The notes beneath the pieces are model-generated. The model did no database searches, was not told the DNA's origin, and saw only the letters and a list, made by a program, of their open reading frames with translations. DNA of 64,000 nucleotides from Egicoccus sp. AB-alg2. Its GTDB lineage: Bacteria; Actinomycetota; Nitriliruptoria; Nitriliruptorales; Nitriliruptoraceae. Location: contig NZ_JBGUAX010000010.1 of the NCBI RefSeq assembly GCF_041821065.1, positions 62,001 to 126,000 of the forward strand. Reading direction: 5' to 3'. Below are positions 1 to 64,000 of this stretch, piece by piece; position 1 is the stretch's first letter, and every line of letters begins with the position of its first letter. The translations under genes were made by a program, and so were the position numbers.

Positions 1-524
1 TTGTCCCAGACCGGGAGTGCGAGACGGTGCGCCAGGTCGCGCACGGCGGCCTTGTCGAGGCCGGCCTCGCGCAGCGGCGCCCGCACGCCCCAGGCCTGGG
101 CGGCGGCGCGGCCGGGCCGGTGGTCGTCGAGGTCGTCGACGACCTCGCCGTGGGCGATGGTGCGCAGCCCGCGCCGGTCCGCCACCGCCCGCAGGGCCGC
201 GAACTGGTGGTCCTTGCAGAACCGGCAGCGGTTGCGCGGGTTGGCGGCGTAGCGGGCGTCGGCGACCTCGTCGGTGTCGACCACCTCGACGTCGATGCCC
301 AGCGCGTCCGCCAGCGCCACCGCCGCGTCGAGCTCACGCCGCGGCAGCGACGGCGAGCGCGCCACGACCGCCACCGCCCCCGCGCCCAGCACACGGTGCG
401 ACACGGCCGACAGCAGGCTGGAGTCGACGCCGCCGGACAGGCCGACGGCGACGCTCTCCAGCTCGGCGACGACGGCCTCCAGCCGGGCGAGAGGGTCCTC
501 TTCCCGTGCGGCTGCCGGGCTCAT
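1..524 (-). CDS. larE: LarE-type ATP-dependent sacrificial sulfur transferase (partial, 3' end beyond window)
   Basis: In the nickel-pincer nucleotide pathway, LarE transfers sulfur to the pyridinium dicarboxylate mononucleotide precursor of the LarA cofactor. About 174 residues are visible. They show the PP-loop ATP-pyrophosphatase motif SGGVDSSLL near residue 30, a family-typical NPRNRCRFCK segment around residue 105, and LPVWD at the edge, which in LarE leads into a conserved PAAxCLASR block. The ATG start at 524 overlaps the TGA of the upstream acyltransferase gene (ATGA), implying translational coupling. It is the last visible gene of a five-gene minus-strand operon that also holds a LarA-like gene. 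The C-terminal third lies outside the window, so the sulfur-donor cysteine(s) cannot be checked. Confidence 0.9.
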   Translation of the reverse strand, partial: MSPAAAREEDPLARLEAVVAELESVAVGLSGGVDSSLLSAVSHRVLGAGAVAVVARSPSLPRRELDAAVALADALGIDVEVVDTDEVADARYAANPRNRCRFCKDHQFAALRAVADRRGLRTIAHGEVVDDLDDHRPGRAAAQAWGVRAPLREAGLDKAAVRDLAHRLALPVWD

Positions 525-1432
525 GCGCCACCTCCCCGTGCCGGCCACACCCGACGGCGGGCGTCGCGGTCGTCGGGTTCCAGCAGCTCCCAGCGCCGCC
601 GCCAGTCGGCCACCTGGGGCCCGCGGGCGCTGGGCGTCTCGCCCTTCTGACGGTTGCGCATGGCGGTCCACCAGTCGGTGCGGTGCTCGTCGAGCAGCAC
701 GGCGATGCTGTCCTCCAGGCGGCCGGTGAGTGCGGTGACCGGCTCGTCGGCGCGGGCCCGCAGCGGCGCGCCGAACCGCACCCGGACCCTGGGCCGGCCG
801 GAGACGGGCCAGGCCGCGCCACGCGGCATCGCCCGCCACGAACCCTCGATCGCGACCGGTACGATCGCGACACCGGCCGTCTTGGCGAGGTGGGCGGCGC
901 CGTGGCGGAACCGCCCGGCCCACCCGTCCTTGGAGCGGGTGCCCTCGGGGAACAGCAGCAGGTGGTTGCCGGCGGCGAGCAGGTCGTCGGGCAGTTCGCT
1001 GCGGCTGCGCTGCGTGCGGTCGATCGGCACCGCGTTGAACACCAGCGCGGTGGCGGCCGCCCGCCACCAGGCGTCGAAGAAGTAGTCGGAGGCGGCGACG
1101 GTCACGGTCTTGCGACGGACCTCGGGCGGCAGCGCGGTCAGCACGAGCGGGGCGTCGAGGTGGCTGGAGTGGTTGGGGGCGAGCACGACCGGTGCCCGGG
1201 CCGCCTCCAGGACCCGTTCGCGGTCCTCGACCGTGATGTCCAGCTGCGAGGCCAGCAGCGGCGCCAGCACGCCCGCCTGCAGGCCGGTGCGGGCCACGCG
1301 GGCCGGTCGCGTCCGCGACCAGCCGGTCGGGAACGGTCGCGGCCCGGGCGCCTGCACGGTGTCCACGACCGTGCCGGGCGGCAGCGGCCGCCGGCCCCAG
1401 CGCCAGTCGCGCGCCGCCTCGCGCAGTCGCAT
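521..1432 (-). CDS. PlsC-type 1-acylglycerol-3-phosphate acyltransferase family protein
   Basis: This is a 303-residue lysophosphatidic-acid-acyltransferase-like enzyme, predicted to move an acyl group onto a glycerophospholipid or other lipid alcohol at the membrane. The HX4D catalytic motif is present as NHSSHLD near residue 95, and the glycerophosphate-binding FPEGTRS motif near residue 170. The start (ATG at 1432) forms a TGATG overlap with the end of the LarA-like gene. The stop overlaps larE. The acceptor substrate cannot be read from the sequence. Its place between a LarA-like enzyme and LarE, downstream of an acyl-CoA reductase fusion, suggests a dedicated lipid pathway rather than housekeeping phosphatidic acid synthesis. 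Confidence 0.85.
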   Translation of the reverse strand: MRLREAARDWRWGRRPLPPGTVVDTVQAPGPRPFPTGWSRTRPARVARTGLQAGVLAPLLASQLDITVEDRERVLEAARAPVVLAPNHSSHLDAPLVLTALPPEVRRKTVTVAASDYFFDAWWRAAATALVFNAVPIDRTQRSRSELPDDLLAAGNHLLLFPEGTRSKDGWAGRFRHGAAHLAKTAGVAIVPVAIEGSWRAMPRGAAWPVSGRPRVRVRFGAPLRARADEPVTALTGRLEDSIAVLLDEHRTDWWTAMRNRQKGETPSARGPQVADWRRRWELLEPDDRDARRRVWPARGGGA

Positions 1433-3009
1433 CAGCGCACCTCCGCGAGCGTCAGCGGTGGGGCGTGCAGGTAGGTGATCGACGGGTCGCGACCGACCGT
1501 GTCGCTGGCCATCTCCAGCGCGTCGGTGAGCGTGCCGGCGGCACGGAAGCCCATGCGCCGGGCGACGGCCGGGTCGGCCCCGACCCAGATCACGTCGCCG
1601 AGGTGGTCCATGCCGTGGGCGCCCCAGTACCACATGTAGAACGGGTGCACGCCGTGGTAGGCGTGCGACTCGCGGTAGAGGTGCACGTACCACGGGTCGG
1701 CGGCGTAGGCCTGCTCGTACTTGCTCTCGATCAGCGCCGGGTCGGTGGTGTCGGCCAGCACCTGGTCGAAGAAGTCGATGTAGGACGGGTGGTGGACCTG
1801 GTGGAACTCGCGCCGCAGCGGGTGGAACAGGATCATCACGCCGCCGTGGCGGACCAGCGGGCGGCCCCGGTACATGTTGAAGAAGTACCCGAGGCCCATG
1901 CACATGGCCAGGATCGGGTTCATGATCGAGTTGACGTTGTAGGGCCCGACGTAGGGGATGCCGGTCACCAGCACGTCGGTCTGCCCGTCGACCTCGACCA
2001 GCTGCTGGCGGTGCACGTGCTGCAGCGTCACGGGGTGCACCGCCTCGGTCTCGCCGGCCTGCACGCTGGTGAGCCGGAACGGCGCCCGTGAGGCGTGCAT
2101 CGCCCGACGGCGCGCCTTGGCCGGCATCCGGTCCAGCGCGCGCTGCAGGGTGAAGGCGGCGGCCTGGTCCTTGACCGACCACTCCCACTCGCGCTTGGTG
2201 AAGAACGCGGCCTGTTCGGGGAAGGCGGCGTTGTTGACCGTGGTCTCCACGGTGAAGATCGTCAGGTGTTCGGCCAGCAGCCGCCCCATCCGGGTCGCGG
2301 AGCCGTGCAGCGCGCTGTGGCCCGGGTCCATGTAGCTCTTGGAGCGCAGCATCGTGTGCACGTTGTGGTGCGGCCGCAGGCTGCGGTAGCCGGCCAGCCC
2401 GACGGGCACCGACTTATGCCCGCCGTCCATCGTCACGAGGTTGACGTTGACGTACACGAGCAGGTCCGACTCGGCCGCGCGCCGGTTGATCTCCACGTCC
2501 TCGCCGTGGTCGGTCACGCCGACATGGCGCATGCCGTGGGGGTCCTCGGCGTCGTGGTTGCGCAGGTGGTCGGGCCAGAACGAGCGGAACACCCGGTCGC
2601 CGACGATGTGGCGCAGCTCGTCGGCGGTCATGCGCCGGTGCAGGGCGTTGGCGGCGATCAGTTCGACGTCGTCCACGCCGACCTCGGCCGCCAGGGTCAG
2701 CACCTGCTCGATGACCCGCTGCCGGATGTCGGGCCGCCGCATGCTCGGCAACGGCAGCGACAGGTCGTCGAACGCGATCGTCAGCCGCATGCCGGGGAAC
2801 AGCAGCTCCCGCAGCGGTGGGCGGCCCATCGGGTGCTCGAGCGCATGGGCGATGGCGGCGTCCGGGTCGGGCAGGCCCGGCAGCACGTCGGGCGGGTAGA
2901 CGGCCCGCGTGCCCAGCGGGAAGCGTTCGAACCGCAGCTGCTCGCCGGCGTGGACCAGCAGCGGCGGCGTGCGCTCGTCGACCTCGACGACGACTCCGGG
3001 GCGTGGCAT
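1432..3009 (-). CDS. LarA-family (DUF2088) nickel-pincer-dependent enzyme homologue
   Basis: This 525-residue protein has the LarA superfamily N-terminal domain. LarA enzymes use a nickel-pincer nucleotide bound covalently to a lysine to racemise or epimerise 2-hydroxyacids. Visible landmarks are the histidine in ANALHRRM (about residue 125) and GGHKSVPVGLAG (about residue 200), where the lysine matches the cofactor-binding Lys of LarA, followed by a HHN histidine pair. It is about 100 residues longer than lactate racemase, with a C-terminal part rich in aromatic residues and histidine. A good AAGGAG ribosome site precedes the ATG. The substrate is unknown. Because the neighbours handle acyl-CoA and lipids, a long-chain hydroxyacyl substrate is an inference, not an observation. 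Confidence 0.8.
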   Translation of the reverse strand: MPRPGVVVEVDERTPPLLVHAGEQLRFERFPLGTRAVYPPDVLPGLPDPDAAIAHALEHPMGRPPLRELLFPGMRLTIAFDDLSLPLPSMRRPDIRQRVIEQVLTLAAEVGVDDVELIAANALHRRMTADELRHIVGDRVFRSFWPDHLRNHDAEDPHGMRHVGVTDHGEDVEINRRAAESDLLVYVNVNLVTMDGGHKSVPVGLAGYRSLRPHHNVHTMLRSKSYMDPGHSALHGSATRMGRLLAEHLTIFTVETTVNNAAFPEQAAFFTKREWEWSVKDQAAAFTLQRALDRMPAKARRRAMHASRAPFRLTSVQAGETEAVHPVTLQHVHRQQLVEVDGQTDVLVTGIPYVGPYNVNSIMNPILAMCMGLGYFFNMYRGRPLVRHGGVMILFHPLRREFHQVHHPSYIDFFDQVLADTTDPALIESKYEQAYAADPWYVHLYRESHAYHGVHPFYMWYWGAHGMDHLGDVIWVGADPAVARRMGFRAAGTLTDALEMASDTVGRDPSITYLHAPPLTLAEVR

Positions 3010-3036
3010 GGCGGCTCCTTGGGCCGGTGCGAGCGG

Positions 3037-4245
3037 CTACGGCGTGGCGCCGGTCAGGTCGAAGGCGACCTTGGCCGTGCCCAGCCGGCCCGCATCCAGC
3101 GCGTGGTCGACGGCCTGGCGCCACTGCTGCAGCGGATAGGTCGCCAGCGCGAGACGGTCGAGCGGGGCGGTGGTCGCCAGATCGGTGGCGAGGTCGAAAC
3201 CCGACCGGTGCCCGGCCACGGGTTCGCGCCCGCTGGCGTAGGCGCCGACGACCGTGAGCTCGCGGAACCAGGCCGGGGACAGGTCGACCCCGGGCGGGGG
3301 CATGCCGGCCAGCACGACCCGGCCGCCGGCGCGGGTGGAGCGCAGCGCGAGGTCCAGTGACCCGCGCGAGCCGGCGCAGTCGATGGCGACGTCGACACCG
3401 CCGAGCAGGAAGTCGCGGCCGAGATCCGGCCGCAGGCGGAACGCGCCGGTGTCGCGCCGGACGGTGCCGGTGGCGCCGTCGACGGGGGTCACGGTAGAGG
3501 CGCCGAGTTCACGGGCCAGGGCCTGTTGGCGTGGGTGCTTGGCGGTGGCGACGATCCGGCCAGCCTCGGTGAAGGCGCGCAGCGCGAGGATGGTCAGCAG
3601 GCCGACGACGCCGCTGCCGACGACCAGCACCTGCTCGCCCGGGGCGGGCTCGGCCCGCAACGCCGCGTGGATCGCGCAGGCGAGCGGCTCGATCAGCACC
3701 GCCCGTGCGTCGGGCAGCGCGTCGGGGACGGCGTGCAGCTGGGAGCGGTGCGCGACCAGTTGCTGGGACCAACCGCCGCCGACGTCGGCGCAGTAGCCGG
3801 TCTGCAGTCCGGGTGCGAGGTGGCCCACGGTCACGTGCTTGCACCGGCTGGTGGTCCCGGCCGCGCAGGCGTCACACGGCGGCAGGCCGCGCGGATCGCA
3901 GCTGAGCAGCGGGTCGAGCACCACACGGGTCCCGGCCGGCAGCCCGTCGACGTCGTCGAGGAGTTCGCCGACGACCTCGTGGCCGGGGGTGATCGGGAAC
4001 GTCACGAGCGCGGAGAAGTAGGGCGAGGTGGTGCCGGCCAGCATCGACAGGTCCGAGCCGCAGATGCCCGACAGCCGCGGGCGGACGCGCGCCCAGCCCT
4101 CGCCGTGCAGCGACGGGGCGCTGGTCGACACCAGGCGCAGGGGCGCCAGGCCGCTGGACACCACGCCGGGCAGCCGGGACGAGAGTGCACGCGAGGCGAA
4201 GTAGCGCGGCAGCGAACGGTGTACCTGGAGCGCGAGCACGTCCAT
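3037..4245 (-). CDS. Zinc-binding medium-chain alcohol dehydrogenase
   Basis: This 402-residue MDR-superfamily oxidoreductase resembles threonine or alditol dehydrogenases. The catalytic-zinc region GICGSDLSML and the glutamate of GHEVVGE are present. The structural-zinc loop is unusual: CDPRGLPPCDACAAGTTSRC supplies four cysteines with atypical spacing. The NAD(P)-binding motif VVGSGVVGLL lies near residue 210. The ATG overlaps the stop of the upstream reductase fusion (TGATG), so the two are translationally coupled. In this operon it could interconvert an alcohol and an aldehyde made by the acyl-CoA reductase, but the substrate is not evident. A 27-nt gap separates it from the LarA-like gene. 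Confidence 0.85.
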   Translation of the reverse strand: MDVLALQVHRSLPRYFASRALSSRLPGVVSSGLAPLRLVSTSAPSLHGEGWARVRPRLSGICGSDLSMLAGTTSPYFSALVTFPITPGHEVVGELLDDVDGLPAGTRVVLDPLLSCDPRGLPPCDACAAGTTSRCKHVTVGHLAPGLQTGYCADVGGGWSQQLVAHRSQLHAVPDALPDARAVLIEPLACAIHAALRAEPAPGEQVLVVGSGVVGLLTILALRAFTEAGRIVATAKHPRQQALARELGASTVTPVDGATGTVRRDTGAFRLRPDLGRDFLLGGVDVAIDCAGSRGSLDLALRSTRAGGRVVLAGMPPPGVDLSPAWFRELTVVGAYASGREPVAGHRSGFDLATDLATTAPLDRLALATYPLQQWRQAVDHALDAGRLGTAKVAFDLTGATP

Positions 4246-6590
4246 CAGCCCGCTCCCGACCGAGCACGTTCGCGGCCGTGCCCGCCGTTGCTGGCGCCGT
4301 CATCGGTGGCATCGGCGCGCGGACCGGGCGGGGCGGCGCGCACGTGGGCGGGCGCCCCGTCCCCGTCGCGCCAGGCCGCGATCGCCCACCGTTCGCGGCG
4401 GGCGAGTCGGTAGAGCACCGGATCGGGGTCGACGGCCACCGGATGACCCACCGCCCGCAGCAGCGGTGTGTCCGACCGGCTGTCGGCGTAGGCGTAGCTC
4501 GCGGACAGGTCCGCGCCCACCTTCCGGGCGTACTCGCGCAGCCAGGCCGCGCGGGTCGCGCCGACCAGTGGGGCCGAGGCGAGGTGGCCGGTGGCGCGGC
4601 CGGTCGCGTCCACCTCGAGGTCGGCGGCGGCGATCTCGTCGAAGAGGCTGCGCAGCGGCTCGCAGAAGCTGCGCAGCGCGCCGGTCAGCAGCACGGTGCG
4701 GTGGCCGAGGTCGCGGTGCTCGCGGACGCGACGGACCGCGGCCGGTGCCAGGTCGTGCAGGATGCGCTGGCCGAGGTCCTCGGCCACCAGCCGGTCCAGC
4801 GCCGCCACGTCGGCTCCGGCGAAGCGCTGGTAGAAGGCGCGCAGGAACCGGTCGCGGCCGGACGCGTCCAGGGCGAGGTAGCGCGGCAGCGTGCGCAGCA
4901 CGTCGGCGGCCTCGCGCAGGCCCGCCACCCGGTCGTCGTGCCAGCGGGCCCGCAGGTAGGCGGTCAGGACGTTGGTGCTGGCGACGGTGCCGTCGAGGTC
5001 GAACACCGCCAGCACGATCGGCGCGTCGTCCTCGCTGCGCGTCGGTGTCGGCGGCGGTCTGTGGGGGCGTGGCCCGGTGGGACGCCGGATCCGGAACCAG
5101 GCGGCCACGGCTGGCAGGTGCACCTCGGCGAGGTAGTGCGGCCAGTCGATGTCGGCCGGGTCGAAGCCGAAGTGGGCGGCGTCGTGGCCGTCCAACCGGT
5201 CGCGAAGCGCCTGGGCGGTGTCGTCGAGGTAGACGGCCTCGGTCTGCGCGTAGATGCCGTACAGCTCCAGGAACCGGCCGAGGTTGTCGAACCGCTGCTG
5301 CTGGCGGTCCAGCTCGCGGCCGAGCCGGCGCACCCGTTCACCGGTGACGGGCGAGCGCTGCATCAGCCGCGCCGCCCCGCGGGTGACCACGGTGGCGGCC
5401 CGCAGCTGCCGTTCGACGGCGTCGACGCCCGGGAACCGCCAGGTCGGCAGCCGCGGGGTGCCGTGCACGCCGGGCAGGGGATGCTGGTCGAAGTAGCCGC
5501 GGACGAGCCCGTACAGGCGGGTCAGCGGCAGCGGGTTGCGGGCACCGGTGCCGACCACGATCCGTGCCGGCTCGCCGGCCGGAGGCGGGTGGGCGGCCGC
5601 CACGAGCACGGCGTTGGCCACGAAGTCGACCGGCACGAGGTCGACCACGCTGTCGGGGAAGCCGGGGAACTCCGGGATGTCGGCCCGGCCGAGGCCGATC
5701 ATCAGCGGGTCGGCGACCTTGAACCCCTCGATCCAGCCGGGATGGGGGTGGCGCAGCGCCGACTCCACGATCGTGGGCCGCACGATGGACAGCTGGTGCT
5801 GTCCGAAGTGCTCCTCCGCGACCCGCTCGCCCATCGCCTTGGTCATGGTGTAGACGTCGGCGAACCCGAGGCTGCGGGCACGTTCGCGGCCGGCGGCCAC
5901 CAGCTGGTCCTGCACCCAGGTGGTCCGCAGGCGCTCGGTCTCGTGCCCGATCGCCTCGTCGCCGTGGGCGCCCACCTCGCGCCGGGCCGCCTGCCGCCAG
6001 CGGGCGAGCCGGGCCGGCTGGCGCGACACCACCTCGACACGCTCGGCGAGCTGGTCGGCGGCCGCCGCCTCGACCCGCCAGTCCACGTCAGCGCGCACCG
6101 GCGCCTCGGGGACCGGGCCGGGCCGCCGCGCCGCGACGTAGGCCGTGGAGACGTGTACGAGCTGCCGGCAGCCCGCCGCGCGGGCCGCGGCGTACAGGCG
6201 GTCGACCCCGGTGGTGTGGGTCCGGAACGCGTCCTCGATGCGGGTGTCGAAGGCGACCGTGCCGGCGACGTGCAGCAGCACGTCCAGCGGCGGCAGCTCG
6301 AACGTCGTGCCGGCGGGCGCGTCGAGGTCGAGGTCCACCACCTCGACGTGCTCGAGTGCTTCGGCGACGCGACCCTGCTCGCGCAGGCCCTGGAACGCGG
6401 AGGCCCGCTCGAGGAGCTGCTGCACGCGGTCGTGGGCGCTGGTGGAGCCGCGGGCGCGCACGAACAGCACCAGCCGGGTGTCGGGCAGGTCCTCCAGCGC
6501 ACGTGCGAGCAGCGCCTGCCCGACGAATCCGGTCGTGCCGGTGATCCCCAGGCGGGTGCCCGCCAACAGGGACGCGATTCCGACTCCCAC
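4245..6590 (-). CDS. Fatty acyl-CoA reductase-like SDR fused to HAD-IB phosphatase
   Basis: This 781-residue two-part protein begins with an extended-SDR thioester-reductase (NAD_binding_4, male-sterility type) domain. It has the GITGTTGFVG nucleotide loop at residues 14-23, HVSTAYVA, and the catalytic YTMTK (YxxxK). Such domains reduce acyl thioesters to aldehydes or alcohols. From about residue 525 a HAD-IB (SerB-like) phosphatase follows, with motif I FDLDGTV, motif II TG and motif III DSRSD. The GTG start at 6590 follows a GGGGGGAG ribosome site. It is the first gene of the minus-strand operon and diverges from thymidine kinase. The fusion suggests consecutive reduction and dephosphorylation, or a phosphorylated lipid substrate. 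The exact chemistry is unproven. Confidence 0.85.
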   Translation of the reverse strand: MGVGIASLLAGTRLGITGTTGFVGQALLARALEDLPDTRLVLFVRARGSTSAHDRVQQLLERASAFQGLREQGRVAEALEHVEVVDLDLDAPAGTTFELPPLDVLLHVAGTVAFDTRIEDAFRTHTTGVDRLYAAARAAGCRQLVHVSTAYVAARRPGPVPEAPVRADVDWRVEAAAADQLAERVEVVSRQPARLARWRQAARREVGAHGDEAIGHETERLRTTWVQDQLVAAGRERARSLGFADVYTMTKAMGERVAEEHFGQHQLSIVRPTIVESALRHPHPGWIEGFKVADPLMIGLGRADIPEFPGFPDSVVDLVPVDFVANAVLVAAAHPPPAGEPARIVVGTGARNPLPLTRLYGLVRGYFDQHPLPGVHGTPRLPTWRFPGVDAVERQLRAATVVTRGAARLMQRSPVTGERVRRLGRELDRQQQRFDNLGRFLELYGIYAQTEAVYLDDTAQALRDRLDGHDAAHFGFDPADIDWPHYLAEVHLPAVAAWFRIRRPTGPRPHRPPPTPTRSEDDAPIVLAVFDLDGTVASTNVLTAYLRARWHDDRVAGLREAADVLRTLPRYLALDASGRDRFLRAFYQRFAGADVAALDRLVAEDLGQRILHDLAPAAVRRVREHRDLGHRTVLLTGALRSFCEPLRSLFDEIAAADLEVDATGRATGHLASAPLVGATRAAWLREYARKVGADLSASYAYADSRSDTPLLRAVGHPVAVDPDPVLYRLARRERWAIAAWRDGDGAPAHVRAAPPGPRADATDDGASNGGHGRERARSGAG

Positions 6591-6740
6591 GGCTCCCCCC
6601 GGGCCAGTCGCTTGCGGCGCCCGACCCTAGTCACGGTCCGCACGTGCGGGCAGGGTCGCTGGGGTTGTGCGACCTGTCCGTTCGGGTGCGCTACAAGGCA
6701 GCCCCACCGAGTCGCGACCCGCCGCAGGGGGCACACGCAC

Positions 6741-7409
6741 GTGGCTGAGCTGACCTACTTCTACGGCACCATGAACTGCGGCAAGTCGACGCTGGCCCTC
6801 CAGATCCACCACAACGCCGTGACCGCGGGCAAGCACTGCCTGTTGTTCACCAAGCACGATCGGGGCGGTGGCCGCATCACGTCGCGGATCGGTCTCTCAC
6901 AGGACGCGGTGGTGGTGACCGACGGGCTCGACATCGCCGCGCACGTGCGCTCCGTGACCAGCGGCGGGGACCCGGTCGACGTCGTGATCTGCGACGAGAC
7001 CCAGTTCTACACCCCCGAACAGATCGAACAGCTGGCCTGGCTCGTGGACGAGCTGGACGTCGAGGTACAGGCGTTCGGGCTGTTGACCGACTTCACCTCG
7101 CACCTGTTCGCCGGCTCGAAGCGCCTGCTCGAGCTGGCCGACCGGCGCCAGGAGCTGCAGGTCGAGGCTCGCTGCTGGTGCGGCGAGCGCGGCACCCTCA
7201 ACGCCCGCACGGTCGACGGGGCGATCCAGCGGCAGGGCCAGCAGGTCGTCGTCGGGGACCTGCCCCAAGCCTCCCTGGAGACGGGAACGGTCCCCACGGT
7301 GGCCTACGAGGTGCTCTGCCGGCGCCACCACCGGCTGGGGATCACGCGCGCCGAGGCGGACCGCCAGCCCGGGCGATCGCGCGAACGGACGGTCGTACCG
7401 GTCGCCTGA
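6741..7409 (+). CDS. tdk: Thymidine kinase
   Basis: This 222-residue type II thymidine kinase phosphorylates thymidine to dTMP in the salvage pathway. The P-loop reads GTMNCGKST near residue 10, the Walker B-like DETQFY motif lies near residue 90, and the lasso region carries zinc-site cysteines in EARCWCGERG with a later CRRHH. The GTG at 6741 gives the expected N-terminus (MAELTYFYG); upstream open frame lacks family similarity. The gene stands alone between the divergent lipid operon and the cold-shock gene. The 150-bp divergent region probably carries both promoters. Confidence 0.93.
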   Translation: MAELTYFYGTMNCGKSTLALQIHHNAVTAGKHCLLFTKHDRGGGRITSRIGLSQDAVVVTDGLDIAAHVRSVTSGGDPVDVVICDETQFYTPEQIEQLAWLVDELDVEVQAFGLLTDFTSHLFAGSKRLLELADRRQELQVEARCWCGERGTLNARTVDGAIQRQGQQVVVGDLPQASLETGTVPTVAYEVLCRRHHRLGITRAEADRQPGRSRERTVVPVA

Positions 7410-7533
7410 TCGGCCGCGAGGCGGTAGCGTGTTCGCCGTCAGAACCGGTTCGCGGGCAACCGCGGACTACCACCGGGCCGCACTGAAGCTGTGACGAATG
7501 GTTGCAGCACGGCCTTTGAGAACGGAACAACGC

Positions 7534-7737
7534 ATGCCGCAGGGCACTGTCAAGTGGTTCAACGCCGACAAGGGCTACGGGTTCATCCAGCCCGACGACG
7601 GGGGCGAGGACCTCTTCGTCCACTTCTCGGCGATCAACTCGCAGGGCTACAAGTCCCTCGACGACGGCCAGAGGGTCAGCTTCGAGGTCACGCAGGGGCA
7701 GAAGGGCCCGCAGGCTTCGGACGTCACGCCTCAGTGA
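7534..7737 (+). CDS. Cold-shock domain protein (CspA family)
   Basis: This 67-residue single cold-shock (OB-fold) domain binds single-stranded nucleic acid and acts as an RNA chaperone. RNP1-like KGYGFI and RNP2-like LFVHFS motifs sit at the usual spacing. The N-terminus [11 protein letters not shown] is diagnostic. The ATG at 7534 fits the family length; upstream in-frame codons do not. A 10-bp GC stem follows 28 bases after the stop. The length, with no C-terminal extension, is typical of bacterial Csp proteins. Confidence 0.95.
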
Positions 7738-7765
7738 GGCGCTGAGCGTTTCGGTACCTCCACGG

Positions 7766-7791
7766 CGCCCCGGGCTTCACGGCCCGGGGCG
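7766..7791 (+). terminator. Stem-loop terminator candidate after csp
   Basis: A perfect 10-bp inverted repeat, CGCCCCGGGC / GCCCGGGGCG, with a 6-nt loop lies 28 bp after the cold-shock gene. There is no T run, as is common in high-GC actinobacteria. Confidence 0.6.
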
Positions 7792-7857
7792 TCGTCGCAT
7801 GTGTGACCATCTCCGGTGGCCGGCTTCGGCGTGGTCGGCTCCGGGAGGTGATGGTGG

Positions 7858-8292
7858 ATGTGGTGCAGACGCATCGCGGTGGGGTTGTCGGTGACGGTGC
7901 TGCTGGCCGGCTGTGGCGGCGGCGGTGGGACCGGAGAGGACGGCGCGGCCACCGGTGCCGGCCAGGAGGAGACCAGCGGCGGCGCGGCCGGGGACGCCAC
8001 CGGCGGGGAGGCGGCCGGCGGTGAGACGGCTGGCGGGGATGCGGCCGGTGACGGCGACGTCGCGATCGTCGACAACGCCTTCGAGCCGGCCGACCTCGAC
8101 GTCGCGGCAGGTACGGCGGTGACGTGGGAGAACACGGGTTCTCGCACGCACACGGTGACGTTCGAGGACGGTGAGGACTCCGGCGACCTCGCCGCGGGCG
8201 ACACCTACGAACGCAGCTTCGACGCGGCCGGCGCGTTCCCCTACGCGTGCCGGATCCACCCATCCATGCAGGGCACCGTCACGGTCGGGTAG
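7858..8292 (+). CDS. Cupredoxin (plastocyanin/azurin-like) lipoprotein
   Basis: This 144-residue exported blue-copper protein carries a signal peptide ending in the lipobox VLLAGC. A low-complexity Gly/Ala/Glu/Thr linker (about residues 20-65) should hold the copper domain away from the membrane. Copper ligands are visible as the histidine of SRTHTVTF and the C-x-x-H-x3-M set in ACRIHPSMQG. It probably carries electrons outside the membrane, but no partner is encoded next to it. The ATG at 7858 follows GGGAGG about 9 bases upstream. A strong stem-loop follows the gene. Confidence 0.88.
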   Translation: MWCRRIAVGLSVTVLLAGCGGGGGTGEDGAATGAGQEETSGGAAGDATGGEAAGGETAGGDAAGDGDVAIVDNAFEPADLDVAAGTAVTWENTGSRTHTVTFEDGEDSGDLAAGDTYERSFDAAGAFPYACRIHPSMQGTVTVG

Positions 8293-8342
8293 CAGCCGGG
8301 CCGGTGCCGCCCGCCGCGATGCGTGCATCCAGGCGCGCACCA

Positions 8343-8372
8343 CCGGCGGGTCCGGATGCACGGATCCGCCGG
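8343..8372 (+). terminator. Stem-loop terminator candidate after cupredoxin gene
   Basis: Two 12-nt arms, CCGGCGGGTCCG and CGGATCCGCCGG, pair with one G-T wobble around a 6-nt loop, starting 51 bp after the cupredoxin stop codon. Confidence 0.55.
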
Positions 8373-8650
8373 CAACGGGCGCGCGGGAGGCGGTTCGTGC
8401 ACCGACGCGCCGTTTGGTTCGTCCGGTTCGCCCGATAACACAGCGTGGTCACGCGGGCCGAATGGGCGATGTGCGTCGCGCGGTGCGCGGGCGCCACGGT
8501 CCTCCGGTGCCCTCAACGGGCTCACAACTAGCGTCGCCGTGCTGGGCCGGATCGGGAGACCGGCCTTGCGGAGAGCCGGCGCGGTGACCCGCCGTCGCCG
8601 GCGTGGCATGCAGGACCTGGACCAGGACCTGCACGGCGTTGGAGAGGCAC
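8373..8650 (+). other. Non-coding leader upstream of the LVIVD-repeat gene
   Basis: No gene is supported in this gap. It must contain the promoter of the secreted LVIVD protein. A short imperfect repeat of GGACCTG/GGACCAG units lies just before the ribosome site, and no recognisable riboswitch was seen. Confidence 0.4.
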
Positions 8651-10393
8651 ATGGGAGCACGTGCACGCACGACGGGCCGGCGACGCCGCTGGTTCGGAAC
8701 CTTCGCGGCGGCAGCGATGGTGATGAGCCTGCTGCCGGCCAGCGCGGTCGCGCAGGACGACCCGCGCATCGGGCTCGGAGGCGGTCAGTTCGACGCCGAG
8801 CAAGCGATCAGCAACCTCGAGATGGTGGCGAACTGGTCGAAGGCGGACGGCGGGCTGTTCAACCCGGACGCGCCGACCAGCAGCTCGTACTGGATCTCGG
8901 ACATCGCGTTCCAGGACGACCTGCTGGCGCTGGGCAACTTCTACGGCTACCAGCTGTTCGACGTCTCGGACCCGGCGGACCCCCGGGTGATCGTCGACGT
9001 CGTCTGTCCCGGCGGGCAGGGCGACCCCTCGATCTACGGCAACCTGCTGTTCCGCTCGGTCGAGCAGGGCACCGGCCGCATCGACTGTGGCACGCAGGGC
9101 AACAGCGGTCCGACGGCCGCCGAGACGCGGTTCCGCGGCATCCAGATCTGGGACGTCAGCGACCCCGAGGACCCGAAGCAGGTCGGCGGTGTGCAACTGT
9201 GCCGCGGTTCGCACACCCACACCGTCGTCGAGGACCTGAACGACCCGGACCACGTCTACATCTACAACTCCGGGACGTCCGGCAGCGGCCAGAACAGCGG
9301 TGACAACACGCACTGCAACAGCGGTCCGGCGGACACCGAGCGGCCGTCGCGGTGGATGACCGAGGTGATCAAGGTGCCGCTGGCGAACCCAGCGGCTGCC
9401 GAGGTGGTCAACGAGGCGCGGCTGTTCACCGACCCGAACTCGGGTGCGGTCAACGGGCTCGGCAATGTCAACCACTGCCACGACATCACCGCCTATCCGG
9501 AGATCGGTCTGGCGGCGGGTGCGTGCCAGGGCCGTGGCCTGCTGATCGACATCACCGACCCCGCCAACCCGACGCGAGTGGACGCGGTGGCGGATTCGAA
9601 CTTCTCGTACTGGCACTCGGCGACCTGGAACAACGACGGCACGAAGGTCGTGTTCACGGACGAGTGGGGTGGCGGGACCGGTGCGCGCTGCCGCGCCAGC
9701 GACCCGATGATCTGGGGCGCCAACGGCATCTACGACGTGGTCCAGACCGAGGACGGTCCGCGTCTGGAGTTCCGTAGCTACTACAAGCTGCCGGTGCCCC
9801 AGACCTCGCAGGAGAACTGCGTGTCGCACAACGGCTCGCTGATCCCGGTGCCCGGCCGCGACATCATGGTGCAGGCCTGGTACCAGGGCGGGACGTCGAT
9901 CTTCGACTTCACCGACTCGGCGAACCCGGTCGAGATCGCCTACTTCGACCGGGGGCCGGTGGCGGCCAACCTCGTCACCGGCGGGCACTGGTCGTCGTAC
10001 TGGTACAACGGCCTGATCTACGGCTCGGAGATCGCCCGCGGCCTCGACGTGTTCCGCCTGGTGCCCTCCGAGCACCTGTCGGCCAACGAGATCGCGGTCG
10101 CGGAGTCGGTCACCTTCCCGGAGACCAACGTCCAGGCCCAGGTCGCCTATGCGTTCGAGCCGAGCTTCACGCTCAGCCGGGCGTACCGCGACCAGGCCGA
10201 GCGGGCCGGGATGGACGCGGACCTGCTGGCGAACGTCGACAAGTTCCTCGACCGGGCGGAGCGGTTCCAGTCCGGGCCCCAGGCCAGGGCGGCGATCGCC
10301 AACCTGCGCGCGTTGGCCAACCAGCTCGACGACGCTGGCGGGTACGACGACCTGTCCGCGTCGCTGCGTGACCTCGCCGATGCGATGAGCTGA
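8651..10393 (+). CDS. Secreted LVIVD-repeat beta-propeller-like protein
   Basis: This 580-residue exported protein carries several LVIVD-type repeats, recognisable as the recurring phrases LFDVSDPADPR, IWDVSDPEDPK, LIDITDPANPT and IFDFTDSANP, probably forming a beta-propeller. A signal peptide with an RRRR cluster and hydrophobic core ends near ASAVAQ. The last 80 residues form a charged helical tail. The ATG at 8651 follows GGAGAGG with good spacing; an earlier in-frame ATG at 8603 lacks this. LVIVD proteins are common extracellular or surface proteins of unknown function. Many His and Cys residues occur in the middle portion, but no catalytic motif was recognised. Confidence 0.85.
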   Translation: MGARARTTGRRRRWFGTFAAAAMVMSLLPASAVAQDDPRIGLGGGQFDAEQAISNLEMVANWSKADGGLFNPDAPTSSSYWISDIAFQDDLLALGNFYGYQLFDVSDPADPRVIVDVVCPGGQGDPSIYGNLLFRSVEQGTGRIDCGTQGNSGPTAAETRFRGIQIWDVSDPEDPKQVGGVQLCRGSHTHTVVEDLNDPDHVYIYNSGTSGSGQNSGDNTHCNSGPADTERPSRWMTEVIKVPLANPAAAEVVNEARLFTDPNSGAVNGLGNVNHCHDITAYPEIGLAAGACQGRGLLIDITDPANPTRVDAVADSNFSYWHSATWNNDGTKVVFTDEWGGGTGARCRASDPMIWGANGIYDVVQTEDGPRLEFRSYYKLPVPQTSQENCVSHNGSLIPVPGRDIMVQAWYQGGTSIFDFTDSANPVEIAYFDRGPVAANLVTGGHWSSYWYNGLIYGSEIARGLDVFRLVPSEHLSANEIAVAESVTFPETNVQAQVAYAFEPSFTLSRAYRDQAERAGMDADLLANVDKFLDRAERFQSGPQARAAIANLRALANQLDDAGGYDDLSASLRDLADAMS

Positions 10394-10410
10394 GCAACTG
10401 CGACACACCG

Positions 10411-10441
10411 CGTGGGGGCGTCCGCACCGGGCGCCCCCACG
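10411..10441 (+). terminator. Stem-loop terminator candidate after LVIVD gene
   Basis: A 10-bp GC-rich stem (CGTGGGGGCG with CGCCCCCACG) and 11-nt loop begins 18 bp after the stop. It could also serve the convergent acetyltransferase gene. Confidence 0.6.
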
Positions 10442-10489
10442 TCGTGTGCCGGGCCGGCCGCGGTGCCCGACGATGGGCCCAACCGCAGC

Positions 10490-11341
10490 TCAGGCCAACG
10501 CGGAGTCGGATACCAGCTCGGCTTCCTCGTAGGGCAGGACGTCGACGAAGCCGAGACCCGCGTACAGGCGGTGCGCCGCCGTGTTGTCGGCCGCGACGTT
10601 GAGTCCGACGGTGTCGACCTGGGCGAGCAGGCGCCGGCACAACGTCGCGGTCACCCGGCGTCCGAGCCCGCGGCCACGGTGGCCGGCGGCCGTCAACACG
10701 TTGCCCAGGGCGGCGACGCCGTTGACCCGGTCGACGACGTGCACGCCGGCCGAGGCGACGATCCGGTCGCCGTCGCGCAGGCCGACGTAGCAGCCGGTGT
10801 CCACCAGCGCGTCGTGGAAGAACGTGCCGGGCGTCGCGTCGGTGGCGTACAGGGTGCGCAGCGCCGGCAGGTCGTCGCGGCCGAGCACGTCCACCTCGAC
10901 GTCGGCCGCCGGGAGCCGGTCGAGGTGGCGGAGGGCCATCTTGACGTAGTCGGTGGACCAGCGCGGCCGTCGGACGCCGCGCAGACGCGCGGTCAGCCCA
11001 CGCGGGCCCGTGACGACGTAGTGGTCGGCCAGCACGCCCGCCGCCTGCAGCTCGGCGAGCAGATCCAGCGTCGCGGCCGGGTCGCGGGCGGCGACGGCGT
11101 AGACGACCGGAACGTGCGAGCCCGGCAGGTCGATGCGACCGGCCACGGCGTCGCCCGCCACCCACCAGCGCGAGACGTCCCACAGTTGCTGGACGTCGGC
11201 GATGCCGTAGGGGTGGACGTCGCGGTCACGCGCGAAGACGTCCAGGACGAGCCGGGGATCCTCCACGGGCGCGAGCGGGCGGTCACGCGCCGGTCGGCGA
11301 CCGGCACGCGACGGCGGAGGCTCGGGAGGAGAGGTCGTCAC
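10490..11341 (-). CDS. GNAT-family N-acetyltransferase
   Basis: This 283-residue protein has a C-terminal GNAT domain. Motif A, containing RGRGLGRRVT, binds acetyl-CoA and is followed by NTAAHRLYAGLGF, typical of FR47-like acetyltransferases. The N-terminal half (about residues 1-140) looks like a second, degenerate acetyltransferase-like lobe. The GTG at 11341 is a tentative start; nearby GTG codons are possible. It is transcribed toward the LVIVD terminator and downstream of the aldehyde dehydrogenase gene, 137 bp away. The substrate is unknown. Confidence 0.75.
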   Translation of the reverse strand: MTTSPPEPPPSRAGRRPARDRPLAPVEDPRLVLDVFARDRDVHPYGIADVQQLWDVSRWWVAGDAVAGRIDLPGSHVPVVYAVAARDPAATLDLLAELQAAGVLADHYVVTGPRGLTARLRGVRRPRWSTDYVKMALRHLDRLPAADVEVDVLGRDDLPALRTLYATDATPGTFFHDALVDTGCYVGLRDGDRIVASAGVHVVDRVNGVAALGNVLTAAGHRGRGLGRRVTATLCRRLLAQVDTVGLNVAADNTAAHRLYAGLGFVDVLPYEEAELVSDSALA

Positions 11342-11478
11342 GGCGGTCGTGGGGTCGCGGCGGCCGGCAGCGTAGACCGGGTCGGCCCCGCGGGGATCCA
11401 CGCACCAAGGGGGAAGGGGCGCAGAGAGGAGCGGGGGCCGCCGAGTGGCGGCCCCGCAGCCGTCGCCGGTCGGTGCTG

Positions 11479-12972
11479 CTAGTGGGCCATCTGCGCGAGC
11501 GCCTCGTCGTCGAGGTTGGCGATGGAACGCGTGTCCTGGAAGGCTCGGATGCCGTGGATGCCCTGCTCCCGGCCGAACCCGGACTGCTTCATCCCGCCGA
11601 ACGGTGCCCGCAGGTCGAGGCGCGTGGCACCGTGGTCGTTCACCCACACGTAGCCGCAGACGAGCTGCTTGGCGATGCGCGAGGCCGTCTCCGGGTCGGC
11701 GGTCCACACCGAGCCGCACAGGCCACCCCACGTGTCGTTGGCCTCGGCGATCGCCTCGTCCTCGGTGTCGAACGGCATGATCGGGACCACCGGGCCGAAC
11801 TGCTCCTCGGTGACCACCTTCAGCTTCGGGTCGGGGTCGACGACGATGGCGGGCCGGAGGAAGTTGCCGCCCTCGAGTTCCCCGCCGGGCAGCTCGCCGA
11901 ACTCCAGCACCTGCGCCCCGGAGTCCTTGGCCTCCTGGATCAGCTCGGTGACGAACTCCTTCTGGGCGCGCTGGTGCAGGGGCCCCATGGTCGTGCCCTC
12001 GTCCAGACCGTAACCGAGCACGGTCTGCTCGAGCCGCTGCGACAGACCGTCCACCAGCTCCTCCAGACGGGAGCGGTGCACGTAGACCCGCTTGGCGTTC
12101 ATGCAGATCTGGCCGGTGGTGTCGTAGATGGCGGCGAACAGCCGGTCGAGGTGGGTGTCGTCGAGAACGGCGTCCTCGCAGAAGATGGCGGCATCGTTGC
12201 CGCCGAGCTCCAGCGTCACGCGGGTCATGGTGCGCGACGCCATCTCCATCATCTTCTTGCCGCCGTTGACCGAGCCGGTGAAGCACACCTTGGCAACGTC
12301 GACGTTCTGGATGAGTCCGGCCATCTGCTCGTCGCGACCGGTGACCACGTTCAGCACGCCCGGCGGCAGCTTCTCCGCCACGCGCTGCACCAACCGTGAC
12401 ATCGCCAGCGGTGTCGACGGCGGCGGCTTGACGATGGCGGTGTTGCCGGCCAGCAGGGCGTGCGGCAGCGCGGCGCCGAGAATCGCGATCGGCCAGTTGA
12501 AGGGCACGATCACCGTGACGACACCCAGCGGCTGGTAGCCGATCTCGGTCGTCACCGGCAGACCGGGGGCGGGCTCGAGCACCGTGGTGGCCTCGACCTC
12601 GTCGGCGTGCTGGAGCGCCAGCTGCCACCGCAGTTCGAACACCAGCGCGTCGATCCACGCCTCCATGCGGATCTTGCCGTTCTCCTGGGACAGGATCGCC
12701 GCGTCCTCGTCACGGTCGTCGGCGATGCCGGCGATCGCCTCGCTCATCACCTGGGCGCGTTCCTGGGCCGACAGCGACGACCAGTCGTCGTACGCCGCCT
12801 TGGCGGCCGCGACTGCCTCGGCGACGTCGGCTTCGGACGCGGCGGCCGCCGTGCCGACGACGCGGTCGGGCTTGGCCGGGTCCATGACCTCCAGCACGTC
12901 CGAGGTCTCGCGGACCTGGCCGCCGATGTACAGGCCGGTCTTCACCGGCGCGTGCGAACTCTGATCGGACAT
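11479..12972 (-). CDS. NAD(P)-dependent aldehyde dehydrogenase
   Basis: This 497-residue ALDH-superfamily enzyme oxidises aldehydes to carboxylates. Active-site elements include the general base Glu in TLELGGNDAA, the nucleophile Cys in TTGQICMNAK and the Asn of PFNWP. Full length matches the family. The ATG at 12972 has an AAAGGAG site 8 bases upstream; an earlier ATG near 12999 in the same frame is less well placed. It diverges from an alcohol dehydrogenase gene across about 265 bp, suggesting shared control of an alcohol-to-acid oxidation route. The substrate is unknown. Confidence 0.92.
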   Translation of the reverse strand: MSDQSSHAPVKTGLYIGGQVRETSDVLEVMDPAKPDRVVGTAAAASEADVAEAVAAAKAAYDDWSSLSAQERAQVMSEAIAGIADDRDEDAAILSQENGKIRMEAWIDALVFELRWQLALQHADEVEATTVLEPAPGLPVTTEIGYQPLGVVTVIVPFNWPIAILGAALPHALLAGNTAIVKPPPSTPLAMSRLVQRVAEKLPPGVLNVVTGRDEQMAGLIQNVDVAKVCFTGSVNGGKKMMEMASRTMTRVTLELGGNDAAIFCEDAVLDDTHLDRLFAAIYDTTGQICMNAKRVYVHRSRLEELVDGLSQRLEQTVLGYGLDEGTTMGPLHQRAQKEFVTELIQEAKDSGAQVLEFGELPGGELEGGNFLRPAIVVDPDPKLKVVTEEQFGPVVPIMPFDTEDEAIAEANDTWGGLCGSVWTADPETASRIAKQLVCGYVWVNDHGATRLDLRAPFGGMKQSGFGREQGIHGIRAFQDTRSIANLDDEALAQMAH

Positions 12973-13237
12973 CCCGTAGCTCCTTTGGGCGTGTTCCATC
13001 TTCCCGCAGGCTCCCGCCGGCGTTCCGGCTGGTGGTCGTCCGTCCGACACCGACCGCGTTGGTCGGCCCGCCTTCCACTCGAGGTAGCCACGTCCTCTCG
13101 AAGACCGTGTCGAGGTTCCACGTCCGCCCGTGGCAGTCGGTCGGCCCGGGACCGTCGGCACGTGCCGGCCCGCCGGTGGGTCCCTAGGCTCGGCGATGGT
13201 CGGTGGCCGAGGGCGCCGCCACGGACGGGGGAATGCC

Positions 13238-14263
13238 ATGAAGGCCGTTCGGCTCCACGAGTACGAGCAGCAGCCGACCCTCGAGGACGTGCCGGAGCCG
13301 AAGGCCACCAGGCCCTTCGACGTCGTGGTGCGTATCGGCGGGGCAGGGCTGTGCCGCACCGACCTGCACATCATCGAGGGCCAGTGGGCGGCCAAGAGCA
13401 ACGTGTCGCTGCCCTACACCCTCGGGCACGAGAACGCCGGCTGGATCCACGAGGTCGGCGCCGCCGTCGAGCACCTGCAGCCGGGTGACGCCGTGATCCT
13501 CCACCCGCTGGTGACCTGCGGCTTCTGCCGCGCCTGTCGGGCCGGCGACGACGTCCACTGCCAGCACAGCGACTTCCCGGGCATCGACGTCGACGGCGGC
13601 ATGGCCGAGTTCCTCGTCACCTCGGCCCGGTCGGTTGTCAAGCTCGCGCCGGGCGTGGAACCGGCCGACGTGGCGGCGCTCGCCGACGCCGGGCTCACGG
13701 CCTACCACGCGGTCAAGAAGGCGACCCCACTGCTGTTCGCCGGCAGCACCTGCGTGGTCGTCGGCGCCGGTGGGCTGGGCCACATCGGCGTGCAGTGCCT
13801 GCGGGCGATGTCGGCCACCCGGATCGTCGTGCTGGACGCCAACGAGCAGGCGCTGGCCATGACGCCCGACTGGGGCGCCGACGAGACCGTGCTCGTCGAC
13901 GGCGACCACGTCGAGAAGGTCCTGGAGATGACCGACGGCGCCGGCGCCGAGGTGGTGCTGGACTTCGTCGGCGAGCAGGGGGCGCAGCAGGACGCCTGGG
14001 AGATGACCCGGCGGGCCGGCAGCGATTTCGTGATCGGTTACGGGGGCACGATCGAGGTCCCCGCCATCGACGTCATCTCGACCGAGAGAAACGTCGTGGG
14101 CAACCTCGTCGGTTCCTACAACGACCTCGTCGAACTCATGGCGCTGAACGCGGACGGCAAGGTGACCCTGCACACGAGCACCTACCCGCTGGATGCCGTG
14201 GCGGACGCGATCGCCGACCTGGATGCCGGACGCCTGCGCGGCCGCGGCATCCTGGTCCCATGA
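13238..14263 (+). CDS. Zinc-dependent NAD(P) alcohol dehydrogenase
   Basis: This 341-residue MDR-family alcohol dehydrogenase has catalytic-zinc residues in GLCRTDLH and GHENAG. The structural-zinc cysteines sit in CGFCRACRAGDDVHC, and the Rossmann motif is GAGGLGHIG. The start at 13238 gives the classic MKAVRLHEYEQ N-terminus. It diverges from the aldehyde dehydrogenase gene and probably supplies it with aldehyde. The ATG of the next gene overlaps its stop (ATGA), so the downstream acetyltransferase is co-translated. Confidence 0.92.
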   Translation: MKAVRLHEYEQQPTLEDVPEPKATRPFDVVVRIGGAGLCRTDLHIIEGQWAAKSNVSLPYTLGHENAGWIHEVGAAVEHLQPGDAVILHPLVTCGFCRACRAGDDVHCQHSDFPGIDVDGGMAEFLVTSARSVVKLAPGVEPADVAALADAGLTAYHAVKKATPLLFAGSTCVVVGAGGLGHIGVQCLRAMSATRIVVLDANEQALAMTPDWGADETVLVDGDHVEKVLEMTDGAGAEVVLDFVGEQGAQQDAWEMTRRAGSDFVIGYGGTIEVPAIDVISTERNVVGNLVGSYNDLVELMALNADGKVTLHTSTYPLDAVADAIADLDAGRLRGRGILVP

Positions 14264-14838
14264 CCCCTCCTGCCGCCGCCTCGTCGACGCTGGAGGCTCC
14301 GAGGCTGGCCGGGCTCGGACTCACGCTCCGGCCGGCCCACGAGGCGGATCCGGCCCGCGTGCTGGCCTTCGAACGCGACAACCGGACGCACTTCCGGACG
14401 TGGGTGCCCGATCGTGGCGACGCCTACTTCCACCTCGACGCGGTGGCGGCGTCCCTGGTGAACGCCTGCGGCTGGTGGGATGCGGGCACCGATCGGCTGC
14501 TGCTCGTGTACGCCGGAGCCGAGGTCGTGGGGCGGGTCAACCTCGTCGACATCGCCGAGGGACGGGCGGAGCTCGGCTACCGCGTGGGTCACGACCACCA
14601 GGGACGCGGGATCGCGACGGCGGCCGTCACGGACGTGCTGTCGCTCGCGCCGGACTGGAGGATCGTCGAGGTGCGGGCGCACGCACGGGTGGACAACCCC
14701 GGGACGGCGCGGGTCCTGGAGCGCTGCGGATTCACCCACGTCGTCCGACGGCGTGACGCCCTGGAGTTCGACGGGCTCACCGTTGACGCGGACGCGTGGA
14801 TGCGCGCAGCGATCTCCCGGACGTCGCCTGGAACCTGA
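14260..14838 (+). CDS. RimJ/RimL-type GNAT acetyltransferase
   Basis: This 192-residue protein resembles ribosomal-protein-serine or related N-acetyltransferases. It shows RPAHEADPARVLAFERDNR near the N-terminus, the acetyl-CoA-binding GHDHQGRGIAT and the C-terminal NPGTARVLERCGF motif. It overlaps the alcohol dehydrogenase stop codon by four bases. The target, protein or small molecule, cannot be deduced. Confidence 0.85.
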   Translation: MTPPAAASSTLEAPRLAGLGLTLRPAHEADPARVLAFERDNRTHFRTWVPDRGDAYFHLDAVAASLVNACGWWDAGTDRLLLVYAGAEVVGRVNLVDIAEGRAELGYRVGHDHQGRGIATAAVTDVLSLAPDWRIVEVRAHARVDNPGTARVLERCGFTHVVRRRDALEFDGLTVDADAWMRAAISRTSPGT

Positions 14839-14859
14839 TGGCCAGCTGAGACAGCCTTT

Positions 14860-14886
14860 TGGGAATGAGAACAGTTCCTATTAGGA
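14860..14886 (+). promoter_or_regulatory. AT-rich palindromic operator candidate upstream of the peptide/metal ABC operon
   Basis: In a GC-rich context, an AT-rich patch carries TGGGAAT (14860-14866), the 9-bp palindrome GAACAGTTC (centre 14873) and the 11-bp palindrome TCCTATTAGGA (centre 14881), ending 33 bp before the substrate-binding gene. TGGGAAT is the same half-site found in the Zur-like box at 23709, but the second half does not match. Fur-family control is a hypothesis. Confidence 0.4.
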
Positions 14887-14919
14887 TCCGCCGCTCGATC
14901 ACGAGCGGAGGAACGCGGG

Positions 14920-16500
14920 ATGGGCTGGCGAGAGGCGACTGCCGGTGTGTTGGGAACCGCGCTGCTGTTCGGGTGCAGCGGCGGCGGCGAGGTCACGCCC
15001 TCGGACGCGACGGCCGAGTCGACAGCATTGCAAGGCGGCACACCGGACGGCCCGCTGCGTGTCGTCGGGCCCTTCGAACTGCACAGCATCGACCCGTCGA
15101 CCGCCGGGGGGTTCTTCACCCGCCTGGAAGTGGCCGAGACGTTGGTCGAGGCGGACACCCAGGGGGAACTACAGCCGGGCCTGGCCACCGAGTGGGAGGT
15201 CGAGAGCGACGGCCTCTCGTGGCGCTTCGCGCTCCGGGAGGACGCGGTCTTCCACGACGGCACGGCCGTGGAGGCGCCGGCCGTCGCAGCGGCGCTCGAC
15301 CACGTGCGCGCGAAGCCGGACAGCCCGCTGTCGGCCGTGCCGGTCGACGCGGTGACCGCCGACGACGATGCCGTCGTGGTCACGCTGACAGAGCCGTTCG
15401 CGCCGCTGCCCGCCGTGCTGGCCCACACGAGCACGCAGATCCTCGCTCCTGCGTCCTACGACAGCGGCGGCGAGGTGACCTCGATCATCGGCACCGGACC
15501 CTACGAGGTCGCGACCATCCGGCAGCCCGATCGCATCGAGGTGGTGGCCTCCGACATCTGGACCGGGACGCCGCCCGCGATCGAGGAGATCCACTACGAG
15601 GCGGTCGGCCGCGCGGAGAGGCGCGCGCTGATGGCCGAGAGTGGTCAGGCACACGTCACGTTCGGCATGGACCCGGTCAGTCGCCAGCGCATCGGCGAGG
15701 ACGCGGACGTGGAGCTGGTCTCCGTCACACTGCCACGGACCATCCAGTTCAAGCTGGACGCCGCGCACCCCTTCCTCGACGACGTCGAGGTACGGCAGGC
15801 GCTCAGCCTCGCCCTGGACCGGACGGGCATGGCGACGGCCCTGCTGCGCGACCCGGAGATGGCGGCGACCCAGCTGTTCCCACCGACGCTGGAGGAGTGG
15901 CACCAGGACGGCCTGGCCGCGTTCGAGCACGACCCCTCCCGGGCGCGACAGCTGCTCGCCGAACTCGGATGGCAGCCCGGGCCGGACGGCACGCTGGTTC
16001 GCGACGGTGAACGCTTCGAGCTGACGCTGCGCACGTTCACCGATCGGCCGGAGCTGCCGCCGCTCGCCACAGCCATCCAGGCCGCGCTCGCGGAGATCGG
16101 GATCGACCTCGAGGTGAGCATCGGCAACTCGAGCGACATCCCGGCCGGCCATCAGGACGGCTCGCTGGAGCTGGGGCTCTACGCCCGCAATTTCGCGCTG
16201 GTGCCCGACCCGCTCGTGACCCTGATCGACGACTTCGGTCCCGAAGGTGCCGACTGGGGCGCGATGAACTGGAGTGATGAGCAGCTGACCGAGACGCTGA
16301 CGGCCATGGCGGCCGACGCCGACGTCGCCTCGCAGCCCCAGCGGCGCGGTGAGGTTGCGCAGATCCTTCACGACGAACTCCCGGTCGTCCCGGTCGCCTG
16401 GTACCGGCAGAGCGCGGTCGTCGACCAGCGGCTCGACGGGTTCGAACTCGACCCGTTGGAGCGCAACTGGTTGTTGTCGCAGCTGCGCTGGCGCGACTGA
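14920..16500 (+). CDS. ABC transporter substrate-binding lipoprotein (peptide/nickel family)
   Basis: This 526-residue SBP_bac_5 family protein starts with a signal peptide and lipobox LLFGC, so it should be anchored outside the membrane. Family features include TLVEADTQGELQPGLATEW, the YDSGG...GTGPYEV segment and the ALSLALDR motif. Members bind oligopeptides, nickel chelates, metallophores or opines. The ATG follows GCGGAGGAAC. It is the first gene of a four-gene operon with two permeases and one double ATPase, next to a zinc-response cluster. The ligand is therefore undetermined but possibly a metal complex. Confidence 0.88.
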   Translation: MGWREATAGVLGTALLFGCSGGGEVTPSDATAESTALQGGTPDGPLRVVGPFELHSIDPSTAGGFFTRLEVAETLVEADTQGELQPGLATEWEVESDGLSWRFALREDAVFHDGTAVEAPAVAAALDHVRAKPDSPLSAVPVDAVTADDDAVVVTLTEPFAPLPAVLAHTSTQILAPASYDSGGEVTSIIGTGPYEVATIRQPDRIEVVASDIWTGTPPAIEEIHYEAVGRAERRALMAESGQAHVTFGMDPVSRQRIGEDADVELVSVTLPRTIQFKLDAAHPFLDDVEVRQALSLALDRTGMATALLRDPEMAATQLFPPTLEEWHQDGLAAFEHDPSRARQLLAELGWQPGPDGTLVRDGERFELTLRTFTDRPELPPLATAIQAALAEIGIDLEVSIGNSSDIPAGHQDGSLELGLYARNFALVPDPLVTLIDDFGPEGADWGAMNWSDEQLTETLTAMAADADVASQPQRRGEVAQILHDELPVVPVAWYRQSAVVDQRLDGFELDPLERNWLLSQLRWRD

Positions 16501-16501
16501 C

Positions 16502-17476
16502 GTGGCTGGCCATCCGACCCTGCTGGCCGCACTGCGGATCGTGCGACGGCGGCTGGTGCAGGCCGTTTCGGTGGTCGCGTTCGTCGCCACGCTGAGCTTC
16601 GTGATCGTGCAGACCCTGCCCGGTGACATCGCGTTCCGGATCGCGGCCGGCCGCTACGGCTACGACCAGGTGACGGCCGCCACCGCGGACGCCCTGCGGG
16701 CCGAGCTCGGCCTCGACCAGCCCGTCTGGCGTCAGCTGCTGCAATGGTGGGGCGACGTGCTGCGGCTGGACCTGGGCTCGTCGCTGGTGACCGCCCGCCC
16801 CGTCACCGACGAGCTGTCGCTGTATCTCGGCGCGACCCTGCAGTTGACGGCCGTGGCGCTCGCGCTCGCGTTCGTCGTCGGCGCCGGGCTGGGGGCGGCC
16901 GCGCAACTGCGGTCCGGCGGTCTGCTGGATCGAGCGACCACGCTGTGGATCGCGCTCAGCCGGGCCATGCCGCCGTTCCTGCTCGGTCTGCTGCTCATCA
17001 TCGTCTTCTCCGTGCAGCTCGGCTGGCTGCCCGCGACCGGCCACGGCCAGGTGCGAAACGTCGTATTGCCCGCCGCCACCCTGGCGGTCGGCCTGTCCGG
17101 CTTGTTCGCGCGGGTCACACGCGACACCGTGGCGCAACTGCAGGACGCAGCCTTCGTCGCCTTCGCCCGCACCAAGGGGCTGTCCGACGGCACGGTCCTG
17201 TCCCGCCATGTCGCGCGAAACGCCGGCGTCACGCTGGTCGCCTACCTCGGCGCGCAGGCGCTCGTCCTGATCGAGGGTGTGCTGGTGGTGGAGTTGGTGT
17301 TCGCCTGGCCCGGTCTCGGGCACGCGCTGGTCCACGCCGTGTTCTGGCGGGACATCCCCATGATCCAGGGCACCACGATGGCGCTCGGGCTGGTCGTGGT
17401 CGCGATCAATCTCGTCGTCGACCTCGCGGCGCTCGCCCTGGACCCGCGCCCCCGCACCCGCGAGGTGGTGGCGTGA
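16502..17476 (+). CDS. ABC transporter permease (DppB/NikB type)
   Basis: This 324-residue inner-membrane permease has about six membrane segments. The EAA-type coupling loop includes FVAFARTKGLSDGTVLSRHVARN, contacting the ATPase. The N-terminal helix and TLPGD motif are typical of the DppB/OppB group. The GTG at 16502 lies one base after the binding-protein stop, indicating tight coupling, and the stop overlaps the next permease start (TGATG). Confidence 0.9.
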   Translation: MAGHPTLLAALRIVRRRLVQAVSVVAFVATLSFVIVQTLPGDIAFRIAAGRYGYDQVTAATADALRAELGLDQPVWRQLLQWWGDVLRLDLGSSLVTARPVTDELSLYLGATLQLTAVALALAFVVGAGLGAAAQLRSGGLLDRATTLWIALSRAMPPFLLGLLLIIVFSVQLGWLPATGHGQVRNVVLPAATLAVGLSGLFARVTRDTVAQLQDAAFVAFARTKGLSDGTVLSRHVARNAGVTLVAYLGAQALVLIEGVLVVELVFAWPGLGHALVHAVFWRDIPMIQGTTMALGLVVVAINLVVDLAALALDPRPRTREVVA

Positions 17477-18312
17477 TGGCGCGCCTGCTTCGCGCACGGG
17501 TTGCCGACGGCGAGGCCGTCGTGCCGGGCCTGGACGCGCCGCGTACCCGGTGGGCACTCGCCTTGCTCGGCCTGCTGGCCCTGTTCGCGTTGCTCGGGCC
17601 GGTCGTGTGGGGCGACCCCATCGGCCAGGACCTGTCCAGGTTCCTGCAGGCGCCGAGCCTCGCCGAGCCGCTCGGGCACGACCACCTCGGCCGCAGCGTG
17701 ACCGCCCGCCTCGCCGCCGCCACCAGGTTGTCGGTCGTCCTGGCGCTGGCGTGCGTGACGACGGCACTGGTGGTGGGCGGGCTGACCGGGGTGCTGGCCG
17801 CCTGGCGCGGTGGCTGGGTCGACGGGGTGCTGCACGGGCTCTCCGAGGCCATGGTCGCCCTTCCGGCCCTGCTGCTCGTCCTCGTCTTCGCCGCCATGGC
17901 CGACGGCGGCCTGTGGACCCTCTACCTCGGGCTGGCGCTGGCCCAGTGGGTCGAGTACTTCCGGGTGGTTCGTGCGCGCGCGGGGCTCGTCCTGGCCGGG
18001 CCGGCCGTGGAGGCCGCGGACCTGCTGCGTCTCGGGGCCGGCCACGTCCTGGCGCGCCACCTGTGGCCGGACCTGCGGCCCGTGCTGGTCACCATGGCCA
18101 CCTTCGGGCTCGGAACCTCGATCCTGGCGCTGTCGACCCTGGGATTCGTCGGCGTCGGCGTCCGCCCGCCGACCCCGGAGCTCGGGCTGATGATCACCGA
18201 GGCGTTCCCGCTCTACGACGAGGCGCCGTGGTTGTCCGCGGCGCCGGTCGCCGTCCTCGCCCTGCTCGTGCTCGGTCTGCTCGGCCTGCGACCCACCGGA
18301 GCCCGTCGATGA
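17476..18312 (+). CDS. ABC transporter permease (DppC/NikC type)
   Basis: This 278-residue partner permease has the family motif LGHDHLGRSV near the first periplasmic loop, a membrane core of about six helices, and an EAA loop around VEAADLLRLGAGHVLARHLW. It is translationally coupled to the upstream permease and followed after 13 bp by the ATPase gene. Confidence 0.9.
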   Translation: MARLLRARVADGEAVVPGLDAPRTRWALALLGLLALFALLGPVVWGDPIGQDLSRFLQAPSLAEPLGHDHLGRSVTARLAAATRLSVVLALACVTTALVVGGLTGVLAAWRGGWVDGVLHGLSEAMVALPALLLVLVFAAMADGGLWTLYLGLALAQWVEYFRVVRARAGLVLAGPAVEAADLLRLGAGHVLARHLWPDLRPVLVTMATFGLGTSILALSTLGFVGVGVRPPTPELGLMITEAFPLYDEAPWLSAAPVAVLALLVLGLLGLRPTGARR

Positions 18313-18325
18313 CCGGAGCCCCTCG

Positions 18326-19759
18326 ATGACCCTGCACGTGCACCAACTGCGGGTGGACCACGGCCGTCACCGACTGGTCGACGTCGCCGACGTGCGGCTC
18401 CACGCCGGTCGCGCCGTCACGATCGTCGGCGAGAGCGGGTCGGGCAAGTCGCTGCTGGCTCACGCGCTCATGGGCACGTTGCCGCCCGAGCTGCGCCCGT
18501 CTGGGACGCTGCAGATCGAGGGTGTTCGTCATGACGCCGACGACGGACGTGGCCGTCGGCGGCTGTGGGGGCGCACGCTCGCGTTGCTGCCGCAGGAGCC
18601 GATGCTGGCGCTGGACCCCACCATGCGCGTGGGCCGGCAGGTCGCCGAGGGCGTGCCCGGGTTCCGGCGTGACCGTGGCGGTGCACGTGCACGTGCCGCG
18701 ACGGCGCTGGCCGGCGTGGGACTGCCCGCGGTCGGTGACACGTATCCGCATCGGCTCTCGGGCGGCATGGCGCAGCGCGTCGCCTACGCCGCCGCGACGG
18801 TCGGTGGCGCGCCGGTGCTCCTGGCGGACGAACCGTCCAAGGGGCTCGACGAGCGCGCGCGCGTCAACCTGGCGGCGCTCCTGCGTGGGCACGTCACACG
18901 TGGTGGGATGCTGCTGACGATCACCCACGACCTCGACCTCGCGCGGGCCCTGGGCGGCGAGGTGCTCGTGATGCGTCGGGCCGAGATCGTCGAGCGGGGG
19001 CCGGTCGAGGAGGTGCTGTCCGCTCCGGACCATGCCTACACACGCGCGCTGCTGGCAGCGGAGCCGCGCCACTGGGACGAGCCGTGGATGCGTGCCGGCT
19101 CGTCGGCCCCGCGAGAGGGTGAGGCGCTGGTCGTGGCCGAGGGGATCACCAAGGCCTACGGCACGCGGACGCTCTTCGAGGATCTCGCGGTGACCCTGCA
19201 GGCCGGGCAGCGGGTGGCGATCGCCGGCCCGAGCGGCGTCGGCAAGACCACCCTCGGCAACGTGCTGCTGCGCCTGCTGCCGGCCGACGACGGCGCGGTC
19301 CGCCACACCGAGCACCTGCCGACCGGGGCCGTGCAGAAGCTGTACCAGGACCCGGCGCTCGCCTTTCCCGCCCGCGTCCCGCTCGCCGTCTCCCTCGGCG
19401 ACGTCCTGCGCCGCCACCGCCTCCGACCGGCACGGCTGAGCGAGCTGGTTCAGGAGCTGGGCCTGGACGAAGGACTGCTCGCGCGCCGTCCTGGGCAGGT
19501 CTCGGGCGGTGAACTGCAGCGGCTGGCCATCATCCGGGCCATGCTCGTCGACCCGCGCCTGCTGTTCGCGGACGAGCCGACGTCGCGCCTCGACCTGGTC
19601 AGCCAGCAGCAGACGGTCCGGGCGCTGATGTCGCAGATCGACGGGTCCGGTTGCGCACTGCTGCTGGTCACCCACGACGCATCGCTGGCGACAGCCGTGG
19701 CCGACCGCCAGGTCCACCTCGGCCAGCCGACGCAGCTGTCAGCCATCGCCGAGCCCTGA
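18326..19759 (+). CDS. Double-domain ABC transporter ATPase (DppD-DppF fusion type)
   Basis: This 477-residue protein contains two complete nucleotide-binding domains. The first has Walker A GESGSGKS, signature LSGGM and Walker B VLLADEPS. The second (from about residue 270) has GPSGVGKT, VSGGE and LLFADEPT. It powers the transporter formed with the two permeases, doing the work of separate DppD and DppF subunits. The operon is complete: binding protein, two permeases and both ATPase halves. Its end overlaps the remnant of a P-type ATPase on the opposite strand. Confidence 0.9.
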   Translation: MTLHVHQLRVDHGRHRLVDVADVRLHAGRAVTIVGESGSGKSLLAHALMGTLPPELRPSGTLQIEGVRHDADDGRGRRRLWGRTLALLPQEPMLALDPTMRVGRQVAEGVPGFRRDRGGARARAATALAGVGLPAVGDTYPHRLSGGMAQRVAYAAATVGGAPVLLADEPSKGLDERARVNLAALLRGHVTRGGMLLTITHDLDLARALGGEVLVMRRAEIVERGPVEEVLSAPDHAYTRALLAAEPRHWDEPWMRAGSSAPREGEALVVAEGITKAYGTRTLFEDLAVTLQAGQRVAIAGPSGVGKTTLGNVLLRLLPADDGAVRHTEHLPTGAVQKLYQDPALAFPARVPLAVSLGDVLRRHRLRPARLSELVQELGLDEGLLARRPGQVSGGELQRLAIIRAMLVDPRLLFADEPTSRLDLVSQQQTVRALMSQIDGSGCALLLVTHDASLATAVADRQVHLGQPTQLSAIAEP

Positions 19760-20045
19760 GCGGCCCCAGGGCCAGGTCGGGGTCTCGCCGACGACGCTCG
19801 CAAGAACCTCCGCGGCGGCCGCCGGCCGCAGCGTCTCCGCCGGCCGCCGGTCGTCGACGGCGCGGGGGGCCCGCGGTCAGCGTGCCCGTCTCGTCGAGGG
19901 CGACGGTGTCCACGCCGGCCAGTGCCTCGACCGCGACGGCACCGCGCAGCAGGAGGCCGTGACGCCCCGCTGTGGCGATGGAGGCCACGAGGGGCGGCAT
20001 GGTGGCCAGCACCACAGCGCACGGCGAGAGAGCTGCGGAGCGACG
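19739..20045 (-). pseudogene. Remnant of a P1B-type metal-transporting ATPase
   Basis: About 55 residues are readable as the ion-channel and phosphorylation region of a heavy-metal ATPase. They show SPCAVVLATMPP, then GRHGLLLRGAVAVEAL, then DETGTLTAGP (normally DKTGTLT). The SPC metal-site motif is the kind seen in cobalt/zinc/manganese exporters. After the phosphorylation motif the reading shifts frame, continuing as TLRPAAAAEVLASVVGE until a stop near 19739. No N-terminal membrane domain or C-terminal nucleotide domain is present. It is a decayed fragment beside zinc genes; the original metal is unknown. Confidence 0.6.
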
Positions 20046-20109
20046 CCGGACGCTATCCGAGGAGCATGCCGGGAGCCTGCCCGGAAACCGATGTCACGAT
20101 GTCGCTCGG

Positions 20110-20912
20110 AAGCCGCGCGCGACGCGAAGTGGAGGACGGCGACGAGATAGGTCGCGGGCAGCGGCGTCCCGGACGCGTCCATCGTTGCGGCGCGTGCCCA
20201 GTCCTCCACGACGTCGAGGCGGACACGTGGCCAGCGGTCACCGAACGCGCGCGCGAGGCGTTGGACGGGGCCCGATGTCGCCTCGAAGAACGTGAAGGCG
20301 GCCGGCGGAGGGGAAGGCCAGCGGCAGCTGCTGCTCGTGAACCTCGACGCGCCGGACCGGGAGGCCCTAGGCGAGTGCGGTGAGCTGGCCCCGGTCGGCG
20401 AACGGACTGGGATCGCGCAGGGGTGCGACGTCGGCGTCGTGCGCATTCACCACCTGCATCATGCGGAAGAAGATCGACCGCTCGCTCCACGCGGTCGTGG
20501 CCACGCGACCGCCGGGTCGGCACACCCGCACGAGTTCGGCGAGAGCACGGGCCGGGTCGTCGGCGAGGAATGCCGCGAAGACGGACAGCACGTCGTCGAA
20601 GGACGCATCCGGCCATGGGATGGCGAGGAGATCGGCCTCGCGGAACTCGACGCGGACGCCGGCGTCCTTCGCGCGCTGCCGCGCCTGCGCGAGCAGGGCC
20701 GGCGTCAGGTCGAAGGCGCTGACCTGCGCGCCCGCTCGCGCGGCGGCGAGCGCGGCGTTCCCGGTGCCCGTCCCGGCGTCCAGCACCCGTCGGCCGGCGA
20801 GCCGCATCGTCGACGACCGCTGCGCGGCCGGCGCGAACCGCTCGCCGATGCTCGCGTAGTCGCCCTCGGTCCACAGTTGCCGCAGCGCCTCGGTCCGTTC
20901 GTCGGGTGACAT
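20110..20912 (-). pseudogene. Class I SAM-dependent methyltransferase pseudogene (nonsense plus frameshift)
   Basis: From an ATG at 20912 with an AGGAG site, an intact-looking methyltransferase begins: the SAM motif is VLDAGTGTGNAAL, followed by FREADLLAIPWPDASFD. An in-frame TAG occurs at 20367-20369, after DRGQLTALA. The same frame continues coherently as GLPVRRVEVHEQQLPLAF. Near 20300 the coherent reading shifts frame to AFTFFEATSGPVQRLARAF and on to LPATYLVAVLHF, the usual C-terminus. The normal stop is missing and the frame runs into the P1B-ATPase remnant. Two independent lesions argue for a real pseudogene rather than one sequencing error. Confidence 0.75.
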
Positions 20913-21036
20913 GCGTATCGCTCCTGAGCCGATGGTGACGTCGACGAGGGCGGGCCGGCCTTCGAGCGGCATCCACGGCCGCCGAGGCGTGCCAGACCCC
21001 GGCGGTCAGCCGTCCGCGGTCGGGGGTCGGTGGCTC

Positions 21037-22306
<1,270 letters not shown>

Positions 22307-22314
<8 letters not shown>

Positions 22315-22552
22315 GGTCGTAGCGGCGGTTGAAGCGTTCGACCCGTCCTGCGGTGTCCACGATCAGCTGCTTGCCGGTGTAGAAGGGGTGGCTGGCCGAG
22401 GAGATCTCGACGTCGACCACCGGGTAGGTGTTGCCGTCCTCCCACTCGATCGTCTGGTCGCTGGTCATCGTCGAACGGGTCAGGAAGGCGAAGTCGGCGC
22501 CGCGGTCGCGGAACACGACCGGCTCATAGCGGGGGTGGATGTCTCGCTTCAT
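22307..22552 (-). CDS. rpmE2: 50S ribosomal protein L31 type B (zinc-independent paralogue)
   Basis: This 81-residue L31 begins [16 protein letters not shown] and contains [12 protein letters not shown], typical of type B L31. It has no cysteines, so it lacks the zinc ribbon of the ordinary form. Such paralogues replace zinc-containing L31 in zinc-poor cells, freeing the metal. Its ATG overlaps the upstream gene's stop (ATGA) and its end overlaps the next COG0523 gene, so all three are translationally coupled. Confidence 0.95.
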
Positions 22553-23688
22553 GAAGGTTCCTCCGAGACGGTGCGTAGCAGCTCGGTCTCGTCACCGAGC
22601 CAGGGGGACAGCGGGTCGGACCAGGTCCGCCACACGTCCGGTCCGTCGGCAAGCTCGGCGTCGGTCAACAGGCAGGCGTCGAGCAGCGGGACGACTTCGT
22701 CGAGGTCGCGGTCGAGCGTGGTGAGCACGAGATCCTGCGCGCGGTCGCCGTAGTAGGGGTCCCAGCGCCGGTCGGCCACCTCGCGCCGCGCCGGGTGGGC
22801 GGGGCCGTGGTCGTCGACGGCGTCCAGCCAGGCGTCGACGGCGCCGAGCTCGTAGCTGCCGCCGCAGGCGTCGAGCTCCAGCACGGTGCCGGGCCTCGTC
22901 GCGACCCACAGCCACCCGCACGCCCGGGCCAGGCCGTCCAGGTCGTCGCTCTCGAGCAGGGCGAGCAGCCGCTGTGGGTGCAGTGGTCGACGACGGTGCC
23001 AGCAGCGCTGTTCGACCCCGTCGCGACGTACGGATCCGCGGCAGCCGGGCACGCCCGCCTGCAACCGGGCCAGGAAGGTGGCGTGGTCGTGCCGGGCTAC
23101 GCCTGGCCAGATGGGATCGTCGACCGCGCGCTGCGGCACCCCACCCGAGAGGGCGTCGACCAGCGCGAGGGCCCGGTCGTCGGCACCGTCGTGGAGCACC
23201 ACGTCGGCGTGCGCGAGGTGGCGAGCGGCGACCTCGGCGACGGTGCGTGGGTCGTCGCCGAGGTCCTCGATGCTCGACAACAGCTCCGGCGCGTGCAGGC
23301 GAGCCTCCAACAGCCGGACGTCCAGGGCCGCCGCGATCGCCGAGACGTGAGCGGCGCCCGCGTCGACGAGCGCGGTGGCCACGTTGGCCGGTTCCACCGG
23401 CGGAGGCAGGGCCAGCAGGACCCGCCGTCCCGCGAGACCGCGCAGCGCCTCCTCGGCGTCGTCACGCAGCAGACACGACAGGCAGCAGCGCTCGTCGACC
23501 GACCGACTGATCTCCTCGGCGCCCGACCGGTGCTCGCTCCGTCGACGCATGCGTCCGTCGAGGTGAAGGGTCGTCAGCTCGTGGCGCACGACGACCAGCG
23601 TGTCGTCGCCGGCGTGGGCGGCGGCGATGGCGCGCTCCCGCAGCAGCGGATCGAGCGAGGCGAGCAGGGTGACGGTTGGAAGCAGCAT
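22549..23688 (-). CDS. COG0523-like protein lacking the GTPase P-loop
   Basis: This 379-residue relative of COG0523 keeps the family's overall plan but lost the catalytic core. The position expected for GxxGxGKT reads [12 protein letters not shown], and no NKxD motif is visible. The CxCC region survives only as [11 protein letters not shown] near residue 68. The C-terminal CobW domain ([13 protein letters not shown], then [10 protein letters not shown]) is well kept. It is the first gene leftward of the Zur-like operator, its ATG lying about 20 bp from it, and is coupled to L31. It may be a metal-binding or regulatory partner of the intact COG0523 GTPase two genes away. Confidence 0.75.
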
Positions 23689-23708
23689 GCGGCCAACGGT
23701 AACCTTTC

Positions 23709-23723
23709 TGGGAATCATTCTCA
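23709..23723. promoter_or_regulatory. Zur-box-like operator between divergent zinc-response operons
   Basis: TGGGAATCATTCTCA is a 7-1-7 palindrome with one mismatch. It fits the actinobacterial Zur consensus TGAnAATnATTnTCA at all but one fixed position. It lies 14 bp before the L28 start and 20 bp before the divergent COG0523-like gene, placed to repress both. All five flanking genes are classic Zur targets. Confidence 0.8.
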
Positions 23724-23737
23724 AATCAGGAGGCCGT

Positions 23738-23974
23738 ATGTCCCGACGTTGCATGCTCACCGGCGCCCAACCGCGATTCGGCAAGCAGGTCTCTCACTCC
23801 CACCGTCGTTCCGCCCGCAGATTCGACCCGAACATCCAGTCCAAGCGGTACTGGCTCGCCTCCGAGGGGCGCTACGTCAAGCTGCAGCTGTCGACGAAGG
23901 CGATAAAGACGATCGACCGCATCGGTGTGGAGGCGGCGGTGGCGCGCATCCGGGCCCGCGGGGAGGACGTCTGA
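23738..23974 (+). CDS. rpmB: 50S ribosomal protein L28 (zinc-independent paralogue)
   Basis: This 78-residue L28 has the signature [15 protein letters not shown]. The N-terminus MSRRCMLTG retains one cysteine but not the CxxC pair of the zinc-binding form, marking it as the C-minus version. An ideal AGGAGG site precedes the ATG at 23738, directly downstream of the Zur-like box. The stop overlaps the L33 start (TGATG). Confidence 0.95.
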
Positions 23975-24141
23975 TGGCGAAGCGAGACGTCAAGCGCCCG
24001 GTCATCACCCTGCGCTCGACCGAGGGCACGGGCAGCACCTACACGACCACGAAGAATCGGCAGAACCAGCGCGAACGGCTGGAACTGTGGAAGTACGACC
24101 CGAAGCTGCGGCGCAAGGCCCTGTTCCGCGAAACCCGTTGA
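23974..24141 (+). CDS. rpmG: 50S ribosomal protein L33 (zinc-independent paralogue)
   Basis: This 55-residue L33 starts [20 protein letters not shown] and contains [19 protein letters not shown]. It has no cysteine pairs, so it is the zinc-free paralogue. It is translationally coupled to L28 and followed by an inverted repeat 42 bp downstream. Confidence 0.95.
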
Positions 24142-24183
24142 GGCGAGTGCGGGCATCGGCCGGCCCAGCCGCAGGGGTCGATC

Positions 24184-24207
24184 CAGCCCGCAGCGATCGC
24201 TGGGCTG
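24184..24207. terminator. Inverted repeat between convergent rpmG and sucrose phosphorylase genes
   Basis: CAGCCC and GGGCTG arms enclose the 10-bp palindrome AGCGATCGCT. It sits between two converging genes and could stop transcription from both sides. Confidence 0.45.
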
Positions 24208-24208
24208 T

Positions 24209-25693
24209 TCAGCCCGCCGTGAGCTCGGCGAGGGTGTCGGCCGTGCGGGTGGCGCTGTCGTCGCTCCAGCGCAGCGCGAAGGTCCGGTTCGCGACGTCGA
24301 CGGTGAGTTCGGCGAGGTCGTCGCCGTGACGCCACCGCATGGCCAGTTCCGCGCCGCCACCGTCGAGCAGCTCCCACGTGCCGCCGAACGCGGGGTGGGA
24401 GTTGCGCAGACGGATGGCCTGGCACAGTGCGGCCACGACGGGCCGCTGCAGGTCCCGCTCGACCTCGTCGCGGGTGTAGTGGTGGCGGTTGATGTCCCGG
24501 CCGACCCCGGTGCGGTGCAGCAGGTCGAGGTCGTTGTGCCCGGCCAGGAGGCCGACGTAGTAGACCTGCGGCACGCCGGGCAGGAAGAACTGCACCAGCC
24601 GGGCCACGAGGTAGGCGTCGTCGTCGCGGCCGAGCGCGTCGTAGAACGTGCAGTTCACCTGGTAGAGGTCGACGTTGGAGGCCGCCGCGCCGGTCGCCTG
24701 CCGGCTGGCACCGCCGCTGTGGTCGTGGATGCCCTCGACCAGTTCGTCGAGCTCGGCCGGGGTGAGTAGCCCTGCCCGGGTCGGGTCCTGCTGGTCCGGG
24801 CCGACGTCGATGACGCCGATGCCGTCGTGGGTGTCCAACACCGTGACGGCGTTGCGGGGCCGCTCGCGGCACCAGCGGCGCAGTCGGTCGGCGTCGCCGG
24901 TGTAGAGCGCGTGCAGCACCAGGGGCGGCAGCGCGAAGTCGTAGACCCAGTCGACGTGCTGGGCGATCTGCACCTGTGTGCGCCAGTACGAGTGGATCTC
25001 GACCAACACCTCGAGGCCCCGCTGGCGGGCACGGGCGGCCAGGTCGTCGATGAACGCGAACGTCTCCGGCGTCATGAACGAGGAGGTTCCCGGGGTCTTG
25101 ACCGCGTAGCCGACCGCGTCCAGTCGCAGCATCGTGATGCCGTGGGCCGCGAACCGGTCGAGGATCTCGTCGTGGTAGGCCCGCGTGGTCGGCGCCGAGA
25201 CGTCCACGTCCATCTGCGCGGACGTGAACGTGGTCCAGAACAGGCGCTTGGTGCGGTCGGCCAGCGTGACGGTCGTGAACGGCAACCCCGGGCGGGGGCG
25301 GTAGAGCCGGAGCAGCTCGGCCTCGGTGACCCCGTCGGGGAAGACGCGGTCCATCGTCAGGAACATCGACGCGTGCGGCGAGGCGGCGCCGTTGGCCAGC
25401 ACGTCACGGAACTGCGGCGAGTCCGAGGACACGTGGTTGACGATCAGGTCGGCCATGATCGGCGCGAGCGTGCCGACCGCCTCCACGTCTGCCCAGCTCC
25501 CGAGCCGCGGGTCCACCTCGCGGTGGTCGACCGGGTCGAAGCCCGCGTCGGCGCCGTCGATCGGGTCGTAGAACGGCAGCAGGTGCACGCCGCCGAACAG
25601 GCCCTTCAGGGGACCGCTCAGCAGGTCGCGGAGGCCGGCGAGGTCGCCCGCCAGCCGGTCCACGTAGGTGATCAGTTGCACGTCGCGGCGCAC
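24209..25693 (-). CDS. Sucrose phosphorylase (GH13_18)
   Basis: This 494-residue enzyme is predicted to convert sucrose and phosphate to glucose-1-phosphate and fructose. Its N-terminus (VQLITYVDRLAGDL) and the blocks MLRLDAVGYA (nucleophile Asp near residue 191), EIHSYW (acid/base Glu near 232) and DTHDGIGVIDVG match bifidobacterial sucrose phosphorylase closely. So do ATGAAASNVDLYQVN and NDLDLLHRT. The GTG at 25693 fits the family start; its ribosome site is weak. Related GH13_18 enzymes use glucosylglycerate or glucosylglycerol, so the exact substrate is likely but not certain. No sugar transporter or regulator lies beside it. Confidence 0.88.
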   Translation of the reverse strand: MRRDVQLITYVDRLAGDLAGLRDLLSGPLKGLFGGVHLLPFYDPIDGADAGFDPVDHREVDPRLGSWADVEAVGTLAPIMADLIVNHVSSDSPQFRDVLANGAASPHASMFLTMDRVFPDGVTEAELLRLYRPRPGLPFTTVTLADRTKRLFWTTFTSAQMDVDVSAPTTRAYHDEILDRFAAHGITMLRLDAVGYAVKTPGTSSFMTPETFAFIDDLAARARQRGLEVLVEIHSYWRTQVQIAQHVDWVYDFALPPLVLHALYTGDADRLRRWCRERPRNAVTVLDTHDGIGVIDVGPDQQDPTRAGLLTPAELDELVEGIHDHSGGASRQATGAAASNVDLYQVNCTFYDALGRDDDAYLVARLVQFFLPGVPQVYYVGLLAGHNDLDLLHRTGVGRDINRHHYTRDEVERDLQRPVVAALCQAIRLRNSHPAFGGTWELLDGGGAELAMRWRHGDDLAELTVDVANRTFALRWSDDSATRTADTLAELTAG

Positions 25694-25795
25694 GTGACCT
25701 CGATTGCCTCGGCGGAGGGCGCCAGGGGTGGCAGGGGACAGGGGTGACAGCCTAGAGAGCGCCGGCAGTAGGCTCGGGGCCACGGAAGGTCCGAT

Positions 25796-26506
25796 GTGAG
25801 CGCGCTGTTCGAGGAGCTGGCGTCGAACGAGACGCCGATCGGCACGATCGCGCTGCGGCGCCGTCGCGAGCTCACCCTCGACGTGGACGTCTACGAGGTC
25901 AAGCTCGACCACGAGTACCTCATGTCGAGCCTCTTCACCGTCGCCGAGGTCGAGCTCGCCCGCCTCGGGCTGGCCGCCACGGCCGGGGACGACCTCGAGG
26001 TTGCGGTCGGTGGCCTGGGGCTCGGCTACACCGCCCGGGCCGCGCTCGACGATGCGCGGGTGCGGTCGCTGGTGGTCGTCGAGGCCCTGCCCGAGGTCAT
26101 CGACTGGCACGAACGGCAGCTGCTGCCCGACGTCGCGGGTCTGGCCACCGACCCGCGCGTGCGGCTGGTCCACGGGGACTTCTTCGCGCTGGCTGCCGAC
26201 GCGGGCGGTCTCGACCCGGCCGTGCCCGGTCGCCGGTTCCACGCGATCCTGCTCGACATCGACCACTCACCGCGGCACGTGCTGCACCCCAGCCACGCGC
26301 CGTTCTACGGCGCGTCTGGCCTGCAGTCGCTGCGCCGTCACCTGCATCCCGGCGGGACCTTCGCGCTCTGGTCCGACGACCCGGTCGACGAGGCGTTCGT
26401 GGCGGAACTCCGCAGCGTGTTCGATCAGGCCGACGCGCACGTCGTGCGCTTCCCCAACCCGCTCACGGGTGGCGAGTCGGCCAACACCGTCTACGTGGCT
26501 GGCTGA
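25796..26506 (+). CDS. Spermidine synthase-like methyltransferase-fold protein
   Basis: This 236-residue protein carries a Rossmann-type domain of the spermine/spermidine synthase family. Visible elements are VGGLGLGYTARAAL (nucleotide loop), VVVEALPEVIDWHERQL and the acidic DIDHSPRHVL motif, where aminopropyltransferases carry their catalytic Asp. The N-terminal beta-barrel region is short. The GTG at 25796 follows GGAAGGT. No adenosylmethionine decarboxylase gene is near, so polyamine synthesis is not assured. Confidence 0.75.
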   Translation: MSALFEELASNETPIGTIALRRRRELTLDVDVYEVKLDHEYLMSSLFTVAEVELARLGLAATAGDDLEVAVGGLGLGYTARAALDDARVRSLVVVEALPEVIDWHERQLLPDVAGLATDPRVRLVHGDFFALAADAGGLDPAVPGRRFHAILLDIDHSPRHVLHPSHAPFYGASGLQSLRRHLHPGGTFALWSDDPVDEAFVAELRSVFDQADAHVVRFPNPLTGGESANTVYVAG

Positions 26507-26878
26507 GCTCCGCCGCGCGCCGACGCCGCTCAGGCTCCGGGCTCGCCAGGGGTGTCGCCGGCCCTCACCTCCTCACGCCCCCGCCAGATCCCCGGACCCC
26601 GATGACCCCGAGGTGGAGGACCGCGACGCCGAGCGCGTCGACGGCGGCTCCGGCGATCTCGACACCGCGCTGGACGGACATCCCACTCCCTCGGGCCTGC
26701 TGCCGAGGATGCGCGAACCGTCGCGGCCAGGCGATGACACCCGTCCGGGTAGCCGCGCGAGCCGCGTGCCTTCCCTTGGCCCCTCGCTCGACGTGACCGT
26801 CGGCTCTGGTGGGGGTCCGACCCGGTGGGATGATCCGGAGGGTCGTGGTCACGGCACGTCGCGTGACAGGAGGCGAGC
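26507..26878 (+). other. Intergenic stretch between spermidine synthase-like and VIT genes
   Basis: No intact gene is supported in these 372 bp. A short minus-strand frame at 26565-26681 resembles the beginning of a DUF1622 protein and is listed separately. The right end carries the ribosome site (AGGAGG) of the VIT gene. Confidence 0.4.
26565..26681 (-). pseudogene. Possible N-terminal remnant of a DUF1622 membrane protein
   Basis: A 38-residue frame with a good site (GAGGGAGTGGG before ATG) reads MSVQRGVEIAGAAVDALGVA and on through one hydrophobic helix. That is similar in style to the first helix of DUF1622 proteins. It then stops, with no sign of the remaining helices in this or shifted frames. 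This is a weak call from composition and pattern only. Confidence 0.25.
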
Positions 26879-27607
26879 ATGCGCATCCCGGACGAGCAGC
26901 GTGGGCCGCACCGCGGCGAGGCGCACGCGGGGTCGGTCGCCTCGCGTCTCAACTGGCTGCGTGCCGCGGTGCTGGGCGCGAACGACGGAATCATCTCGAC
27001 GGCCGGGCTGGTGGTCGGTGTCGCGGCTGCGACCACCGACGCCGGCGCGATCGCCACCGCCGGCATCGCCGGCCTCACGGCTGGTGCCGTGTCCATGGCG
27101 CTCGGGGAGTACGTCTCGGTCAGCAGCCAGCGGGACACCGAGCGGGCGCTGATCGCCAAGGAGCGGGACGAGCTGTCGTCCCTACCCGACGAGGAGCTCA
27201 CGGAGCTCGTCGGGCTGCTCGAGGCACGCGGACTGTCGTCTGGCACCGCGTTGCTGGTCGCGGACGAGCTCACCCGGAGCGACGCGCTCGGGGCGCACCT
27301 GACCTTCGAGCTCGGGATCGACCAGGAGCACCTCGCCAACCCATGGGCCGCCGCCGGGTCGTCCGCCGCGGCGTTCGCCGTCGGCGCGGTCCTGCCGCTG
27401 GTGGCGATCCTGCTCCCGCCCGCGGCCGTCCGGATCCCCGTCGCGTTCGTCGCGGTCATCGTGGCGTTGGCGCTGACCGGCCTGCTGAGTGCCCACCTCG
27501 GCGGAGCTGCCAAGGGTGTGGCGGTGGTCCGCCTGCTGGTGGGCGGGGCGCTGGCGATGGCGGTGACCTTCGCGATCGGTCACCTGCTCGGCGTGGCCGT
27601 CGGCTGA
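26879..27607 (+). CDS. VIT1/CCC1-family metal transporter
   Basis: This 242-residue membrane protein of the vacuolar iron transporter family moves ferrous iron or manganese across the membrane. It has the characteristic opening LRAAVLGANDGIISTAGLVVGVAAA and the second-helix motif MALGEYVSVSSQRDTE. A cytoplasmic acidic helical segment (EELTELVGLLEARGL) follows, then three further helices. AGGAGG lies a few bases before the ATG. The gene stands alone. Confidence 0.92.
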   Translation: MRIPDEQRGPHRGEAHAGSVASRLNWLRAAVLGANDGIISTAGLVVGVAAATTDAGAIATAGIAGLTAGAVSMALGEYVSVSSQRDTERALIAKERDELSSLPDEELTELVGLLEARGLSSGTALLVADELTRSDALGAHLTFELGIDQEHLANPWAAAGSSAAAFAVGAVLPLVAILLPPAAVRIPVAFVAVIVALALTGLLSAHLGGAAKGVAVVRLLVGGALAMAVTFAIGHLLGVAVG

Positions 27608-27637
27608 GCCGACTCTGTCACGGTCCGGACCCCGGTT

Positions 27638-27656
27638 CGCCCCCTGGGCCGGGGCG
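27638..27656 (+). terminator. Short GC hairpin after the VIT gene
   Basis: CGCCCC and GGGGCG arms with a 7-nt loop begin 31 bp after the stop. It is a weak terminator candidate. Confidence 0.35.
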
Positions 27657-27804
27657 GCTCGCGCTACGGGCGAACGACGGCTCGCGGTTCCGCGCGAACG
27701 ACGCCCACGGTGCCGCGCACGGCCCCCGAGCCCATGCCCGTCGCTAGCGTCTTCAGCCGGCGAACATCGGGTATCGCCGCGGAGCACGACGAGGAGAACC
27801 GACC

Positions 27805-29193
27805 GTGACCGTGCCCCCGACCGACCGTACGGCAGCGCCGACCAAGATTCTCCTGGACGAGAGCGAGCTGCCGACCCACTGGTACAACGTCGTCGCCGAC
27901 CTCCCTGAGCCGCCGCCACCGCCGCTGCACCCCGGTACCCACGAGCCGATCGGTCCGGAAGCGCTCGCGCCCCTGTTCCCGATGGCGCTCATCCAGCAGG
28001 AGGTGACGACCGAGCGGTACGTGGCGATCCCGCAGGCGGTGCGCGACGTCTACGCCCTGTGGCGACCCGCGCCGCTGTACCGCGCCAAGCGGCTCGAGGC
28101 GCACCTCGACACTCCGGCGCGCATCTACTTCAAGTACGAGGGCGTGTCGCCGGCCGGGTCGCACAAGCCCAACACCGCCGTCCCGCAGGCCTACTACAAC
28201 GCGCAGGAAGGCGTGACCCGCCTCGCCACGGAGACCGGTGCCGGCCAGTGGGGCTCCGCGCTCGCCTTCGCCACCGCCCAGTTCGGCCTCCAGTGCGAGG
28301 TCTGGCAGGTCGCGGCGTCGTTCCAGCAGAAGCCCTACCGCGCATCGATGATGCGGACCTGGGGCGCGACCGTGCACAGCTCCCCGTCGGAGCTCACCGA
28401 GGCGGGACGTGCCATCCTCGCGAGCGACCCGGACTCGCCCGGCTCGCTCGGCATCGCGATCTCCGAGGCCGTCGAGGTGGCGGCCGGGCGCGAGGACACC
28501 AAGTACGCCCTCGGCAGCGTGCTCAACCACGTGCTGCTGCACCAGACCGTGATCGGCGAGGAGGCACTGCTGCAGCTCGCGAAGGTCGGCGAGACGCCGG
28601 ACCTGATCGTCGGCTGCACCGGCGGCGGCTCGAACTTCGCGGGCCTGTTCTTCCCGTTCCTGCGGGAGAAGCTGGCCGGCAACATGGAGCCACGCATCCT
28701 CGCGGTCGAGCCGGCCGCCTGTCCGTCGTTCACCAAGGGCGAGTACCGCTACGACTTCGGTGACGTCGCGGGCATGACCCCGCTCATGAAGATGCACACG
28801 CTCGGTCACGACTTCGTGCCCGACCCGATCCACGCCGGTGGGCTGCGCTACCACGGCATGTCGCCGCTGCTGTCGCACATGTACGAGCTCGGCATGTTCG
28901 AGGCAGACGCGATCGACCAGATCGCGTGCTTCGATGCGGCGGTCACCTTCGCCCGTACCCAGGGCATCGTGCCCGCACCGGAGCCGACCCATGCGATCGC
29001 GGCGGCGATCCGCGAGGCCGAGGTGTGCCGCGAAACCGGCGAGGAGAAGGTCATCCTGACCGCACTGTGCGGCCACGGGCACTTCGACATGGCCGCCTAC
29101 GACGCCTACTTCGCCGGGAAGCTGCGCGACTTCGACTATCCGGCGGACAAGGTCGCGGAGGCCATGCAGCGAGTACCCGTCGTCGGCGCCTGA
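27805..29193 (+). CDS. TrpB2-type tryptophan synthase beta-like PLP enzyme
   Basis: This 462-residue enzyme belongs to the long TrpB2 branch. The PLP-lysine motif is [11 protein letters not shown] and the phosphate-binding loop [11 protein letters not shown]. The extended N-terminus ([13 protein letters not shown]) is a TrpB2 trait. TrpB2 makes tryptophan from serine and indole without needing TrpA; no trpA or other trp gene is near. The GTG at 27805 is preceded by GAGGAG. It may act as an indole-salvage enzyme or as the main TrpB; the window cannot decide. Confidence 0.92.
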
Positions 29194-29226
29194 CCGGCGG
29201 TCGTGCGCGACGGCGGACGCCGCTCG

Positions 29227-30933
29227 TCAGGCGCCGATGGCGAGGTCCCGGCGGCGGAACAGCGCGAACCCGGCTGCGCTCAGCGCCGCCGCCACCGCGA
29301 GCAGCACGCCCACCGGCAGCCATGCCATCGGCGCGGCCGGCACGAGCGGGACGTGCGTGAACGGTGAGACGTTGAGCACCCACTGCGGCAGGTCGAGGAC
29401 CGCGCCGAGCTGTCCGAGCACCAGGCTGAGCGTGAGCGCCCCCCAGCCGATCGTGACGGCCCAGCGCGGTGCCAGCGCGAACGCCAGCACCACCCCGCCG
29501 CCGAGCGCCAGCGCCGCCGGCAGCTGGACGAGGGCGGCGGAGCCCAACCCGCGGACGCCCACGGCGAAGTCGCCGGTCACGAATCCGTAGGTCACCGCCG
29601 CCGACAGTCCCGCCAGCACGAAGATGGCGACGGTGCCGGCCGCGGCGAACACCACGTGCCCACCGAGCCAGCGCGAGCGGGACACGGGTGTCGCCAGCAA
29701 CGGCTCGAGCCGGCCGGCGATCTCCTCGTTGCGGGCACGCAACAACGTCTGCACCGTGAACCCGGCGGCGCCGACCCCGACGAACGCCATCATGAAGGCG
29801 AAGAACGCGTCGCGCAGCCCCCCGTCGGACGTCAGGGACGCCAGCGCCTCCTGCAGCTGCTCGTTCTCGGTGAGGATGTCGTCGGCGGCGTCGCCGACGG
29901 ACCCGAAGGCGACCGCGACGACGGCGATCCCGACCGCCCACGCCAGCAGCGACCCGCGGTGCAGCCGCCACGCCAGCGCCATCGGACTGTCGAGGCCGTC
30001 GGCGCGGGCAGGGCCGGTCGGCACGGGCAGCATCCCGTGCCCGACGTCGCGGTGCTCGGTCAGCACGAACGCGACCGCCACCAGCACGACCGTCAGCCCG
30101 GCGAACAGCGCGAACACCTCGAGGTTGTCCTGATGGAAGGGCCGCACCTGTTGGCCCCAGCCGATCGGCGACAGCCACGACGGCCAGGCGCTGACGAGTT
30201 CGACCTCGCTGGCGGCGACCTCGCCGAACAGGTCGCCGATCGCGCGGAGCAGGAACGCCGCACCGATGGCCGCGCCGACGATGCCGTTGGCGGCCCGTTG
30301 CGTGCTGGCGACCTGCGCCGCCACCGCCGCGATCGCCGCGAAGGTCATCCCGACGCCGGCGAACGCGAGCCCGCTGGCCACCGACCCGCGCACCGGCAGG
30401 TCGTAGGCGAGCAGCACCCCCGTCATCCCGGCGGCGAGCACCAGGTTGGCGAGGAGCACCACCGACAGCGCCGCGGTGAGCCGGGCGTGGTGGCCGACCA
30501 CGGCGGAGCCGAGCAGCTCCGCCCGGCCGGTCTCCTCGTCGTGCCGGGTGTGGCGGACGACCGCCTGCCCGCTCATCAGGCCGATCAGGATCGCGAGGAT
30601 CCCGAACGACTCCACCATGGTCATCGCACCGAGCGAGGTGCCCGACGCCGGCCCGTCGAAAACGCGGGTGGCGGGCGTGGCGGCGCCGAACATCGCGGCG
30701 GCGATGCGGTCCTGCTGGGAGGCGTACAGGGCGGTGATGGTCGAGGCGATGCCGGCGAGCAGCGCGACCAGCACACCGATCCAGACCGGCAGCAGGATCC
30801 GGTCGCGCCGGAGCGCGAGGCGGAACAGCCGGGGTGTGCCGACCAGGGCGGACCAGCGCCCGGCGCCGCCGCGACGACCGCGTTCGGGCGACGTCGTCGT
30901 GGCCGGCCGGTCGACGGCACGGGTCGTGCTCAC
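29227..30933 (-). CDS. ABC-2 type exporter permease (polyketide/antibiotic exporter family)
   Basis: This 568-residue polytopic membrane protein has two similar halves of about six helices. It starts after a cytoplasmic tail with [20 protein letters not shown], a pattern typical of TetB/PrrC-like exporters. The GTG at 30933 overlaps the ATPase stop (GTGA), so the pair is co-translated. It probably exports a hydrophobic drug or lipid, under control of the divergent TetR gene. Confidence 0.85.
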
Positions 30934-31856
30934 GACGCACCACCTGCCTCGACCTGCACGCCATCGAGGTCGTCGCCGTAGTGGCGCAGGAACAGCTCCT
31001 CCAGGGTCGGCGGGTGGCTGACCAGCGCCTGCACTCCCGCGGCCGCCAGTCGGGCGACGGCGTCGTCGAGGTCGTCGGACTCCACCTCGAAGCGCACGTG
31101 CCGGCCGACCTCGTCGAGCCGCTCCAGGGCGTGGATGCCGGCGATGCGCTCGAGGCCCTCTGCGGGCCGGGCGGTCTCCGCGATCACCGAGGTACGGGTC
31201 AGGTGGCGCAGCTCGGCGAGCGTGCCCGACTCCACGATGCGGCCCTCGCGAATGATCGAGATGCGGTCGCACAGCGCCTCGGCCTCGGCCAGGATGTGGC
31301 TCGACAGCAGCACGGTGCGGCCCTCGGCCTTGACCTCGCGCACGACGTCCTGGAACACCGACTCCATCAACGGGTCGAGTCCGGAGGTCGGCTCGTCGAG
31401 GACGAACAGTTCCACGTCGGAGGCGAACCCGGCCACGATGGCGACCTTCTGCCGGTTGCCCTTCGAGTAGGTGCTACAGCGTTTGGTCGGGTCGAGCTGG
31501 AACCGCTCGACCAGCTCGTCGCGGCGGCGGCGGTCGCTGTGGCCGCGCAGGTCGGCGAGCAGGTCGATGGCCTCGCCACCCGACAGGTTCGGCCACAGGT
31601 GCACGTCACCGGGGACGTACGCGAGGCGGCGGTGCAGTGCGACCGCGTCGCGCCATGGGTCGCCGCCGAGCAGCGTCACGTCGCCCGCGTCCTTTCGTAG
31701 CAGGCCGAGCAGGATGCGGATCGTCGTGGACTTGCCGGCGCCGTTGGGGCCGAGGAAGCCGTGGACCTCGCCGGTCGCCACGTCGAGGTCGACGCCGTCG
31801 AGGGCACGGGTGGGGCCGAAGGTCTTGACCAGGTCTCGGGTGGTGATGGCATCCAT
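30930..31856 (-). CDS. ABC exporter ATPase
   Basis: This 308-residue ATPase has Walker [10 protein letters not shown], an unusual signature YSKGNRQK (the LSGGQ equivalent), Walker [13 protein letters not shown] and the switch histidine SSH. The modified signature is usual in TetA/DrrA-like drug exporters. The ATG at 31856 gives the expected [14 protein letters not shown] start; its ribosome site is weak. It is paired with the downstream permease and diverges from a TetR gene across an operator region. Confidence 0.9.
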
Positions 31857-31891
31857 GCCGGTCCCGTCGTCGTCGAGCGGTGTGCTGATAG

Positions 31892-31926
31892 TGACTGTCA
31901 AGAGACGGTAACTCGCACTGACAGTC
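31892..31926. promoter_or_regulatory. Palindromic operator between ABC exporter and tetR genes
   Basis: TGACTGTCA (31892-31900) and ACTGACAGT (31917-31925) are each perfect 9-bp palindromes. GACTGTCA and TGACAGTC also form an inverted pair. A third related GTCACT follows near 31941. The layout, 36 bp upstream of the exporter start, fits a TetR-family operator. Confidence 0.6.
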
Positions 31927-32054
31927 GCGGTCAAGTGGTTGTCACTCGCAGATGGCCGCTACGCTCGCCCTCACTCTCGACGGCCCCGCCCGCCCGGGCC
32001 AGGGGCGAAGCGCCCTGGCCGAACCCGTCGACACGACACCATCAGGAACGCCAC

Positions 32055-32684
32055 GTGCCGAGCGACGCCGCTGCCGACCTGCCGCCCCACGTCGCCGGTC
32101 TCGGCCTGCGTGAGCGCAAGCGCCTGGCCGCCATGCGGCGCATCCAGGAGGTCGCCATCGACCTGTTCGAGGTCGACGGCTACGACGCCGTCACGATCGA
32201 GCGCATCGCTGCCCAGGCCGAGGTGTCGCCCTCGTCGGTCTACCGCTACTTCGGTTCGAAGGAGGGCGTGCTGCTCTGGGACGAGTACGACCCGGTGGGG
32301 CTGCAACAGGCGGCGCAGCGCATGGCCGACGAGCCACCGCTCGACGCCATCCGCGAGGTGTTCCGCACGCTGGTCGTCGAGGCGGTCGAGCGCGACGCCG
32401 AACACCTGCAGCGACGCGTGCGGCTGACGATGCGCGAGCCCGCGGTGAAGGCGGCCTCGGTGCTGCAGACGCACCAGCTCGGGGACCAGATCGCCGCCAT
32501 GCTCGCGGCCGCGCGTGGCGGCGAGGTCGACGACCTCGAGATCCAGGTGTTCGCGCACGCGCTGGTCGGGGCACTGCTCGGCGCGATCGAGCACTGGTAC
32601 GCGAGCGATTTCACGACGTCGTTGCCGGACGCCCTCGACCTGGTGTTCGCACGCTTCGAGACCGGGTTCCCGGCGCTGACCTGA
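32055..32684 (+). CDS. TetR-family transcriptional regulator
   Basis: This 209-residue regulator has an N-terminal helix-turn-helix (about residues 20-65: DAVTIERIAAQAEVSPSSVY, then RYFGSKEGVL) and an all-helical ligand domain. The GTG at 32055 follows AGGAACGCC. It is divergent from the ABC exporter pair and probably represses it through the palindromes between them. The ligand is unknown. Confidence 0.9.
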   Translation: MPSDAAADLPPHVAGLGLRERKRLAAMRRIQEVAIDLFEVDGYDAVTIERIAAQAEVSPSSVYRYFGSKEGVLLWDEYDPVGLQQAAQRMADEPPLDAIREVFRTLVVEAVERDAEHLQRRVRLTMREPAVKAASVLQTHQLGDQIAAMLAAARGGEVDDLEIQVFAHALVGALLGAIEHWYASDFTTSLPDALDLVFARFETGFPALT

Positions 32685-32780
32685 GGGCGGCGACGCGCCG
32701 GGGTCGGACGCACCGCGGCCGTGGCGAAGGCCCCGACGTGGCCGCGCGGGCCTGGCTGGCCGTCGACCCGGAAAACGCGA

Positions 32781-32815
32781 AATCGGGCTCCCGGAAGTGT
32801 CCAGGGAGCCCGATT
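32781..32815 (-). terminator. Strong stem-loop terminator of the tRNA cluster
   Basis: A perfect 12-bp stem (AATCGGGCTCCC / GGGAGCCCGATT) with an 11-nt loop lies 7 bp beyond the tRNA-Phe 3' end. On the minus strand it is followed by TCGCGTTTTCC, giving a modest T run. Confidence 0.8.
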
Positions 32816-32822
32816 CGTGGGG

Positions 32823-32895
32823 TGGTCAGGGGCGGGGTCGAACCGCCGACACCACGATTTTCAGTCGTGTGCTCTACCAACTGAGCTACCTGACC
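32823..32895 (-). tRNA. tRNA-Phe (GAA)
   Basis: This 73-nt cloverleaf has a 7-bp acceptor GGTCAGG/CCTGACC, the D-arm sequence GCTCAGTTGGTAGAGC, the anticodon loop CTGAAAA (anticodon GAA) and the T loop TTCGACC. CCA is not encoded. It is the last of three minus-strand tRNA genes. Confidence 0.97.
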
Positions 32896-32960
32896 AGGTG
32901 CCGCACGAGGCTAGAGCCTGACGGCACGCCGCGCATCCTCGGCACGGCCTCGGATGCACG

Positions 32961-32986
32961 CACGGCCGGTCCTGAGACCGGCCGTG
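32961..32986 (-). terminator. Stem-loop between tRNA-Asp and tRNA-Phe genes
   Basis: A perfect 11-bp stem CACGGCCGGTC / GACCGGCCGTG with a 4-nt loop starts two bases after the tRNA-Asp 3' end. It may be a terminator or a processing signal. Confidence 0.6.
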
Positions 32987-32988
32987 AG

Positions 32989-33063
32989 CGGACCTGACGG
33001 GATTTGAACCCGCGACCTCCACCTTGACAGGGTGGCGAGCACTCCTAACTGCTCCACAGGTCC
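32989..33063 (-). tRNA. tRNA-Asp (GTC)
   Basis: This 75-nt cloverleaf has the acceptor GGACCTG/CAGGTCC, the anticodon loop CTGTCAA (GTC) and the T loop TTCAAAT. The discriminator base is G, as expected for tRNA-Asp. CCA is not encoded. Confidence 0.97.
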
Positions 33064-33079
33064 CTGTGGACGTTGCACG

Positions 33080-33152
33080 TGGGCCGCGCAGGACTCGAAC
33101 CTGCAACCAGCGGATTAAAAGTCCGATGCTCTGCCAGTTGAGCTAGCGGCCC
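33080..33152 (-). tRNA. tRNA-Lys (TTT)
   Basis: This 73-nt cloverleaf has the acceptor GGGCCGC/GCGGCCC, the anticodon loop CTTTTAA (TTT) and the T loop TTCGAGT. It is first in the tRNA cluster, whose promoter should lie in the short gap before the divergent mshD gene. Confidence 0.97.
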
Positions 33153-33281
33153 CGGCTGGCAGGTGGCGACCGTGCAGCGCGCGGGAACGATACCCCGGCC
33201 CTCGCGCGGGTGCCAACCGGCGAACAACGAGCCTAGCGTGCGCGCGCACACCGACCGGCGCCACCCTGCACGAGGTGATCG

Positions 33282-34292
33282 ATGACCGACGACCCGGCCG
33301 ACAACGCGCCTCTCGACCCGGCGGATCGCCCGCCTTCCGAGCCGCCCGAGCACCAGTCGGCGGACGCCCCGGTGGTCGTCGAGGAGGCCGGTGCCAGCAC
33401 CGCCGCCGAGGTGCTGGCGGCGCTGGATGCGCAGGAGGCGGCCCGGGGCGCGTCACTGGTCGACGAGGCCGAGCACGTCCGACTCCGCCGCTTCGTCGAC
33501 ACGGGGGAGCGGGCCGAGGGCTGGCAGGCCCTGGCCGCCCGGCGGCCGGGACCGGACGAGGCCCTCGTCGGTTACGCCGCGGTCGTCCTCACCGACGCCG
33601 GTGTGGCCTCGGGCGACGTCGCGGTGCTCGCCGGCACGCCCGCCCATCCCGCAACGGAGACCCTGAAGCGCCTGCTGGCGGCGCTGGCCGAGCGCGCCGA
33701 GGCGGCGGCCGCCGTCCACCTGCAGATGTGGGTGCGCCTGGCCGGCGCCCCGGAGATCGACGCCGCCCACGCCGCCGGGTTCACGGTGGCCCGCCGGCTC
33801 GGTGTGCTCGGCACCTCCCTGGACGACGTCGAGGTCGTGCCACCGCCCGAGCACTGGACCATCCGTCCCTACCGGCCCGACGTCGACGACGAGGCGGTCG
33901 TCGCCGTCCTCGCCGGCGCCTACGAAGGGACCGACGAGGCCGGCTGGACGCTGCAGCAGTTCCAGGAGCGGCGCGCCTACGACTGGTTCCGTCCCGAGGA
34001 CCTGCTGCTCGCGGAGGACGCCACCGGCCACCTCGGCGGCCTGCACTGGCTCAAGCGCCGCACTGACGCCGAGGGTGAGGTCTACAACCTCGCCATCGCA
34101 CCCAGCGCCCAGGGCGCCGGCCTGGGTGGCGCGCTGCTCACGGCCGGGCTCGCGCACCTGCGCGACGTCGGCTGCCTCGACGTCGTGCTGTGGGTCGACC
34201 GCGCCAACGAGCGTGCCGTGCGGCTGTACGAGCGGTACGGCTTCACCACGCGCTGGGACGACATCGCCTTCGGCCGCCCACTCGGCGGCTGA
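33282..34292 (+). CDS. mshD: Mycothiol synthase-like acetyltransferase
   Basis: This 336-residue protein has two GNAT lobes, as in MshD, which acetylates Cys-GlcN-Ins in the last step of mycothiol synthesis. The C-terminal lobe shows LLLAEDATGHLGGLHWLK, VYNLAIAPSAQGAGLGGALL and a closing RLYERYGFTTRWDDIAF, all close to MshD. It is convergent with a GlnR-like gene, an arrangement also known in mycobacteria (Rv0818-Rv0819). mshA lies 13.5 kb away in this window, supporting mycothiol use. Confidence 0.87.
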   Translation: MTDDPADNAPLDPADRPPSEPPEHQSADAPVVVEEAGASTAAEVLAALDAQEAARGASLVDEAEHVRLRRFVDTGERAEGWQALAARRPGPDEALVGYAAVVLTDAGVASGDVAVLAGTPAHPATETLKRLLAALAERAEAAAAVHLQMWVRLAGAPEIDAAHAAGFTVARRLGVLGTSLDDVEVVPPPEHWTIRPYRPDVDDEAVVAVLAGAYEGTDEAGWTLQQFQERRAYDWFRPEDLLLAEDATGHLGGLHWLKRRTDAEGEVYNLAIAPSAQGAGLGGALLTAGLAHLRDVGCLDVVLWVDRANERAVRLYERYGFTTRWDDIAFGRPLGG

Positions 34293-34307
34293 CACCACGC
34301 TCGGCAC

Positions 34308-34453
34308 TTCCCGTCATATGCGACGGAAACCGTCCCGGGTGGCGTGTCCGCGGGCTATGACGCTCGAGCTTTCCGTCGTCTGCGACGGAAACCGGCCCGG
34401 GTGACGCGTCTGCGCGCGGTGACGCACGGGGTTTCCGTCGCATGCGCGGGAAA
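34308..34453. repeat. Three palindromic copies at a 62-bp period between mshD and glnR
   Basis: Near-identical 22-nt palindromes lie at 34308-34329, 34370-34391 and 34432-34453, exactly 62 bp apart. The core is TTTCCGTCG, a 4-nt centre, then CGACGGAAA. Copies 1 and 2 also share most of the 40-bp spacer, including CCCGGGTG and TGACGC. The third copy is followed by unrelated sequence. The array fills the gap between convergent genes and could fold as serial hairpins. It is too palindromic and too short to be CRISPR. Confidence 0.85.
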
Positions 34454-34480
34454 CCGCTGGGAGATGGCTCGTGCCGGCGC

Positions 34481-35188
34481 TCAGCGCTGGGCGGCTTCGG
34501 CGGCTGCCGCGCGCTCCTCGTGGCGCTGGCCGGGCGGGACGAGCTTGTAGCCGACGCCGCGCACGGTCACGATCATCGACTCGTACTCGGGCCCGAGCTT
34601 GGCGCGCAGCCGCCGGACGTGGACGTCGACCGTGCGCGAGCCGCCGTAGTAGTCGTAGCCCCACACGTCCTGCAGCAGCAGGTCGCGGGTGAACACGCGG
34701 TTGGGCGCGCTCGCGAGTGCCTTCAGCAGTTCGAACTCCTTGAAGGTGAGGTCCAGCGGGACGCCACGCAGCCGCACCTGGTAGCTGTCCTCGTCGACCA
34801 CCAGGTCGCCGACGCTGGCGGCGCGGGCGGGCCGCTCGGCGACCATGCGCTCGCGGGCGACACGCAGGCGGGTCTCGATCTCCGCCGGCGAGGCGTGGGG
34901 GAGCAGCCAGTCGTCGAACCCCCACGTCACCTTCAGCGCGGCCAGGCCACCCTCGCCCATCACGACCACGACCGGCTTTCGCAGCTCATGGACCGAGGCG
35001 GCCCGGCAGGCGCCGGTCGCGCCGCGCAGGTCCTGGGTGGCGTCGACGAGCACGACCTCACAGCTGGTCAGCCCGAACAGCGACGAGCTGTCCAGCGGGG
35101 CGTCCTGCAGCGTGTGGTCGAGGTACTCCAGGGCCGGGAGGAGCGACTTCCCGCCGCCGGGGCGGTCGGTCAGCACCAGCAGGTGCAT
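34481..35188 (-). CDS. glnR: GlnR-like OmpR-family response regulator
   Basis: This 235-residue regulator has an atypical receiver domain with VVLVDATQDLRGA near residue 50. The C-terminal winged helix is of OmpR type (LTFKEFELLKALASAPNRVF, then SRTVDVHVRRLRAKLG). The receiver resembles actinobacterial GlnR, which works without a dedicated kinase and controls nitrogen metabolism. The ATG at 35188 has GAGGAG upstream. Convergence with mshD matches mycobacterial gene order. A plain OmpR regulator of other function remains possible. Confidence 0.82.
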   Translation of the reverse strand: MHLLVLTDRPGGGKSLLPALEYLDHTLQDAPLDSSSLFGLTSCEVVLVDATQDLRGATGACRAASVHELRKPVVVVMGEGGLAALKVTWGFDDWLLPHASPAEIETRLRVARERMVAERPARAASVGDLVVDEDSYQVRLRGVPLDLTFKEFELLKALASAPNRVFTRDLLLQDVWGYDYYGGSRTVDVHVRRLRAKLGPEYESMIVTVRGVGYKLVPPGQRHEERAAAAEAAQR

Positions 35189-35286
35189 CGGCGTTCTCCT
35201 CGCGAAACACGTGCGCCCCGGCGCACGACGAACAGCGGTGGTTCGGCGTCGTTGCCGGGGCGATTCGCCTGGCAGGATGCCAGACC

Positions 35287-36207
35287 GTGAACCCACCCGT
35301 CCATCCCTCCCGCCCGCCGGCCCGCGCCCCGCACGCCGGTCGTCCCGCCATGGGCCGGGCGCCGCGCCGGGGTCCGGTGCGGCGCTACCTGGAGACCCGC
35401 GGCCTCGTCGGGCGCCACGCCACGCCGCACGTGCACACGCGGCTGGTGGCGGCCGATGGCACCCGGCTGGCCGGCACGCACCTGCCCGGCCCGCCCGATG
35501 CGCCCGGCGCGGTGCTGCTCCTGCACGGCTTCGCCGCCAACCGTCGCAAGCCCGCCTATGCCCGTCTGGCCGACGGCCTGGCGCGCGCGAGCGGCGTCCT
35601 GGCACTGGACCTGCGCGGCCACGGTGGCTCGGCCGGACACTGCACCTTCGGGGACCGCGAGGTGGACGACGTCGCGGCAGGGGTGCGCTGGCTCCGCGGC
35701 TACGGCTACCGGCGCGTCGCCCTGCTGGGGGTCTCGATGGGTGGGACCGCCGCGCTGCACGCCGCGGCGTCCGGCGTCGAGGTGGACGCGGTCGCGACCG
35801 TCTCCGCGCCCGGCTACTTCCACGACCCGCCGCGGACGGCCCCGCTGCAGCGCCTCCATGCGCTGTGGGGCAGCCCGGTCCAGCGCGCCGGCCTGCGCGC
35901 CCTGGTTGGCGTGCGGCTGGCCGGCCCGGCCGCGTGGAGCGACCCGCGCCACCCTGCGGAGATGGTCGCTGACGTGCGGGTGCCGCTGCTGGTGGTCCAT
36001 GGTGAGGACGACGACTACTTCCCCCTGGACGACGCCACCGCGTTGGTCGCGGCCGCGGGCGGTCCCGCGACGCTGTGGCAGCAGCCGGCCGGCTTCGGGC
36101 ACGCCGAGGAGGGCTTCACCAACGACGTCGTCGACGCCCTGACCGTCGCGCTGGACCAGGTCCTGCGCACCGAGCGGTTCCTGGCCGCGCCGGTCGCCCG
36201 CGACTGA
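35287..36207 (+). CDS. Alpha/beta hydrolase
   Basis: This 306-residue hydrolase has the oxyanion-hole motif LLHGFAANRRK, the nucleophile elbow GVSMGG, an acid in HGEDDDYFP and the catalytic histidine in GFGHAEEG. It resembles monoacylglycerol-lipase or acyl-esterase-like proteins without a signal peptide. The GTG start at 35287 begins a basic, proline-rich N-terminus. It is divergent from the glnR-like gene. The substrate is unknown. Confidence 0.87.
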   Translation: MNPPVHPSRPPARAPHAGRPAMGRAPRRGPVRRYLETRGLVGRHATPHVHTRLVAADGTRLAGTHLPGPPDAPGAVLLLHGFAANRRKPAYARLADGLARASGVLALDLRGHGGSAGHCTFGDREVDDVAAGVRWLRGYGYRRVALLGVSMGGTAALHAAASGVEVDAVATVSAPGYFHDPPRTAPLQRLHALWGSPVQRAGLRALVGVRLAGPAAWSDPRHPAEMVADVRVPLLVVHGEDDDYFPLDDATALVAAAGGPATLWQQPAGFGHAEEGFTNDVVDALTVALDQVLRTERFLAAPVARD

Positions 36208-36405
36208 CGTCGCCGCGGTGTGGGTCGACCCGCGCCAGACCGGGGGCCGGCATGGTTTGCACGGTTTCCCCCGGCTTGGCACGCTGTTGATCGTCGCGCG
36301 ACCCACCATGTGTCGTCCCGCTCACCGTCACCCCTCTGCCTGGAAGCGTGTCCGTTGCCCCCTGCGCTCGCCGCCGTTCCGTCGCCCTCGGGCGAGGGTG
36401 AACCC

Positions 36406-37356
36406 GTGCCGGCGGAGGTCGACGACGCCGCGATCGCCCGGGCCCTGTCCGTGCCCACCCGCGCCGGCATCTACCGCCGGCTGCGCACCGAGGGCCAGCC
36501 GCTGGCGGCCCGCGAGGTGGCCGACATGTTCGGGCTGCACCCCAACGTGGCGCGCAACCACCTCGACCACCTCGCCGACGTCGGGCTGGTCGTCACCGGC
36601 CGCCGCAAGCACCCCGGCGGCGGGCGCCCGGCCAAGGTGTACGTCGCCCGCGAACAGGCCGCGCCCGGCCGCGACGTGCAGGTGCCCCCGGGCAGCCAGC
36701 TGGCCGTCCACACCATCGTGCAGCTGATCGCCGGCCTCGCCGAGCACCGCGCCAAGCTCGCGCTGCTGGCCGAGGAACAGGGGCGCAAGCTCGTCGCCGC
36801 CACCGGCGGACGTGCCGACACCCGCGACTTCGAGGCCGCCGCCGTCATCGCGATCGAGGCGCTGCGCGCCGCGTTCCCGGAGGCGCGACTGGCCGAGGTC
36901 GACGGTGACCGCGTCACCGTCCAGGGCCTCGAGGTCGGCCTGCGCCTGATCGGCGAGGTGGACGGCCAGGTCGGCGACGCGCTGGCCACCGGCTTCCTGC
37001 GCGGCGCGCTGGCCGCGGCCGGCGCGCCGGCCCGGGTGACCGCCAGGGGTGGGCGGGTCGAGGCAGAACTCGACGAGGCGGGCCTGGGCGCCCAGCCGAG
37101 CCCCGTCGCCACCGTCGACAACCGCGGGCAGACCTACCAGCGGGGCGTCGTGGCGGCCATGCGGGCGATCGTGCCGCTGCGTCCCGGCGACCACCTCGAG
37201 GTTCTGACCGACGGGCAGGGCTCGCCGGCCGCGTACGCCCGCTGGGCCGACCGCGCGGGCCACCAGCTGGTCGACGTCGCCCGTATCCGCGACGTCAAGG
37301 GCCGCCCCGCCGTGCGCCTGCTGCTGCGCAAGGCCACCGGACCGATCTGGCCCTGA
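36406..37356 (+). CDS. Winged-helix regulator fused to a TusA-like domain
   Basis: This 316-residue protein begins with a COG2345-type ArsR/DeoR-like winged helix (REVADMFGLHPNVARNHLDH, then GGGRPAKVYV). A middle alpha/beta domain follows (about residues 115-225). The last 80 residues resemble a TusA/SirA fold: AMRAIVPLRPGDHLEVL, then AYARWADRAGHQLVDV. The usual TusA CPxP cysteine is absent; the position reads TYQRGVV. The GTG at 36406 after GAGGG gives the cleanest start. The next genes encode DUF4395 and a thioredoxin, so a role in sensing thiol or sulfur status is reasonable but unproven. Confidence 0.7.
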   Translation: MPAEVDDAAIARALSVPTRAGIYRRLRTEGQPLAAREVADMFGLHPNVARNHLDHLADVGLVVTGRRKHPGGGRPAKVYVAREQAAPGRDVQVPPGSQLAVHTIVQLIAGLAEHRAKLALLAEEQGRKLVAATGGRADTRDFEAAAVIAIEALRAAFPEARLAEVDGDRVTVQGLEVGLRLIGEVDGQVGDALATGFLRGALAAAGAPARVTARGGRVEAELDEAGLGAQPSPVATVDNRGQTYQRGVVAAMRAIVPLRPGDHLEVLTDGQGSPAAYARWADRAGHQLVDVARIRDVKGRPAVRLLLRKATGPIWP

Positions 37357-37408
37357 ACCGCTTGCAAACCACGCGACGACCATCCCGAGCACGACGAGGA
37401 AACGCTTC

Positions 37409-37912
37409 ATGGCACGACAGCTGGCGCGGGACGCCGACGGTGGTCTGCTGATCGACGTTCGCGGACCCCGTTTCGGCGCGGCGATCACGACCCTGGTGCT
37501 GGCGACCGCGCTGGTCGTACAGGGCGGGTTCGGCATCGCGCTGGTCGCCTGGCAGTGGGTCGCATTCGCCATCTCGACGCTCGCCGGTCTGGCCTGGTCG
37601 CCCTACGGCAACCTGTTCCGGTTGCTCAAGCGTCGCCTCGACCTCGGCCCGCCGCCGGCGACCGAGCCCGAAGGGCCGCCGCGCTTCGCCCAGGCCTGCG
37701 GGCTGGCCGTCGCGACCGTGGCCCTGGTGTCGTTCGCGGTGGGCGCGGTGACGGTCGGCTGGGTCGCGGTCGGCGTGGTGCTCGCGCTGTCGGCGCTGCT
37801 GGCCCTGACCGGCATCTGCGTCGGTTGCGAGGTGTACGTGCTGGCGCAGCGCCTGCGGCCGGGGCGCAAGACCACCGGCGACGACGCCTCCACGCGCGGG
37901 AGCGTCGCCTGA
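37409..37912 (+). CDS. DUF4395 membrane protein
   Basis: This 167-residue protein has about four membrane helices and the conserved ending GICVGCEVYVLAQRL with two cysteines, the mark of DUF4395. An RGPRFGAAIT motif follows the N-terminus. DUF4395 genes are commonly paired with thioredoxin-like genes in actinobacteria, as here, where the thioredoxin ATG overlaps the stop (TGATG). The function is unknown. The cysteines may take electrons from the partner thioredoxin. Confidence 0.88.
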   Translation: MARQLARDADGGLLIDVRGPRFGAAITTLVLATALVVQGGFGIALVAWQWVAFAISTLAGLAWSPYGNLFRLLKRRLDLGPPPATEPEGPPRFAQACGLAVATVALVSFAVGAVTVGWVAVGVVLALSALLALTGICVGCEVYVLAQRLRPGRKTTGDDASTRGSVA

Positions 37913-38367
37913 TGGAGCCCGTCCTGCTGCGTCTGCTGCTCGTGGTCGGCCTGCTCGCCGTCGTCGGTCTGGCCGGCGCGTGGTGGCAGCGCCGGGACGG
38001 CCGGGTGCGCGGCGGCGACGGCGCGGTGACGGTCGCCGGCGAGCACCTCGCCGCCGTCGGCCTGGACCTGCGCGCCGCGTCGGCCGGTGCCGTCCTGCTC
38101 GGCTCGCCGACCTGTGCCCCGTGCACGGCCGTGAAGCGGGTCCTCGGCGACCTGCAGGCCGAGCGGCAGGACTTCACGTGGGTGTACGCCGACGCGGCCG
38201 ACCACCTCGACCTCGCACAGGCGCACCGGGTCCTGCGCGTGCCCACGCTCCTGGTGGTGGACGCCGAGGGGCGGCTGCTGGCCCGCACCAGCGGTGTGCC
38301 CGACGCCGACGACCTGCGCCGCGTCCTCGACGACGGCGGCCCGCTGGCCGAGGCGCCGGCCGCCTGA
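37912..38367 (+). CDS. Membrane-anchored thioredoxin-family protein
   Basis: This 151-residue protein has one N-terminal membrane helix (LLRLLLVVGLLAVVGLAG) and a thioredoxin fold with active site GSPTCAPCTAV. The cis-proline loop is VLRVPTLLVVD. It probably faces outward and reduces or oxidises partners, likely with DUF4395. It is translationally coupled to that gene. Confidence 0.88.
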   Translation: MEPVLLRLLLVVGLLAVVGLAGAWWQRRDGRVRGGDGAVTVAGEHLAAVGLDLRAASAGAVLLGSPTCAPCTAVKRVLGDLQAERQDFTWVYADAADHLDLAQAHRVLRVPTLLVVDAEGRLLARTSGVPDADDLRRVLDDGGPLAEAPAA

Positions 38368-38545
38368 CGCGGAGCACCGTCCGCCGTGCGCTGCGCATGC
38401 GTGTCATCCTGGCGCGCACGGACACCGGGTCGGCATGCACGCAACGGGGCCCGGCGGGTCGGCGAGTGGAACGAATCCGGTCTTGGCGTTCCGGTCGGGG
38501 GCGTGGCAGGCTCCGTGGCGGGAGCCGATCGCGTCGGGAGGCGTC

Positions 38546-39697
38546 GTGGACCTGCGGTTGAGCGAGGAGCAGGAGGCCTTCGTCGCCAGCGTGCGCGCCT
38601 TCGCGCACGAGCACGTCGAACCCGGCGTGCTCGAGCGCGACCGCGAAGGCCGCTGGGACCCCGACGTCTGGGCCGAGGTGGCCCGGTTCGGCCTGGCCGG
38701 CCTGCCCGTGCCCGAGGCGTACGGCGGCTCCGGCGCGGACGTGCTCACCACCGGGCTCGCGCTCGAGGCGCTCGCCTACGCGGGCCGCGACGCCGGCCTC
38801 AATCTCTCTTTGGGCGCGCACCTCACCATCGGGTGCATGCCGATCGCGCTGCACGGCACCGAGGAGCAGAAGCAGCACTGGCTGCCGCGCATGGCCCGCG
38901 GCGAGTCGATCGGCGCGTTCGCGATCACCGAGCCGGAGGCGGGGGCCGACACCGCCAGCATGAAGACCTCGGCCCGGCGCGAGGGCGACGTCTACGTGCT
39001 CAACGGCACGAAGACGTTCATCACCAACGGGGGGCTGGCCGACGTCGTCACGGTGGTCGCCCGCACCGACCCCGACGCCCCCGCCGGCCAGGCGTTCACG
39101 GCCTTCCTCGTGGAGACCGACCGGCCCGGCTTCAAGGTGTCCAAGGAGCTCAGGAAGCTCGGCAACCGCACCTCGCCGACCGTCGAGCTGTCGTTCACCG
39201 ACGTCGAGGTGCCCGAGTCCGCCGTCCTCGGCCAGCCCGGCACCGCGCTGTGGGCGGTCGGGTTCGAGTGCTTCGACTGGGAGCGCTGCTGCATGATCGC
39301 CAGCGCCGTCGGCGGCATGCACCGCGACCTCGACGAGTGCGTCCGCTACGCCAAGGAACGCGAGGCGTTCGGCAAGCCGATCGGCCACTACGGCGCCATC
39401 CAGCACAAGCTCGCCCAGATGCGTATCCGCCTGGAGAACGCCCGCTTCCTGCAGCGCCAGGCGGCCTGGCTCAAGGACCGCGGCGAGGAGCACCAGCTCG
39501 AGGCGTCGATGGCCAAGGCCTACGTCGGCGAAGCGGCCGTGGAGTCCGCCCTGGACGCCGTCCAGCTCCACGGCGGCTGGGGCTACGTCGACGAGTTCCA
39601 CGTCGAGCGTTCCCTCCGCGACGCCAAGCTCGCCTCCATCGGCGGCGGCACCACCGAGATCCAGGAGCTGCTGATCAGTCGGATGCTCCTCGGCTGA
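38546..39697 (+). CDS. Acyl-CoA dehydrogenase
   Basis: This 383-residue flavoprotein oxidises acyl-CoA to enoyl-CoA. Signatures include GAFAITEPEAGAD, LNGTKTFITNGG, the region around YAKEREAFGKPIG and the C-terminal LHGGWGYVDEFHVERSLRDAK. The usual short-chain-enzyme catalytic Glu region is present near the C-terminus (GGGTTEIQ). The GTG at 38546 follows GGGAGG. No partner electron-transfer or thiolase gene is adjacent, so the chain length is unknown. The last five codons and stop are repeated 69 bp downstream. Confidence 0.92.
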   Translation: MDLRLSEEQEAFVASVRAFAHEHVEPGVLERDREGRWDPDVWAEVARFGLAGLPVPEAYGGSGADVLTTGLALEALAYAGRDAGLNLSLGAHLTIGCMPIALHGTEEQKQHWLPRMARGESIGAFAITEPEAGADTASMKTSARREGDVYVLNGTKTFITNGGLADVVTVVARTDPDAPAGQAFTAFLVETDRPGFKVSKELRKLGNRTSPTVELSFTDVEVPESAVLGQPGTALWAVGFECFDWERCCMIASAVGGMHRDLDECVRYAKEREAFGKPIGHYGAIQHKLAQMRIRLENARFLQRQAAWLKDRGEEHQLEASMAKAYVGEAAVESALDAVQLHGGWGYVDEFHVERSLRDAKLASIGGGTTEIQELLISRMLLG

Positions 39698-39774
39698 CGC
39701 CTCGGAGGCGCCGTGCGTGCTCGGCTGCGCCTGCGCGCCACCGGCGACCGCATGCTCCTCGGCTGACGCCTCGG
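39683..39774. repeat. Direct repeat spanning the acyl-CoA dehydrogenase stop codon
   Basis: A 23-bp sequence at 39683-39705 (starting ATGCTCCTCGGCTGA) recurs exactly at 39752-39774, 69 bp downstream. The first copy encodes the last residues MLLG and stop of the gene. The second is non-coding. Confidence 0.9.
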
Positions 39775-39918
39775 CGACTCTGGCCGGGATGTGTGGAGTC
39801 GGACGGGGGGTTTCATGCCCCATGTCGCTCCACGGATCGGTCGCGCGGGAAGGGGCGTAGCCTCGGAGGCGTTGGGCCTTCCACCCCGTTCCCCACACCC
39901 GAGCATCGAGGCCGTGAC

Positions 39919-40848
39919 GTGGCAGTCGTGTTCCCGCTGAACCTGCGACGCATCGAGGTGACCGGCGACGACCGCGTGCGTTATCTCGAGGACGTCACGT
40001 CCCAGGCGCTGGCGTCCGCCCAGCCCGGAACGGTGCACGGCGCGCTGTACCTCGACGTCCACGGCGCGCCGGTCGCGATGTTCGACGTGGCCGTGCTGCC
40101 GGACCGGCTCGCGCTGCTGGCGCCGGCCGAGCTCGAGCAGACCGTCGTCGAGCAACTGGGCATGCGCACGTTCCTGCTCGACGCTCGCTTCACGGCCACC
40201 GACCACGTCGTCGCGGCCCTGCGCGACGACCCGGACGGCGCGGTCGCCGGCGCCGCCGGCCTGCATGCCCGCGAGGGCCGCTGCCACCCCGGCGGTGACG
40301 TGCTGGTGATCGGACGCGATGGTGGCGTCGACGTCGTCGGCCCGGCCGGGGCGGTCGACGCGGCCGTGCAGGCGCTGGTCGACGCCGGCGCGAAGCCGGG
40401 CGATGCCACGGACGCCGAACGTTGGCGCATCGCGGCCGGTCAGCCGGCCTGGAGCGTCGAGGTGGCGGCCCCGCACCTGCCCGAGGAACTGGGCCTGCTA
40501 CCCACGCACGTCCACCTCGCCAAGGGCTGCTACCCGGGGCAGGAGGCCGTCGCGCGCATGTGGATGCTCGGCCGACCGCGCCGCCGCCTGGCCAAGGTCG
40601 CCGTGCGCGGCCCGGTCGAACCGGGCTGGCAGACCGGCGAGGGCCGCCACAAGGTCACCGTGACCTCGGTGTCGCCCGACGGTGACCTCGCCTTGGCGTT
40701 TGTGCCCGGCGACGCGCAGGTCGGCGCCGTCTTCCCGGCGTCGGCGGACGCGTCCGAGGCGGCGGTCGAGGTGCTCGACCTCGTCGGTGACACCGCCTAT
40801 CCGCCCGGTGCCGACCCGGCCGTCACCCGCCGCCGCGACAAGCGCTGA
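39919..40848 (+). CDS. ygfZ: YgfZ/GcvT-like folate-binding protein
   Basis: This 309-residue protein has the YgfZ signature KGCYPGQE and a GcvT-like fold. It begins with LRRIEVTGDDRVRYLEDVTSQ. YgfZ supports Fe-S cluster assembly or repair with folate. The start is the GTG at 39919 after GAGG. It stands alone after the acyl-CoA dehydrogenase gene. Confidence 0.88.
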   Translation: MAVVFPLNLRRIEVTGDDRVRYLEDVTSQALASAQPGTVHGALYLDVHGAPVAMFDVAVLPDRLALLAPAELEQTVVEQLGMRTFLLDARFTATDHVVAALRDDPDGAVAGAAGLHAREGRCHPGGDVLVIGRDGGVDVVGPAGAVDAAVQALVDAGAKPGDATDAERWRIAAGQPAWSVEVAAPHLPEELGLLPTHVHLAKGCYPGQEAVARMWMLGRPRRRLAKVAVRGPVEPGWQTGEGRHKVTVTSVSPDGDLALAFVPGDAQVGAVFPASADASEAAVEVLDLVGDTAYPPGADPAVTRRRDKR

Positions 40849-41066
40849 GCCGCGCCCTGCAGGCCGTCCGCGGTGACGCTCCGCGCCGGTCTGCGCGCTC
40901 ACCGGCGGCCCCGGAGTGCGGTGAGGTCCCAGGAATTGGTAGCTTCCGCGCGATTCCTCGGACCGGGCGCGGGCACGACCCCGTCACCCGTGTCTCCATT
41001 TTGTGACCGGCGGGTCATGCCGCCCTGCCGCGCGCGGCCTCGGCGCGGCGTTCGCAGGAGAACCCC

Positions 41067-43085
41067 ATGGACTTCGAGCTCGTGCCCCTCGTGGCCATCG
41101 CGGCGGCCGTGCTGGCCGTCGCGGTCGCCGGGCTGCTGACCTCCTCGGTGCTGCGCCTGCCGGCGGGCACCGAACGCATGCAGGAGATCTCGCGCGCCAT
41201 CCAGGAGGGCGCCACGGCCTACCTGTCGCGCCAGTACCGGACCATCACGATCGTCGGCGTCGTCGTCGCGGTCGTGCTGGCCGTCGCGCTGGGCTGGCAG
41301 ACCGCCGTGGCGTTCGTCGTCGGTGCGGTGTTCTCCGGCCTGTGCGGCTTCATCGGAATGTTCGTCTCCACGCGCTCCAACGCCCGTGTCGCCGAGGCCA
41401 GTCGCACCTCCGCCGACAAGGGCCTGGACGTGGCCGTCCGCGCCGGCGCCGTGACGGGCCTGGTCTGCGTCGGGCTCGCGCTGCTGGGTGTCACGGCGAC
41501 CTACCTCGCCTTCGGGCGGGACGACCTGCGCGTCCTGATCGGGCTCGGCTTCGGCGCCAGCCTCATCGCGCTGTTCGCCCGCATCGGCGGCGGCATCTTC
41601 ACCAAGTCCGCCGATGTCGGCGCCGACCTGGTCGGCAAGGTCGAGGCCGGCATCCCCGAGGACGACCCGCGCAACCCCGCCACCATCGCCGACAACGTGG
41701 GCGACAACGTCGGCGACTGCGCCGGCATGGCCGCCGACCTGTTCGAGACCTACGCCGTCACCATCATCGGCACGATGCTGCTCGGCACGCTGTTCTTCGA
41801 CGGGCTCGAGTTCGTCGTCTACCCGCTGATGCTGGGTGCGGTCGCGATCGTCGCCTCGATCATCGGCCTGTACGTGATCCGCTTCGGCGGCTCCGACGAG
41901 ATCATGCGGGCGCTGTACCTCGGCGTCTGGACCGCGGCCGGGCTGGCACTGATCGGCTTCTTCCCGGTCACGACCTGGATGGTCGACAACACCGGCTACT
42001 TCTGGGCCGCCCTGATCGGTGTGATCGTCACGGTCGCGATCATGTACCTCACCGACTACTACACCTCGACGAAGTTCCGGCCGGTGCGCTCGATCGCGGC
42101 CGCTTCCGAGTCCGGGCACGCCACCAACCTCATCACCGGCCTGTCGGTCGGCATGGAGTCCGTGGTCCTGCCGATCCTCGCGATCGTGGCCGGCATCCTC
42201 GGCGCATACAACGTCGTCGGCGGCGGCAACGAGGGCCTGTACGCCATCGGCATCGCGTCCACCGCGATGCTGTCCATGACGGGCGTCATCGTCGCGCTGG
42301 ACTCCTACGGTCCCGTCACCGACAACGCCGGCGGCGTCGCGGAGATGGCCGAGCTGCCGCCGGAGGTCCGCGAGGTCACCGACCGCCTCGACGCCGTCGG
42401 CAACACCACCAAGGCCACCACGAAGGGCTACGCGATCGGCTCGGCCGCGCTGGCCGCCGTCGTGCTGTTCGCCGACTACACCCACGCGCTGGAAGAGGAG
42501 GGCGTCGCCGCCGCCGACCTCGGCTTCTCGCTGGCCGACCCGCGCGTGCTCGCCGGCCTGCTGCTCGGCGCGGCCGTCGTGATGATCTTCTCCTCGCTCG
42601 CCAACGGCGCCGTCGGCCGCGCGTCCGGCGCGGTCGTCGAGGAGGTCCGCCGTCAGTTCCGCGAGATCCCCGGGATCATGGACGGCACCGCGAAGCCCGA
42701 GTACGGCACCTGCGTGGACATCGTCACCAAGCGGGCGCTGCGCGAGATGGTCGTGCCCGGCCTCATCCCGGTCGTCGTCACCCTGCTGGTCGGCTTCCTC
42801 CTGGGCGTCCAGGCGCTGGGTGGCCTGCTGATCGGCGTCATCGTGGTCGGGATCGGCATGGCCATCCTGCAGAACAACGGCGGTGGCGCCTGGGACAACG
42901 CGAAGAAGTACATCGAGGACGGCAACCACGGCGGCAAGGGCTCCGAGGCCCACGCCGCGGCCGTCACCGGTGACACCGTCGGTGACCCGCTGAAGGACAC
43001 GGCCGGTCCGGCCATCAACCCGGTCATCAAGGTCGTCAACGTGGTGGCCCTGCTGGCCGTGCCGCTGATCGTCGGCATCGGTTGA
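41067..43085 (+). CDS. hppA: Membrane H+-translocating pyrophosphatase (K+-independent type)
   Basis: This 672-residue membrane pyrophosphatase couples PPi hydrolysis to ion pumping. The substrate motifs [19 protein letters not shown] and the later [19 protein letters not shown] are complete. The segment [10 protein letters not shown] has lysine where K+-dependent enzymes have alanine, indicating a K+-independent proton pump. About 16 helices are expected. The ATG follows CAGGAG. A very strong hairpin terminates it. A soluble pyrophosphatase gene lies 750 bp beyond. Confidence 0.95.
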
Positions 43086-43103
43086 GGTCACGCACCCCAC
43101 GAG

Positions 43104-43139
43104 GAAGCCCGCCGCCCGGCAACCGGGTCGGCGGGCTTC
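43104..43139 (+). terminator. Strong stem-loop terminator after hppA
   Basis: A perfect 11-bp stem GAAGCCCGCCG / CGGCGGGCTTC contains an inner CCCGG-CAA-CCGGG hairpin. It starts 18 bp after the stop and also faces the convergent peroxiredoxin gene. Confidence 0.8.
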
Positions 43140-43183
43140 GTCGTGTCCGGGGCAGCCGGGAGGCGTGCCGCGGCGTCCGCGTG

Positions 43184-43651
43184 TCAGCCCTGGAGGTCGG
43201 CGAGGGCCTTCAGGACCTGGTCGGCGTGCTTCTTCGCCTGCACGCGCTTCCAGACCTTGGCGACGTTGCCCTGCGCGTCGACCAGCACGGTGCTGCGGAT
43301 CACGCCACGCGTCACCTTGCCGTACAGGGTCTTCTCGCCGTAGGCGCCCCACGGCTCCATGACCGTCTTGTCCGGGTCGGACAGCAGCGTGTGCGGCAGG
43401 TCGTACTTGCCCTGGAACTTCGCGTGGGACGCCACGGAGTCGGGCGAGATGCCGACCACGGCCGCGCCGGCGGACTCGAACTCCGACCACTGGTCGCGGA
43501 TGTCGCAGGCCTGGGTCGTGCAGCCAGGGGTGTTGTCACGCGGGTAGAAGTAGACGACGACGGGCTTGCCGCGGTAGTCCGACAGCGACACCTCGTTGCC
43601 GTCCTGGTCCGGGAGGGTGAAGTCGGGGGCGGGCTGTCCGGGCTCGAGCAT
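43184..43651 (-). CDS. bcp: Thioredoxin-dependent peroxiredoxin (BCP/PrxQ type)
   Basis: This 155-residue peroxiredoxin reduces hydroperoxides. The peroxidatic cysteine is in NTPGCTTQACDIRD, where the second cysteine, five residues later, is the resolving one typical of the alpha subclass. YFYPRD and the conserved Arg region near TRGVIRSTVL are present. The ATG at 43651 has GAGGAG about 12 bases upstream. It lies between the membrane and soluble pyrophosphatase genes, convergent with the former. Confidence 0.93.
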   Translation of the reverse strand: MLEPGQPAPDFTLPDQDGNEVSLSDYRGKPVVVYFYPRDNTPGCTTQACDIRDQWSEFESAGAAVVGISPDSVASHAKFQGKYDLPHTLLSDPDKTVMEPWGAYGEKTLYGKVTRGVIRSTVLVDAQGNVAKVWKRVQAKKHADQVLKALADLQG

Positions 43652-43840
43652 CGGCCTTCGGGCTCCTCGTGGCGATGGGCGGTCGGGTCCACGCGACGCG
43701 TCCGCGTGGGACCTGCGGTCGGGCCGGCCGGGCGGTGGCGGACCGTGTGACGACCCGGTCGGGAGGCCGACGCTACCGCGGGTGTGCCTGACTACGTTCG
43801 TCGCGACGAGCACCTCCGGACGCGAACAGGAGCGCCCCGC

Positions 43841-44353
43841 GTGGACGCCGACACCATCGAGTTCTTCGTCGAGGTCCCCATGGGGTCCCGCAACAAGTAC
43901 GAATGGGACTTCGCCCGCCAGACCTTCGTCCTCGACCGGATGCTGTTCACGGCGGTGCGCTACCCCGGCGACTACGGCTTCATCCCGCAGACGCTGGCGC
44001 TCGACGGCGACCACCTCGACGTGGTCTGCATCCTCGGCGAGCCAACCTTCCCCGGCTGCACGGTCCACGCCCGGGTGCTGGGGATGCTCGACATGAGCGA
44101 CGACAAGGGCCCGGACGAGAAGATCCTCGCCGTCGCCGACCACGACCCGCGCTGGCGCGACCTGCGCGAGTTGGAGGACGTGCCGCAGCACCTGTTGGAC
44201 GAGATCGCCCACTTCTTCGAGATCTACAAGGATCTGGAGCAGAAGCTCGTCGACGTCCGTGGCTGGCGCGACCGCCAGGCCGCCCTGCAGGTGATCGCCG
44301 AGGCGCGGGAACGGTTCCCCGGGCCCGCCGAGGTGGTCCGCTACCCGCTCTGA
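43841..44353 (+). CDS. ppa: Inorganic pyrophosphatase (soluble, family I)
   Basis: This 170-residue soluble pyrophosphatase hydrolyses PPi to phosphate. The active-site metal-binding pattern is DGDHLDVVC, preceded by YPGDYGFIPQT and the N-terminal EVPMGSRNKYEWD. The GTG at 43841 is chosen because a clear CAGGAG lies 8 bases upstream and the length fits. An earlier in-frame GTG at 43784 would add 19 unrelated residues. Together with hppA it gives both energy-conserving and energy-wasting PPi disposal. Confidence 0.93.
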   Translation: MDADTIEFFVEVPMGSRNKYEWDFARQTFVLDRMLFTAVRYPGDYGFIPQTLALDGDHLDVVCILGEPTFPGCTVHARVLGMLDMSDDKGPDEKILAVADHDPRWRDLRELEDVPQHLLDEIAHFFEIYKDLEQKLVDVRGWRDRQAALQVIAEARERFPGPAEVVRYPL

Positions 44354-44479
44354 CCGCGGCCGCGGTGGCCCGAGGAGTGGGGCCACCCCGTCGCGCGGCG
44401 GCCCGAGGAGGGGGCCGGCCGGCCGCGCGGCGGCTACGGTTCGTGGCCGTCAGGTGCCGACGCCCGGGAGGTGGCGCGC

Positions 44480-45040
44480 GTGGAACGGCCACAGCTGCAA
44501 CGCGTCCTCGCGGACGACTACCTCGACGGGCTCGACGCCTGGCCCACGGCCGACGTCCGCGCCGCCCGCGCCGCCTGCGAGGCCGAGGAGGAAGCCGTCT
44601 CGTACGCGCGCCGGCTCACGCAGGGCCGCCTCGACATCCTGCGCGACGAGCTCGAGCGACGGCACGCCGGCGACGGCGACGGCCGCGGCGGCGACCACCG
44701 GGCCGGTGACGTCCTGGCGCGGCTGCCGGCGATCCTCGCGGCCGACCAGCCGCCCAGCGACCCGGCCCGCGCCCGCGCCACCCGCCTGCGCGTCCCGGCC
44801 GGCGCCGAGGCCTACGAGGCGGAGATCGAGGCCCTGGTCGGCGAGGGCTTCCTCGGCGACCTGCCCGGGCGGTCGACCGACGAGGTGGCGGACGCGGTCG
44901 AGCGGCTGGCCGCCTACGAGCACGAGCTGTCGACGGCCCGCCGGCGCCTGTTCGAGCGCATCGACCGGCTCCGTGACGAGCTCGCGCGCCGCTACAAGGA
45001 CGGCTCGGCGGCCGTCCGCGACCTGTTCGGCGACACATGA
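44480..45040 (+). CDS. rsiG: RsiG-like anti-sigma factor with c-di-GMP motif
   Basis: This 186-residue, mostly helical protein contains the RsiG c-di-GMP pattern E(X)3S(X)2R(X)3Q(X)3D exactly once, at E37, S41, R44, Q48 and D52. A second copy at E147, S151, R154, F158 and D162 has Phe in place of Gln. In Streptomyces venezuelae, RsiG carries two such motifs, binds c-di-GMP and holds the sigma factor WhiG. The GTG at 44480 is preferred: GGGAGG lies 8 bases before it, while the upstream GTG at 44471 has no spacing. The stop overlaps the asparaginase start. WhiG is not in the window. Confidence 0.75.
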   Translation: MERPQLQRVLADDYLDGLDAWPTADVRAARAACEAEEEAVSYARRLTQGRLDILRDELERRHAGDGDGRGGDHRAGDVLARLPAILAADQPPSDPARARATRLRVPAGAEAYEAEIEALVGEGFLGDLPGRSTDEVADAVERLAAYEHELSTARRRLFERIDRLRDELARRYKDGSAAVRDLFGDT

Positions 45041-46026
45041 GCGCGACGGCCCCCGCGGGGGTGCTGGTCGGTGAGCCGCTCGCCGAGGTGACACGACGCG
45101 ACGAGGCCGGTGGACGCCACCTCGTGGAGTCGGTCCACCTCGGTCACGCCGTGCTCACCGGTCCGGAGGGCGAGGTCTTGGCCGCGGTGGGCGAGGCCGA
45201 CCTGCCGGTCTACGTCCGCTCGGCGGCGAAGCCGGTCCAGGCCACCGCGTGCCTGGAGATCCTCGGGGACGCCGAGGTGCCCAGCCCACCGGAGCTGGCG
45301 GTCGCCTGGGCGTCCCACCGCGGGGAGCCCCAGCACGTCGACGCGGTGCGCCGGCTGCTGCACCGCTCGGGGACCGCGCCCGAGCAGCTGACGTGTCCGC
45401 CGGCCAGCCCGGAGGCCGATCCGGGTGCGACGCCGGCCCGTATCCTGCACAACTGCTCCGGCAAGCACGCGTTGTTCGCGCTGGCGGGCGCCCGGCAGGG
45501 CACCGACCGCCGCCGACTGTTGGACCGCGAGGGCCCGCTGCAGCGCATCGTGCTGGCGCACCTCGCCGACGCCTTCGGGCCGGTGCTCGGCGTCGCGGTC
45601 GACGGCTGCGGTGCGCCCGCGGTGGCCGTGCAGCTGTCCGCGCTGGCCCGCGCATTCGGGCGCGTGGCCACCGACGACCGGTTCGAGGCGGTGCGCGAGG
45701 CCGGCTTCACCCACCCGGAGCTCGTCGGCGGCCAGGGACGGCTGGAGTCGGCGCTGCTGGCGGCCGGCGTGGTCGCCAAGGTCGGTGCCGAGGGTGTCTA
45801 CGGCGTCGGCTGGACCGGCCCGGACGGCGGACCGCGCGGCTTCGCGGTGAAGGCGACCGACGGGGCCACCCGCGGCGTCGCCGCGTTGACGATCCACCTG
45901 CTGGCGCAGTTGGGCGTGGTCGACGCCGGTGTGTGGTCGCCGCCGCCACCGCTGGGCGGTGGCAACCCGGTCGGCGTCGTACGGCCGACGGCGGCGGTCG
46001 ACCGCCTGACCGCGGGTTCCCGCTGA
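45037..46026 (+). CDS. Asparaginase (Rhizobium etli type II family)
   Basis: This 329-residue protein of the Asparaginase_II (PF06089) family hydrolyses asparagine to aspartate and ammonia. It shows YVRSAAKPVQA near the N-terminus, WASHRGEPQHV and LHNCSGKHALF, and the DGCGAPA motif, all typical. The catalytic serine and lysine lie in SAAK and the SGKH segment. The ATG overlaps the RsiG-like gene's stop (ATGA). No obvious link to c-di-GMP signalling is seen beyond this coupling. Confidence 0.87.
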   Translation: MSATAPAGVLVGEPLAEVTRRDEAGGRHLVESVHLGHAVLTGPEGEVLAAVGEADLPVYVRSAAKPVQATACLEILGDAEVPSPPELAVAWASHRGEPQHVDAVRRLLHRSGTAPEQLTCPPASPEADPGATPARILHNCSGKHALFALAGARQGTDRRRLLDREGPLQRIVLAHLADAFGPVLGVAVDGCGAPAVAVQLSALARAFGRVATDDRFEAVREAGFTHPELVGGQGRLESALLAAGVVAKVGAEGVYGVGWTGPDGGPRGFAVKATDGATRGVAALTIHLLAQLGVVDAGVWSPPPPLGGGNPVGVVRPTAAVDRLTAGSR

Positions 46027-46086
46027 CCCGGTGCTACCTTCGAACGGCGCAGCACGGGGCGGCGGGAGCGAGAGGACGATCGGGTC

Positions 46087-46608
46087 GTGAGCGACGAGGC
46101 GCAGCGCCCGATGTCGACGGCCGACGAGCTGCGCACGGCCGCGGAGTCGCGTGCTCATGCCTCGCCGCTGGAGGAGCTGGGCGGCTACATCCGCCACCAG
46201 CGCGAGTCGGCGCGCCTGTCCCTGCGCAAGCTCGCGACCCTCGCCGGAGTCTCCAACCCGTACCTGTCGCAGATCGAGCGTGGGCTGCGCAAGCCGTCCG
46301 CGGAGATCCTGCAGGCGATCGCCAAGGCCCTGGAAATCTCGTCGGAGACCCTCTACGTCAAGGCCGGCATCCTGGAGGAGCGCGAGGGCGCCGAGGACGT
46401 CGAGGCGGTCGTGCAGCGTGATCCGCACCTGACCGACCCGCAGCGGCAGGCACTGATCGAGATGTACCGGTCCTTCCGGCGCCTGTCGGAGCTGCAGGCC
46501 GAACCTCGCCAGCGGCGCCGGGGACTGCTCGACGTGGTCACCACGGGTGGCGTCGACGACGCCGCCGTGCGGGCGGCCGCGCCTCGCGAGGAACCCGAGG
46601 ACGCCTGA
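46087..46608 (+). CDS. XRE-family transcriptional regulator
   Basis: This 173-residue regulator has a single Cro/C1-type helix-turn-helix (SLRKLATLAGVSNPYLSQI, then ERGLRKPSAEILQAIAKAL) and a short helical C-terminus (TDPQRQALIEMYRSF). It resembles the mycobacterial Rv0474 group. The GTG start has GAGAGGA about 11 bases upstream. The target genes are unknown. Confidence 0.88.
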   Translation: MSDEAQRPMSTADELRTAAESRAHASPLEELGGYIRHQRESARLSLRKLATLAGVSNPYLSQIERGLRKPSAEILQAIAKALEISSETLYVKAGILEEREGAEDVEAVVQRDPHLTDPQRQALIEMYRSFRRLSELQAEPRQRRRGLLDVVTTGGVDDAAVRAAAPREEPEDA

Positions 46609-46771
46609 CCGCGCTCCGGACCGGGCGACGACACCGCGCCGGGCCGGGTCTGGGCCGCCCGACGGTGGCCGGTCTGGTTGCAGGCACTACCATCCCCCCG
46701 TCGGCCGGACCCCCCGCCACGAATTCAGACGGTCCCCCGACCTCTTCCCCCTCGCGTCAAGGACTCCGCCG

Positions 46772-47791
46772 GTGACCGAGTTGCGCACCCATGACGGGCT
46801 GCTCCAGGGCACGTTGCGTGCCGAATGGGAGCTGCTCGTCGACGAGGACCCCGCCGCCACCCTGTTCCAGGGACCGCGCTACCTGCAGACCTGGCACGAC
46901 GTGCTCGGGCACCGGGTGACCGCGCGCGTGCGCACCCTGCACCGCGACGGTCGGTTGATCGGTGTCGTGCCCGAGGGCCACGAGCGGATCGGCACCGCCA
47001 GCGGCCCGGTGGAGGTCCGCCGCTTTCTCGGCGGCACGGAGGTCACCGACTACCTCGGCCCCGTCAGCCGGCCCGAGGATCGCGGCGACATCGCCCTGGC
47101 CTACCTGACCGACCTCGCCAAGGACGTCGACTGGGACGAGTTCGTCGCTGGCGGCCTCGCCGAGGACAGCGGCTGGGTCGACGCGATCCGCACCGCCGCC
47201 GACGAGGTCGGCCTGCAGCTGTTCGAGGAGGATCTCGAGGACGTCTGCCCGCGGGTCGACCTCACCGGCGGCTACGGCGCCTACCTCGACCGGCTGCCCG
47301 GCAAGCTGCGCCACGAGCTGCAACGCAAGACCCGCAAGCTCGCCCGCGACGCCGGCGAGCTCGAGCTGGTGGAGATCGCCGCCGAGGAGGTCGACGGCAA
47401 CCTCGACGCCTTCCTCGACCTGGCTGCCGAGGCCCAGCCGGAGAAGGCCGGGTTCTTCTCGCGCCCGGAGATGCACGAGTGGTTCAAGGCGCTGGCGAAG
47501 GAGTTCGTCGGCGACGGCGTGTTCCGCCTGCACCAGCTGCAGGTCGGCGGCATGCCGGGCGCGTCCACCGTGTCGCTGGTCCACCGGGGCACGTGGGGCC
47601 TGTACAACTCGGCGTTCGACCCCGCGCTGGCCAACCTCGCACCCGGGATCGTGCTGATCGGGCAGCTCCTGGAGGTGGCGGCCGACGAGGGCTGCACGAC
47701 CTTCGACCTGCTGCGCGGCGACGAGCCGTACAAGTACCGCTTCGGCGCCGAGGACCGCAGGCTGCGGCGGCTGACCTACGTGCGTCGCTGA
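46772..47791 (+). CDS. CelD/BioF2-like GNAT-fold acyltransferase
   Basis: This 339-residue protein carries a CelD-type GNAT domain: YLDRLPGKLRHELQRKTRKL and the C-terminal FDLLRGDEPYKYRFG are typical signatures. Such proteins are found in cell-wall or exopolysaccharide pathways and transfer acyl or amino-acyl groups. The GTG at 46772 follows AAGGACT. Only one base separates its stop from the mshA-like gene, so the two are co-transcribed, though no direct role in mycothiol is known. Confidence 0.8.
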   Translation: MTELRTHDGLLQGTLRAEWELLVDEDPAATLFQGPRYLQTWHDVLGHRVTARVRTLHRDGRLIGVVPEGHERIGTASGPVEVRRFLGGTEVTDYLGPVSRPEDRGDIALAYLTDLAKDVDWDEFVAGGLAEDSGWVDAIRTAADEVGLQLFEEDLEDVCPRVDLTGGYGAYLDRLPGKLRHELQRKTRKLARDAGELELVEIAAEEVDGNLDAFLDLAAEAQPEKAGFFSRPEMHEWFKALAKEFVGDGVFRLHQLQVGGMPGASTVSLVHRGTWGLYNSAFDPALANLAPGIVLIGQLLEVAADEGCTTFDLLRGDEPYKYRFGAEDRRLRRLTYVRR

Positions 47792-47792
47792 C

Positions 47793-49085
47793 ATGGCCAC
47801 GCCGGTCACGGGGCTGCCGACGGTGGGGCGCGACGCCGCACCGGAGGTCACCGTGCGCCGCGTCGCGATGCTCAGCGTCCACACCTCGCCGCTGGACCAG
47901 CCCGGCACGGGCGACGGCGGCGGCCTCAACGTCACGGTCCGCGAGCAGGCGCTGCGCCTGGCCCGCCGCGGCGTCGAGGTGGACGTCTTCACCCGGTGGT
48001 GCGACCCGGAGCGGCCGCCGACGGTGGAACTGGCCGACGGTGTGCGCGTGCACCACGTGCGGGCCGGACCGGTCGCGCCCGTCGACAAGAACGAGGTGGC
48101 CAACCACCTCTGCGCCTTCGTGCTGGCCGCCCAGCGCCACCCGACCGCGGGCACGCACGACGTCCTGCACGCCCACTACTGGCTGTCGGGGTGGGTCGGG
48201 CGGCGCCTGGCCGAGCGCTGGGACGTCCCGCTCGTGCAGATGTTCCACACGCTCGGGGTGCTCAAGAACGCCACCCTGGCGCCCGGTGACCGGCCGGAGC
48301 CGGCGCTGCGCCTGGTCGCCGAGGAACGTGTCGCCCGCGACGCCGACCGGGTACTGGTCCTCACCTGCGGCGAGGCGCGGCTGCTGCACCGCACCTACGG
48401 GCTGTCCGGCGCGCGGCTGACGGTGGTGCCGGCCGGCGTGGATCTCGACCGGTTCCGCCCGGATCCCGATCCGCAGGTGTTCCCCGACTTCGCCGCGGCC
48501 GGCGCCCGGTCACCGCAGCTGCTGTTCGTGGGGCGGCTGCAACCCCTGAAGGGCCCGGACGTGGCGGTGCGCACGCTGGCCGAGGTGCGCCGCACCTTCC
48601 CGACCGCCCGGCTGCGCATCATCGGCGGCACCTCGGGCAACGGCCACGGCGCGCTCGGTCCGCAGCAGTTGCGCGACCTCGCCGCGGACCTCGGCGTCGC
48701 CGACGCGGTCGATCTCGAACCCGCGGTCGACCAGGACACGCTCGCGCGGCGATACCGGGCGGCCGACGTCGTCCTGGTCCCGTCGCGCTCGGAGACCTTC
48801 GGGCTGGTGGCCCTGGAGGCGCAGGCGTGTGGGGTGCCGGTCGTGGCGGCCGATGTCCCGGGCCTGTTAGCGGTCGTGGGCGCCGGCGGCACCCTGGTCG
48901 CCGGCCACGAGCCGGCCGACCACGCCCGGGCCGTGACCGCCTACCTCGCCGACGCCGACCGGCGTGCGGCTGCGGCCACGGCCGGGACCGACACCGCCCG
49001 TTCGGCCTCCTGGGAGCACACCGTCGACCGGCTCCTGACCGTCTACGGTGAGGTGGCCGACGACCGCGAGGAGCTCGCGGTCTGA
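47793..49085 (+). CDS. mshA: MshA-like D-inositol-3-phosphate glycosyltransferase
   Basis: This 430-residue GT4 glycosyltransferase matches MshA, the first mycothiol enzyme, which joins N-acetylglucosamine to inositol-3-phosphate. Hallmarks are MLSVHTSPLDQPGTGDGGGLNV at the start of the N-domain, HAHYWLSGWVG, PAGVDLDRFRP, LLFVGRLQPLKGPD and the nucleotide-sugar motif SRSETFGLVALEAQACG. Downstream YbjN and proC genes preserve the broad mycobacterial neighbourhood of mshA. Another GT4 activity is possible but less likely. Confidence 0.88.
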   Translation: MATPVTGLPTVGRDAAPEVTVRRVAMLSVHTSPLDQPGTGDGGGLNVTVREQALRLARRGVEVDVFTRWCDPERPPTVELADGVRVHHVRAGPVAPVDKNEVANHLCAFVLAAQRHPTAGTHDVLHAHYWLSGWVGRRLAERWDVPLVQMFHTLGVLKNATLAPGDRPEPALRLVAEERVARDADRVLVLTCGEARLLHRTYGLSGARLTVVPAGVDLDRFRPDPDPQVFPDFAAAGARSPQLLFVGRLQPLKGPDVAVRTLAEVRRTFPTARLRIIGGTSGNGHGALGPQQLRDLAADLGVADAVDLEPAVDQDTLARRYRAADVVLVPSRSETFGLVALEAQACGVPVVAADVPGLLAVVGAGGTLVAGHEPADHARAVTAYLADADRRAAAATAGTDTARSASWEHTVDRLLTVYGEVADDREELAV

Positions 49086-49128
49086 CGGCGCGACGTCACG
49101 GCGGGGCGACGGGCGAGGAGGCGACGAC

Positions 49129-49671
49129 GTGTCCGGCACCGAATCGAGCGACACCGCGACGGCCACCCGGGACCGGGCGAGGCAGGCCCTGCTGGACACC
49201 ATGACCGCGGCGGGACTGGCCGTGGACCACGTCGGCGAGGAGCGCTGGCTGACGATGCTGTCGGGGGAGTGGAAGCGCACCATCCCGCTGCTGCTCGACC
49301 TCGAGGAACGCCACCTCAAGGTCACCTCGCTGCTGGCGGGGGTGCCCGACGAGGGCCACGCCGAGGTCTACCGGATCCTGCTGCAGAAGAACCAGCGGCC
49401 GCTGCCGGTCCACTTCGCCCTCGACGACGAGGGCGACCTGATCCTGACCGGGCGGGTGCCGCTGGTCGCACTGGACGAGCGCGGGGTCGACGAACTGCTC
49501 GGCGCGGTGCTGGCGCTCAGCGACGAGACCTTCAACCAGGTCCTGCGCACCGGCTTCGCCGGCTACCTCGAGGTCGAACAGCGCTGGCGGGCGAAGAACG
49601 GCATGCCCCCCAACCCGGTCGGTGAACCGCGCCGGTCCCCGGCGGATTCCGGCGACGCCACCAGCGCGTAG
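49129..49671 (+). CDS. YbjN-domain protein
   Basis: This 180-residue protein has a YbjN-like fold resembling type III secretion chaperones, with LLDLEERHLKVTSLL and FALDDEGDLILTGRVPL. A homologue follows mshA in mycobacteria (Rv0487). No catalytic motif is present and the function is unknown. The GTG at 49129 follows GAGGAGG. Confidence 0.82.
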   Translation: MSGTESSDTATATRDRARQALLDTMTAAGLAVDHVGEERWLTMLSGEWKRTIPLLLDLEERHLKVTSLLAGVPDEGHAEVYRILLQKNQRPLPVHFALDDEGDLILTGRVPLVALDERGVDELLGAVLALSDETFNQVLRTGFAGYLEVEQRWRAKNGMPPNPVGEPRRSPADSGDATSA

Positions 49672-49706
49672 CCTGTCACGGTCCCCGTACGAGGATCCGA
49701 GGCACG

Positions 49707-50519
49707 TTGGACGGCACGCTGGCGATCATCGGCACCGGCCGCATCGGCGAGGCCCTGCTGCGCGGCCTGCTCCGCTCGGGGTGGGTCGAGCCCGCCCAGG
49801 TGGTGGCCACCGCGCGCCGCGACGAGCGCTGCGCCGAGCTGGCCGAGACCCACGGCGTCAAGGCGACCACCGACAACCGGGCGGCGATCGAGGCCGCCGA
49901 CGTGGTGCTGCTCGCCCTCAAACCGCAGACCATCCTCACGGTGGTGGCGGAGGTCGCCGACGCGTTCCGGCCGGACCAGACCGTCATCAGCGTCGCCGCC
50001 GGTACCCCCACGTCGGCGCTGCAGGACGCGACGCCCGACGGCATCCCGTTCGTGCGGGTGATGACGAACACGCCGGTGCAGGTCGACGAGGCCATGTCCG
50101 TGGTGAGCGCCGGGACGCACGCCGGCGAGCGCGACCTCGAGGTGGCCGAGGAGATCCTGTCGCACGTCGGCCGGGTCGTGCGGATGTCGGAGGAGCACCT
50201 CGACTCCGTCACGGCGCTGTCGGGTTCGGGCCCGGCCTACTTCTTCCTGCTGGCCGAGGCGATGATCGACGCCGGCATCCTGCTCGGACTGCCACGGGAC
50301 GTCTCGACGGAGCTCATCATCCAGACCATGGTCGGCAGCGCGAAGATGCTCCGGGACACGGGGATGCACCCCGTCGAGCTACGCGAGATGGTGACCTCGC
50401 CGGGCGGCACCACCATCGCCGCGATCCGGCAACTCGAGACGGCCCGTGTCCGAGCGGCGTTCCTGGACGCGATCGAGGCGGCCAAACTGCGTGGTGAGGA
50501 ACTCGCGCGCGGGACCTGA
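49707..50519 (+). CDS. proC: Pyrroline-5-carboxylate reductase
   Basis: This 270-residue enzyme makes proline from pyrroline-5-carboxylate using NAD(P)H. The nucleotide motif IIGTGRIGEAL begins at residue 7; SVAAGTPTSAL, ALSGSGPAYFFLLAEAM and TSPGGTT are the family blocks. It appears to start with TTG at 49707 after GAGG. It lies 35 bp after the YbjN gene. Confidence 0.93.
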   Translation: MDGTLAIIGTGRIGEALLRGLLRSGWVEPAQVVATARRDERCAELAETHGVKATTDNRAAIEAADVVLLALKPQTILTVVAEVADAFRPDQTVISVAAGTPTSALQDATPDGIPFVRVMTNTPVQVDEAMSVVSAGTHAGERDLEVAEEILSHVGRVVRMSEEHLDSVTALSGSGPAYFFLLAEAMIDAGILLGLPRDVSTELIIQTMVGSAKMLRDTGMHPVELREMVTSPGGTTIAAIRQLETARVRAAFLDAIEAAKLRGEELARGT

Positions 50520-50659
50520 GGGCGCCGCCGCGCGCGCGTGACGTCCCTTCGGCCGAGGTTGTTTCGCTGATCGCTCGACCGATGAGACGTTTCCTACGAC
50601 CGCGGTGGTAGCGTCTGCCCACTCGGACGTTGAACGATGCTCCGTTGGAGGCAGCCGGG

Positions 50660-51400
50660 ATGAGCGAACCGCTCGTCGTCGTCGACGGCGTGAACAAGTG
50701 GTTCGGTGACCTGCACGTGCTGCAGGACATCGATCTCACCGTGGACCGCCGCGAGGTCGTGGTGGTCATCGGGCCGTCGGGTTCCGGCAAGTCGACCCTG
50801 TGTCGCACGATCAACCGTCTCGAGCCGATCGACTCCGGGCGCATCCTCATCGACGGACAGCCGCTGCCGGCCGAGGGCAAGGCCCTCGCCGGTCTGCGCG
50901 CCGACGTCGGGATGGTGTTCCAGTCGTTCAACCTGTTCGCGCACAAGACGATCCTGCAGAACGTGACCATCGGACCGGTCAAGGTCCGGGGCAAGGGCAA
51001 GCAGGAAGCCGAGGCGCGGGCCATGGAGCTGCTCGAGCGGGTCGGCATCGCCAACCAGGCGTCGAAGATGCCGGCGCAGCTGTCCGGGGGACAGCAGCAG
51101 CGTGCCGCGATCGCGCGGGCCCTGGCGATGGAGCCCAAGGTCATGCTCTTCGACGAGCCGACCTCGGCGCTCGACCCGGAGATGATCTCCGAGGTCCTCG
51201 ACGTGATGCTCGAGCTCGCCGAGGAGGGCACGACGATGGTCGTCGTGACCCACGAGATGGGCTTCGCACGGCGGGCCGCGCGGCGGGTGGTCTTCATGGA
51301 CGGCGGGCGCATCGTGGAGACCAACACCCCCGACCGGTTCTTCGGTGATCCGCAGACCGATCGGGCCAAGGACTTTCTGTCCAAGATCCTCAACCACTGA
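50660..51400 (+). CDS. gluA: Glutamate-type polar amino-acid ABC ATPase
   Basis: This 246-residue ATPase energises uptake of a polar amino acid. It has Walker [11 protein letters not shown]-loop VFQSFNLF, signature LSGGQQQ, Walker [14 protein letters not shown] and the switch H in THEMGF. The ATG at 50660 has TTGGAGG nine bases upstream, better than an in-frame TTG at 50630. It leads a gluABCD operon in the same order as the corynebacterial glutamate importer. Confidence 0.9.
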
Positions 51401-51459
51401 CCCCGCGGGGTCTCGTGCGCGCGCCCGGGAGCGCGCGACGACGACGGAGGGAACGAACG

Positions 51460-52383
51460 ATGAAGATGCAGACCAAGCGCTGGCGCATCGCCGCGGCGCT
51501 CGCCGCGGCCGCGCTGGCCGCCTCCGCCTGTGGCGGTGACGACGACGCCGGTGGCGGTGCCGAGACCGGCGGCGAGGGCGATGGGGAGGCCGCCGCGCCT
51601 GCCGAGGCCCCGGAGTTCGAAGAGGGCTCCACGATGGCGCAGATCCAGGAGGCCGGCACCCTGCGGGTCGGGACCAAGGCCGACCAGCCGCTGTTCGGCG
51701 TCGAGGGCCCCGGCGGCTGGGAGGGCTTCGACGTGGAGATCGCCAAGCTGATCGCCGAAGGCATCTGGGGCGAGGGCGGCGCCGACAACGTCGAGTTCCA
51801 GGAGGCCGTGTCCGCCAACCGTGAGCCGTTCCTGCAGCAGGGCACGGTCGACATGGTCGTCGCGACCTACACCATCAACGACGAGCGCAAGGAGCTCGTC
51901 GGGTTCGCCGGTCCGTACTACATCGCCGGCCAGGACATCATGGTCGCTGCCGGGAACCCGGAGGGGATCGAGGGCATCGACGACCTCAACGGGCAGCCGG
52001 TCTGCTCCGTCGAGGGTTCGACGTCCATCGAGAACCTGCGCGAGATGGCGCCGGACGCCGAGGTCGTCGCGCTGGACGCCTACTCGGCCTGCGCCGAGGA
52101 GCTCGCCCAGGGCCGCGTCAACGCCGTCACCACCGACAACGTCATCCTCATCGGCCTGATCGACGAGCGTCCCGACGACTTCGAGCTCGTGGGCAACCCG
52201 TTCACCGAGGAGCCCTACGGCATCGGCGTCCCGCTCGAGCAGGACGACTTCCGGATGTGGATCAACGACCGGCTCGAGGAGATCTACGAGTCGGGCGAGT
52301 GGGAAGAGGCCTGGAACAACACCGCCGGTGCCGTCACCGGTGAGGCCCCCGAGCCGCCGCCGGTGGACCGCTACGAGAACTGA
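51460..52383 (+). CDS. gluB: Amino-acid-binding lipoprotein of ABC importer
   Basis: This 307-residue SBP_bac_3 protein has a signal peptide and lipobox (AASACGG), followed by an acidic Gly-rich linker. AGTLRVGTKADQPLFG and GFDVEIAKLIAEG mark the ligand-binding fold. It should capture glutamate or a related amino acid outside the membrane. GGAGG precedes the ATG. A strong hairpin follows the gene, probably raising its expression above that of the permeases. Confidence 0.88.
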   Translation: MKMQTKRWRIAAALAAAALAASACGGDDDAGGGAETGGEGDGEAAAPAEAPEFEEGSTMAQIQEAGTLRVGTKADQPLFGVEGPGGWEGFDVEIAKLIAEGIWGEGGADNVEFQEAVSANREPFLQQGTVDMVVATYTINDERKELVGFAGPYYIAGQDIMVAAGNPEGIEGIDDLNGQPVCSVEGSTSIENLREMAPDAEVVALDAYSACAEELAQGRVNAVTTDNVILIGLIDERPDDFELVGNPFTEEPYGIGVPLEQDDFRMWINDRLEEIYESGEWEEAWNNTAGAVTGEAPEPPPVDRYEN

Positions 52384-52392
52384 CGGGACGTT

Positions 52393-52422
52393 CCCGGGGT
52401 CGCGTGGACACGCGGCCCCGGG
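52393..52422 (+). terminator. Stem-loop between gluB and gluC
   Basis: Fourteen-base arms CCCGGGGTCGCGTG and CACGCGGCCCCGGG pair with one G-T wobble around a tight loop, 9 bp after gluB. It probably acts as a partial terminator or mRNA 3'-end protector. Confidence 0.6.
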
Positions 52423-52507
52423 GCGCACCGAACACGCGCCGGGCGTCGGGACCGTCGTGAGTTGCGGTGGTGACCGGCCCGGTCCTGGACCGCGAGGGAG
52501 GTGAGCG

Positions 52508-53167
52508 ATGGGATTCGTCGAGACCCTCGGCAGCGAGCAGTTCCGCTCCCTGCTCGTCGCCGGCACCCGGACGACCCTCTACATGGCGGTGCTGTCCTAC
52601 CTGCTCGCCTTTCTCATCGGGAACGTGATCGCGGCCTGCCGCGTCTCGCCGGTCCCGTTCCTGCAGCGGTTCGGCGCCGTCTACACCTCGATCTTCCGCA
52701 ACACCCCCCTGCTGGTGCTGGCGATCCTCGTCTGGGTCGGCGGCGGCCGGGCCGGCTGGCCCTTCGGTCGCATCACCACGGCGGTCGTCGTGCTGGGGCT
52801 CTACACCGGCGCGTACATCGCCGAGGCGCTCCGCTCCGGCATCAACTCGGTGCCGCCGGGACAGGCGGAGGCGGCGCGGGCCATCGGCCTGCCGTTCGGC
52901 GGGGTGGTCGGCACGATCGTGCTGCCCCAGGCGATCCGCACCGTCATCCCGCCGCTGGGCAACCTCTGGATCGCCAACCTCAAGAACACCTCGGTCTTCC
53001 TGGTCATCGGCGTCAACGAGCTGACCCGGGCCGGGCGCAACATCGGCCAGGCGACCAACGACTACGTCAGCGCCTTCCTGGTCGTGGTCGTCATCTACCT
53101 CGTGCTGGTCTACGGCTCGGCACAGATCATCAACCTGCTCGAACGGCGCCTGGAGATCGCCCGATGA
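52508..53167 (+). CDS. gluC: Amino-acid ABC importer permease
   Basis: This 219-residue permease of the HisM/GluC group has about five helices: FRNTPLLVLAILVW, then GAYIAEALRSGINSVPPGQAEAA, the EAA coupling loop. GGGAGG lies 6 bases before the ATG. It acts with the gluD product. Confidence 0.9.
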   Translation: MGFVETLGSEQFRSLLVAGTRTTLYMAVLSYLLAFLIGNVIAACRVSPVPFLQRFGAVYTSIFRNTPLLVLAILVWVGGGRAGWPFGRITTAVVVLGLYTGAYIAEALRSGINSVPPGQAEAARAIGLPFGGVVGTIVLPQAIRTVIPPLGNLWIANLKNTSVFLVIGVNELTRAGRNIGQATNDYVSAFLVVVVIYLVLVYGSAQIINLLERRLEIAR

Positions 53168-53213
53168 GGGCGGCGCAGGCGCGTCCGTCGCGCGCGACGG
53201 TGGAGGTGGGCCG

Positions 53214-54113
53214 ATGAGCGGCGTCATCGCCGAGGAGCTCGGTCCTCGCGGCCGCAAGCGGGTCCGGCTGGCGACGATCGTCGCCGTCGTGCTCATCGCG
53301 GCGTTCTTCGCGTGGCTGGTCATGCGCCTGGCGGCCGAGGGCCAGTTCGAGGGGCGCCTGTGGGAGCCGTTCATCGATCCGGCGTCGGTGGGCTTCCTCC
53401 TCGAGGGCGTGGTCGGGACGCTGCGGGCCGCGCTGGTGGCGATGGTCATCGCCGCGTCCCTCGGCCTGGTGCTGGCGCTCGGCCGGCTCTCGCCGATCGC
53501 CCCGCTGCGGTGGATCAGCGGGCTGATCGTGGACGTCTTCCGCGGCCCGCCGGTGCTGCTGTGGATCTTCTTCTCGTTCTTCGCGCTGCCCCAGGTGCTG
53601 CCCGGCCAGCTGGGCGTGACGGTCGGCCGCAACCCGCTCTACGCGCTGGTCATCGGCCTGTCCGCCTACAACATGGCCGTGCTGGCCGAGATCTACCGCG
53701 CCGGCATCCTGTCGCTGGACCGCGGCCAGCGCGAGGCCGCCCTGGCGGTCGGCATGCCGCGCGGCATGGCCATGCGGCTGGTGATCCTGCCCCAGGCACT
53801 GCGGCGGATGATCCCCGCCATCCTGGCCCAGCTCGCGACGCTGACGAAGGACACGGCGCTCGGCTACATCATCGCGGTGCCGGCCGACCTGGCCGGGCGT
53901 GGCCGTCGGCTGGCCCAGTTCGCCCCCATCAACGACCTGCAGACCTGGTTCGTCGTCGGCGTGCTGTACTTCGTCGTCATCTGGGGGCTCATGCGTCTGG
54001 CCCGCAACCTGGAGACCCGGCAGCGGCGCAGCCTCGGTGCCGGTGGCATGCAGGTGCGCGGCGAGGCCGATCTCGCGGCCCTGGACGAGGACGCCGCCGA
54101 GGTGAAGGCCTGA
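53214..54113 (+). CDS. gluD: Amino-acid ABC importer permease
   Basis: This 299-residue partner permease shows the FRGPPVLLWIFFSFF motif and the EAA loop AEIYRAGILSLDRGQREAA, with an extra N-terminal helix. The ATG follows GGAGGTGGGCC. Its stop lies 18 bp from the convergent RNA methyltransferase gene. Confidence 0.9.
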   Translation: MSGVIAEELGPRGRKRVRLATIVAVVLIAAFFAWLVMRLAAEGQFEGRLWEPFIDPASVGFLLEGVVGTLRAALVAMVIAASLGLVLALGRLSPIAPLRWISGLIVDVFRGPPVLLWIFFSFFALPQVLPGQLGVTVGRNPLYALVIGLSAYNMAVLAEIYRAGILSLDRGQREAALAVGMPRGMAMRLVILPQALRRMIPAILAQLATLTKDTALGYIIAVPADLAGRGRRLAQFAPINDLQTWFVVGVLYFVVIWGLMRLARNLETRQRRSLGAGGMQVRGEADLAALDEDAAEVKA

Positions 54114-54131
54114 CCCCATCGAGGGGCGCGG

Positions 54132-55412
54132 TCACCGGGCGAAGGTGACGACCGTCTCCACGTGGTGGGTGAGCGGGAACAGGTCCAGCGGGCGCGCCGC
54201 CGTCAGGCGGTAGCCGCCGGCGACCAGTGCCTTGGCGTCGCGTGCCAGCGCGGCCGGGTCGCAGGCCACGTACACGATCGTCGCGGGTGCCAGCGCCACG
54301 AGGTCGTCGACGACGTCCTGGCCGGCGCCCGTGCGCGGGGGGTCGAGCACCACGACGTCGGGCGGGTCCATCGGGCCCTCGCCGCGGCGGGCGGCGCGCA
54401 GGAAGCGGTGGACGGCCTCGGCCGCGACCTCGAGGTCCAGGCCGGCGTCCGTGGCGTTGCGGGACGCCCACGCGGCCGCCGGCTCGTGGCCCTCGACGGC
54501 CACGACCTCGGCCCCCGCCCGCGCGAGCGGTAGCGACAGCAGCCCGACGCCGGCGTAGAGGTCCCACACCAACGCACCGTCCACGCCGCCGGTCTTGGGC
54601 GAGCCGACGGCCTCCAGCACGTGGTGGACCAGTGCCTCGGCACCTGCCGTGTTGTTCTGGAAGAACGAGGTCGCGTCGAACCGGTAGCGGAGGCCGGCGA
54701 CCTCCTCGGCCAGCACGCCGTCGCCGCGCATGGCGACCACGCTGCCGTCCGGCTGCTCCAGCAGCAGGTCGAACGGGCCCTCCGGCAGCTCCAGCCCGCC
54801 CGGGCCCGGTGCCAGGACGACCGCCCGGTGCTGGCCATGGGCGCGGACGGTCACCTCGGCGGCCGAGGTGGTGCCGATTGCCTCCACCACCTCCTGCACG
54901 CCGGGAGCGAGCGCGCGGCAGGTGGTGGCCGGGACCACCTCGTGGCTGCCGGGCAGGAAGAACCCCAGACGTCCGTCGTCGTCGACGTGGAAGCGGGCCC
55001 GGTTGCGGTAGCCGGTGGCGGGACCGACCTCACGACAGACGTCGACCGGGGGAGCGGCCAGGCCGCCGAGCCGCTCGAGCTGCTCACGCACCACCCGCGT
55101 CTTCAGCCGGCGTTGGCCGGCCGCGGTGACGTGCTCCAGGTCGCAGCCGCCGCAACGGTGACGTTGCGGGTCGTCGTCGGCGGCGCGGTCGGGGCTGGGC
55201 CGCAGCATTTCGACGAGCTCGGCCCGGGCCCACCGCTTGCGGTCGTCGGTGACGCGGAGTCGGACCCGCTCGCCGGGCAGCGCGCCGGGCACGAACACGG
55301 CCTTGCCCTCGATGCGCGCGACGCCCTCACCGCCGTGGGTGAACCCGTCGACGTCGGCCTCCTGGACCTCACGCGACAGCGGCACCCGGCGCTTCGGTGA
55401 CGGGGCGCTCAC
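54132..55412 (-). CDS. TrmA/RumA-family RNA uracil C5-methyltransferase
   Basis: This 426-residue enzyme starts with a TRAM domain, then a SAM-dependent methyltransferase domain with DLYAGVGLLSLPLA and VVLDPPRTGAG. The catalytic cysteine is in YVACDPAALARD and the base Glu in HHVETVV. It should methylate uridine in tRNA or rRNA. The Fe-S site is incomplete: CGGC and a later C (ATTCRAL) are present, but the first cysteine of CX5CX2C is missing. The GTG at 55412 overlaps the upstream lipoprotein stop. Confidence 0.88.
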   Translation of the reverse strand: MSAPSPKRRVPLSREVQEADVDGFTHGGEGVARIEGKAVFVPGALPGERVRLRVTDDRKRWARAELVEMLRPSPDRAADDDPQRHRCGGCDLEHVTAAGQRRLKTRVVREQLERLGGLAAPPVDVCREVGPATGYRNRARFHVDDDGRLGFFLPGSHEVVPATTCRALAPGVQEVVEAIGTTSAAEVTVRAHGQHRAVVLAPGPGGLELPEGPFDLLLEQPDGSVVAMRGDGVLAEEVAGLRYRFDATSFFQNNTAGAEALVHHVLEAVGSPKTGGVDGALVWDLYAGVGLLSLPLARAGAEVVAVEGHEPAAAWASRNATDAGLDLEVAAEAVHRFLRAARRGEGPMDPPDVVVLDPPRTGAGQDVVDDLVALAPATIVYVACDPAALARDAKALVAGGYRLTAARPLDLFPLTHHVETVVTFAR

Positions 55413-56137
55413 GCCGATGGCCCGGCGCCGTCCAGGGCGGCGTCGACAGCGACCAGGACGATCTCGAGGTGGGCGGCGCCCCGCTCGGCGTACCGGGCGG
55501 CATCGTCCATGGTGGTGGCGCCGGCGGTGAGGTAGGCCCAGGCCAACGCCCGCGTGCCGTCACCCGGCAGCTCACGGACCAGCTGCTCCGCCGATTCGAG
55601 GTCGCCGACCCCGTCCATCTGCTCCTCGACGAGCGCGACCATCCCGGCCGGGTCCCGCTGCCAGGCCCCGAGGTCGCCCGCGAGCGGGTCGCGCAGGGCG
55701 TCGGCGACCCCGCGCCCGAGCGAGCCGCCGGCGTCGTTGGCCGCGGTCAGCGCCAGCGTCAGGGCGTCGTCGGCCTCGCCGGCGCCGCCGCGCTCCTCGA
55801 CCGTGGTGCCGGGGAAGATCGGACGACCCGGCGGGGTCCCGGAGCCGGCGCCGTCGACCAGCACGGCCAGCGCCTGCTGCGCGGCCTGGCGCGCCGCGGC
55901 CGGCTCGGGCGCCTGTCCCGCCTCGGTCAGCAGGTCGCGCGCCTGCTCGACGGCGGCCGTGAGCTCGTTCGTGGCGGCTAGCAGGGCGTCACGTTCCGGC
56001 TGCGGCGTGGCCTGCTCGGCCGGCGCCTCGGCGCCTTCCGCGCTCGGCTGGTCCGGCAGCTGCGGTTCGGCGCAGCCGAGCAGCCCTGCGGTCAGCAGGA
56101 CGGCGACGGACAGCTGTGGAGCACGCACGGGCGTCAT
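55409..56137 (-). CDS. Hypothetical alanine-rich lipoprotein
   Basis: This 242-residue protein has a signal peptide with lipobox LLGC near residue 22, an acidic Ala/Pro/Glu linker, and a helical remainder without a recognised domain. It sits between prmA and an RNA methyltransferase gene with four-base overlaps at both ends, so it is co-translated with them, though no functional link is evident. Confidence 0.7.
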   Translation of the reverse strand: MTPVRAPQLSVAVLLTAGLLGCAEPQLPDQPSAEGAEAPAEQATPQPERDALLAATNELTAAVEQARDLLTEAGQAPEPAAARQAAQQALAVLVDGAGSGTPPGRPIFPGTTVEERGGAGEADDALTLALTAANDAGGSLGRGVADALRDPLAGDLGAWQRDPAGMVALVEEQMDGVGDLESAEQLVRELPGDGTRALAWAYLTAGATTMDDAARYAERGAAHLEIVLVAVDAALDGAGPSA

Positions 56138-56991
56138 CCTCGCGGATCGTCCCCGCCCTCCGCCACCCGCGTGTCACGGCCGCGCGGGCGGGCCACGGCC
56201 GGATCCGGGTGGCCCAGCACGGCCAGCCACCCGTCCCGTTCGCGTTGGTCGTCGATCACCAGCCCGGCGGCGCGCAACGGTGCCAGCGCGACGTCGTGGC
56301 GCTCCACGGTGATGCCGCTGACGACCAGGGCCCGTCCCGCGGCGCGGACCAGCCCCGCCGCCAGGTCCGCGACCACGTCGGTGACGAGGTTGGCCACGAC
56401 CACGTCGACCCCGTCTCCCAGCGCGTCCACGCTGGCGACGGCGGTCCGGACCGTGACGTCGTTGGCGCGGGCATTGTCCGCGGTCACCGCGACGGCGTCC
56501 GGGTCGATGTCGACCGCGAACACGTCGGCGCCCAGCCGCGCGGCCGCGATCGCGAGGATCCCGGTCCCGCACCCGACGTCGGCCACCTCGGTGTCCGTCA
56601 GGTCCAGGCGGTCGAGCAGCTCCAGGCACAACGTGGTCGTGGCGTGGTGGCCGCTGCCGAACGCCCGGCCCGGGTCCAGGACGATGGTGGACTCGCCGGG
56701 CACGGGCCGGTGCTCGTCGGCGAGCCAGGTCGGTACGACGGCGAAGCGGCCGGCGCGCACGGGCCGGATCGTCGCCTTCCACTCGGCCTGCCAGTCGCGG
56801 TCGGGCTCGTCGGCCCAGGACCCGCCCGGCGGGACGGCAGGGGTCGGCTCGCGGAACCACGCCACCAGGGTGGTCGGCCGTTCCCAGACACCCAGCGCGC
56901 CGGCGGCCCACAGGTGGGCGGCGAGCAGTTCGGCCGCGCCCGGATCGCTGGGCAGCTCGTAGCGGACCGTGCCGCGACCGGCCGGGGTCAT
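56134..56991 (-). CDS. prmA: Ribosomal protein L11 methyltransferase
   Basis: This 285-residue SAM-dependent methyltransferase trimethylates L11. It has GRAFGSGHHATTTLCLELL and the SAM loop VADVGCGTGILAIAAARLGA, then VANLVTDVV, the NPPY-like catalytic region. The N-terminal recognition domain is shorter than in E. coli. GGAGG lies 7 bases before the ATG. Confidence 0.88.
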   Translation of the reverse strand: MTPAGRGTVRYELPSDPGAAELLAAHLWAAGALGVWERPTTLVAWFREPTPAVPPGGSWADEPDRDWQAEWKATIRPVRAGRFAVVPTWLADEHRPVPGESTIVLDPGRAFGSGHHATTTLCLELLDRLDLTDTEVADVGCGTGILAIAAARLGADVFAVDIDPDAVAVTADNARANDVTVRTAVASVDALGDGVDVVVANLVTDVVADLAAGLVRAAGRALVVSGITVERHDVALAPLRAAGLVIDDQRERDGWLAVLGHPDPAVARPRGRDTRVAEGGDDPRG

Positions 56992-57022
56992 CGACGACCT
57001 CCGGAACGGCTGCGGACAGGGA

Positions 57023-57057
57023 GCGGCCCCGTGCGACGGGGGGACACACGGGGCCGC
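57023..57057 (-). terminator. Perfect inverted repeat between the AI-2E family gene and prmA
   Basis: The 11-bp arms GCGGCCCCGTG and CACGGGGCCGC are separated by 13 bases, about 30 bp upstream of prmA. It may end the upstream transcript or sit in the prmA leader. Confidence 0.5.
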
Positions 57058-57148
57058 GGTGACCCTCTCGGATCACGTCGCGAACTATACACCGACGCCG
57101 CCCGCGCACGTCCAGTTCCGCGCGGTATGGCCCGCACGCGCGCCATCT

Positions 57149-58405
57149 TCATTCGTTCGGGCCACGGTCCCGGTCCGTCGGGACCTCGGCGTCCGGCTCG
57201 TCGGGTGCGGCGTCGCGGCGTTCGACGAGCCCGGGCGGGGCACCGTTGGGTCCCGACTCCAGCAACTGGTGCTCGAGCACCTCGTACTCCTCGCCCGCCG
57301 CGCTGATCAGGGCGGTCACGATCGCGACCGCCGGGATGGCGAGCAGGGCGCCGGTCGCGCCCGCCAACGCACCGCCCGCCAGCACGGACAGGAACGCCAC
57401 GGCGGGATGCAGCTCCAGGGTGGTCGCCGTGATGCGAGGGACCACGAGGTAGTTCTCGATCTGCTGGTAGACGACGATGGCGGCCAGCACCCACAGTGCC
57501 TGGCCGACGGACTCGGCCAGCGCGACCACCAGCGGCAGCGCGCCGGCGAGGTAGGTGCCGATCGCCGGGATCAGCGAGGAGATCAGGCCCACCCAGATCC
57601 CCAGCGCCACCGCGTAGTCGACGCCGATGATGCTGAACACCGCGATGTGGAAGATCGAGGAGACCACCGCGGTCAGCACCCGGCTGTAGACGTAACCGCC
57701 GGTCTTGGCGATGGCCAGCTCCCACAGGCCGAGCACGCGCACCTGGTCGCGGGGTTCCAGGCGGCTGGCCAGCCGCTGGCGCAGGCGCGGGCCGTCCGCG
57801 ACGAGGTAGAAGGTCACCAGGCCGATCGTGGCCATCTGGAACAGGCCGCCCAGCAGGGTCTGGCCGACGCCGACGGCGCCGCGGCCGACCACCGCGGCTC
57901 CCGACGCGACCCGGTCCGGCAGCGTCCGCTGCTGTTCGTCGAGCCAGTCCGCGACCGCCTGACCGACCTCGGCGGGCAGCAACTGCGTGGCCCGGTCGGC
58001 GAGGTCGCCCAGCAGCGTCGGGCCGGCCGCCAGCAGGTTGCGCACCTGGTCGACGACGAGGTTCGTCATGGCCGCGAAGAAGCTGCCGAACAGCACCAGG
58101 CCGGCCAGGAAGACGATCCAGGTGCCGAGCCCGCGTCGCACGCCGCGGCGTGCCATCCACTGCACGGCCGGTTCCATCGCGAAGGACAGGAACAGCGACA
58201 CGATCAGGATGACGATCAGGCCCTGGATGCGGCCGAGCACCGCCGTGGCCGCCTGGGCGAACAGCAGCCCGAGACCGACGCCGACGGCCAGGGGCAGCGT
58301 GCGGCCGCGCACCCAGCTGCGGGGCCGCCAGCCCCACAGGTCGGGGGCGGCATCGCGGCTGCCGTCGTCCGCCGGGGAGCCGCGTCGCGGCGAGGGTCCG
58401 TCCAT
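57149..58405 (-). CDS. AI-2E family transporter
   Basis: This 418-residue membrane protein has about eight helices, with family blocks GRIQGLIVILIVSLFLSFA, YVYSRVLTAVVSSIFH and QQIENYLVVPRIT. The family includes putative exporters and Na+/H+ antiporters; the original quorum-signal role is not general. The ATG at 58405 is used. Both termini are hydrophilic and charged. Confidence 0.87.
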   Translation of the reverse strand: MDGPSPRRGSPADDGSRDAAPDLWGWRPRSWVRGRTLPLAVGVGLGLLFAQAATAVLGRIQGLIVILIVSLFLSFAMEPAVQWMARRGVRRGLGTWIVFLAGLVLFGSFFAAMTNLVVDQVRNLLAAGPTLLGDLADRATQLLPAEVGQAVADWLDEQQRTLPDRVASGAAVVGRGAVGVGQTLLGGLFQMATIGLVTFYLVADGPRLRQRLASRLEPRDQVRVLGLWELAIAKTGGYVYSRVLTAVVSSIFHIAVFSIIGVDYAVALGIWVGLISSLIPAIGTYLAGALPLVVALAESVGQALWVLAAIVVYQQIENYLVVPRITATTLELHPAVAFLSVLAGGALAGATGALLAIPAVAIVTALISAAGEEYEVLEHQLLESGPNGAPPGLVERRDAAPDEPDAEVPTDRDRGPNE

Positions 58406-58529
58406 CGCGCGCAGCGTAGGCGCTGGCGGCCTCGTGGCCGCGGCAACGCGGACGGGGCCGATCCGCGGCGCGCGGGTGCGTACGGGCCCGGCGGTAGGCT
58501 CCGCGTCCGTCCTCGAGCCCCGGTGAGCC

Positions 58530-59471
58530 GTGCCGTCCGACCTGCCTTCCCGCGACGCGGCCCAGGACGCGGCCATCGTCGTCCGGGGCCTGGTCAAGCG
58601 TTACGGGCGCACCACCGCCGTCGACGGTCTGGACCTCGAGGTGGCCCGCGGCGAGACGCTCGCGCTGCTCGGCCCCAACGGCGCGGGCAAGACGACCACG
58701 GTGGAGTGCTGCGAGGGCTACCGCCGCCCCGACGCCGGCACCGTCCGCGTGCTGGGCCTGGACCCGCGTGCCGACGCGTCCCGCCTGCGCCCCCGGGTCG
58801 GGCTCATGCTGCAGGAGGGGGGCGTCTACCCGATGGCGAGGCCGGCCGAGGTGCTGCGGCTGTTCGCCAGCTACTACGCCGACCCGCTGGACCCCGAAGC
58901 GCTGCTGGAGCGGGTCGGTCTGGACGAGGCCCGCCGGACCCGGTTCCGGGACCTGTCGGGCGGGCAGAAGCAGCGCCTGTCGCTGGCGCTCGCGCTGGTG
59001 GGCCGCCCGGAGGTGGTGTTCCTCGACGAGCCGACCGCGGGCCTGGACCCGGCGGCACGCCGGCTCACCTGGCAGCACGTGCGCGAACTGCAGGGGCAGG
59101 GGGTCGCGGTCGTGCTGACCACACACCTGCTGGACGAGGCCGAGGAACTGGCCGACCGGGTCGCGATCATCGACCACGGGCGCCTGGTGGCGCTGGGCAC
59201 CCCGGACGAGCTGACCCACGGCGAACGCGGCGAGCTGGAGTTCTCCGCCCGGCCCGCGCTGGACGTGGCCGCGATCGGCGCCGCCATCGGTGCCCCGGTC
59301 GAGGAGATCCGGTCCGGCCGCTACGTGGTGCACGCCCCGAACACCCCCCGCCTGGTGGCGGCCCTGGCGGACTGGCTGGCGCAGCACGACGTCGTGCTCG
59401 GCCACCTGCAGGCCGGCAAGGTCAGTCTCGAGGACGTGTTCCTGCGCCTGACCGCCGAGGAGACGTCGTGA
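58530..59471 (+). CDS. ABC-2 exporter ATPase
   Basis: This 313-residue ATPase has Walker A GPNGAGKTT, signature LSGGQKQ, Walker B VVFLDEPTAGLDP and the switch motif TTHLLDEAEEL, with a C-terminal DrrA-like domain. The GTG start is at 58530. Its stop overlaps the permease start (GTGA). An ABC pair also neighbours heme/oxidase genes in mycobacteria, so a link to oxidase assembly is possible. Confidence 0.88.
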   Translation: MPSDLPSRDAAQDAAIVVRGLVKRYGRTTAVDGLDLEVARGETLALLGPNGAGKTTTVECCEGYRRPDAGTVRVLGLDPRADASRLRPRVGLMLQEGGVYPMARPAEVLRLFASYYADPLDPEALLERVGLDEARRTRFRDLSGGQKQRLSLALALVGRPEVVFLDEPTAGLDPAARRLTWQHVRELQGQGVAVVLTTHLLDEAEELADRVAIIDHGRLVALGTPDELTHGERGELEFSARPALDVAAIGAAIGAPVEEIRSGRYVVHAPNTPRLVAALADWLAQHDVVLGHLQAGKVSLEDVFLRLTAEETS

Positions 59472-60241
59472 CCGCCTCCGCCCCCGGCCCCGTCGGCGAC
59501 CGCCGGACCCCGCTGGCACGGGCGGTGCTGGCCCAGGCCGGCATGGAACTGCGCCTGCTGGTGCGCTCCGGCGAGTCGTTGCTGGTCACCCTCGGCATCC
59601 CGCTGGGCATCCTCGGCTTCTTCTCCGTGGTGGACGTGCTGCCGACCGGCGACGCCCCGGCCGTCGACTTCCTGGTACCGGGCGCGCTGGCGATCTCGGT
59701 CGCCGCGACCGGGCTGGTCGCGGTCGCGATCCAGACCGCGTTCGAGCGCAAGTACGGGGTGTTGAAGCGGCTCGGCGGCACGCCGCTGCCGCGCTGGGGC
59801 TTCCTCGTCGCCAAGGGCCTGGCGGTCGCCGCGATCCTGGCCGTGCAGAGCGCGCTGGTGGTCGGTCTGGCGGTCGGGGCGCTCGACTGGTCGCCGGCGG
59901 GCGGCGCCCTGCTGGCCCCACTGGCCGTGCTGGTCGGTGCCGTCACGTTCACCGGCCTGGGCCTGCTGCTGGCCGGCACCCTGCGGGCGGAGGCCACGCT
60001 CGCGCTGGCCAACGCGCTGTTCCTGGTGCTGCTGGTGGTCAGCGGGGTCGCCTTCGACGCCGACGCCCTGCCCGACACGTTGGCGGCGATCGGCCGGGCC
60101 CTGCCCGTCGGCGCGCTGGGCGAGGTGCTGCGAACCGCCTTCGCGGGCGAGGGCCTGGCCGTCGGGGCGCTGGCCGTCGTCACCGCTTGGGGCGTGGCGG
60201 CCGTGGCGCTGGCGGCCCGGACCTTTCGCTGGGAGCCCTGA
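59468..60241 (+). CDS. ABC-2 exporter permease
   Basis: This 257-residue membrane protein has six helices of ABC-2 type and an ERKYGVLKRLGGTPL cytoplasmic motif between helices two and three. It functions with the preceding ATPase. A possible hairpin (GCGGCCCGG with CCGGGCCGC) brackets its stop codon. The substrate is unknown. Confidence 0.87.
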   Translation: MTASAPGPVGDRRTPLARAVLAQAGMELRLLVRSGESLLVTLGIPLGILGFFSVVDVLPTGDAPAVDFLVPGALAISVAATGLVAVAIQTAFERKYGVLKRLGGTPLPRWGFLVAKGLAVAAILAVQSALVVGLAVGALDWSPAGGALLAPLAVLVGAVTFTGLGLLLAGTLRAEATLALANALFLVLLVVSGVAFDADALPDTLAAIGRALPVGALGEVLRTAFAGEGLAVGALAVVTAWGVAAVALAARTFRWEP

Positions 60242-60513
60242 CCGGGCCGCGATCCGGCCGAAGGATTCGTGCCCACGGCGGCCGCTGGCTCGCGGCGTCA
60301 CCCGCCCGGTCCCGGCAGCGCGCGCCGGCCCGGCCCGGTTGGGTCCGAACTGGGCCGAACGGCTACCCTCCGCGCCGAGGTGGGCCCACCGGATCAACCG
60401 GGCCCCTGCCTCCACGTGCACGGCCCTCCGCGTGTCGGGAGCCGCCGTGCAGGTCCCGGGGCGACGCCGCTCCGGAGACGACGTATCTCTTGAACATCCT
60501 GAGGAGAGCCACG

Positions 60514-61617
60514 TTGCGCGACCGGACCGCCAGGCGTGCCGCGACGCGTCGTCGGACGCGGGTGACCACGATCCTCGTGCTGGTGCTGGGGCTGGTGCTG
60601 ACGGCGTGCACCGCGCCGCAGAGTGCCCTGGATCCCGCGGGGCCGTACGCCCAGGAGCCGCACGACCTGATCCGCCCGGTCTTCGCGATCGCGCTGTTCG
60701 TGTTCGTGCTCGTGCAGGGACTGCTCATCTACTCGGTGGTCAAGTTCCGCAAGCGCCCCGACGACGACGGCTCGCTGCCCGTCCAGGTCCACGGCAACAC
60801 CCGCCTGGAGATCTTCTGGACCGTCGTCCCGGCCCTGATCCTGGCCGGCATCGCGGTACCCACGGTGCAGATGATCTTCTCCACCATGGACGAGCCCGAG
60901 GGTGACTACCTCACCGTCGAGGTCATCGGCCACCGCTGGTGGTGGGAGTTCTACTACCCCGACTACGACATCTACACGGCCAACGAGATCGTCATTCCGG
61001 TGGACACGCCCGTCCGCCTGGAGATGACGGCCACGGACCCGGCCCGCTCGCCCGACCTCGGCGTGATCCACTCGTTCTGGATCCCGCAGTGGGCCGGCAA
61101 GCAGGACGTGGTGCCCGGCCAGACCACCTTCCTGAACATCCAGGCGAGCGACACCGGCCGCTACCTCGGCCAGTGCGCGGAGTACTGCGGCCTGTCGCAC
61201 GTCAACATGCGCATCCGCGGCGAGTCGCTGGAGCAGGCCGACTTCGAGGCCTGGGTGGAGAACCAGCAGTCGCCGGCGGTCCAGCCGACCGACGGCCTGG
61301 CCGCCGAGGGCGCGGAGCTCTTCGGCGCCGCGTTCGACACCGACATCGGCCAGCGCAGCTGCGCCGCCTGTCACCAGATCTGGAACGGCGAGGGCCAGCG
61401 CTCGCCCGGTGTCGGTCCCGACCTGACGCACTTCGCCAGCCGCGAGGAGTTCGCGGGCGCCATCTTCGAGACCAACGAAGAGAACCTGCGCGAGTGGCTG
61501 CGCAACCCGCCGGCGATGAAGCCGATGCAGCCGGAGAACCAGGTCGGCATGCCCAACCTCAACCTGACCGAGGAAGAGATCGACGCCCTGGTCGCCTACA
61601 TGCTGGCCCTGGAGTGA
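60514..61617 (+). CDS. ctaC: Cytochrome c oxidase subunit II with fused cytochrome c (caa3 type)
   Basis: This 367-residue protein has a lipobox-like LVLTAC N-terminus and two transmembrane helices. The CuA domain shows GQCAEYCGLSHVNM with its two Cys, His and Met ligands. A C-terminal cytochrome c domain has the heme motif CAACH and a Met ligand in GMPN. The TTG at 60514 is the best start, with GAGGAG seven bases upstream. It passes electrons to subunit I. Confidence 0.93.
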   Translation: MRDRTARRAATRRRTRVTTILVLVLGLVLTACTAPQSALDPAGPYAQEPHDLIRPVFAIALFVFVLVQGLLIYSVVKFRKRPDDDGSLPVQVHGNTRLEIFWTVVPALILAGIAVPTVQMIFSTMDEPEGDYLTVEVIGHRWWWEFYYPDYDIYTANEIVIPVDTPVRLEMTATDPARSPDLGVIHSFWIPQWAGKQDVVPGQTTFLNIQASDTGRYLGQCAEYCGLSHVNMRIRGESLEQADFEAWVENQQSPAVQPTDGLAAEGAELFGAAFDTDIGQRSCAACHQIWNGEGQRSPGVGPDLTHFASREEFAGAIFETNEENLREWLRNPPAMKPMQPENQVGMPNLNLTEEEIDALVAYMLALE

Positions 61618-61695
61618 TCCACCGGACCGAGAGCTGACGGTGGCGCTGGCCCGTGTCGTGACGACCGGGCCGGTGGCCGAACACGAGGAACCACC

Positions 61696-63630
61696 ATGTC
61701 GCACAGCACGACGACGACGGGCCGTCGGAGCGTCTTCTCCCGCCCGACGGCCGAGACCGGCTTCTCGAGCTGGATCACGACGACCGATCACAAGAAGATC
61801 GGCATCATGTACTTCTTCACCGTCCTGGTGTTCTTCTTCCTGGGCGGGGTGGAGTCGGGCGTCATCCGGGCCCAGCTCGCACAGGCCGAGCAGTCGCTGG
61901 TCACGCCGGAGATCTACAACCAGGCCTTCACGATGCACGGCATCACGATGGTCTTCCTCGTCGTGATGCCGCTGTCGGCGGCGTTCTTCAACTACCTCAT
62001 CCCGCTGCAGATCGGCGCCCGCGACGTCGCCTTCCCCCGCCTGAACGCGTTCAGCTACTGGATGTACCTCTTCGGCGGGATCTTCCTGTACTCGTCGTTC
62101 CTGCTCGGCGGCGCCCCCAACGGCTCGTGGGTCGGCTACGCGCCCCTGTCGATCGACTCCGTGTCGAACATGGCCTTCTACGCCGTGGGCATCCAGCTGC
62201 TGGGCGTCAGCTCGCTGGCCGCGGCGGTCAACTTCATCGTCACCATCCTGAACATGCGCGCGCCGGGCATGACCTTCATGCGCATGCCGATGTTCATCTG
62301 GATGTCGCTGGTCACCAACTTCCTGCTGCTGTTCGCGCTGCCGATCATCGCGGTGGCGCTGTTCATGCTGCAGTTCGACACGGTCTTCGGCGCCCAGTTC
62401 TTCAACCCCGCCACCGGCGGTGACCCGATCCTGTGGCAGCACCTGTTCTGGCTGTTCGGGCACCCCGAGGTCTACATCATGATCCTGCCGGCCATGGGGA
62501 TCGTGTCCGAGATCCTGCCGGTGTTCAGCCGCAAGCCGCTGTTCGGCTACGCCGCCGTGGCCTTCGCCGGCGCCGCCATCGGCTTCATCGGCTTCGGGGT
62601 GTGGGCCCACCACATGTTCACGTCCTCGATCGGCCCGGTCGCCCGTTCGGCGTTCGCGCTGTCGACGATGTTCATCGCGGTCCCGACCGGCATCAAGATC
62701 TTCAACTGGGTGTTCACCATGTGGGGCGGCAAGCTGCGCTTCACGACCCCGATGCTGTTCTCCATCGGGTTCGTGTCGATGTTCACCATCGGCGGGCTGT
62801 CCGGCGTCACGCACTCGATCGTGCCCCACAACGCCCAGCAGCACGACACCTACTACGTGGTGGCCCACTTCCACTACGTGCTGTTCGGTGGCGCGCTGTT
62901 CGGGCTGATCGCCGGGATCTACTACTGGTTCCCGAAGGTCACCGGCCGGCTGATGTCCGAACGGCTCGGCAAGGCCCACTTCTGGACCTGGCTGCTGGGC
63001 TTCAACCTCACCTTCGGGCCGATGCACATGTCCGGCCTGCTCGGTCAGCCGCGGCGCACCGCCGTGCTGCCCGGCGAGCTCGGCGGCACGGTGGAGCTGT
63101 ACAACCTGCTCAGCTCGCTCGGCCTGCTGGTCCTGGTCGTCTCCGCGCTCATCTTCCTCTACAACCTGGTCGTCTCGATCAAGTCGGGCGTGGCGTCGGG
63201 TCCGGACCCGTGGGACGCGCGCACGCTCGAGTGGCTGTCCGCGTCGCCGCCGAAGCACTACAACTTCGACGTCATCCCCACGATCAGCCACCGCGACGAG
63301 TTCTGGCACCGCAAGTACGCCGAGGACGAGGCGGGCCGGCCGGTCGCGGTTCCCGCCGGCGCGTCCGAGGAACACGGCGACGGCCACGACGACCGCGGCG
63401 AGCACATCCACATGCCGGACCCGTCGTACTGGCCGCTGGTGATGTGCCTCGGATTCTTCCCGCTGGCGTACGGCCTGATCGGCCCGATCTGGCCCGCGAT
63501 CATCGTCGGCGTCGTGTGGATCATCATCGGCTACTTCGGCTGGATCATCGAACCGGTGGCGGAGGGCGACGACGACGACCCGGTCGTCGAGGACCCCGAC
63601 GCCCACCGGTCCGGGGTCGCGGCCCACTGA
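61696..63630 (+). CDS. ctaD: Cytochrome c oxidase subunit I
   Basis: This 644-residue heme-copper oxidase subunit has about 12 core helices. Heme a and CuB ligands are seen in FTMHGITM, WLFGHPEVYIMILP (His-Tyr pair), WAHHMF and VVAHFHYVLFG. Beyond the core, a His-rich loop and two more helices (YWPLVMCLGFFPLAYGLI and a following one) resemble a fused subunit IV-like tail. GAGG lies 8 bases before the ATG. Confidence 0.95.
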   Translation: MSHSTTTTGRRSVFSRPTAETGFSSWITTTDHKKIGIMYFFTVLVFFFLGGVESGVIRAQLAQAEQSLVTPEIYNQAFTMHGITMVFLVVMPLSAAFFNYLIPLQIGARDVAFPRLNAFSYWMYLFGGIFLYSSFLLGGAPNGSWVGYAPLSIDSVSNMAFYAVGIQLLGVSSLAAAVNFIVTILNMRAPGMTFMRMPMFIWMSLVTNFLLLFALPIIAVALFMLQFDTVFGAQFFNPATGGDPILWQHLFWLFGHPEVYIMILPAMGIVSEILPVFSRKPLFGYAAVAFAGAAIGFIGFGVWAHHMFTSSIGPVARSAFALSTMFIAVPTGIKIFNWVFTMWGGKLRFTTPMLFSIGFVSMFTIGGLSGVTHSIVPHNAQQHDTYYVVAHFHYVLFGGALFGLIAGIYYWFPKVTGRLMSERLGKAHFWTWLLGFNLTFGPMHMSGLLGQPRRTAVLPGELGGTVELYNLLSSLGLLVLVVSALIFLYNLVVSIKSGVASGPDPWDARTLEWLSASPPKHYNFDVIPTISHRDEFWHRKYAEDEAGRPVAVPAGASEEHGDGHDDRGEHIHMPDPSYWPLVMCLGFFPLAYGLIGPIWPAIIVGVVWIIIGYFGWIIEPVAEGDDDDPVVEDPDAHRSGVAAH

Positions 63631-63656
63631 CCCGACACCACCCGTAGAACCACTGC

Positions 63657-63697
63657 GGTCCCGCCGCACCAGCGTCATCAGCGCACGCGGCGGGACC
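63657..63697 (+). terminator. Stem-loop between ctaD and ctaE
   Basis: Perfect 11-bp arms GGTCCCGCCGC and GCGGCGGGACC enclose a 19-nt loop, 24 bp before ctaE. It may lower read-through into ctaE or protect the ctaD message. Confidence 0.5.
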
Positions 63698-63720
63698 GGC
63701 GACACCGGAAGGCAGCAGAC

Positions 63721-64000
63721 GTGGCGGCAGGCGTCCACGAGACCACCCTGGGTCTCGACCACCGCAAGCTCGCGATGTGGGTGTTCCTGGGCTCCGAGTT
63801 CCTGTTCTTCGGAGCCTTCGTCTCGGCGTACGTCCTCTACCTGGACGCCACGGCGGGCGGCCCCGGTATCGAGATCTTCGATATCCCGTTCACCTCGATC
63901 AGCTCGTTCGTGCTGCTGATGAGCTCGCTGACGATGGTGCTGGCCCACAACGCCCACGTGCGCCGGGACATGCGCCGGATGCGGATGTGGATCCTGGCGA
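63721..64000 (+). CDS. ctaE: Cytochrome c oxidase subunit III (partial, 3' end beyond window)
   Basis: The first 93 residues are visible and match subunit III: LDHRKLAMWVFLGSEFLFFG (first helix), then AYVLYLDATAGG and a second helix with SSFVLLMSSLTMVLAHNA. The GTG at 63721 follows GGAAGG. It completes the three core oxidase subunits. Confidence 0.92.
   Translation, partial: MAAGVHETTLGLDHRKLAMWVFLGSEFLFFGAFVSAYVLYLDATAGGPGIEIFDIPFTSISSFVLLMSSLTMVLAHNAHVRRDMRRMRMWILA

Follow-up and report, generated by a model that had tools for sequence, protein, structure and literature searches.

The question raised by this locus is whether a protein that carries one perfect and one altered copy of the RsiG c-di-GMP motif is an anti-sigma factor of the RsiG type, and what the altered copy means. 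The gene lies in the window, that is, the whole 64,000-nucleotide stretch of Egicoccus sp. AB-alg2 (class Nitriliruptoria) that was analysed, and its features are listed in Table 1. The encoded protein matched the Pfam RsiG family PF22802 over two stretches (E 8.9e-23, 80.2 bits against a gathering score of 27), and phmmer aligned residues 13-186 with RsiG of Streptomyces venezuelae (6pfj_T, E 5e-17). By these matches, the identity proposed in the initial annotation, an RsiG-like c-di-GMP anti-sigma factor, was confirmed at the level of sequence. The single-motif RsiGs of Rubrobacter were matched weakly and through motif 1 only (phmmer, E 4e-4), and no NCBIfam model matched the protein. Chance similarity as the source of the RsiG matches is ruled out by the E-values. 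The genome, which is 98% complete, contains one rsiG copy. Its open reading frame (44471-45040, plus strand) lies downstream of a soluble pyrophosphatase gene ending at 44353 and offers a first GTG at 44471, giving 189 aa, and a second in-frame GTG at 44480, giving 186 aa; the second is the likelier start because GGGAGG lies about 9 nt upstream of it.

Table 1. Positions in the window of rsiG, its motifs and the genes downstream
Feature	Positions	Strand	Basis or remark
rsiG, twin-motif c-di-GMP anti-sigma factor (predicted)	44480..45040	+	PF22802; 6pfj_T; AF2 model
Likely ribosome-binding site GGGAGG	44465..44470	+	~9 nt 5' of GTG 44480
c-di-GMP motif 1, helix alpha1, EEAVSYARRLTQGRLD	44588..44635	+	E-S-R-Q-D, perfect
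c-di-GMP motif 2, helix alpha5, EHELSTARRRLFERID	44918..44965	+	E-S-R-F-D
L-asparaginase II gene	45037..46026	+	PF06089 E 5.3e-69; overlaps rsiG by 4 nt
HTH (XRE-type) regulator gene	46087-46608	+	downstream of asparaginase

An AlphaFold2 monomer model built with 76 sequences (pLDDT 88.5, pTM 0.80) predicted two long helices, at residues 26-65 and 136-177, joined by a looser linker, which corresponds to the twin-motif fold, a single chain in which alpha1 and alpha5, separated by a long linker, pair as an antiparallel coiled coil. The only Foldseek matches below E 0.001 were two chains of S. venezuelae RsiG, 6pfv_T (E 2e-5) and 6pfj_T (E 6e-5). VIA-align gave Z scores of 13.4 and 13.2 for these chains at 37-39% identity, with the next chain at 9.4; coiled coils match many things, and the weight of the fold match lies in this gap and in the sequence identity. 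The likeness to S. venezuelae RsiG (AmfC, 6pfj/6pfv) thus comprises full-length homology and, in the predicted monomer, an antiparallel coiled coil with one motif on alpha1 and one on alpha5. The RsiG of Rubrobacter radiotolerans (PDB 7lq2-7lq4) has a homologous motif-1 helix, but it is a homodimer of chains of about 85-118 aa with a single motif, whereas the window protein has 186-189 aa and contains alpha5 with motif 2.

The initial annotation had called the first motif perfect and the second one a copy with Phe for Gln, and both readings held. When E(X)3S(X)2R(X)3[Q/H](X)3D was applied, EEAVSYARRLTQGRLD matched at every position with E-S-R-Q-D, while EHELSTARRRLFERID presented Phe (codon TTC, 44951-44953) at the fourth position, where strictly Q or H was sought, with E, S, R and D all in place. 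With the pattern widened to E(X)3S(X)2R(X)3[QHFLMIY](X)3D, a six-frame scan of the 64-kb window returned the two rsiG motifs as its sole matches. According to the solved RsiG complexes (PMC8325347), the motif Gln makes a stacking contact with a guanine; guanine edges are recognized by D and R, and the ribose is bound by E and S. In many homologues His replaces the motif-1 Gln (PMC8325347). The Phe at this guanine-stacking position is a difference from S. venezuelae RsiG, which has Gln.

RsiG was detected in 51 of 66 genomes of the host class, and the motifs were tallied in 49 complete twin-motif RsiGs of the class, the window protein among them. Motif 1 read ESRQD in 40, ESRHD in 8 and ESRLD in 1, while motif 2 read ESRFD in 23, ESRLD in 20, ESRMD in 2, ESRID in 2, ESRQD in 1 and VSRLD in 1, so that 47 of the 48 class relatives carry Phe, Leu, Met or Ile at the fourth position. 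Phe marks most of the window's own family; among the named relatives, Nitriliruptoraceae MAGs have Phe, and Euzebyaceae and Egibacteraceae MAGs have Leu. Across 44 Streptomyces loci the residue was Q in every readable case, and 37 other twin-motif RsiGs had Q (15), H (14), F (5) or L, I and Y (1 each). Some of the Phe and Tyr cases come from Acidimicrobiia and from the Actinomycetota families f75 and f27 (L102-L106, L170), whose twin-motif RsiGs are otherwise distant in sequence from the window protein. In an alignment of 76 twin-motif RsiGs, S44, R47, S154, R157 and D165 were invariant and E40, D55 and E150 were at least 90% conserved.

Because Phe, Leu, Met or Ile occupies this position throughout the class while the other motif residues are kept, the aligned sequences mark the motif-2 substitution as old, fixed and limited to a single position. 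The residue that appears imperfect is, on this tally, a trait of a whole bacterial class with no sign of decay, and the label 'degenerate' given to the motif in the initial annotation was wrong. Since Phe, Tyr, Leu or Ile is found there in other twin-motif RsiGs too, the published motif is, by these alignments, too strict at the fourth position of motif 2. Pseudogene decay of rsiG is ruled out by the kept E, S, R and D.

A substitution at a position that touches the ligand in the solved complexes (PMC8325347) could nevertheless weaken the motif-2 half-site, so that the protein would bind one c-di-GMP, or two asymmetrically, with an altered threshold or stoichiometry. The two half-sites are indeed chemically unequal, with Gln or His in motif 1 and a hydrophobic residue in motif 2, each in 48 of 49 class members. 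However, E, S, R and D are conserved in motif 2 to the same degree as in motif 1, decay would not yield a single aromatic residue across most of a family, and other twin-motif lineages have Phe, Tyr, Leu or Ile at the same place; we therefore consider a weakened half-site unlikely. The same low likelihood is given to the broader version, in which the class-wide loss of the motif-2 Gln would have left unequal half-sites with a shifted threshold, an asymmetric geometry or 1:1 c-di-GMP as a natural retuning of the switch. The altered binding stoichiometry suggested in the initial annotation gained no positive evidence from the sequences and was not supported. By analogy with the solved complexes, an aromatic or large aliphatic residue could plausibly still pack on the guanine base; a literature search found no RsiG in which Leu, Ile, Met or Phe at this position was tested.

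The absence of a WhiG-type sigma factor from the genome had been set beforehand as a result that would refute the RsiG reading; a clear WhiG is encoded in the genome, so the reading was not refuted. Among eight proteins with sigma-70 region 3, the WhiG orthologue (G000:C6:328576-329352, minus strand) scored 279.6 bits, above the FliA_WhiG cut-off, and matched S. venezuelae WhiG (6pfj_A) with E 4e-91. Its stretch SPLVKYVAGRV is identical to that of S. venezuelae, in which KYVAGR corresponds to K57-R62; the c-di-GMP-touching residues K57, G61 and R62, by which a cognate WhiG was to be recognized, are thus kept. The same K, G and R were kept in 30 of 30 class orthologues read. The genome also contains 14 GGDEF matches and therefore has the capacity for c-di-GMP. 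In 34 class genomes at least 90% complete, RsiG and WhiG were both present in 27, both absent in 6 and discordant in 1 (Fisher p 5e-6, kinship ignored). The discordant genome, G029 (97% complete), carries an RsiG remnant that lacks motif 1 (L068:1584-2000, minus strand, G029:C224), and no WhiG orthologue was found in it, an apparent co-loss as judged from these sequences.

As a further difference from the S. venezuelae system, the window genome has genes for flagella together with a FliA-like sigma factor as its second one (G000:C5:473953-474621), and RsiG might restrain this flagellar sigma instead of, or besides, WhiG. Motility is commonly under c-di-GMP control in bacteria, and the FliA-like gene adjoins csrA (E 4e-24) and flagellin genes, with a FlgN-like gene nearby that gave a weak match below the cut-off. 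Against this, the FliA-like sigma has, by eye, N, N and Q where WhiG has its c-di-GMP-touching K, G and R, it scores far lower with FliA_WhiG (179.5 versus 279.6 bits), and the presence of RsiG tracks the WhiG orthologue. The two kinds of sigma factor are separated class-wide as well, with WhiG orthologues above 270 bits and FliA-like proteins at or below 135, one contig-end fragment excepted. A role of RsiG on the flagellar sigma is, on this evidence, very improbable.

The genome was also scanned for a WhiG regulon with the flagellar/WhiG consensus TAAA-N14..16-GCCGATAA. No exact match and no match with one mismatch was present in the genome, and two mismatches at spacing 15 gave 16 matches as compared with 10 in the reversed control, which is no regulon signal. 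The promoter match beside the FliA-like gene seems, by eye, to lie inside a coding frame. Class-wide, matches with one mismatch were sparse and scattered, a large share of them in one genome whose control was high too.

In the published model, a single-motif homodimeric ancestor was followed by one intragenic duplication (PMC8325347). A tree of 112 single helices over 45 columns, which is short and has mostly weak inner forks but two well-supported main splits, resolved two clades, one with every sampled canonical alpha5 helix (49 helices, 99/99) and one with every sampled canonical alpha1 helix (49 helices, 99/94). These clades are common to all sampled canonical twin-motif RsiGs, those of Streptomyces included, and the window alpha1 and alpha5 are nested within their respective clades, beside those of the window's own genus. 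The placement therefore indicates descent from the same duplication as the canonical twin-motif RsiGs, and the phylogeny identifies the window protein as a fully derived member of that type. The initial annotation had raised the idea of an intermediate, which would stand in evolution between the single-motif dimers and the twin-motif monomers of RsiG. In favour of this idea are a source class outside Streptomyces that is absent from the main text of the published survey and a motif 2 departing from the published one, but it is contradicted by both well-supported clades and by an alignment to Streptomyces RsiG that is nearly full-length, linker included, which makes it extremely improbable. A separate case is the twin-motif RsiG at L112:2225-2698 (minus strand, G165:C2), whose helices are both similar to the single-motif RsiG found in its family. 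This resemblance suggests a second, independent duplication, although the AU test (p 0.24) did not reject a placement of its second helix with the canonical alpha5 helices.

Taken together, homology, motif conservation, the predicted fold, a WhiG that keeps its K, G and R and co-occurs with RsiG, and the GGDEF genes make it very probable that the window protein is an anti-sigma factor of the RsiG type, armed by c-di-GMP and directed at the WhiG of the same genome, with a clade-specific stacking residue. We infer that it binds c-di-GMP, inhibits WhiG and uses its motif-2 Phe for stacking. One RsiG chain would form the antiparallel coiled coil in which alpha1 and alpha5 each show E-S-R-x-D, as in Streptomyces. 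At high c-di-GMP it would bind an intercalated c-di-GMP dimer, and the loaded protein would clamp sigma2 and sigma4 of WhiG and keep the sigma factor off RNA polymerase, to release it again when c-di-GMP is low. The motif-2 Phe most likely takes over the part of Gln, stacked or packed against the outer guanine, which would leave the stoichiometry at 1 RsiG : 2 c-di-GMP : 1 WhiG.

The coupling of rsiG to an asparaginase gene, also reported in the initial annotation, was borne out by the PF06089 match and by an ATGA overlap (ATG at 45037, rsiG TGA at 45038-45040). Among 20 named class or class-like loci whose downstream sequence was long enough, 18 had a same-strand asparaginase II gene downstream; of the other two, one is labelled a Proteobacteria MAG. 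The linkage is a further likeness to Streptomyces, where asparaginase II lies downstream of rsiG in 26 of 42 loci, in 25 cases no more than 250 bp away. In contrast, asparaginase was not found at 12 single-motif rsiG loci checked, the flanks of which were short. The linkage is therefore conserved, but as far as known it stands outside the switch, and our literature search found no paper naming both amfC and asparaginase. Some Acidimicrobiia loci without asparaginase have an HTH gene directly after rsiG, so the rsiG-HTH neighbourhood is conserved too.

RsiG-type modules were also seen in other settings. At L252:820-1677 (G359:C7), a single RsiG module, EQEISYERRILHAKID (PF22802 E 1.7e-14), stands behind Clp_N domains (PF02861 E 1.4e-32) and is, by these domain matches, a predicted c-di-GMP module within another protein architecture. 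Two RsiG-like motifs 38 residues apart occupy the C-terminus of an acyl-CoA-synthetase-like enzyme at L257:1507-3117 (minus strand, G165:C7; AMP-binding enzyme PF00501 E 6e-20, PF22802 E 4.7e-10), possibly a c-di-GMP-controlled enzyme, and a third G165 open reading frame, L261:10-1674 (G165:C1), ends in two such motifs, ERAVSDRRLALHALID and EIEISERRRELHDRID. The complete genome G122 has three separate RsiG-type loci, L255 and L248 (G122:C1:418869 and 2743813) and C1:228231, at least two of them twin-motif. At L067 (G010:C8:131000-137000), a second RsiG copy (2887-3400, minus strand) lies next to an intact copy and is broken up among three reading frames, reflecting either decay or an assembly error.

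As a clade-specific variant of a known switch, the window protein is in itself an ordinary find. With it, a class absent from the main text of the published survey gains a full set of RsiG, WhiG and c-di-GMP genes, and the published motif is corrected, the fourth position of motif 2 being Q or H in Streptomyces and most sampled lineages and Phe, Leu, Met or Ile in the host class. The RsiGs of this class form a natural mutant series on the function of the ligand-contacting stacking residue, and the rsiG-asparaginase II pairing, kept from the host class to Streptomyces, is a testable link. With flagellar genes that have their own sigma factor and a separate WhiG, this genome could help to show what WhiG targets outside sporulating Streptomyces.
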